Below are positions 1 to 35,063 of a stretch of DNA of 35,063 nucleotides, piece after piece. The notes below the pieces were generated by a model. The model searched no databases. It saw only the letters and a program-made list of their open reading frames with translations, and was not told the origin of the DNA. Origin of the DNA: Actinomycetota bacterium. Lineage in GTDB: Bacteria; Actinomycetota; AC-67. Location: the NCBI GenBank assembly GCA_040905475.1, contig JBBDRM010000075.1, forward strand, positions 1-35,063. Reading direction: 5' to 3'. The position numbers and the translations under genes are program-made. How positions within the stretch are numbered: the first letter of the stretch is position 1; every line of letters starts with the position of its first letter.

Positions 1-255
1 GGCGAGCGTCGTGATGTGTCCCTCGTCGAGGTGACACATCAGTCCGCCGTATCCGACCAGCGTCTTCCCCGAGTACGCGACCAGATAGTGACGCGATGTC
101 CGCTGCGCCAGCTCCGAGAAGAACAGCGCCGCGCTCCACGGCCGCGGGTACACCGATCGCTCGATCCCGAGCACGTCCCGGACGTGCCGGCGCCGCATCG
201 GCGACAGCACGATCGGAGACGGGTAGGGGGGCGGTTCGGCCGGTGCTCGCGCCAT
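1..255 (-). CDS. rimI: Ribosomal-protein-alanine N-acetyltransferase RimI (N-terminal part, runs off the left edge)
   Basis: GNAT-family acetyltransferase that N-terminally acetylates ribosomal protein S18; in many bacteria its gene sits beside the t6A genes. 85 codons are visible from the ATG at 255. After a proline-rich start, residues 16-37 read as the usual RimI opening (LSPMRRRHVRDVLGIERSVY), followed by PRPWS, FFSELAQRTS, YLVAY and the DEGHITTLA strand near residues 76-85. This strand leads into the acetyl-CoA-binding core, which lies outside the window. The ATG overlaps the tsaB stop as ATGA, so translation is probably coupled to tsaB. The order tsaE-tsaB-rimI suggests that tsaD follows just beyond position 1 (inference). 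The family is clear; only the C-terminal half is unseen. Confidence 0.9.
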   Translation of the reverse strand, partial: MARAPAEPPPYPSPIVLSPMRRRHVRDVLGIERSVYPRPWSAALFFSELAQRTSRHYLVAYSGKTLVGYGGLMCHLDEGHITTLA

Positions 256-1028
256 CAGTTCTCGCTCCCGGTCTCCACGGGGGGACCCTCGTCGGTCTTC
301 CTCTTCGCTATCTTCACCCGATCGGGCCGCTTGATCACAACCCCCTGCCGATCCCAGGCGATCTCCGCGTCCGTCTTGCGTACATAGAGTGGTTCCAACT
401 CGAGCAACGGGTCGGTGTCCTCGCGGATGAATCGCGGTATGGCGAGCTCGACCAACGCCGCCGCCGTAGGGAACGCCTGGGATTGCGAGGCGAACTCGGC
501 GCGGGCCGCGTTCAGCTTGTCGCGATAGACCAGCGCTCCGCTGCCGACGAACAAGACCTCCTCGCCGCGGGCTTGAACCTCGCCGGCGAGCCTCCCGGGC
601 GGCCAGGCCACGTACTCGGTGAGCCGCTGCACCCCTCCGGGAACCTGGCGGTAGAAGGCGCTGAAGACCTCACCGCGCCGGGCGTCGACGCACGCGCAGA
701 TGAGCCGCGGGGTGTAGCGCACCGAGTACGCCAGCAGGTCCAGCGACGGGATGCCGACGATCGGGATACGCAACGCCTGCGCCATGGTCTTCGCCGTCGT
801 GACCCCGACGCGCATGCCGGTGAACAGTCCCGGCCCGACGCCGACCGCGATCCCGGCGAGCTGGCGCATCGGGATCTCCGCCTCGTCGAGGATGAAGCGG
901 ATCGCGGGAACGAGGAACTGCTCGTGGCCCTTGCCACGTCCGAGCAGCGCACTGGCGACGGTGCCTTGCTCGCTGCCGATGGCCGCCGACGACACCGCGG
1001 TCGACGTTTCGATCCCGAGCACGAGCAT
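255..1028 (-). CDS. tsaB: tRNA threonylcarbamoyladenosine (t6A) biosynthesis protein TsaB
   Basis: TsaB is the non-catalytic ASKHA-fold partner of TsaD in the complex that makes t6A37 on ANN-decoding tRNAs in the cytoplasm. The product is 257 aa, the usual length. The N-terminal strand MLVLGIETST and the signature GVGPGLFTGMRVGVTTAK (roughly residues 68-85) are diagnostic; the middle has VDARRGEVFSAFY. The C-terminal tail, about 30 residues, is rich in Lys and Asp and is probably disordered. I chose the ATG at 1028 because it gives the family N-terminus and overlaps the tsaE stop as TGATG. An upstream extension of 63 codons in the same frame only duplicates tsaE sequence. It is transcribed with tsaE and rimI. 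Confidence 0.93.
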   Translation of the reverse strand: MLVLGIETSTAVSSAAIGSEQGTVASALLGRGKGHEQFLVPAIRFILDEAEIPMRQLAGIAVGVGPGLFTGMRVGVTTAKTMAQALRIPIVGIPSLDLLAYSVRYTPRLICACVDARRGEVFSAFYRQVPGGVQRLTEYVAWPPGRLAGEVQARGEEVLFVGSGALVYRDKLNAARAEFASQSQAFPTAAALVELAIPRFIREDTDPLLELEPLYVRKTDAEIAWDRQGVVIKRPDRVKIAKRKTDEGPPVETGSEN

Positions 1029-1540
1029 CAGGCGCTCTCCCCCGCCTTGCCGTTGCCGGAGTCCCATGCGGCCAGCACATGCTCGAGCTCGCGGAGGCGT
1101 CGCTCCCATGCCGGGCCGCGCCCGTGGAAGACGATCAGCCGCTCCTCGCCCGAGCCCCGGCGGATGTCGACCTCGAGCAGGGACGGCGGCAGGAGCGCCC
1201 CGACCGCGTCGCCCCACTCGATGAACACGACCCAGCGCGGGTCGAGGAACTCCTCGTAGCCGAGGTCGGTGAGCTCCTGGAGGTTGCTCAGCCGATAGAC
1301 GTCGAGGTGCAAGATCGGGAACGTCCCCTGGTACTCCTTGACAAGGACGAACGAGGGACTGGTGACCCGGTCGGTCACGCCGAGCGCGGCGGCGGCGCCT
1401 TGGACGAAGCAGGTCTTGCCCGCGCCGAGGTCTCCGGAGAGCGCGACGACGTCCCCGGGCAGCATCACCGGCGCGACGGCCGCGGCGACGGCCTTCGTCT
1501 CGTCAGGAGTGTTCGTGCGACAGCGGATGCGTCTGCCCAC
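1028..1540 (-). CDS. tsaE: tRNA threonylcarbamoyladenosine biosynthesis ATPase TsaE
   Basis: P-loop ATPase that drives turnover of the TsaB-TsaD complex during t6A synthesis. The product is 170 aa from a GTG start at 1540, seven bases downstream of the preceding stop. Walker A is GDLGAGKT at residues 36-43. SPSFVLVKEY (61-70) and HLDVYRL (78-84) are the switch and Walker-B-like segments, and IEWGD (107-111) is the conserved acidic motif. This is a typical TsaE layout. The last 25 residues are a Gly/Glu-rich tail. The TGATG overlap with tsaB indicates a shared transcript. The GTG start is the only good start near the conserved N-terminus, but a start a few codons further in cannot be excluded. 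Confidence 0.93.
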   Translation of the reverse strand: MGRRIRCRTNTPDETKAVAAAVAPVMLPGDVVALSGDLGAGKTCFVQGAAAALGVTDRVTSPSFVLVKEYQGTFPILHLDVYRLSNLQELTDLGYEEFLDPRWVVFIEWGDAVGALLPPSLLEVDIRRGSGEERLIVFHGRGPAWERRLRELEHVLAAWDSGNGKAGESA

Positions 1541-1546
1541 GGGTCC

Positions 1547-2161
1547 TCATTGGGAGAAGAGACCGAGCTGCTCGCCGGGGTCCTCGATCGCCTCTTCCGG
1601 CGTCTCGTCGAGGATCTTGCGGATCAGCAGGAAGTCCTGCTCAACCTGCTGCATCTGAAGCCCTGCCGCACCGCCGCGCAGGATAGCCGCCGGGTGGAAC
1701 GTCGGGATCAGCACGCGTCCTCGCCAGTCGAAGCGCTGCCCGCGCACCTTCGTGATGCCGACCTTGCGGCCGAGCAACAACTGGGTCGCGAAGTTTCCGA
1801 GCGTCGCGATCACCCTCGGATCGATGAGATCGATCTGCTCCTTGAGCCACGGTTTGCACGACTCGATCTCATCCGGCATCGGGTCGCGGTTGCCGGGTGG
1901 CCGGCATTTTAAGGTGTTGCAGATGTACACGTCTTCGCGACGAAGTCCGATGTCACTGAGGAGCTTCGTGAGGAGCTGCCCGGCCGCGCCCACGAACGGC
2001 TCCCCCTGCTTGTCCTCGTGGAAGCCGGGCGCCTCGCCGATGAACATGAGGTTGGCGGTGGGGTGACCGACGCCGAACACGACCTGCGTCCGGCCGGCGG
2101 CGAGCCGGCATTTGGTGCAGGTGAGCGCCTCTTGCTTGACCTCTTCGAGCGTCCGAGTCAC
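1547..2161 (-). CDS. Family-4 uracil-DNA glycosylase, 4Fe-4S type
   Basis: Removes uracil produced by cytosine deamination from DNA. Features of family 4 (iron-sulfur UDG, as in Thermus UDGa) are visible: Cys15 and Cys18 (CTKC), Cys86 (LKCRPPG) and Cys102 (ESCKPW) as the four cluster ligands. Motif GEAPGFHED spans residues 42-50, followed by GEPFVGAAG, and the second active-site motif HPAAIL starts at residue 156. Length 204 aa is normal. It lies between the hydrolase and tsaE, with its own promoter-like sequence immediately upstream (2180-2208), and is probably cotranscribed with tsaE-tsaB-rimI. Alternative names are SPO1 DNA polymerase-related protein or type-4 UDG. Confidence 0.93.
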
Positions 2162-2179
2162 CGATAGCCCCGGGCGCTG

Positions 2180-2208
2180 ATTCTACGCGGCGTCCGCGCG
2201 ACCCCCAA
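2180..2208 (-). promoter_or_regulatory. Putative sigma70-type promoter for the UDG-tsaE-tsaB-rimI unit
   Basis: On the minus strand TTGGGG (2203-2208) and TAGAAT (2180-2185) are separated by exactly 17 bases. They lie in the 51-bp gap between the hydrolase stop and the UDG start. A transcription start about 7 bases beyond the -10 would leave a very short leader, around 12 bases, before the ATG at 2161. Only pattern-based. Confidence 0.45.
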
Positions 2209-2212
2209 AGGT

Positions 2213-3256
2213 CTAACCGGCCACCGCCGGCACCCTGCTGAGGAAGCCGCGCAGCCGCGCGTTGAACGATTGCGGGCGCTCCAGCATCGACATGTGCCCC
2301 GCGTCCCGGATGACGGCGAGCTCGGCGCCTTTGATCGCTTTGGCCATCCGCTGGGCCCCGCCCGGCGGGCACAGACGGTCGTGCGAGCCCGACACGACCA
2401 GCGTCGGGACGTCGATCACGTCGAGCACCTTGGTGACGTCCAACCCGAGCAGGGTGGGCAGCAGGCTCGCCCAGACTTCGGTCGGCGTCTCGGCGAGCAT
2501 CGAGTCGACGAACTCCACCAACGAGGGCATCGCCTTCGGCCCCAGCCCCATCGCCCGAACCGCCAGGTAGGCGAGGTCCCGCGAGCGGCCGCGGAGCCGG
2601 TCGACCCGTCCGGCGTTGGAGGCCAGTGCCCGAACGGCACCTTCCTGCACCATATTTATCGCTGCGCTCAGCCGCCGGGCGGCCCCCGGCAGCATCCCGC
2701 CCATCACATCGGCGGCGGTCGTGTTGACGAGCACGATCGCGCCGACGCGCGCGCCGATCTGCTCGGGGAACAGCTCTGCGAACTTGAGGACCGTCATGCC
2801 GCCCATGCTGTGGCCCACCAGCGCGACGGGATGGCTTCCACCGTGCGAGCGGATCACGTGTTCGAGATCGCGTGCCAGCGCCTCGAGCGACCAATCGCCC
2901 TCCCGCGCCTTCTCCGACCGGCCGTGGCCGCGCGCGTCGTACATCAGCACGCGGTGCGCCGGAGGCAGGTCGCGGATCTGGTAGTGCCACGTCGTGAGGT
3001 TCAGCGAGAAGCCGTGGACGAGCACGACCGTCGGGCCTCCGGCGGGCCCGGCCTGCTCGACGTGCAGCCGCGTCCCGTCGAATGAGGGCAACGGACCGAT
3101 CGATTCGCCTCGCAAATCGCCGAACGGCTCTTTGGCCTCGGGGTCGGGGCGCTTGCGATCGCGTCCGACGAGATACCGCTCCGCCGTGAGGCCCACGGCC
3201 GCACCGGCGGCGAGCGCGCCCAGCAGCAGACCGCGGCGACGCTTCTTCGGATCCAT
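2213..3256 (-). CDS. Membrane-anchored or exported alpha/beta hydrolase
   Basis: 347-aa alpha/beta-hydrolase-fold protein; substrate unknown. The N-terminus is a run of Lys/Arg (residues 4-8) followed by a hydrophobic, Ala/Gly-rich stretch (9-24), consistent with an uncleaved anchor or signal. The fold starts near residue 75 with VVLVHGF (oxyanion-hole HG). The nucleophile elbow is GHSMGG with Ser150, the acid is probably Asp293 in GSHDRLCPP, and the base is His321 in DAGHMSM. Genes of this kind are commonly found between alr and tsaE in Actinomycetota, which matches the neighbours here. It starts six bases after the alr stop, so it is likely in the same operon as alr and nnr. It could be an esterase, lipase or peptidase; the sequence does not decide. 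Confidence 0.87.
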   Translation of the reverse strand: MDPKKRRRGLLLGALAAGAAVGLTAERYLVGRDRKRPDPEAKEPFGDLRGESIGPLPSFDGTRLHVEQAGPAGGPTVVLVHGFSLNLTTWHYQIRDLPPAHRVLMYDARGHGRSEKAREGDWSLEALARDLEHVIRSHGGSHPVALVGHSMGGMTVLKFAELFPEQIGARVGAIVLVNTTAADVMGGMLPGAARRLSAAINMVQEGAVRALASNAGRVDRLRGRSRDLAYLAVRAMGLGPKAMPSLVEFVDSMLAETPTEVWASLLPTLLGLDVTKVLDVIDVPTLVVSGSHDRLCPPGGAQRMAKAIKGAELAVIRDAGHMSMLERPQSFNARLRGFLSRVPAVAG

Positions 3257-3262
3257 GGATGC

Positions 3263-4375
3263 CTAGTCTAGGAATACGCGGTCGAGGCGCTGCGTAAGCA
3301 AGGTGACGACTTCGTAGTTGATCGTCCCGATCCGTCCGGCGACGTCTTCCGCGGCGATGCGTTCCGAACCCTGCGAGCCGATCAGCACGGCTTCGTCGCC
3401 GACCTCGCACGTGTCGGCGCCGAGGTCGGCCATGAAGGAATCCATGCACACCGTCCCGACGGTCGGGTATCGCTTGCCGCCGACGAGCACCTCCGCCTTG
3501 CCCGACAGCGCGCGCGCCCATCCGTCGGCGTATCCGAGCGGCAGCGATACGATCGTTCCGGGCCGCTCGAGCTTGTAGCGGAGCCCGTACGACACGCCCT
3601 CCCCCGCCGCGACGTGCTTCACCATCGCGATCTTCGCTTTCAAGGTGAGCGCCGGACTCAGCGGGACGATCCCCGCGAGCGCCGGCGCCGGCGTCAGGCC
3701 GTAGGTGGCGATCCCCACCCGCACGAGGTCGAAGTGGGCGTCCGGCCGCGTCAGCGCCGCGGCCGAGTTCCCCATGTGCTTGATCGGCGGGCTGATCCCC
3801 AGCGCGGCCAGCCGCTCGATCGCATCGTTGAATCGCTCGAGCTGCGTGTCGATGAACGGGTTGCCGGGGTCGTCGGCGAAAGCGAAATGCGAGAAGACGC
3901 CTTCGATATTGAGCCGCGGTTCGCTCGCGAGCGCCTTGGCGAATCCCTCGAGCTGCTCGTGCGGCACCCCCAGCCGGTTCAGGCCGGTGTCGACCTTGAG
4001 ATGCACGGACACGCCAGTATTCGCGCGCTCGGCGGCTTCGCCGAGCGCCGCGATCCCCTGCTCGGTGAAAACGCTGGGCGTGAGACGGTGGCGGACCACG
4101 TCGTCGCCCCGGTCCGGCGGTGGCTCGTGCAGCAGGAGGATCGGAGCCTCGATGCCCGCCTCGCGCAGCCGGATCGCCTCGTCTACCAAGATCACGCCGA
4201 GCCACGACGCGCCGGCCCGCAGCGCGGCGATCGCGACCGGCACATCGCCGTGCCCGTACGCATTCGCCTTCACGACCGCGAGGTAGCCGGTCCGCGGCGT
4301 CAGATGCTCGATGATCGCGCGGACGTTGGCGCCGACGGCGCGCAGGTCGATCTCGACCCAGGCGGGGCGCGTCAC
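3263..4375 (-). CDS. alr: Alanine racemase
   Basis: PLP-dependent racemase that makes D-alanine for peptidoglycan. 370 aa from a GTG at 4375; the GTG overlaps the nnr stop as GTGA, and an upstream extension of the frame only shadows nnr. The PLP lysine is Lys36 in VVKANAYGHG. The TIM-barrel motifs LKVDTGLNRLG, GVFSHFAFAD and HMGNSAA follow, and the C-terminal domain carries the catalytic-tyrosine segment GVSYGLRYK and CMDSFMADLG. All are in the usual order and the length is standard. It is the D-Ala supply gene in a cluster that also holds glmM and glmS for amino-sugar supply. Confidence 0.96.
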   Translation of the reverse strand: MTRPAWVEIDLRAVGANVRAIIEHLTPRTGYLAVVKANAYGHGDVPVAIAALRAGASWLGVILVDEAIRLREAGIEAPILLLHEPPPDRGDDVVRHRLTPSVFTEQGIAALGEAAERANTGVSVHLKVDTGLNRLGVPHEQLEGFAKALASEPRLNIEGVFSHFAFADDPGNPFIDTQLERFNDAIERLAALGISPPIKHMGNSAAALTRPDAHFDLVRVGIATYGLTPAPALAGIVPLSPALTLKAKIAMVKHVAAGEGVSYGLRYKLERPGTIVSLPLGYADGWARALSGKAEVLVGGKRYPTVGTVCMDSFMADLGADTCEVGDEAVLIGSQGSERIAAEDVAGRIGTINYEVVTLLTQRLDRVFLD

Positions 4376-5904
4376 CCGGCGACCTCGTGGAAGACCTCGG
4401 GGAGCAGCTCGATCAGCATCGACGCGTTCGCCGGATGTGGCGCGAAGCGCTCGGCCGCGAGATCGCCGGCGCGGCCGTGGATCCACGCGGCGGCCGCCGT
4501 AGTGAGCAGATCCGCACGCCCCTCGCCCACCTGCAGCTCCTGCGCCAGGAGCGCGGCGGTCAGCCCGGTCAGCACGTCGCCGGTTCCGCCTTGCGCAAGC
4601 GAAGGTCCCCCGCTTGGGTTGACGAACGAGACGCCCTCCCGGTCCGCGATGACGGTTCCCGGGCCTTTCAGGAGCACGACGGCTTGTAGCCGGGCCGCGG
4701 CATCTCTCGCGGCCGCGAGGCGATCGGCCTCGATCTCTTCGTCGGGCCGGCTCACGAGCCGGGAAAGCTCGCGCGTGTGCGGGGTCAGAACCTTCGACGC
4801 CGGGCTTCGCGCGACGAGCTCGGACGCGCCGGCGAACGCCGTGAGCGCGTCGGCGTCGAGCACGAGAGGCAGCTCCAGTTCGCTCACGAGCGCGCGGATG
4901 AGCTCGGCGGTGGCGGGGTGCGTGGACAGGCCGGGACCGAGAGCGGCGACGTGGAACTCGCCGAGCCGCGGCCGGAGCAGCTCGATGGCCTTGGGGTCGA
5001 TCGTTCCGTCGCCCGTCTCCGGCAACGGGATCGCGGTGACCTCGGGCACGCGGCCGATGATCGTGGGAACGACCGACTCGGGCGCCGCGACCACCGTCAG
5101 CCCGGCGCCGCCGTGAACGCAGGCGCCCGCGGTCAGCGCGGCCGCCCCGGGGAGCCCACGCGAACCGACCACCAGCAGCACCGTCCCCACCCGCCGCTTG
5201 TTCGACGACGCCCGCCGTCTTGGCAGCAGCGCGCTCACGTCGGACGCCTCAAGCGCGGAAGCCGTCCCGGCCCGCAGGTCGTCGGGGATCCCTATGTCGG
5301 CGATCTCGACCCGGCCGGCGGCGGAACGTCCGGGCTCGAACAGCAGACCCGGCTTCAAGCCGCCGAGCGATACGGTCATTGCCGCGCGCACGGCCCGTCC
5401 GCCGACGAGCGCTCCGGTATCCGAGTCGACGCCGCTCGGCAGATCGACCGCGACGACGGGGACCGAACCAGACCCGAGATGTTCGATCGCCGGAGCGGCC
5501 GCACCCTCTGGGGTCCGCGACAGCCCGACTCCGAAGATCGCGTCGAGCAGGAGGTCCGCACGACTCAGCTCGCGACCGAGACGTTCGGGCCCGTGGATCC
5601 GCCCGGGGAACGCCTCCATCGCCTCGCGCGCGGCCCCTCGAAGATCGGTGCCCAGCAGCATGACCGCCGAGACGTGCGCGCCCCAGGACGTCAACCACCG
5701 GCCGGCCACCAGCCCGTCGCCGGCGTTGTTGCCCTTCCCACAGACGATCACGACGCGCCGCCCGTAGGTTCCGCCGAGCAGCTCGCGCGCGGCTCGCGCC
5801 ACGGCGGATCCTGCGTTGCCCATCAGGGTCGCGGTCGATATCCCGCGCGCCTCGCACGCGGCGTCCTGGCGCCGCACGTCCTCCGCGGTCAGGACGGGGA
5901 GCAC
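4372..5904 (-). CDS. nnr: Bifunctional NAD(P)H-hydrate epimerase / ADP-dependent NAD(P)H-hydrate dehydratase
   Basis: Repairs hydrated NADH and NADPH: the N-terminal YjeF_N domain epimerises R- to S-NAD(P)HX and the C-terminal carbohydrate-kinase-like domain dehydrates it with ADP. 510 aa from a GTG at 5904, two bases after the glmS stop. The N-domain (about 1-210) has MGNAGSAVA and CGKGNNAGDGLVAGR. The C-domain (about 225-505) has GLPGAAALTA, LGPGLSTHPA, TPHTRELSRL and the nucleotide-binding NPSGGPSLAQGGTGDVLTG. Both halves are complete, so this is the fused form. Its place between glmS and alr is common in Actinomycetota. The stop overlaps the alr start by four bases. Confidence 0.95.
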   Translation of the reverse strand: MLPVLTAEDVRRQDAACEARGISTATLMGNAGSAVARAARELLGGTYGRRVVIVCGKGNNAGDGLVAGRWLTSWGAHVSAVMLLGTDLRGAAREAMEAFPGRIHGPERLGRELSRADLLLDAIFGVGLSRTPEGAAAPAIEHLGSGSVPVVAVDLPSGVDSDTGALVGGRAVRAAMTVSLGGLKPGLLFEPGRSAAGRVEIADIGIPDDLRAGTASALEASDVSALLPRRRASSNKRRVGTVLLVVGSRGLPGAAALTAGACVHGGAGLTVVAAPESVVPTIIGRVPEVTAIPLPETGDGTIDPKAIELLRPRLGEFHVAALGPGLSTHPATAELIRALVSELELPLVLDADALTAFAGASELVARSPASKVLTPHTRELSRLVSRPDEEIEADRLAAARDAAARLQAVVLLKGPGTVIADREGVSFVNPSGGPSLAQGGTGDVLTGLTAALLAQELQVGEGRADLLTTAAAAWIHGRAGDLAAERFAPHPANASMLIELLPEVFHEVAG

Positions 5905-5906
5905 CG

Positions 5907-7727
<1,821 letters not shown>

Positions 7728-7805
7728 GGTGTCCGCCCAGTGTACCGGCCCGGCCATGGGGCCTCGTTCAGCACTAGCTTTCGGAGATGCCTACCTCCCA
7801 GCGGC

Positions 7806-7846
7806 GTCAGACAAGGCTCGTCAAATGTGTCGTCACATTGTCTGAC
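7806..7846. repeat. Nested inverted repeats between glmM and glmS (candidate operator)
   Basis: A perfect 9-bp inverted repeat, GTCAGACAA (7806-7814) and TTGTCTGAC (7838-7846), encloses and overlaps by two bases a second perfect repeat, AATGTG (7824-7829) and CACATT (7834-7839) with a four-base loop. The right arm extends to the odd palindrome TGTCTGACA (7839-7847), a shape seen in GntR/FadR-type operators. No T-run follows on either strand, so it does not look like a terminator. It is the only marked structure in the 7728-7872 gap upstream of glmS. Its function is unknown; an operator controlling glmS is my inference. Confidence 0.5.
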
Positions 7847-7872
7847 ACGCTCGGACGCCCTTGGTCGGCGCT

Positions 7873-9198
7873 TCAGCGGCCGAGCGTCTCGCGCACGGTT
7901 TTCGCGATCCGCTCCGCGGCGGAGCGCGCGGCGTGCTCCGTGGTCGCCTCGACCATCACGCGGACCACCGCCTCGGTCCCTGAGGGCCGGACCAGCACCC
8001 GCCCGTCCAAGCCGAGCTCGTTCTCGACGCGAAGAACCTCGTCCCACACCGCGTCGGCGTGCTCGAGCCGCTCCTTCGCGACGTCACGCACGTTCATCAG
8101 TATCTGCGGCGCACGCGGCGCCAGCGCGGCGAGGGCCGACAACGGCTTGCCGCTCGACGCCATCAGGCCGAGCAGGCGTAGCGCGGTCAGGATCCCATCT
8201 CCGGTCGAATGCTTGTCGAGGAAGATCAAGTGGCCGGACTGCTCTCCGCCGATGATGATGCTCCGTTCGATCATGGCCTCGAGTACGTAGCGATCCCCGA
8301 CCGCCGTCTCGACCACCTCGATCCCCGCCTCCGACATAGCGCGGCGGAAGCCGAGGTTGGCCATGACGGTCGACACCACGGCGTCGCCCGGCAGCGTTCC
8401 CTGCGCTTTCGCGTCCAGCGCGCACGCCGCGAGGATCTGGTCGCCGTCCACCAACTCTCCCCGCTCGTCCACCGCGACCAGCCGGTCGGCATCGCCGTCG
8501 TGCGCTATGCCGACCTGTGCGCCGCTCTCGACGACCGTCCGCTGCAGGAACTCTGGGTGCGTCGAGCCGCAACCGTCGTTGATGTTGCGGCCGTCGGGCA
8601 AGGCGAAGATCGCGGAGACGTCGGCGCCGGCGCGGCGATACGCCTCAGGAGCCACGTGGAACGCGGCGCCGTTCGCGCAGTCGACGACGACGCGCATCCC
8701 TTTCAGGTCGGGCGCGCCCTCGAGCAGGAAGTCGAGATACCGCTCTTCGGCGTCGGCCGCGTCCGCGCCGGAGCCGGGAGCGACCGCTTCCCCATCCCCA
8801 CGCTCGATCACCGACTCGATCTGATCCTCGATCGCGTCGGGGAGCTTCATCCCGTCGAAGCCGAAGAACTTGATCCCGTTGTCGTCGGCGGCGTTGTGCG
8901 AGGCACTGATGACCGCACCGGCTTGACATCCGTAGGCGCCGGTGAGATAAGCGACGCCGGCGGTCGGGATGACCCCGGCGCGAAGCCCCTCACCGCCGGC
9001 GCGCGCGATGCCGGCGATGAGCGCTTCCTCGAGAGCGGGGCCGGACGCGCGCGTGTCGCGTCCGATCAACACCTTGGGTCGCGGATGGCCGCGCCCGAGC
9101 ACGACGGCGGCCGCGTGACCGAGATCGGTTGCGAGCTCGACGGTGAGGTCATCGCCGAAACGGCCACGTACCCCGTCGGTGCCGAAGAGTCTGCCCAT
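7873..9198 (-). CDS. glmM: Phosphoglucosamine mutase
   Basis: Interconverts glucosamine-6-phosphate and glucosamine-1-phosphate, the step after GlmS toward UDP-GlcNAc. 441 aa, the family length. N-terminal FGTDGVRG (5-12), the phosphoserine loop SASHN with Ser100, the Mg2+ site DGDADR (near residue 240), the sugar-specificity loop GGEQSGHLIF and the phosphate-binding loop RPSGTEAVVRVM near the C-terminus are all present. It starts with ATG, preceded by GGAG six bases upstream; that Shine-Dalgarno lies in one arm of a small 5-bp hairpin (9204-9216). It is 38 bases downstream of rpsI, as in other Actinomycetota where rplM-rpsI-glmM are linked. Confidence 0.97.
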   Translation of the reverse strand: MGRLFGTDGVRGRFGDDLTVELATDLGHAAAVVLGRGHPRPKVLIGRDTRASGPALEEALIAGIARAGGEGLRAGVIPTAGVAYLTGAYGCQAGAVISASHNAADDNGIKFFGFDGMKLPDAIEDQIESVIERGDGEAVAPGSGADAADAEERYLDFLLEGAPDLKGMRVVVDCANGAAFHVAPEAYRRAGADVSAIFALPDGRNINDGCGSTHPEFLQRTVVESGAQVGIAHDGDADRLVAVDERGELVDGDQILAACALDAKAQGTLPGDAVVSTVMANLGFRRAMSEAGIEVVETAVGDRYVLEAMIERSIIIGGEQSGHLIFLDKHSTGDGILTALRLLGLMASSGKPLSALAALAPRAPQILMNVRDVAKERLEHADAVWDEVLRVENELGLDGRVLVRPSGTEAVVRVMVEATTEHAARSAAERIAKTVRETLGR

Positions 9199-9236
9199 AC
9201 CGGCTCCGTTTCGGAGTGGCGTCTCGGATGCCGCGG

Positions 9237-9635
9237 CTAGCGCTTGGAGAACTGCGGCGCCTTGCGAGCCTTCTTGAGGCCGTACTTGCGGCGCTCCTTG
9301 GCTCGCGCGTCCCGCGTCATCATGCCCCTGCGCTTCAGCTCGGGGCGCAGGGTCGGGTCGGCTTCGACCAGCGCGCGGGCGATGCCGTGACGGAGTGCGC
9401 CGGCCTGGCCGCTCATGCCGCCGCCCTCGATGCGCGCCCAGATGTCGTAGGCGTCGATCGTGTTCGTGAGCTTCAGCGGCTCGACCACGATCATGCGGAG
9501 CACCGGGCGCGGGAAGTAGTCCTCGAGTGTGCGACCGTTGAGCTTGAACTGGCCGGTTCCGGGGATCAGACGGACGCGCGCGACGGCTTCCTTGCGCCGT
9601 CCCGTCGCGCGGACGGTCTCGCCGAGTGTCGCCAC
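9237..9635 (-). CDS. rpsI: 30S ribosomal protein S9
   Basis: 132-aa small-subunit protein whose C-terminal tail reaches the P-site tRNA anticodon. The start GTG at 9635 follows the rplM stop by two bases and gives [21 protein letters not shown]. Conserved segments: [12 protein letters not shown], the NGRTLEDYF region, and [19 protein letters not shown]. The basic end, with [20 protein letters not shown], has the invariant Lys-Arg terminus. Upstream in-frame sequence overlaps rplM in another frame and is not coding. Confidence 0.97.
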
Positions 9636-9637
9636 GC

Positions 9638-10090
9638 CTAGGCTCCCTTCCGTTGGCCGTTGAGCATCGCCCGCGGCTGTGGATCCTGCGAGCCGTGCGG
9701 GTGCTCGGGCCCGTCGTAGACCTTGAGCTTGCGGAACATCGCGCGCCCGAGCCGGTTGTGCGGGAGCATCCCCCGTACGGCCTTTTCGACCGCGAACGAG
9801 GGGCGTGTTGCGAGCAGCTTGGTGTAGGGGATCTGCGTGATGCCGCCCGGGTAACCTGAGTGCCGCACGTACATCTTCTGCTCCGCCTTGTTTCCGGTCA
9901 GCTTCACGGACTTCGCGTTGATCACGATCACGTAGTCGCCGGTATCCGCATGCGGGGCGAAGATCGGCTTGTGCTTGCCGCGCAGCACATGGGCGATCTC
10001 GGCCGCGAGGCGGCCGAGCACCTGGCCGTCCGCATCGACGACCCACCAGGCGCGCTTGATATCAATTGGTTTAGGAGAGAAGGTCTTCAC
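9638..10090 (-). CDS. rplM: 50S ribosomal protein L13
   Basis: 150-aa early-assembly 23S rRNA-binding protein. GTG start at 10090. Recognisable L13 segments are [49 protein letters not shown] and the [19 protein letters not shown] block, followed by EHPHGSQDP. It forms the usual pair with rpsI two bases downstream and follows truA by 16 bases. The gap contains a five-T run on the transcribed strand but no convincing stem before it, so I do not call a terminator there. Confidence 0.97.
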
Positions 10091-10106
10091 AGAGAAAAAC
10101 CCCTGG

Positions 10107-10898
10107 TCAGCGGCCCTGAATGCTACCGGCGCCGGGGGGTGGGGTCAACCCGAACGGTGAGCGGGCATAGGCCACGGATCGAAGGATGAGCCCCTTCGCG
10201 GGCGCGACCGGCCCGGCGGCCGCTCGATCGCGCGCTGCGAGAGCTCTCCGAGCGTCCGACGCGGGCCGTTTGCCCCGGCCGACGTCGAGCAGCAGCCCAA
10301 CGAGCGATCGCACCATCTGGTGGCAGAAGGAGTCGGCGATCACCCGGATCACCAGGCGCTCCGGCGCGGGCGCGGACATGGTGATCGCCCGCACCCGGCG
10401 CACCAACGAGCCCTCGCCGCGACGGCAGAACGACGAGAAGTCGTGCTCGCCGATGAACGCCTTCGCGGCTACACGCATCGCCTTTAGGTCGAGCGGCCCG
10501 GGGACGTGCACGGCGAAGCGATCCAAGAATGGGTCTGGGGGCGTCGAGCGGTACAGGTGGTACTCGTACTCGCGCCGCTTCGCGCTGAACCGCGCATCGA
10601 AAGAAGCGGAAACCGCGGCGGCCCCGCGGATCGACACTTCGGGCCCCAGCCGCCTGTTCAGCCGCGACGCCACCCACTCGGGATCGGTTCCGTCGGGAGC
10701 TTCGAACGAGACAACCTGCCCGGCGGCATGTACCCCCGCGTCCGTGCGCCCCGCACCGGTCGTGCGGATGGAGACGCGCAACAGCTGGGACAAGGATCCT
10801 TCGAGCAGGCCCTGAACCGTGCGCCGTGTCGGCTGGCGCGCGAAGCCGTGGAGGTCGGTACCGTCGTAGGCGACCAGGAGCGCGATCTTCGCGGCTAT
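10107..10898 (-). CDS. truA: tRNA pseudouridine(38-40) synthase TruA, start codon non-standard
   Basis: Makes pseudouridine at tRNA positions 38-40. The catalytic aspartate lies in [15 protein letters not shown] (Asp53 on the numbering used). Further family segments are [29 protein letters not shown] and [18 protein letters not shown]. The conserved N-terminal strand, reading [20 protein letters not shown], is intact, but no ATG, GTG or TTG precedes it in frame within the readable stretch. I placed the start at an ATA (10896-10898) that overlaps the rplQ stop, giving 263 aa. Other options are ATC at 10886, CTG at 10877, or a TTG at 10793 that would remove conserved residues. Gene identity is certain; the start is not. 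Confidence 0.8.
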
Positions 10899-11263
10899 TC
10901 CTCTTCGGCTTCGCCGACGAAGGAGATCAGAGCCATCGGCGCGGCGTCGCCCTTACGCGGGCCGAGCTTCACGATCCGCGTGTAGCCGCCGTTGCGATCG
11001 GCGAACTGCGGCGCGATCTCGGCAAACAGCTTGTGCACGAGCTCGCGGTCGCGGACCGTTTTGAGCACGATGCGCCGGGCCGCCAGGTCCCCGCGCTTCG
11101 CGAAGGTCACCATGCGCTCGGCCAGCGGACGAAGCGCCTTAGCGCGAGCCTCGGTCGTCTTGATCTTGCCTTCGCGGATCAGCGCCTCGGTCAGGCCGGA
11201 CAGCAACAGCTTCTGATGCGCCGGGCCGGAGCCCAGACGCGCGCCTTTCCTCGGCTTCGGCAT
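10895..11263 (-). CDS. rplQ: 50S ribosomal protein L17
   Basis: 122-aa large-subunit protein near the exit tunnel. Starts with [20 protein letters not shown], the standard L17 opening, and has [33 protein letters not shown] and [34 protein letters not shown]. It ends in a short acidic tail (EAEEE). It follows rpoA by 26 bases and runs directly into truA, as in other alpha operons. Confidence 0.97.
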
Positions 11264-11289
11264 GGTCTTCTCGGCTCCTCCTGGACGGC

Positions 11290-12228
11290 CTAGCTCTCGC
11301 GGAGGCTCATGCCCATCTCCGCGAGCTTGGCCTTCACCTCGTCGATCGACTTCTGGCCGAAGTTGCGGATGTCGAGCAGGTCCTGCTCGGTGCGCTGCAC
11401 CAGATCGCCGACGGTGCCGACGCCCTCGCGCTTCAAGCAGTTGTACGAGCGAACCGAGAAGTCCAGCTCCTCGATCGGCAGCGCCAGCGTCGACGCTTGC
11501 GCCATGTCGTCCGGTGCCGGACCGAGCGTCAGCGCCTGCGCATCCTCCGACTGCTGCGCGACGAGACCGAGCAGCTCGACGAGGGTGCGACCTGCGGCCG
11601 CGAAGGCCTCCTTCGGCGTGATCGCGCCGTTGGTCTCGATGTCGAGGATGAGCTTGTCGTAGTTCGTCATCTGCTCGACACGCGTCGCCTCGACCGCGTA
11701 GGAAACCCGGCGCACCGGCGAGAAGATCGAGTCGATGGGGACAACGCCGATCGTGTCGCGGCCCTTCTTGTTCCGCTCGGCCGAGACGTACCCGCGACCG
11801 CGCTCGACGACCATCTCGATGTCGAGGCGGCTCTTCTTGTTGATCGTCGCGATGTGCTGGTCGGTGTTCAGCACCTCGACGCCGGTCGGGACGGTGATGT
11901 CCCCGGCCACGACGTCCTTCGGGCCTTGCACTCGCAGGTGGATCGCGACCGGCTCGTCGGAGTCGCTGCGAAGGACGAGCTCTTTGAGGTTGAGGATGAC
12001 GTCGGTGACGTCCTCTTTCACGCCCTGGATCGTCGAGAACTCGTGGAGCACCGACTCGATCCGGATCTGCGTGACGGCAGCGCCGGGGATCGAGGACAGC
12101 AGGGTTCGGCGCAACGAGTTTCCGAGCGTGTAGCCGAAGCCCGGCTCGAGCGGCTCGATGATGAACTTGGTCCGGTTCTCGCTCGAGGTCGTTTCCTCGA
12201 TGATCTGGGGCCTTTGGACGATAAGCAA
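11290..12228 (-). CDS. rpoA: DNA-directed RNA polymerase subunit alpha
   Basis: Dimerises to nucleate RNA polymerase assembly and contacts upstream promoter DNA and activators. 312 aa, standard. The N-terminal domain (about 1-230) has [44 protein letters not shown] and [15 protein letters not shown] flexible linker with [14 protein letters not shown] precedes the C-terminal helix-hairpin-helix domain (about 250-305), with [17 protein letters not shown] and [14 protein letters not shown]. It lies in the alpha operon after rpsD with a 22-bp gap carrying a purine-rich ribosome-binding site. Confidence 0.98.
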
Positions 12229-12250
12229 GGGTGGAGCCTCCTTTACGGTC

Positions 12251-12877
12251 TTACTTCGAGTAGAGCTCGACGATCGCCGATTCCTGCACCGGGATGTCGA
12301 CGTCGGCGCGGTTCGGAAGCGATCGGACGGTCGCCTTGACGGTGTCGCGGTCCACTTCCAGCCACGAGGCCGGCGACCGGTTCTCGTTCACGGCGATCGA
12401 GTGCAGCACGGGTTGCAAGCGGCGGCTCTTCTCGGCCACTTGGATGGTGTCGCCGACGCGGACGTGCGCCGACGGGATCGAAAGACGCTTGCCGTTCACC
12501 TCGACGTGGCCATGACGCACGATCTGGCGCGCCTGGTCTCGCGAAAGCGCGAAGCCGGCGCGGAAGACCACGTTGTCGAGGCGCGTCTCCAGAAGCCTGA
12601 GCAGATTCTCGCCGGTGACGCCCTTCATCTTCGCGGCCTCGCCGTAGTAGTTACGGAACTGCCGCTCGAGCACCCCGTAGATGCGACGCGCCTTCTGCTT
12701 CTCGCGCAGCTGCATGAGGTACTCGGTTTCCTTCGTCCGCGAACGGCCGTGCTCGCCCGGCGGGAACGGGCGCTTCTCGATCGGGCACTTCGGCGTCTCG
12801 CATTTGGTGCCCTTGAGGAACAGCTTGATCTTCTCGCGGCGGCAAAGCTTGCAGTCCGCGTCCGTGTAGCGCGCCAC
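12251..12877 (-). CDS. rpsD: 30S ribosomal protein S4, zinc-binding (C+) form
   Basis: 208-aa primary 16S rRNA-binding protein of the 30S body. Four cysteines near the N-terminus (C9, C12, C26, C31, in CKLCRR and CETPKC) indicate the zinc-binding form. The S4 domain is about 98-160, with [12 protein letters not shown] and [18 protein letters not shown]. The GTG start at 12877 abuts the rpsK stop with no gap. In many bacteria S4 represses its own operon by binding the leader; no such structure was recognised here. Confidence 0.97.
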
Positions 12878-13264
12878 TTACACCCTCCTCCGGCGCGGAG
12901 GCCTGCAGCCGTTGTGCGGCACCGGCGTCACGTCCGCGATCTGGTTTATCTCGAGCCCGGCTGCGGCGAGCGAGCGGATCGCCGTCTCACGCCCCGAGCC
13001 GGGGCCCTTCACGAACACGTCCACGCGCTTCACGCCGTGCTCCATCGCGCGCTTCGCGGCTGCTTCCGCGGCGAGCTGCGCAGCGAACGGAGTCGACTTG
13101 CGCGACCCTTTGAAGCCCACGTTGCCGCTCGAGGCCCACGAGATCGTGTTCCCCACCGGGTCGGTTATCGTGACGATCGTGTTGTTGAACGTGGACTGGA
13201 TGTGCGCGTGCGCGCTGGGGATGTTCTTCTTCTCCCTGCGCTTCGGCTTCTTGGGCTTCGCCAC
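12878..13264 (-). CDS. rpsK: 30S ribosomal protein S11
   Basis: 128-aa platform protein near the decoding site. The GTG start at 13264 gives [14 protein letters not shown], then the conserved [38 protein letters not shown] and [20 protein letters not shown]. It ends with [14 protein letters not shown], the invariant S11 C-terminus. It sits between rpsM and rpsD as in the standard alpha operon. Confidence 0.97.
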
Positions 13265-13279
13265 TCGACCTCCGTCTGG

Positions 13280-13663
13280 TTACTTCTTCGCCCGAACCTT
13301 CTTGGAGCCGGCCACGGTCTTCTTGGGACCCTTCCGGGTCCGCGCGTTCGTGTGCGTCCGCTGACCGCGAACCGGGAGGCCTCGGCGGTGACGGATCCCC
13401 TGGTAGCAGCCGATCTCGATCTTGCGCTTGATGTTCTGGGAGACCTCGCGACGGAGGTCACCTTCGATCTTGTAGTTCGCGTCGATCCACTCGCGCAGCC
13501 GAACGATCTCGTCGTCGGACAGATCGCGCACACGCGTCGATGGGTTCACCTGAGTCGCCTCGAGCGTCTTGCGCGCGAGCGTGGGACCGACGCCGAAGAT
13601 GTACGTCAGACCGATCTCGACGCGCCTGTCGCGCGGGAGGTCGACACCTGCGATACGGGCCAT
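13280..13663 (-). CDS. rpsM: 30S ribosomal protein S13
   Basis: 127-aa head protein that contacts L5 and the P-site tRNA. Starts [20 protein letters not shown], with the helix-two-turn-helix segment [16 protein letters not shown]. The [31 protein letters not shown] core is followed by the basic tail [26 protein letters not shown] (26 residues, split over two motifs). It begins four bases after rpmJ. Confidence 0.97.
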
Positions 13664-13667
13664 CCGC

Positions 13668-13781
13668 CTACCCCTGCCTCTGCTTGTGTCTTGGATTCGT
13701 GCAGATCACGAGCACCACCCGGCCACGCCGAACGATCTTGCATTTCTCACACATCTTGCGCACGCTCGGACGAACCTTCAC
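13668..13781 (-). CDS. rpmJ: 50S ribosomal protein L36
   Basis: 37-aa zinc-ribbon protein of the large subunit. The GTG start at 13781 gives [20 protein letters not shown], followed by [17 protein letters not shown] and TAG. The C-x2-C (residues 11 and 14), Cys27 and His32 are the zinc ligands, so this is the C+ form. It is the first gene after the promoter at 13861-13889. In most relatives infA would be immediately upstream; it is absent here. Confidence 0.96.
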
Positions 13782-13860
13782 TCCGCTCTCCCCACCACAA
13801 TCGCCCGGTCCGGTTCACGGGCGCGGTCGACTAACAGACAGGCTCTGGAACCAAACGCGC

Positions 13861-13889
13861 AGTATAGCAGGGGTATGCCCGGGCTCCAA
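13861..13889 (-). promoter_or_regulatory. Sigma70-type promoter of the rpmJ-rpsM-rpsK-rpsD-rpoA-rplQ operon
   Basis: On the minus strand TTGGAG (13884-13889) and TATACT (13861-13866) are spaced by exactly 17 bases, close to consensus. It lies in the 127-bp gap between map and rpmJ where infA would be expected. The predicted start is near 13854, giving a leader of about 70 bases before rpmJ. The gap holds no ORF of infA size. Confidence 0.7.
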
Positions 13890-13908
13890 CCGGCGCGCCG
13901 CGGTCGCG

Positions 13909-14673
13909 TCACGCGGCGATCCTTCCGTCGGGGTCGGTGAGCACCCATGGACCATCCGCGGTGACGGCCACCGTGTGCTCGAAGTGCGCGGACAGTGAAC
14001 CATCTAGGGTGACGACCGTCCATCCGTCGGGAAGCAGTCGCGTGGCGAACTCGCCCACGTTGACCATGGGCTCGATGGCCACAACCAGGCCTTCCGTGAG
14101 CTTGTACCCCTTCCCCGGGGTGCCGTAGTTGGGAACCGGCGGCTCCTCATGCAGCGACCGGCCGACCCCGTGTCCAACGTATTCGCGGACGACCGAGAAG
14201 CCCGCGCCCTCGGCGATGGTCTGGACCGCCGCCCCGATGTCCCCGAGCCGCCGTAACGGCCGGGCCTCGGCTAAGCCGGCCCACAGGGCCCGTTCGGTCG
14301 CCTCGATGAGCTTCGAGGCCTCCGGCGAGGGCTCGCCCACCGGGACGGTGACCGCCGAGTCGGCGTGGAAGCCGTCGACGACGGCGCCGACGTCGAGCTT
14401 CACGAGGTCGCCCTCTTTCAGCACCCGCGTGCCGGGGATGCCGTGCACGATCTCGTCGTTGACCGAGGTGCAGATCGTGGCCGGGAACCCCCGGTAGCCG
14501 AGGAACGACGGCTTGGCGCCCCGGCCCTCGATCACTCTCGCGGCGACGGCATCCAGGTCGGCCGTGGTCAGACCCGGCCGGATGGCGTGTCGCGTTGCCG
14601 CGATAGCGGCGGCGACGACCTCGCCGGCCCGGCGCATCGTGGAGATCTCGGCAGCGCTCTTGATGATGATCAC
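13909..14673 (-). CDS. map: Methionine aminopeptidase, type I
   Basis: Removes the initiator methionine from nascent proteins. 254 aa from a GTG at 14673 that overlaps the adk stop as GTGA. All five metal ligands are visible: Asp94 (KLDVGAV), Asp105 (FHADSA), His168 (VGHGVG), Glu201 (AIEPMV) and Glu232 (HFEHTV). His77 (VHGIPG) is the substrate-contacting histidine. The short N-terminus without a zinc finger or SH3 extension marks it as MetAP type Ia. It is the last gene of the spc-type cluster before the promoter gap. Confidence 0.97.
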   Translation of the reverse strand: MIIIKSAAEISTMRRAGEVVAAAIAATRHAIRPGLTTADLDAVAARVIEGRGAKPSFLGYRGFPATICTSVNDEIVHGIPGTRVLKEGDLVKLDVGAVVDGFHADSAVTVPVGEPSPEASKLIEATERALWAGLAEARPLRRLGDIGAAVQTIAEGAGFSVVREYVGHGVGRSLHEEPPVPNYGTPGKGYKLTEGLVVAIEPMVNVGEFATRLLPDGWTVVTLDGSLSAHFEHTVAVTADGPWVLTDPDGRIAA

Positions 14674-15332
14674 GAGCTCCTCCCGGCCATGTCATCCAGC
14701 TCGCCGACCATGCGCTCGAGGACCTCATCCTTGGAGCCTGCGCCTTGAACCGTTCTCAGGATCCCGCGGTCCTCGTAGTACTTGATCAGCGGATGGGTCT
14801 GCCGCTTGAAGACCCCGAGACGTTGCAGGATCACCTCGGGCCGGTCGTCGTCGCGAGTGATCAGCGGCGAGCCGTCCCGGTCGCACTTCATCTCGTCCTT
14901 CGGCGGGCTCGCGAGGAGGTTGTACGTCCGGCCGCAGGTCGGACACGATGCGCGTGCCGACAGCCGGAGCACGATCAGCTCGTCCGGGACTTCGAGGTAG
15001 AGCACGCCGTCGATCTTGTGACCGATCTCCGCGAGGATATCGTCGAGGGATTCCGCCTGCGGAAGTGTCCGCGGGAAGCCGTCCATGACGAACCCGGCGC
15101 GCGCATCCTCCTGAGCGAGACGGATCTTCAGCAGCTCCAGCACGAGGTCGTCGGGGACCAGTTCGCCCTCATCCATGTAGGACTTCGCCCGCTGACCGAT
15201 GTCGGTCTGCCATGCCACGACGAAGCGCAGGATGTCTCCGGTCGACACGTGCGGCACGTCATAGCGCTCCGCCAGCTGGACCGCTTGGGTGCCCTTTCCT
15301 GCCCCGGGAGGGCCGAGGAGAACGATCCGCAC
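14670..15332 (-). CDS. adk: Adenylate kinase, long form with metal-binding lid
   Basis: Catalyses ATP + AMP = 2 ADP. 220 aa from a GTG at 15332. P-loop GPPGAGKGT at 7-15, AMP-binding STGDILR (30-36) and FVMDGFPRT (81-89), and an extended lid with Cys130, Cys133 (CPTCG), Cys150 and Asp153, a Cys3-Asp zinc site of the type seen in Gram-positives. The stretch after Arg36 (FVVAWQT) differs from the usual small-residue AAVAAGT pattern. It is seven bases downstream of secY and overlaps map. Confidence 0.96.
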   Translation of the reverse strand: MRIVLLGPPGAGKGTQAVQLAERYDVPHVSTGDILRFVVAWQTDIGQRAKSYMDEGELVPDDLVLELLKIRLAQEDARAGFVMDGFPRTLPQAESLDDILAEIGHKIDGVLYLEVPDELIVLRLSARASCPTCGRTYNLLASPPKDEMKCDRDGSPLITRDDDRPEVILQRLGVFKRQTHPLIKYYEDRGILRTVQGAGSKDEVLERMVGELDDMAGRSS

Positions 15333-15339
15333 CAGGCGC

Positions 15340-16638
15340 CTACTTGAGGAATCCCTCGTAATGCCGCATCAAGAGCTGCGATTCCAGCTGCTTCATCGTT
15401 TCCAGGCCCACGCCGACGACGATGAGCACCGCCGCCCCTCCGAATGGGAACGCACTGATGTCCCAGAGGCCTTGGACGATGAACGGCAGGACCGCGATCG
15501 TGCCCAGGAAGGCGGATCCGGGCAGCGTGATGCGCGTGAGGATGTGGTCGAGATACTCGGCGGTCGGACGTCCGGGGCGGATACCGGGGATGAACCCGCC
15601 GTACTTCTTCATGTTGTCGGCCACGTCCACCGGGTTGAACGTGATCGCCGTGTAGAAATAGGTGAAGAAGATGATGAGAAGGAAGTACGTGACGATGTAG
15701 AGCGGCTGGTCGCCGCCGCCGGCGAGGTTGGTGTCCACCCACGCCTTGAATCCCTCGTTCTGCACGATGGTCGCGGCCAGGACCGGCAGGTACAGCAACG
15801 ACGACGCGAAGATGATCGGGATGACGCCGGCCTGATTGACCTTCAGCGGGATGTACGTGGACGAGCCGCCGTACAGCTTCCGCCCAACAACACGTTTCGC
15901 GTATTGCACCGGGATCCGCCTTTGAGCCTGTTCCACGAGTACCACCGCCACCACGATCCCGACCCCGAGCGCGGCGACCACCGCCGTCTTGAACCCCTTC
16001 GCCTGCGCGTAGATCGCGGCGCTCTCGGCAGGGAAGCGCGAGATGATGGACGCGAAGATCAGGATCGACATGCCGTTCCCGATGCCGCGCTGCGTGACCA
16101 GCTCGCCGAGCCACATGATCATCGCCGTGCCCGCGGTGAGCGTCAGCACGACCAGGAACGTCTTGCCGGCGGTCAGGTCGGGGAAGAAGTCGCGGATCGG
16201 CTGGCCGCCCGCGCTGAACAGACGTCCGGAGTTCGCCGTGACCACGATGCCGAGCGACTGCAGCAAGGCCAGAACCACGGTCATGTAGCGCGTGTACTGC
16301 GTGATCTTCTTCTGCCCCTGCTCGCCCTCCTTCGCGTACGCCTCGAGCCGGGGGATCACGACGGTCAGCAGCTGCATGATGATCGACGAGGTGATGTACG
16401 GCATGATCCCGAGCGCGAAGATCGCGAAGTTGGTGAGGGCGCCGCCCGAGAACAGGTTGATGAGGCCGTAGATGCCGCCCTGCGCAGCCTCGCGTTGGAC
16501 CTCCTCGACCTTGTTGAAGTCGATGCCCGGTAGCGGGATGTGGGAACCGAGGCGGTAGACCGCGATGACGGCCAGCGTGAACAGGATCTTCTTTCGAAGG
16601 TCCGGGATCTTGAAGGCGTTCCGGAAGGCACTTAGCAC
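15340..16638 (-). CDS. secY: Preprotein translocase subunit SecY
   Basis: Channel subunit of the Sec translocon in the cytoplasmic membrane. 432 aa, with about ten hydrophobic segments. N-terminus FKIPDLRKKILFTLAVIAVY is TM1; the plug region follows PLPGIDFN, then GGALTNFAIFALGIMPYITSS (split near TM2), GIGNGMSILIF, and the cytosolic loop with IPLKVNQAGVIPIIFASS. The C-terminal part has KYGGFIPGIRPGRPTAEYL and FLGTIAVLP. The GTG start shares one base with the rplO stop (TAGTG), so expression is coupled to L15, as in other spc operons. Confidence 0.98.
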   Translation of the reverse strand: MLSAFRNAFKIPDLRKKILFTLAVIAVYRLGSHIPLPGIDFNKVEEVQREAAQGGIYGLINLFSGGALTNFAIFALGIMPYITSSIIMQLLTVVIPRLEAYAKEGEQGQKKITQYTRYMTVVLALLQSLGIVVTANSGRLFSAGGQPIRDFFPDLTAGKTFLVVLTLTAGTAMIMWLGELVTQRGIGNGMSILIFASIISRFPAESAAIYAQAKGFKTAVVAALGVGIVVAVVLVEQAQRRIPVQYAKRVVGRKLYGGSSTYIPLKVNQAGVIPIIFASSLLYLPVLAATIVQNEGFKAWVDTNLAGGGDQPLYIVTYFLLIIFFTYFYTAITFNPVDVADNMKKYGGFIPGIRPGRPTAEYLDHILTRITLPGSAFLGTIAVLPFIVQGLWDISAFPFGGAAVLIVVGVGLETMKQLESQLLMRHYEGFLK

Positions 16639-17075
16639 TAGATGACCTCCGCCTGTCCTCCGGCTTGCTCGATCTTCGTTCGAGCACTCGCCGAGAACGC
16701 ATGCGCACGCACGGTCAGCTGGGTCGAAAGCTCGCCGCGCCCCAATATCTTGACAGGCGCCCGGCGCTTACGCACGAGGCCGCGAGCCGCCAGCGCTGCC
16801 GGGTCGACCACGGCACCCGTTTCGAAGGCGTTGAGCCGTTCCACGTTCACCGGGGAGAACTCCACGCGGTTCCGGTTGACGAAGCCGCCCAGCTTGGGGA
16901 GCCGGCGCTGCAAGGGCATCTGGCCGCCTTCGAAGCCGCGCGGCAACGTGTTGCGAGCGTAGGTTCCCTTCGAGCCGCGACCCGAGGTCTTGCCTTTGCC
17001 GGACCCGGTCCCGCGACCGACGCGCGTGCGCTTACGATGCGCTCCCGGTGCCGGCTTCAGATGATGAAGCTTCAC
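16638..17075 (-). CDS. rplO: 50S ribosomal protein L15
   Basis: 145-aa protein of late large-subunit assembly. GTG start at 17075. The basic glycine-rich N-terminal arm has HHLKPAPGAHRKRTRVGRG and GSGKGKTSGRGSKG, then RGFEGGQMPLQRRLPKLGGF, the L15 signature. The globular C-terminal domain ends with AHAFSASARTKIEQAGGQAEVI. It begins four bases after rpmD. Confidence 0.97.
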   Translation of the reverse strand: MKLHHLKPAPGAHRKRTRVGRGTGSGKGKTSGRGSKGTYARNTLPRGFEGGQMPLQRRLPKLGGFVNRNRVEFSPVNVERLNAFETGAVVDPAALAARGLVRKRRAPVKILGRGELSTQLTVRAHAFSASARTKIEQAGGQAEVI

Positions 17076-17079
17076 GTGC

Positions 17080-17259
17080 CTACGCCTCCTCGACCGTCAC
17101 GAGATGCAAGACCTTCTTGAGCATGCCTCGCACCTCGGGACGATCGTCGCGGACCACCGATTGGCGGATCTTCTTCAGCCCGAGTGACCGTACCGTGGCT
17201 CGCTGGTCCTGCGTGGTTCCCACGAGCCCACGGACGAGCGTGATCTTCAGCGCGCTCAC
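17080..17259 (-). CDS. rpmD: 50S ribosomal protein L30
   Basis: 59-aa short-type L30. The GTG start at 17259 overlaps the rpsE stop as GTGA and gives [20 protein letters not shown], then [20 protein letters not shown] and [18 protein letters not shown]. The ITLVRG strand and the GLKKI-x-VVRDD block are typical. It sits between rpsE and rplO, the standard place. Confidence 0.95.
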
Positions 17260-17822
17260 GACCCATCCCCGTCCTTACCAACGACGGCCTCGAGCAGCCG
17301 GCGAGGGGCGACGTGGTCGAGCGGCAGATCGCGGATGCGCGCGACGTCCTGCGGGCTGCGAAGCTCCTTCAACCCCGCGACGGCCGCGTGAACCATGTTG
17401 ATCGGGTTCTCGCTACCGAGCGACTTCGACAGCACATCCGCGATACCGGCGCACTCCATCACGGCGCGCACCGGCCCACCAGCGATGACCCCGGTACCGG
17501 GCGCCGCGGGCTTGAGGAGCACGCGACCCGCTCCGGCGATCCCCATCACCTCGTGCGGAAGCGTCGTCCCGACCATCGGGACGGAGAACATGGAGCGCTT
17601 GGCGATGTCCACGCCCTTCTGGATCGCCAGCGGTACCTCTTTGGCCTTGCCGTAGCCGACGCCGACGCGGCCCGACCCATCGCCGACCACGACGAGCGCG
17701 GTGAACGAGAACCGCCGGCCACCTTTGACCACTTTGGCCACGCGGTTGATCGAAACCACTCGCTCCTCGAGCTGCGGCTTGCCGGCCTCCTCGGGCCCTC
17801 CAGATCTGCGTCGTTCGACCAC
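17256..17822 (-). CDS. rpsE: 30S ribosomal protein S5
   Basis: 188-aa protein at the mRNA entry channel, important for decoding fidelity. GTG start at 17822. After an N-terminal arm of about 20 residues, the double-stranded-RNA-binding domain has [40 protein letters not shown] and [20 protein letters not shown] follow, then [15 protein letters not shown] in the C-terminal domain. Length and order are normal. It follows rplR by 12 bases. Confidence 0.97.
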
Positions 17823-17834
17823 TCCATCGCCTCC

Positions 17835-18191
17835 CTAGAACTTCAAGCCCGACTCGCGAGCCCCATCGGCCAGCTCTGCGACCCGGCCGTGGTACAGACG
17901 GCCGCCCCGGTCGAGCACCGCCGCTTGCACGCCGCGCTCGACGGCGCGGCGGCCGAGCAACTGCCCCACCTTGCGCGCGACGTCTTTCTTGGCGCCGCCG
18001 GCGCGAGCGTCGGCATCGAGGCTCGACGCGGCCACCAGGGTGCGGCCGTCGACGTCGTTGATCAGCTGCGCGTAGATGTGCTTGTTCGAACGGAACACCG
18101 CGATGCGCGGCCGCTCCTCGGTCCCCCGGATGTGCTTGCGCACCCGTAGGTGACGCTTGCGGCGCGCCTCGAACCTGCGCTTCGCGTCCAC
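17835..18191 (-). CDS. rplR: 50S ribosomal protein L18
   Basis: 118-aa 5S rRNA-binding protein. GTG start at 18191 shares one base with the rplF stop (TAGTG). N-terminal basic [20 protein letters not shown], then [20 protein letters not shown] and a C-terminal half with [20 protein letters not shown], ending ARESGLKF. The conserved RLYHGRV and GLKF ends identify it. Confidence 0.97.
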
Positions 18192-18730
18192 TACGCCTTC
18201 CCTGCCTTTCCGGCCTTCTTGCGAACGTATTCACCCTGGTAGCGGATGCCCTTCCCCTTGTACGGGTCGGGCTTGCGGATCGCGCGGATGTTGGCCGCCA
18301 CCTGACCGACCGCCTGCTTGTCGGTCCCGCTCACGATGATCCGGGTGGGCTGCGGAACCTCGAACGTGATCCCGGCCGGCGCCTCGACGATCACCGGATG
18401 CGAGTACCCGACCGCGATCTCGAGCGTCGACCCCTTGAGGGCCGCGCGGTAGCCGACCCCCTGGATCTCGAGCGTGCGCGTGTAGCCGTTGGTTACCCCC
18501 TCGACCATGTTCGCGATCAGGCTGCGCGTCAGCCCGTGCAGAGCGCGATGCTGGGCCTCATCCGTCGGCCGCGATACGACGACGTTGCCGTCGGTGATCG
18601 CGACGGACATGGCCGGGTGGAGCTCGAGGGCGAGCGAACCCTTCGAGCCCTTCACCGAGACGCGGCTCTCGGCAACCTGAACCTCGACCCCAGACGGGAT
18701 CGGGATCGGCTGCTTTCCGATCCGACTCAT
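18191..18730 (-). CDS. rplF: 50S ribosomal protein L6
   Basis: 179-aa protein near the factor-binding site. The ATG at 18730 gives [17 protein letters not shown], the usual N-terminus; 37 codons of open frame upstream lie within rpsH and are not part of it. Two similar L6 folds are visible, the first with [16 protein letters not shown] and the second with [19 protein letters not shown]. The tail has [20 protein letters not shown]. It starts seven bases after the rpsH stop. Confidence 0.97.
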
Positions 18731-18737
18731 CTCATCC

Positions 18738-19136
18738 TCACCAAACGTAGGCGAGCACTTCGCCGCCGATGCGGGCCTTGTGGGCTTGCCGGTCGGTGAC
18801 GAGTCCGTTGGACGTCGAGATGATCGCGATGCCGAGGCCACCCAGCACGCGCGGGATCGAGTCCCGCTGCGCGTACACCCGGAGGCCGGGCTTCGAGATC
18901 CGCTTCAAGCCGGCGATCGTTCGCTCGCGGTTCGGCCCGTACTTGAGCACGATCTTCAGCACCGGGCCCAACTCGCCACGCTCGATCCCGAACTCCTGGA
19001 TGTAACCCTCACGCTTCAGGATGTCGGCGATGCCGAGCTTGATCTTCGAGGACGGCATCGTGACTTCTTCCTTGTGCGCCGTCGTCGCGTTGCGGATCCG
19101 CGCCAGCATGTCCGCGATCGGGTCTGTCATCGTCAT
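18738..19136 (-). CDS. rpsH: 30S ribosomal protein S8
   Basis: 132-aa central-domain assembly protein and, in E. coli, translational repressor of the spc operon. The start at 19136 gives [17 protein letters not shown]; a second ATG two codons in (19130) is an equal candidate. Other segments are [37 protein letters not shown] and the C-terminal [17 protein letters not shown] (all canonical), ending GGEVLAYVW. No S8-binding helix was identified in the nearby rplX-rplE junction. Confidence 0.97.
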
Positions 19137-19143
19137 CTGGAGA

Positions 19144-19329
19144 TCACCAACTTGCTTTCGTGATGCCGGGCAGCTCGCCGGCGTGCGCAAGCTGTCGCAT
19201 GCAGATCCGGCACAGCCCGAACTTCCGGTAGTACGCGCGGGGACGACCGCAGCGCTTGCAGCGGTTGTACGCCCGAGCCTTGAACTTCGCCGGTCGTTGC
19301 TGCTTGATGACCAAACACTTCTTTGCCAT
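19144..19329 (-). CDS. rpsN: 30S ribosomal protein S14, short zinc-binding type
   Basis: 61-aa type-Z S14 with the zinc ribbon C-x2-C (residues 24 and 27, RCKRCGRP) and C-x2-C (40 and 43, LCRICMRQ). It starts [20 protein letters not shown] and ends [12 protein letters not shown]. The short zinc form rather than the 101-aa zinc-free paralogue is encoded at the main operon site; a second zinc-free copy elsewhere cannot be judged from this window. Confidence 0.97.
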
Positions 19330-19332
19330 GCC

Positions 19333-19899
19333 TTACTCCTTGAAGGGGAATCCGAGCGCCTTCAGCAGCGCGCGGGCGGCCCCGTCGTCCTGTGCCGTCG
19401 TTACTATGGTGATGTGCATCCCTCTCACCTTGGAGACCTGGTCGTAATCGACTTCCGGGAACACGAGCTGCTCCGTCAGACCGAGTGAGTAGTTCCCGCG
19501 GCCGTCGAACGTCGCCGACAGTCCACGGAAGTCGCGGATCCTCGGCAGCGCGAGGGTGAGAAGCCGGTCGAGGAACTCCCACATGCGGTCGCCCCGAAGG
19601 GTGACCTTCGTGCCGATCGCTTGTCCTTCGCGGAGCTTGAACCCCGCGATCGACTTCCGCGCTTTCGTCACGATCGGCTTCTGTCCCGCGATGACGGTCA
19701 GATCCCCGACGGCGGCCTCGAGCAGCTTGCCGTCCTTGATGGCCTCACCGACGCCCATGTTGAGCACGATCTTCTCGAGCCGCGGCACCTGCATGACGTT
19801 CGCGTAGCCGAGCTCGCCCTTCAGTTGGGGGACGAGTTCCTCCCGGTAGCGCTTCTTCAGGCGCGGGATCTCCTTAACGGCCGCCTCTGCCTGGGCCAT
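19333..19899 (-). CDS. rplE: 50S ribosomal protein L5
   Basis: 188-aa 5S rRNA-binding protein that also bridges to S13. GTG (19902) and ATG (19899) are adjacent at the start; I took the ATG, which overlaps the rplX stop as TGATG. Segments: [39 protein letters not shown], the loop [31 protein letters not shown], and the C-terminal [19 protein letters not shown]. Length is usual for actinobacterial L5. Confidence 0.97.
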
Positions 19900-20234
19900 C
19901 ACACCTCACTCCCACACTTACGGCACACGCGCCGTTTCGAGCCATCTTCGGCCAGATCCCAGCCGACCCGGGCCCTGCCCTGGCACGAGTCGGTGTTGCA
20001 GACCAGCGCCACCGCCGAGATCTGGACCGGCATCTCCTTGGTTACGATGCCGCCCGTCATCCCCTGACGGCCGCGCTGCTGCCGCAGCGGCTCGTGACGC
20101 TTCACCTGATTGACGCCCTCGATCATGACCTTGCGGGTCTTCGGCCAGGTTCGGACCACGCGTCCGGTCTTCCCCCGGTCCTTGCCCGAGAGCACGATCA
20201 CCTCGTCGCCCTTTCGGATGTGCAGGCTTTGCAT
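19899..20234 (-). CDS. rplX: 50S ribosomal protein L24
   Basis: 111-aa assembly-initiating protein. The KOW motif is at the N-terminus ([20 protein letters not shown]), followed by [15 protein letters not shown] and [18 protein letters not shown]. The C-terminal ribbon has two cysteine pairs, CNTDSC (spaced by four) and CRKC (spaced by two). In most zinc-ribbon L24 proteins the first pair is C-x2-C, so the spacing here is uncommon. It abuts rplN directly. Confidence 0.96.
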
Positions 20235-20603
20235 CTACAGCACCTCCGGAGCGAGCGAGATTATCTTCATGAACTTCTTCTCGCGCAGCTCGCGAGCCAC
20301 GGGCCCGAAGATGCGGGTCCCCCGCGGGTTCTGTTGCTCGTTGATGAGCACCGCGGCGTTCTCGTCGAAGCGGATGTAGGAGCCGTCCGGCCGGCGGCGC
20401 TCCTTCGCGGTGCGCACGACGACCGCCTTCACAACCTCACCCTTCTTGACCGGCGCGCCGGGGAGTGCGTCCTTGACCGTCGCGACGATGATGTCGCCGA
20501 TCCCGGCGTAGCGCCGGCCCGACCCGCCGAGCACGCGGATGCAAAGGATCTCCTTAGCGCCCGTGTTGTCGGCCACCTTCAGTCGCGACTCTTGCTGGAT
20601 CAT
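20235..20603 (-). CDS. rplN: 50S ribosomal protein L14
   Basis: 122-aa protein at the subunit interface, bound by the silencing factor RsfS in other bacteria. [20 protein letters not shown] is the invariant start. [59 protein letters not shown] and [20 protein letters not shown] follow. It is the first gene after rpsQ, three bases downstream, at the S10/spc junction; no separate spc promoter could fit there. Confidence 0.98.
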
Positions 20604-20606
20604 CTG

Positions 20607-20879
20607 CTACTTCGCCTTCTCGAGTATTTCCTGGACACGCCAACGTTTGGTCTTCGACAACGGACGCGTCTCGGCGATCCGGACGCGATCTCCGATGCCG
20701 CACGCGTTCGTCTCGTCGTGCGCGCGATACTTCGTCATCCGGCGGAGGATCTTTCCGTACAGGTGGTGCCGGGTGGTGTCGCGTACGACGACAACAACCG
20801 TCTTGTCCATCTTGTCGGAAACGACGACGCCGACGCGCGTCTTGCGGCGTCCCCGCTCCTTCACCGTGCTCTCCGCCAT
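20607..20879 (-). CDS. rpsQ: 30S ribosomal protein S17
   Basis: 90-aa primary rRNA-binding OB-fold protein. The ATG at 20879 overlaps the rpmC stop as TGATG; a TTG one codon upstream is also open. Core segments: [39 protein letters not shown] and [20 protein letters not shown], the last being the S17 signature. Confidence 0.97.
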
Positions 20880-21115
20880 CAAGCCTCCTCGGCGCCGGCG
20901 ATCGCCTGCGCTTCGAGCTCCTCGAGCTCGCGCTCACGCATCAGCGTCAGGATCCGCGCGACCTGCTTGCGCACCACTTTGATCTGCATCGGGTTGTCCA
21001 ACTGACCGGTGACGAGCTGGAAGCGAAGGTTGAACAGCTCTTCCTTGGCTTCGGCAAGCTTTGTTTCCAGCTCGTCCTCGGCAGTATCCCGAAGCTTGTC
21101 GGCCTCTTTGGACAT
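20879..21115 (-). CDS. rpmC: 50S ribosomal protein L29
   Basis: 78-aa two-helix protein at the polypeptide exit site. The core is [20 protein letters not shown], then [23 protein letters not shown]. It carries an acidic N-terminal lead ([16 protein letters not shown]) and an Ala/Glu-rich tail ([13 protein letters not shown]), both common in Actinomycetota. The ATG abuts the rplP stop. Confidence 0.96.
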
Positions 21116-21532
21116 CTACTCGCCTTCTTCCCGGCTCACGAATCTTGTCTTGATAGGAAGCTTGTGCGCCGCGAGCCGCAACGCCTCGCGTGCCTGACCT
21201 TCGTCGACGCCCGCCAGCTCGAACATCACGCGTCCCGGCTTGACCACACAGACCCAGTACTCGGGGTTCCCCTTCCCCGATCCCATGCGCGTCTCGGCGG
21301 GCTTCTTCGTGAAGGGCTTGTCGGGGAAGATGTTGACCCACACCTTCCCGCCGCGCTTGATGTGCCGCGTCATCGCAACACGCGCCGCCTCGATCTGGCG
21401 GTTGGTGATCCACGCGGGCTCCATCGCCTGAAGGCCGTAGTCGCCGAAATGCACCTGGACGCCGCCCTTCGCTTTCCCGCGCATGCGGCCGCGGTGCTGC
21501 TTCCGGTACTTGGTCTTCTTCGGGGAGAGCAT
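21116..21532 (-). CDS. rplP: 50S ribosomal protein L16
   Basis: 138-aa protein near the A-site tRNA elbow. [20 protein letters not shown] is the invariant opening; [41 protein letters not shown] and [20 protein letters not shown] follow, with the C-terminal [17 protein letters not shown]. The ATG overlaps the rpsC stop as TGATG. Nothing unusual. Confidence 0.98.
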
Positions 21533-22533
21533 CAGACATCTCCCTCCGAGCCACCGGGTGCCGGCGGAGCTTCGGGCGCAACGGATGGAGGTTCGGGCGT
21601 GGGCGTCGGAGCTTCGGGTGGCGTCGGAGCTTCGGGTGGCGCCGATGCCTCGGCGGCGGCAGGCCCAGCCTCGGACGCGACCGGCGGGATCGACGAGGCT
21701 TCGGGTGGGGCGGCCTCGGCCGCGTCGGCGGGGGTCGCCGCATCGGCCGGCTTCGGGCCGCGAGGCGACTTCCCTTGACCGGATGGCGAACGCGTTGCGC
21801 CGGAGCCGCGACGTGGCCTGACCGTTGGGGCGACGATCTCTCCGGCGGCAGCCGCGCGCGCGCGAGCACGTGCGAGCTCCGCTTCCTTCTCCTCACGCGA
21901 CGGCGCGACATCACCCTTGTAGATCCATACCTTCACGCCGATCCGGCCGAAGGTCGTCTTGGCTTCGCGGAAGCCGTAGTCGATGTCCGCTCGGATCGTG
22001 TGGAGCGGGACGCGCCCTTCGCGGTACCACTCGCTGCGAGACATCTCCGAACCGCCCAGACGCCCGCCGACCTGAACCCGGATGCCCTTGGCCCCACCGC
22101 GCATCGTCGTCTGCACACCGCGACGCATCGCACGGCGGAACGACACGCGACCGGCGAGCTGCTCGGCGATCCCCTGCGCCACGAGCGGCGCCTCGAGTTC
22201 CGGCTGTTTCAGCTCGATGACGTTGAGCTGGACGTTGTCCTTACCGGTCATCTTGCGCAGCTCGTCGCGGATCCGGTCGACCTCGACCCCGCGGCGGCCG
22301 ATCACGATGCCCGGCCGGGCTGTGTAGATATCGACCTGGAGCCGGTCGCCCTTGCGTTCGATGTCGATCCGCGCGACGCCGGCGTGCGCCAAACTGTCGT
22401 GCAGGTTCTTGCGGATCTTCAGGTCCTCCTGGAGCCACGGGAGATACTGCTTGTCGGCGTACCAACGCGAGCGCCATTCGTAGTTCGGGTTGGACCCGAG
22501 CCGGAACCCGTACGGGTTAATCTTCTGACCCAC
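21532..22533 (-). CDS. rpsC: 30S ribosomal protein S3 with a long Ala/Pro/Glu C-terminal tail
   Basis: 333-aa head protein at the mRNA entry site with helicase activity. The GTG at 22533 gives [13 protein letters not shown] and overlaps the end of rplV by 17 bases. The KH domain has [18 protein letters not shown] (GxxG loop near residue 80); the C-terminal core has [20 protein letters not shown] and [20 protein letters not shown]. The core ends near residue 212. The remaining 120 residues are low-complexity, first charged ([19 protein letters not shown]), then Pro/Ala/Glu repeats such as [18 protein letters not shown]. The tail makes S3 about 60 residues longer than many actinobacterial homologues (comparison from memory). 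Confidence 0.96.
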
Positions 22534-22891
22534 GCGAGCCCTCCCTCGGTTGCACAACGATCGTGATGTGAGTGGTGCGCTTCCGGATCCGGGTTGCTCG
22601 CCCCTGCGCGCGAGGCCGCCAGCGCTTGAGCGTCGGCCCTTCGTCGGCCCAGCAACGCGTCACGAAGAGCGTGTCCGCCGGAACGCGTAGCGTCTGCTCG
22701 GCATTGGCCACGGCCGCGTTCAAGATCTTCGCGAGCTCGGGCGACGCCGCGCGCGGCGTGAATGCCAGCACGCGTCGCGCCTCTTCCACGTGCTTGCCGC
22801 GGATCAGGTTCAACGTGTAGCGCACCTTGTATGGAGACATACGCACGAACTTCGCGCTCGCGCGTGCCTCTCTCTCCTTCGCCTTCGCCAT
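22517..22891 (-). CDS. rplV: 50S ribosomal protein L22
   Basis: 124-aa protein whose hairpin lines the exit tunnel. The ATG at 22891 overlaps the rpsS stop as TGATG; a GTG one codon earlier is open too. Segments: [39 protein letters not shown] and the tunnel hairpin [19 protein letters not shown], then [14 protein letters not shown]. Its last 17 bases overlap the start of rpsC. Confidence 0.97.
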
Positions 22892-23184
22892 CACTTCTTG
22901 CCCGGTCCGGTGGCTTTCTCGGCGGCGTGATGCCCGTGGGAGCGGAACGTCCGCGTCGGCGCGAACTCTCCGAGCTTGTGCCCCACCATGCTCTCGGTCA
23001 CGTAGACGGGGACGTGCTTACGGCCGTCGTGGACCGCGATCGTCAGCCCCACCATGTCGGGGATGATCGTCGAGCGCCGCGACCATGTCTTGATGACACG
23101 CTTGTCGTTGCGCTTGAGTGCGAACTCCACCTTCTCGAGCAGGTGGTCGTCGATGAACGGTCCCTTTTTAAGACTGCGTGCCAT
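22891..23184 (-). CDS. rpsS: 30S ribosomal protein S19
   Basis: 97-aa head protein. [19 protein letters not shown], then [20 protein letters not shown] and [20 protein letters not shown]. The end [19 protein letters not shown] is canonical. It follows rplB by nine bases, with a purine-rich ribosome-binding site in the gap. Confidence 0.98.
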
Positions 23185-23193
23185 CTCGCTCCC

Positions 23194-24027
23194 CTACTTC
23201 TTCTTCTTGCTCTTGCGACGCCGGACGATCAAACGGTCGGACCCCTTGCCCTTCTTGCGCGTCCGGCCTTCCTTCTTCCCCCAAGGGCTGGTCGGGTGAC
23301 GGCCTCCCGAGGACTTGCCTTCGCCGCCGCCCAGAGGGTGATCGACCGGGTTCATCGCGACGCCGCGCGTGATCGGACGGCGACCCTTCCACCGCGTGCG
23401 CCCGGCCTTGCCCCAGTTGATGAGCTCCCACTCCGCGTTGCCGACCTCTCCCACGGTCGCCCGGCACGCGGAGGGAACAAGCCGGATCTCACCCGACGGC
23501 ATGCGGAGGTGCGCGTATACGCCTTCCTTGGCGAGCAGCTGCACGCTCGTCCCCGCGCTGCGAGCGATCTTCGCGCCCCCGCCCGGACGCAGCTCGACCG
23601 CGTGAACGATCGAGCCGACCGGGATGTTCTTGAGGGGCAGTGCGTTGCCGGGCTTGATGTCGACGCCTTCGCCCGACGCCACGATGTCTCCGACCGAGAG
23701 CTTGTCCGGCGCGATGATGTAGCGCTTCTCGCCGTCGCGGTAGTGGAGGAGCGCGATCCGTGCGTTGCGGTTCGGGTCGTACTCGATGGACGCAACCTTG
23801 GCCGGGACACCGTCCTTGTTGCGACGGAAGTCCACCATCCGGTAGCGACGCTTGTTCCCTCCGCCTCGGTGATACGCCGTGACCCGCCCGTGCGCGTTGC
23901 GGCCGCCGCTCGAGGGTCGGCTGCGTGTGAGCTTCTTCTCGGGACGCGAGCGGGTGACCTCGGAATAGTCGGACTGGCTCGCCCCGCGGCGTCCCGGGGT
24001 CGTCGGCTTGAACTTTCGGATCGCCAT
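23194..24027 (-). CDS. rplB: 50S ribosomal protein L2
   Basis: 277-aa protein essential for peptidyl-transferase centre assembly. Segments: [60 protein letters not shown] and [20 protein letters not shown]. The conserved C-terminal loop near the active site has [20 protein letters not shown]. It ends in a Lys/Arg run. It follows rplW by four bases. Confidence 0.98.
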
Positions 24028-24031
24028 CTGG

Positions 24032-24319
24032 CTACCTCGGCTGGAAGATCTCGATCTTGTCGCCCTCGGCGAGGGTGACCAAAGCTCGCTTCTGCGCGGA
24101 CCGCTCGCCCATCGTGTAGCGGGTCCTCTTCTTCTTCCCGGAGCGCCACATCGTGTTCACCGACAACACGCGCACTTCGAAGATCTTCTCGACCGCGATC
24201 TTGATCTCGGTTTTGTTCGCGGTCGGCGCCACCAGGAACGTGTAGACGTTCCGGTCGATCGCGCTGTACGACTTCTCCGAAACCACGGGCGCGATGATCA
24301 CGTCTCGATAGTCCTTCAC
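24032..24319 (-). CDS. rplW: 50S ribosomal protein L23
   Basis: 95-aa exit-site protein, the docking point for trigger factor and SRP. The GTG at 24319 overlaps the rplD stop as GTGA. Segments: [40 protein letters not shown] and [20 protein letters not shown]. Glu15, in the SEKS segment, belongs to the trigger-factor docking region. Standard. Confidence 0.97.
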
Positions 24320-24984
24320 GCGCCCTCCCCCTCCCCGGACGTCGCAGCGGCTGCCTTCTTTCGGGGCTTGCGCTCGTTCAACCGCTCGATCGACGCTTGG
24401 GTGAAAACCACCCAGTCCGCCGCGATCACATCGTGAGTGTTGATCTGGTCGACGGTGATGACGTGGACCGTGGTCAGGTTGCGGAAGGACTTCCCGGCAA
24501 CCAGATCAACCGTGTCGAGCACGACGAGCGCCTTCCCTGATACGCCGAGAGCCTCGAGTACCTTCAGCGCATCCTTGGTCTTCGGCGTCTCGAACGAGAA
24601 GCGATCGATCACCGCGACCCGGCCTTCACGTGCGCGGTCCGTTAGCGCCGAACGCAGCGCGAGCGCGCGCATCTTCTTCGGCACCTTCATCTCGTAGTCG
24701 CGCGGCTGCGGGCCGAAGACTGTGCCGCCGCCCGTCCACTGGGGCGCGCGGATCGAGCCCTGACGCGCCCGGCCGGTTCCCTTCTGGCGCCACGGCTTCT
24801 TGCCGCCGCCGCGCACCTCGCCCCGCTTCTTCGTCGCGTGGGTACCGGACCGAGCAGCCGCGAGCTGCGCGCGCACGACCTGATGCATCACCGGCACGTT
24901 GACCTGCGCGCCGAACACGACGTCGTCCAGCGCGACACGACCGACCACGTCGCCGGATGCGGAGCGGACGTCTATCTCACTCAC
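24316..24984 (-). CDS. rplD: 50S ribosomal protein L4
   Basis: 222-aa protein whose extended loop reaches the exit tunnel; in E. coli it also represses the S10 operon. GTG start at 24984 overlaps the rplC stop (GTGA). The tunnel loop has [20 protein letters not shown] and [20 protein letters not shown]; later [19 protein letters not shown] short Ala/Glu-rich tail ([14 protein letters not shown]) extends the C-terminus. An S10-type leader cannot be present because only 36 bases separate rpsJ from tuf. Confidence 0.97.
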
Positions 24985-25637
24985 GAGTGCTTCCTCGCCT
25001 TCGTCTTCACTGCGTTACGGACCAGGACCAGGCCGCCGATCGGACCCGGCACCGCTCCCCTGATCAGGAGCAGATCCCGCTCCGGGTCGGCTTCGACGAC
25101 CTCGAGGCTGAGGATCGTGACTCGCTCGTGACCGAGATGGCCCGGCCCTTTCTTGCCTTTGAACACGCGCCCCGGAGTGGTTCCTGCGTTCTGCGAGCCG
25201 GGCGAGCGATGCTTGCGGTCCGTGCCGTGCGAGGCCTCTTTCCCGGCGAAGTTCCATCGCTTCATGGCCCCGGCGAACCCCTTACCCTTCGAAACGCCCA
25301 CGACGTCGACGCTCTCGCCGGGCGCGAACACGTCCGCGGTGATCTTCGAACCCAGCTGGAACGACGACGCATCGTCGGTGCGGATCTCGACCAACGACCG
25401 AACCGCGGCCGCTTTCGAGGCGGACAGGTGCCCGGTCAGCGGCTTGTTGAGCCGCTTCGCGGCGACCTCACCGAAGCCGAGCTGGACGGCCGCGTAGCCG
25501 TCTCGCTCCGCCGTGCGGATCTGCGTGACCGTGCACGGGCCGGCACGCAGCACCGTGACCGGCACCGCGCGGCCGTCGTCGGTGAAGACCTGGGTCATGC
25601 CCAACTTCTCCCCGAGGATCCCTTTGACTATCGCCAT
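24981..25637 (-). CDS. rplC: 50S ribosomal protein L3
   Basis: 218-aa early-assembly protein. Begins [18 protein letters not shown]; the loop that approaches the peptidyl-transferase centre includes [34 protein letters not shown] and [15 protein letters not shown]. It ends [14 protein letters not shown]. It follows rpsJ by two bases. Confidence 0.97.
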
Positions 25638-25639
25638 GG

Positions 25640-25951
25640 CTACAGCTTGATCTCGATGTCAACGCCGGCAGGGAGGTCGAGCCGCATCAGCGAGTCGACC
25701 GTCTTGGCCGTCGGGTCCAGGATGTCGATCAGACGCTTGTGCGTCCGCATCTCGAAGTGCTCACGCGAATCCTTGTCCTTGTGCGGCGAGCGGATGACGC
25801 AGTACACGCTCCGCTCCGTCGGAAGCGGTACGGGACCCGAGACCTTCGCGCCGGTCCGCGTGACCGTGTCCACGATCTTGCGGGCCGACTGGTCGATGAC
25901 CTCATGGTCGTACGCCTTCAGCCGGATCCGGATCTTCTGTGTTTGCGCCAT
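25640..25951 (-). CDS. rpsJ: 30S ribosomal protein S10
   Basis: 103-aa head protein, which also acts as NusE in transcription antitermination. [20 protein letters not shown], then [20 protein letters not shown] and the loop [19 protein letters not shown]-terminus [17 protein letters not shown]. It follows tuf by 36 bases; that gap has a small hairpin (25966-25978, 5-bp stem) without a T-run. The str and S10 clusters may therefore be read as one transcript (inference). Confidence 0.98.
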
Positions 25952-25987
25952 CCGCTTCTCCGCCCCTCGGTGCCCGAGTGGAACCGG

Positions 25988-27172
25988 TTACTTCTCGATC
26001 TTTACGACGCGGCCGGCGCCGACGGTACGTCCACCTTCACGGATCGCGAAACGAAGCCCCTCGTCCATCGCGATCGGGTTGATGAGCTGGACGGTCATCT
26101 GCGTGTTGTCGCCCGGCATGACCATCTCGACGCCCTCCGGCAGCTTGATCGAGCCCGTGATGTCGGTCGTACGGAAGTAGAACTGCGGGCGATAGTTGTT
26201 GAAGAACGGCGTGTGCCGCCCGCCCTCTTCCTTGGACAGGACGTACACCTGCGCCTCGAAGTCGGTGTGCGGCGTGATCGTCCCGCCCTTGGCAAGGACC
26301 TGACCGCGCTCGACGTCGTCCTTCGCGGTCCCGCGCAGGAGGGCGCCGATGTTGTCGCCGGCCATGCCTTCGTCGAGCAGCTTGCGGAACATCTCCACAC
26401 CGGTCACGGTCGTCTTCGTCGTCGGCCGGATCCCGACGATCTCGACCTCGTCGCCGACGTGGATCTTGCCGGTCTCGACGCGGCCGGTCACGACGGTTCC
26501 GCGCCCGGTGATGGAGAACACGTCTTCGATCGCCATCAGGAACGGCTTCTCGACGTCACGGACGGGTTCGGGGACGTTGGCGTCACAGGCCGCCATCAGC
26601 TCGAGGATGCCTTTCTCGGCTTCCTCGTCGCCCTCGAGCGCCTTGAGCGCCGACACCCGGATGACCGGAAGGTCGTCGCCGGGGAACTCGTACGACGAGA
26701 GCAGCTCGCGTACCTCGAGCTCGACGAGTTCGAGCAGCTCGGGGTCGTCGACCATATCCACCTTGTTCAGCGCGACCACGATGTACGGCACGCCGACCTG
26801 ACGGGCGAGCAGCACGTGCTCACGTGTCTGGGGCATCGGGCCGTCGGCAGCGGATACGACGAGGATCGCCCCGTCCATCTGCGCTGCGCCGGTGATCATG
26901 TTCTTGATGTAGTCGGCGTGGCCCGGGCAATCGACGTGCGCGTAGTGACGGTTCTCCGTCTGGTACTCGACGTGCGCGATCGCGATCGTGATGCCGCGCT
27001 CCCGCTCCTCCGGAGCCTTATCGATCTGGTCGAACGGCGTGAAGTCGGCCATCCCCTGCTTGGAGAGGACCTTGGTGATGGCGGCCGTGAGCGTCGTTTT
27101 CCCATGGTCGATGTGACCGATGGTGCCGATGTTCACGTGGGGCTTCGTCCGCTCGAACTTCTGCTTCGCCAT
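25988..27172 (-). CDS. tuf: Elongation factor Tu
   Basis: GTPase that carries aminoacyl-tRNA to the ribosome. 394 aa. G1 is GHIDHGKT at 19-26 (Ile where Val is more usual), G3 DCPGHADY with the catalytic histidine, and G4 NKVDMVDD. Domain 2 has [15 protein letters not shown]. Domain 3 has the aa-tRNA/kirromycin-side segments [20 protein letters not shown] and [17 protein letters not shown]. It lies 18 bases after fusA with a clear ribosome-binding site. A second tuf copy elsewhere cannot be excluded. Confidence 0.98.
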
Positions 27173-27190
27173 CTCGTCCCTCCCCTGGGG

Positions 27191-29347
27191 TTATTCGCCC
27201 CGGACCTTTGCGACGATCTCTTTCGCGATGCTTTCGGGCACGCGCTGATACGTGTGGAACTGCATCGTGTACGTCGCCCGGCCCTGCGTCTTGGAGCGCA
27301 GATCCGTGGCGTATCCGAACATCTCCGCGAGCGGCACGTGCGCACGGATAACCTGCATCGAGCCGCGCGCATCCATCCGCTCGATCTTGCCCCGACGCGA
27401 GGTCAGGTCGCCGATCACGTCACCCATCGAGGTATCCGGCGTAACGACCTCGACCTCCATCATCGGCTCGAGCAGTATGGGGTCGGCCTTACGGGCGGCC
27501 TCCTTCAACGCCATCGAGCCGGCGATCTTGAACGCGATCTCCGACGAGTCGACGTCGTGGTACTGACCGTCGAGCAGCGTCGCACGGAGATCGACGAGCG
27601 GGTACCCCGCGAGCACGCCGGACTCCATCGCTTCCTGGATCCCTTCGTCGACCGCAGGGATGTATTCGTTGGGGATCGAGCCCCCTTTGAGCTTCGAGAC
27701 GAATTCGAAGCCACCGCCGGGACCCGTCGGCTCGAGCGAGATCTCGACGACGGCGAACTGACCGCGGCCGCCGGTCTGACGCACGAAGCGGACCTGGTGC
27801 TTCGGAACGGTCTTGGCGATGGTCTCGCGGTAGGCGACCTGCGGCTTGCCGACGTTCGCGCCGACCTTGAATTCGCGCGTCAGCCGGTCGACCAGCACCT
27901 CGAGATGCAGCTCGCCCATCCCCGCGATGATCGTCTGGCCGGTCTCCTCGTCGAACCGGACGACGAACGTCGGATCCTCGTCGGAGAGCGACTGGAGCGC
28001 CTTCCCGAGCTTCTCCTGGTCGGCCTTCGTCTTCGGCTCGATCGCAACGGAGATCACCGGTGCCGGGAACGTCATCGATTCGAGCACGATCGGCGAAGCC
28101 GGGTCGCACAGCGTGTCTCCGGTGGTGGTGTGCTTCAGGCCCACGGCCGCGACGATGTCACCTGCGAAGGCAGCGGTGCGGTCCTCGCGGTGGTTCGCGT
28201 GCATCTGGAGGATGCGGCCCACGCGCTCTTTGCGGTCCTTGGACGAGTTGTTCACGTGCGCGCCCGTCCGCAGCGTCCCCGAGTAAACGCGGAAGTAGGT
28301 GAGCTTGCCGACGTAGGGATCGGCCGCGATCTTGAACGCGAGCGCCGAGAAGGGCGCCTCGTCATCCGGCGGACGGGTCTCGACCGCACTACCGGGGATC
28401 GTCCCGGCCACCGGCGGAACGTCGAGCGGCGAAGGCAGGTACTGCACGATCGCATCCAGCAAGGGCTGAACGCCCTTGTTCTTGAATGCAGTCCCGCAGA
28501 TAACCGGCGTCGCCGTGCCGGCCAAGGTGGCGGCGCGGATCGCGCGACGCATGTGCTCCGCGGACGGCTCGGGACCACCGCCGATGTAGGCCTCCATGAC
28601 TTCCTCGTCATAGTCGGCGAGCGACTCATAGAGCTCATGGCGCCAGTGGTCGGCGGCTTCCTTGTACTCGTCGGGGATCGGGCGGTCCTCCCACTCCTCG
28701 CCTTTGCCTTCGTCCGGCCACACATGCGCGACCATCGTTACGAGGTCGATGACACCCAAGAACGAGTCCTCGCTGCCGATCGGCAGCTGGATCGGGATGG
28801 GATGCGAGTCGAGCCGGTCGCGGATCATCTCGACGGTCCGGAAGAAGTCGGCGCCGGTGCGGTCCATCTTGTTGACGAAGCAGATACGCGGGACCTGGTA
28901 CCGGTCGGCCTGGCGCCACACGGTCTCGGTCTGTGGTTCCACGCCTGCGACGGCGTCGAAGACGGCGACCGCCCCATCGAGGATCCGCAGGCTGCGTTCT
29001 ACCTCGACCGTAAAGTCCACGTGCCCGGGCGTATCGATGATGTTGATCCAGTGGTCCTTCCACATGCAGGTGGTCGCGGCGGAGGTGATCGTGATTCCGC
29101 GCTCCTGCTCCTGGACCATCCAGTCCATGACCGCGGTGCCCTCGTGAACCTCGCCGACCTTGTACGTCTTGCCGGTGTAATAGAGGATCCGCTCGGTCGT
29201 GGTGGTCTTGCCGGCGTCGATATGCGCCATGATCCCGATGTTCCGGGTTCGGGCGAGCGGGTACTCGCGGATCACGAGCTCCTTGCCTGCTCGCCCCGCC
29301 TGCCTGACCTGCGTTCCTTCAGCCATCTTCTTCGCCGGTTCTCCCAT
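27191..29347 (-). CDS. fusA: Elongation factor G
   Basis: Translocase GTPase, 718 aa from the ATG at 29347, two bases after the rpsG stop; upstream open frame lies inside rpsG. The N-terminal lead of about 30 residues ([20 protein letters not shown] and on) is longer than in E. coli; an internal ATG at codon 8 is an alternative start. G1 [14 protein letters not shown]3 DTPGHVDF and G4 NKMDRTG are intact, with the G' insert after them. Later segments include [14 protein letters not shown] (domain III), and [19 protein letters not shown] (domain IV). Domain V has [20 protein letters not shown]. Confidence 0.97.
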
Positions 29348-29349
29348 GG

Positions 29350-29820
29350 CTACCACCGGTAGTGCGCGAACGCCTTGTTCGACTCCGCCATCTTGTGGAG
29401 GTCTTCCTTGCGCTTCACGGACGTTCCGGTCATGTTCAGCGCGTCGCCCAGCTCGCCGGCCAGCCGCTCGGCCATCGACTTCTCCCGGCGCGACCGCGAG
29501 TTCTGGATGAGCCACCGAAGCGCGAGCGTCGTGCCGCGCCGGTTGGGCACCTCGACCGGAACCTGATACGTCGCACCGCCGACGCGTCGAGACCGGACCT
29601 CGAGTTGCGGCTTCACATTTTCAACGGCCTTCTTCAACGCGGTCACCGCGTCCACGTTCGACCGCTCGGAGAGCTTCTCCAGCGCCGTGTAGACGATCGC
29701 TTCCGCCGTGCCGCGCTTCCCGCGCTCCAACACCTTGTTCGTGAGCTGAGTCACGAGCACGCTGCTGTACACGGGGTCCGCGAGGACCTCGCGCTTCGGG
29801 ATCGGCCCTTTTCTCGGCAA
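29350..29820 (-). CDS. rpsG: 30S ribosomal protein S7
   Basis: 156-aa head-assembly protein. [20 protein letters not shown], then [40 protein letters not shown] and [21 protein letters not shown]-terminal [20 protein letters not shown] is canonical. In E. coli, S7 controls the str operon by binding the rpsL-rpsG intercistronic region; here that gap contains a strong hairpin (29842-29869). Confidence 0.98.
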
Positions 29821-29837
29821 TTCTTCTCCTAGCGCGG

Positions 29838-29869
29838 AAAAGCGAGCCCGGGACGCGCCCCGGCCTCGC
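29838..29869 (-). terminator. Hairpin plus T4 between rpsL and rpsG (attenuator-like or S7-binding structure)
   Basis: On the minus strand, GCGAG-G-CCGGG and CCCGG-G-CTCGC pair over 10 base pairs with one mismatch and a six-base loop (29842-29869), and are immediately followed by TTTT (29838-29841). This is the shape of a weak intrinsic terminator, placed inside an operon whose downstream genes (rpsG, fusA, tuf) are essential. It could instead cause partial termination, mRNA processing, or be the target for S7 feedback. Structure judged by eye only. Confidence 0.55.
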
Positions 29870-29876
29870 CGGCTGT

Positions 29877-30248
<372 letters not shown>

Positions 30249-30361
30249 CTACGCTTTCACCTGTCTCGGTCGGGGCACACGCCTCCCCAAGGTCGAAAAG
30301 GAAGTCGGGTGGCCTCCGAAGGGTGCGCCCGGACGAGGCCCTGGCCCGGGCACGGCACACT

Positions 30362-30390
30362 AGGCTACCCGCGGCGACGCCGCTGGTCAA
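30362..30390 (-). promoter_or_regulatory. Promoter of the str operon (rpsL-rpsG-fusA-tuf)
   Basis: TTGACC (30385-30390) and TAGCCT (30362-30367) on the minus strand are separated by exactly 17 bases, close to a sigma70-type promoter of a high-GC actinobacterium. The spacer contains a perfect odd palindrome, GCGGCG-A-CGCCGC (30371-30383), between the two hexamers. A start near 30355 would give an rpsL leader of about 105 bases. Confidence 0.7.
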
Positions 30391-30451
30391 CGCGCATGCC
30401 GGCGAGCCGTGACGTCCCGCGTGTGGACCCGGACTACTCGAGGCCCCGGCG

Positions 30452-30469
30452 CTATAATCCGTCGCCTCG
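30452..30469 (+). promoter_or_regulatory. Promoter-like block P1 of the SGNH/MBOAT cassette
   Basis: CTATAATCCGTCGCCTCG contains a perfect -10 hexamer TATAAT (30453-30458). The same 18-base block, with 16 identical bases, recurs at 33112-33129 before the second MBOAT gene. No convincing -35 hexamer is seen at 16-18 bases upstream of either copy. The distance from TATAAT to the following MBOAT-like ATG is 66 bases here and 65 bases there. Confidence 0.6.
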
Positions 30470-30518
30470 TTTCGGGGCCCTTCTCAACGAGCCGAACGCC
30501 GTTCAAGGACAGCAGTTC

Positions 30519-30590
30519 ATGGCCTTCAACTCGTCCAGCGTACGACGCTCCTCATGCCCGATCCCCGGCCTTCAGGGAGGCTCGCGGTGA
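30519..30590 (+). pseudogene. Degenerate 5' end of an MBOAT gene, surviving as a 23-codon ORF coupled to the SGNH gene
   Basis: An ATG 66 bases after P1 opens with ATG-GCC-TTC-AAC-TCG (M-A-F-N-S), matching the starts of the two MBOAT genes (M-V-F-N-S and M-I-F-N-S). Nucleotide similarity to the second MBOAT gene continues for about 50 bases: TTCAACTCG, then TCCAG after a one-base deletion, then TACG and a TGCCCGATC matching TGCCGATC. The frame is lost after codon 5. The ORF reads 23 codons and its TGA overlaps the GTG start of the SGNH gene (GTGA). It has its own AAGGA Shine-Dalgarno nine bases upstream. It may now serve as a leader peptide giving translational coupling, or be a plain relic. 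Confidence 0.6.
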
Positions 30591-31582
30591 CCACGCCTCG
30601 CGCGCGAGGGCGGCTCCCCATGCCCATCGTCGCAGCGTTGGTGGTCCTCGTGCTCGCCGAGATCGCTCTCCGCGTGGCCGCCCCGAAGCTCGGGCCCCTC
30701 AACACCTGGAACGACTGGGAAGCGACCAAGAAGGTCGAAGCGATGGACAGCCTCGCGGCGAAAGGGGGCGCCTCGGTCGTTTTCGTCGGTTCGTCGATGG
30801 TGAACGCGGCCGCCGATCCTGAGCTCTACTCGCAGGTGTCGGGAGCCGATCGGCCCGCGTTCAACGCCGCACTCAACGGCGCCGGAACCCGCTTGCTCGA
30901 TCTGTGGACCCTGCGTGTCGTGGTCCCACGACTCCGCCCGGATGTCGTCGTCGTCGGGCTATCGAGCCGCGAGCTCAACGATCTCGGATCCTCGTCGGAG
31001 CAGGCGTTCCAATCGGTTCGCGGATCGCAGGGAGGACGATCGGTCGCCACGGACCTTTCCCCAACGGAATGGATCCTCCGCGCCGGCGACCAGTCATACC
31101 TTGTCCGCTACCGTCAACGGCTCCGCTCCCCTTCGACGCTCTTCGACACGCCGGCCGGAGCCGGTCGCGCTTCGGTTGGGTCGCTCGGGCAGCTGGCCGC
31201 GCTGCGCATCTTCAACCGACCTCAATACCTCACCGAGGACTTCCACAAGAACGTCGTCCCCCGAACGCTCGCGCGATTCTCCGCAGGCGACCACGCGCTG
31301 GCCTCGCTGCGCCATATGGTCGATGAGCTTACGGCGGCCAAGATCCGGGTGGTCCTCGTCGAGATGCCGGTGACGCAGGACGCGATCGATGCCCATCCGC
31401 ACGGCGCGGACGACTACCGCACGTTCGAACAGATCCTTGCCACGTTCGCGTCGCGAACCCAGGTGATCGACGCCCACTCCTGGTTCGAGGGGACGACCGA
31501 GTTCGCCGATCCATTCCACCTCAACAGCAAAGGGCGCGCGCGATTCACGCGGCAGCTGGACGCAGAAACGACGCCGATCTAA
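30587..31582 (+). CDS. Membrane-anchored SGNH-hydrolase-like protein, putative O-acyltransferase partner of the MBOAT proteins
   Basis: 331 aa from the GTG at 30587, chosen because GGGAGG lies seven bases upstream; an ATG at 30554 has no such site. One N-terminal hydrophobic segment (about residues 12-30) predicts an anchor with the rest outside the membrane. SGNH features: VVFVGSSMVN with Ser70 as likely nucleophile, NAALNGAG as the glycine block, VVVGLSSREL in the third block position, and DPFHLNSKG near the end with Asp308 and His311. This resembles AlgX/AlgJ, PatB and DltD partners of MBOAT proteins in general layout; substrate unknown. The stop overlaps the first MBOAT start as TAATG, so the two are translationally coupled. 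It could be an esterase instead of a transferase. Confidence 0.8.
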   Translation: MTTPRARGRLPMPIVAALVVLVLAEIALRVAAPKLGPLNTWNDWEATKKVEAMDSLAAKGGASVVFVGSSMVNAAADPELYSQVSGADRPAFNAALNGAGTRLLDLWTLRVVVPRLRPDVVVVGLSSRELNDLGSSSEQAFQSVRGSQGGRSVATDLSPTEWILRAGDQSYLVRYRQRLRSPSTLFDTPAGAGRASVGSLGQLAALRIFNRPQYLTEDFHKNVVPRTLARFSAGDHALASLRHMVDELTAAKIRVVLVEMPVTQDAIDAHPHGADDYRTFEQILATFASRTQVIDAHSWFEGTTEFADPFHLNSKGRARFTRQLDAETTPI

Positions 31583-33090
31583 TGGTCTTCAACTCCTACG
31601 AATTCGCGCTGTTCTTGCCGATCGTTCTCGGTCTCTACTGGATCCTCCGGCACCGCCAGCAGAACCTTCTCCTCCTCGTTGCCTCGTACGTCTTCTACGG
31701 TGCGTGGGATTACCGATTCCTCGGGCTGATGGCTACTTCGACGGTAACCGACTACGTCGTCGGCAGGCTGCTCGCGTCGACGGAAGACGAACGGCGGCGC
31801 AAGCGCATCTTCCTGGTAAGCCTCGCGGTGAACCTCGGCATCCTCGGATTCTTCAAATACTTCAACTTCTTCGTCGACTCCGGCGCCGACCTGCTCCGCG
31901 CGCTGGGGTTCGAAGCGAACCCCACGACGCTCCGCATCCTGCTTCCGGTCGGGATCTCCTTCTACACGTTCCACGGGATCTCGTACACGTTCGATGTGTA
32001 CCGCCGCGAGATCGAGCCGGTCCACCGTTTCCTTGATTTCGCGCTCTTCGTCTCGTACTTCCCGCAGCTGGTGGCCGGCCCGATCGGCCGCGCACAGGTG
32101 CAGCTCCCCCAGTTCGAACACCCGCGGCGCAGGCCTTCCTGGGATCAGATCCGGTCCGGTGTCTTCCTGATCCTCCTTGGCTTGTTCAAGAAGATCGCCA
32201 TCGCCGACGCGCTCGCGTCGACGGTCAACTCCGCTTTCGCAAACGCGAGCCGCGTCAGCGCGGCGACGCTCTTGCTCGGCGTGTACGGGTTCGCTCTCCA
32301 GATCTACGGCGATTTCTCCGGATACAGCGACATCGCCCGCGGAACGTCGCGGCTTTTCGGCATCGAGCTCCTCAAGAACTTCGACCAGCCGTACCTCTCG
32401 AGAAACATCACCGACTTCTGGCGGACATGGCACATCTCGCTTTCGACATGGCTGCGCGACTACCTCTACGTGCCGCTCGGCGGGAACCGGAAGGGCCGCT
32501 TCGCCACCTATCGCAACCTGATGGTCACGATGCTCCTGGGCGGCCTCTGGCACGGCGCGGCGTGGGGGTTCGTTGTCTGGGGCGGGCTCCACGGCGCGTA
32601 CTTGTGCGTCCACCGAGCGATCAGCCGGAAGGCGCGCCGCACGACACCGATCGGCGGCTCGCTCGACGACACTCCCGGCGACACGGACGCAACAGACGCG
32701 AAGCCGGACGAAGAGGTTCGGGCACCGCATACCGCGCCCCCACCGCGGTTCCATCTTCTCCGAGATTTCTGGCCGGCACTTCTGACGTTCCATCTCGTGT
32801 GTTTCGCGTGGATATTCTTCCGTGCCGAATCATTCGACCAGGCCGCTGACGTCATCACCGGGATCCTCAGCTTCCGGCGAGGGGCGCCAGGGCTCGATGG
32901 GATGCTGCTCGTTGGACTGGGCGGGCTCGCGATCTTCCTGATCGATCTGTATCAGCGGAACGGGGGCTCCGAGACGGCGATCCTGCGCGCACCGGCGCTC
33001 GTTCGGGGGGCGTTCTATGGGCTCCTCGCCACCGCGATCATCGTCTTCAGCGGAGGCTCGCCGGTCCCGTTCATCTATTTCCAGTTCTAG
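31582..33090 (+). CDS. MBOAT-family O-acyltransferase, copy 1 (AlgI/DltB/PatA-like)
   Basis: 502-aa polytopic membrane protein. The family signature is clear: ILLPVGISFYTFHGISYTFD (120-138), GDFSGYSDIARG (243-254), FWRTWHISLSTWLRDYLYVP (279-298) with His284, and LWHGAAW with the catalytic His324. Known relatives load an acyl group and pass it across the membrane to an SGNH partner. Between the last conserved block and the C-terminal helices lies a hydrophilic linker (about 350-392) rich in Asp, Pro and Thr, probably cytosolic. It ends in PFIYFQF. Substrate and acyl group are not known. It starts on the SGNH stop (TAATG) and so has no leader of its own. Confidence 0.92.
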   Translation: MVFNSYEFALFLPIVLGLYWILRHRQQNLLLLVASYVFYGAWDYRFLGLMATSTVTDYVVGRLLASTEDERRRKRIFLVSLAVNLGILGFFKYFNFFVDSGADLLRALGFEANPTTLRILLPVGISFYTFHGISYTFDVYRREIEPVHRFLDFALFVSYFPQLVAGPIGRAQVQLPQFEHPRRRPSWDQIRSGVFLILLGLFKKIAIADALASTVNSAFANASRVSAATLLLGVYGFALQIYGDFSGYSDIARGTSRLFGIELLKNFDQPYLSRNITDFWRTWHISLSTWLRDYLYVPLGGNRKGRFATYRNLMVTMLLGGLWHGAAWGFVVWGGLHGAYLCVHRAISRKARRTTPIGGSLDDTPGDTDATDAKPDEEVRAPHTAPPPRFHLLRDFWPALLTFHLVCFAWIFFRAESFDQAADVITGILSFRRGAPGLDGMLLVGLGGLAIFLIDLYQRNGGSETAILRAPALVRGAFYGLLATAIIVFSGGSPVPFIYFQF

Positions 33091-33111
33091 GTATCCGCGC
33101 GCGCGGGACGC

Positions 33112-33129
33112 CTATAATCCATCGCCCCG
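33112..33129 (+). promoter_or_regulatory. Promoter-like block P2 of the second MBOAT gene
   Basis: CTATAATCCATCGCCCCG with TATAAT at 33113-33118, 16 of 18 bases identical to P1 (30452-30469). It lies in the 87-base gap between the two MBOAT genes. The leader then folds into a GC-rich hairpin: GCCCCG (33124-33129) with CGGGGC (33144-33149), continued by CCGG with CCGG around a five-base loop. The ATG at 33178 is preceded by AGAGG at 33167-33171. No T-run follows the hairpin, so it is not a normal terminator for copy 1. Confidence 0.6.
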
Positions 33130-33177
33130 CCGGAGGTCCCGGCCGGGGCACGCTGGTTCCGGGAGCAGAGGTTCGCG

Positions 33178-34722
33178 ATGATCTTCAACTCGCTCCAGTA
33201 CGCCTTGTTCCTGCCGATCGTCCTGGGCGTGTACTGGCTGCTGGATCGCCGGAAGCAGAACGCGATGCTCCTGGTGGCCTCGTACTACTTCTACGCCGTG
33301 TGGGACGTCCGGTTCCTGTTCCTCATGTGGGTGTCCACGCTGACCGACTTCACGATCGGCCGGCTGCTCGACTCCACCCAGGACGAGCGTCGCCGCAAGC
33401 GGATCTTCTTCGTGAGTCTGGTGGTGAACCTCGGGATCCTCGGATTCTTCAAGTACTTCAACTTCTTCGTCGACTCGGCCGTGGATCTCCTCAACGCGTT
33501 CGGCCTCGAGCCCAACCGCCCGAGCCTCAACATCCTGCTGCCGGTCGGGATCTCCTTCTATACGTTCCACGGGATCTCGTACACGTTCGACGTCTACCGG
33601 CGCGAGATCGAGGCGAGCAAGGATCTCCTCGATTTCGCCTGCTTCGTCGCCTACTTCCCGCAACTCGTCGCCGGCCCGATCGGCCGCGCGCAGATCCAGC
33701 TCCCGCAGTTCGCGAACCCGCGCCGGCGCCCCAGGTTGGAAGACTTCCGTTCCGGCATCTTCTTGATCCTCCTCGGCTTGTTCAAAAAGGTAGCGATCGC
33801 CGACGCGCTCGCACCGTTCGTCAACACGGCGTTCGCCAACCCTGGTGGCAACGGAGGAGCGTTCCTCGTGGTCGGCGCTTTCGCTTTCGTGCTGCAGGTG
33901 TACGGCGATTTCTCAGGCTATTCCGACATGGCCCGGGGATCGTCCCGCCTCTTCGGCATCGAGCTGCTGCGTAACTTCGAGCAGCCGTTCCTCTCCCGCA
34001 ACATCACGGAGCTCTGGCGCCGGTGGCACATCTCGCTCGCGACCTGGCTTCGCGATTATCTCTACTTGCCGCTCGGCGGGAACCGCGTCAGCAGGCGCCG
34101 GTTCGCTTTCAACACGATGATCGTCATGTTGATCGCTGGTCTGTGGCACGGAGCCGCATGGACGTTCGTTGCCTGGGGAGGCATCAACGGAGTTTTTTTG
34201 GTCGTCGAACGCTGGTTCTCGGACCGGAAGAGGCGAACCGGAACGGTCGTCGAGAAGCGGTCGACGTCGCCGATCGGCGGGGAGCTGGGCACGCTGCCGG
34301 TGGACATCAGCCACGAATCCAGCGTCGACGCCGCGGCAGTGAAGCTGGCGCATCGGAAAGAGGCGCCCCTTCCCCCGCCGTTCGTCTGGAAGAGAGGCCT
34401 CCTTCCCGCGCTCTACACGGTCCTTGCTTTCACGCTCGGAGGGATCTTCTTCCGTGCCGCGTCCTTCACCGATGCGTGGAACTTCCTGAAGGGTATCCTT
34501 ACCTGGCGGTCGGGGTCCCTGGACGGAAACGCCGTCGCCGTGCTGGTCGTCGCGGCGATCTTCTCGTTCGGCATCGACATCCTGCAGCGGAACACGCGCG
34601 ACGAGACCTTCGCGATCCACTGGCCTGCGCCTGCGCGGGCGCTCATGTACGGAACGTTCGTTCTCGCCATCATGATCTACAGCGGCGGCACGCCGATCCC
34701 GTTCATCTATTTCCAATTCTGA
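33178..34722 (+). CDS. MBOAT-family O-acyltransferase, copy 2 (tandem paralogue)
   Basis: 514-aa tandem paralogue of the preceding gene. Residues 1-300 align without a gap, about 220 identities by hand count (73 percent). GDFSGYSDMARG, LWRRWHISLATWLRDYLYLP (His284) and LWHGAAW (His324) are all intact, so both copies should be active. The linker (about 348-403) is longer and unrelated in sequence to that of copy 1 apart from a short SPIGG/TPIGG stretch. The C-terminus is again PFIYFQF. It has its own promoter-like block and leader, which suggests separate regulation or a different substrate from copy 1 (inference). Confidence 0.92.
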   Translation: MIFNSLQYALFLPIVLGVYWLLDRRKQNAMLLVASYYFYAVWDVRFLFLMWVSTLTDFTIGRLLDSTQDERRRKRIFFVSLVVNLGILGFFKYFNFFVDSAVDLLNAFGLEPNRPSLNILLPVGISFYTFHGISYTFDVYRREIEASKDLLDFACFVAYFPQLVAGPIGRAQIQLPQFANPRRRPRLEDFRSGIFLILLGLFKKVAIADALAPFVNTAFANPGGNGGAFLVVGAFAFVLQVYGDFSGYSDMARGSSRLFGIELLRNFEQPFLSRNITELWRRWHISLATWLRDYLYLPLGGNRVSRRRFAFNTMIVMLIAGLWHGAAWTFVAWGGINGVFLVVERWFSDRKRRTGTVVEKRSTSPIGGELGTLPVDISHESSVDAAAVKLAHRKEAPLPPPFVWKRGLLPALYTVLAFTLGGIFFRAASFTDAWNFLKGILTWRSGSLDGNAVAVLVVAAIFSFGIDILQRNTRDETFAIHWPAPARALMYGTFVLAIMIYSGGTPIPFIYFQF

Positions 34723-34727
34723 AAGCC

Positions 34728-34753
34728 GCGAGCCCCGGAACTCCGGGGCCCGC
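34728..34753. terminator. Hairpin between convergent MBOAT copy 2 and rpoC, likely shared terminator
   Basis: GCCCCGG (34732-34738) and CCGGGGC (34743-34749) form a perfect 7-bp stem with a four-base loop, extended by GCG/CGC across one mismatch to 34728-34753. It lies in the 49-base gap between the two convergent genes. The flanks have only short T runs (TTTCGTTT on the plus strand, CTTTC on the minus strand), so termination strength is uncertain in either direction. Confidence 0.55.
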
Positions 34754-34771
34754 GTCGTGCTTTCGTTTCGG

Positions 34772-35063
34772 CTACTCCGCCGCTTGCTCGCCCGGCGGCT
34801 CTTCGACCGAGGCCGGCGGCTCCTCGCCGTTGCCGGAAGGCGGCGCCTGCTCCTGGAACTGCGGCGGAACCGGCATCTGGAATGTGCGGGCCGGAGCGCT
34901 GTCCAAGGTCGGGCCGAACTCCTCTTCCTCTTGTGGCAGCGCGTACAGGCGCTCCGGGACCTCGGTCGGGAACACCTTGATCGTCCGGTAGCGCGCCATC
35001 CCGGTACCGGCCGGGATCAGCTTGCCGATGATCACGTTCTCCTTCAGGCCGAGCAGCGGGTCG
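34772..35063 (-). CDS. rpoC: DNA-directed RNA polymerase subunit beta' (C-terminal end, runs off the right edge)
   Basis: The last 96 complete codons of beta'. The conserved C-terminal segment [19 protein letters not shown], then [11 protein letters not shown], identifies it. After that comes a non-conserved acidic and proline-rich tail of about 60 residues ([34 protein letters not shown]). The gene is on the same strand as rpsL but is separated from it by the 4-kb divergent cassette, so rpoC cannot simply continue into rpsL. Confidence 0.95.

Follow-up and report, generated by a model that had tools for sequence, protein, structure and literature searches.

Bacterial MBOAT-SGNH pairs, such as PatA/PatB and the DltB/DltX/DltD system (PMC12148441), are characterised by adjoining MBOAT and SGNH genes, an arrangement shared by the locus described here. 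For PatA, the C-terminal FxYxxF sequence has been shown to be an acyl-shuttle motif (PMC12148441). The likeness to the PatA/PatB and DltB/DltD pairs extends to the proteins: the MBOATs of this locus end in FIYFQF, a form of FxYxxF, and carry the conserved histidine in WHGAAW, while the SGNH protein contains GSS and DxxH.

Gene content and setting of the locus

The window, 35,063 nucleotides in length, spans the entire contig C75 of an uncultured actinomycetotal bacterium, whose genome amounts to 4.24 Mb in 173 contigs; this affiliation is also suggested by kinship to named loci and by the MBOAT tree. Between rpsL (30248-29877) and the C-terminal part of rpoC, both on the minus strand, the gap at 30249-34733 contains three plus-strand genes, SGNH, MB1 and MB2; the rpoC part has partner matches in two family genomes, G003 and G004. 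The first gene (30587-31582, GTG start) encodes an SGNH/GDSL acyltransferase-like protein that exceeds the cut-off of Pfam PF13472 (E=6e-8; 33.8 bits against 32.9) and includes the catalytic motifs GSS and DPFH (DxxH). MB1 (31582-33090) and MB2 (33178-34722) both encode the MBOAT domain PF03062 above cut-off (E=2.4e-30 and 1.1e-29, respectively) and both terminate in FxYxxF with its invariant tyrosine. They score 165.7 and 159.3 bits against the DltB equivalog TIGR04091, below its cut-off of 375 bits; by sequence, their solved-structure relatives are DltB entries. As far as can be judged from such sequence features, the FIYFQF ends fit the acyl-shuttle motif, and the products are probably two MBOATs and one SGNH protein of the PatA/PatB kind. 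In a scheme of this type, an acyl group would be transferred to the tyrosine of the C-terminal FxYxxF, from there to SGNH and finally to an envelope polymer.

MB1 and MB2 are 61% identical and are sister paralogues in two trees (support 100/99). Their fourfold degenerate sites differ at 52% of positions, where 63% would be expected at saturation. The MB2 branch is about twice as long as that of MB1 (0.53 and 0.28), which hints at relaxed or altered constraint after the duplication. In the corresponding tree of SGNH proteins, the window copy clusters with one from contig 55 of the same genome and one from the family member G003 (98/93, 96/91), neither of which has an adjacent MBOAT match. Two SGNH paralogues of the same genome, at L041 7625-8617 (47% identical) and L042 7903-8940 (34%), likewise adjoin no MBOAT match. 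A scan of the genome contigs with the SGNH protein gave no match.

The content of the rpoC-rpsL gap varies within the family: the site upstream of rpsL is occupied by other genes in all four family genomes, by a GNAT gene in G003 and G004 and by other ORFs in G001 and G002. No MBOAT relative was detected in these four genomes, and no relative carrying the SGNH-MB1-MB2 locus was found among them or among the related loci. Across 88 related loci, the order MBOAT-then-SGNH predominates (58 loci) and SGNH-then-MBOAT is rare (6); alternating MSM and MSMSMS arrays occur, and no two MBOAT genes were neighbours in any of the 88. Elsewhere in the same genome, on contig 58, a decayed MBOAT fragment (L045 8460-7880, minus strand; region of residues 72-188) is followed by an SGNH-like tail, YDMLHLTPSGQRAIAKL; this remnant comes after an acyl-carrier-protein-like ORF.

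A duplicated promoter box, leader and gene start

A first-pass annotation of the window had proposed that a promoter, leader and gene start are present twice, in front of SGNH and in front of MB2. The similarity starts with an 18-base box (30452-30469 and 33112-33129) which, as proposed, is identical at 16 of 18 positions. Copy 1, CTATAATCCGTCGCCTCG, comprises the -10 hexamer TATAAT (30453-30458) and CCGTCGCCTCG; copy 2, CTATAATCCATCGCCCCG, lies some 2.7 kb further on and starts 21 bp past the MB1 stop codon; the consensus is CTATAATCC[G/A]TCGCC[T/C]CG. Outside TATAAT the copies agree at 10 of 12 bases, for which P is about 9e-5 at that position. Both strands of the window contain TATAAT only twice, in these two boxes (shuffled sequences average 0.39). 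With up to 3 mismatches allowed and TATAAT kept, no further box turns up in the 4.24 Mb and 173 contigs of the genome; the two other near matches at this threshold both lack an intact TATAAT. Upstream of the box, comparison of the -35 sides of the two copies revealed no similarity, and a search for the -35 consensus found none at either box, although the -10 is perfect in both.

The distance from TATAAT to ATG is 66 bases in copy 1 and 65 in copy 2, as had been reported. Aligned against each other, promoter and leader score 15.5, above all 5000 shuffles (maximum 14.0). Without the 18-mer, the leader is weak alone, with 232 of 5000 shuffles equal or better. The shared stretch described before the start, GTTC-xx-GGA-x-AGCAG, is exact in copy 1 (GTTC-AA-GGA-C-AGCAG); copy 2 departs from it, reading GTTC-CG-GGA-GCAG. 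Beyond the box, the leader shows roughly as much wear as the fourfold sites of MB1 and MB2. A box retained at 16 of 18 positions amid a worn leader and diverged fourfold sites suggests that it has been kept by use, like a working promoter. Transcription would begin just past it, near 30465 and 33125.

The leaders lead to the same type of gene start. The genome contains exactly three instances of the pattern ATGnnnTTCAACTC[G/C] (ATGNNNTTCAACTCS, ATGnnnTTCAACTCS), at 30519, 31582 and 33178. The last two are the starts of both MBOAT genes, and the first is the short stretch ATG GCC TTC AAC TCG (MAFNS; 30519-30533) ahead of SGNH. The annotation had recognised this start at 30519 and 33178; its further occurrence at 31582 means that starts identical at 13 of 15 positions (30519 and 31582) flank SGNH on either side. 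About 0.28 occurrences of ATGNNNTTCAACTCS would be expected by chance in the genome, and 6.6e-6 per 200 bp.

Convergence, in which a common promoter type and a conserved MBOAT start motif would produce the likeness, has to be considered here, as FNS is near-invariant among MBOATs and a similar box precedes an unrelated gene in G001. The number of such starts expected per 200 bp, the uniqueness of the box pair and the similar spacing to ATG make it highly improbable, and chance or convergence is rejected by the genome-wide pattern counts and the shuffles. Moreover, the ORF at 30519 is not an MBOAT, and constraint on codons cannot therefore account for its start. The box was likewise ruled out as a promoter motif in general use in this genome (G000), where it was found nowhere else. 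In the family genomes, near matches to the box are estimated to be at chance level. The G001 sequence, TATAATCCGTTGCC (L141 1501-1514), resembles the box, yet at one mismatch it is about what chance would provide; the GTG that opens an excisionase-like helix-turn-helix ORF follows about 20 bases later.

As judged by these comparisons, 30452-30533 and 33112-33192 are related by descent, each being a copy of an MBOAT promoter and leader together with the opening codons. The shared sequence begins at the box and is firm as far as codon 5. The longer similarity claimed previously, of about 50 bases past the start, persists weakly in the DNA and is absent at the protein level. Between codon 5 and CCGATC (about 30563), 60 of 5000 shuffles match as well against MB2 and 85 of 5000 against MB1, with alignment end points that were picked after the fact, so that base similarity in this region is suggestive only. 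A profile of 93 MBOAT N-termini detected no MBOAT-like residues after codon 5 in any frame (900 of 1000 shuffles were as good).

The upstream reading frame and expression of SGNH

The SGNH frame has two candidate starts, ATG 30554 and GTG 30587. The latter is better placed and is the probable start: AGGGAGG lies directly upstream of it, and the N-terminus that it predicts, VTTPRARGRLPMPIVAALVV, parallels that of the contig-55 paralogue, MPTTSEGKRRRLIPLIVAVA. With SGNH starting at GTG 30587, the frame opened at 30519 becomes an upstream ORF of 23 codons (30519-30590, MAFNSSSVRRSSCPIPGLQGGSR*), the TGA of which overlaps the GTG of SGNH (GTGA). It is preceded by AAGGA (30505-30509), a likely ribosome-binding site 9 nt before the ATG. 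The GTGA overlap suggests translational coupling of the upstream ORF with SGNH, and the SGNH stop codon in turn overlaps the start of MB1 (TAATG), consistent with coupling along the whole upstream ORF-SGNH-MB1 series. Ribosomes would load at AAGGA, translate the upstream ORF, MBOAT-like at its beginning, reinitiate on SGNH at GTGA and pass to MB1 via TAATG; MB2 would be served by its own copy of the promoter.

It has also to be asked whether the ORF at 30519 has been retained as a regulatory leader peptide acting in sensing or attenuation, its MBOAT-like start reflecting merely its origin. Its plausible ribosome-binding site and the GTGA overlap would suit such a role; the whole leader, however, folds no better than shuffled sequences (z 0.20) and matches nothing in Rfam, and a regulatory peptide of this kind is considered unlikely. 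The Rfam result likewise rules out a known RNA element at the leader. More locally, stem-loops are predicted at the probable mRNA 5' ends, at 30464-30478 (GCCTCG-TTT-CGGGGC, 6 pairs including one G-U) and at 33124-33149 (GCCCCG...CGGGGC), with weak z-scores of -1.9 and -2.0. The left arm of both is formed by the conserved bases after the -10, at equal offset in the two copies. These predicted twin structures are a lead from the comparison of two sequences. One could speculate that the stranded MBOAT start has been reused, the 23-codon ORF setting the output of SGNH-MB1 and the twin promoters, with their matching 5' stem-loops, balancing two MBOATs on one SGNH; this more elaborate proposal appears doubtful.

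Origin of the arrangement and comparison with known systems

The promoter-capture reading proposed originally stands in its main part: the segment 30452-30533, in front of SGNH, is the opening of an MBOAT gene, from its promoter through its leader to codon 5, and the SGNH-MB1 pair lies behind it. Neither of the two contrary outcomes named beforehand, a chance-level alignment or conservation of the 30519 ORF with an unrelated sequence, appeared. The part of the proposal that invoked a third, broken MBOAT gene fared less well, there being nothing MBOAT-like in the protein after codon 5, and recombination between tandem copies, suggested as the route, fits the data no better than arrival of SGNH at the 5' end of the MB1 unit.

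In the history that we favour, a promoter-MBOAT unit whose edge lies at the CTATAAT box would first have been duplicated in tandem to yield MB1 and MB2. Next, an SGNH gene belonging to a family that has expanded locally would have arrived at the head of the first of these units; the promoter, the leader and codons 1-5 stayed behind on its upstream side, and MB1 retained its own start. This insertion route is preferred because the starts at 30519 and 31582 flank SGNH and because SGNH groups with stand-alone copies. Taken in full, from tandem duplication through SGNH arrival to coupled translation today, the explanation has about an even chance of being correct. With no relative found to share the locus, and with the gap in G003 and G004 occupied by a GNAT gene, the order of events is read without an outgroup.

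A possible, if less probable, history is that a third MBOAT gene (M0) once lay between the promoter and SGNH and that an internal deletion left its 5' end, MB2 and its promoter being the surviving duplicate of M0. The predominance of MBOAT-then-SGNH loci, the commonest order, fits the loss of an earlier MBOAT equally well, and the existence of MSM and MSMSMS arrays, the weak DNA likeness beyond codon 5 and the second MBOAT fragment, which on contig 58 runs on as an SGNH tail, are all in keeping with it. It requires one extra gene copy, however, and has to accommodate the lack of MBOAT-like residues after codon 5, the absence of any trace of a C-terminal FIYFQF on the SGNH side and the grouping of SGNH with stand-alone copies. 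Deletion between short repeats within a former MBOAT was rejected: CCGATCCC is shared with the 3' end of MB2, but 715 of 5000 shuffles do equally well. Both routes, SGNH arrival and MBOAT deletion, contain the core of the original claim.

Whichever route was followed, gene duplication and rearrangement have left a genuine if modest trace at this locus, ordinary in kind. It offers a readable case of gene gain by an operon: the newcomer would be served by a promoter and ribosome-binding site already in place, with the earlier start codons surviving in a short ORF upstream. A search of the literature for captured promoters with upstream ORFs returned nothing. Our understanding of the enzyme family is unchanged by the locus.

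As in other tandem duplications with a residual gene start, a directly repeated 5' module flanks the intervening genes. Unlike a typical gene remnant, the residue here stays open as a short upstream ORF, and a stop-start overlap links it to the gene that follows. With respect to DltB, MB1 and MB2 differ in falling far under the equivalog threshold, at 166 and 159 bits where 375 are required. The layout of two MBOATs with one SGNH is unusual: in contrast to the PatA/PatB and DltB/DltD pairs, the two MBOAT genes are adjacent to one another and the single SGNH gene is placed first, which raises the testable question of whether a single SGNH can be supplied by two MBOATs.
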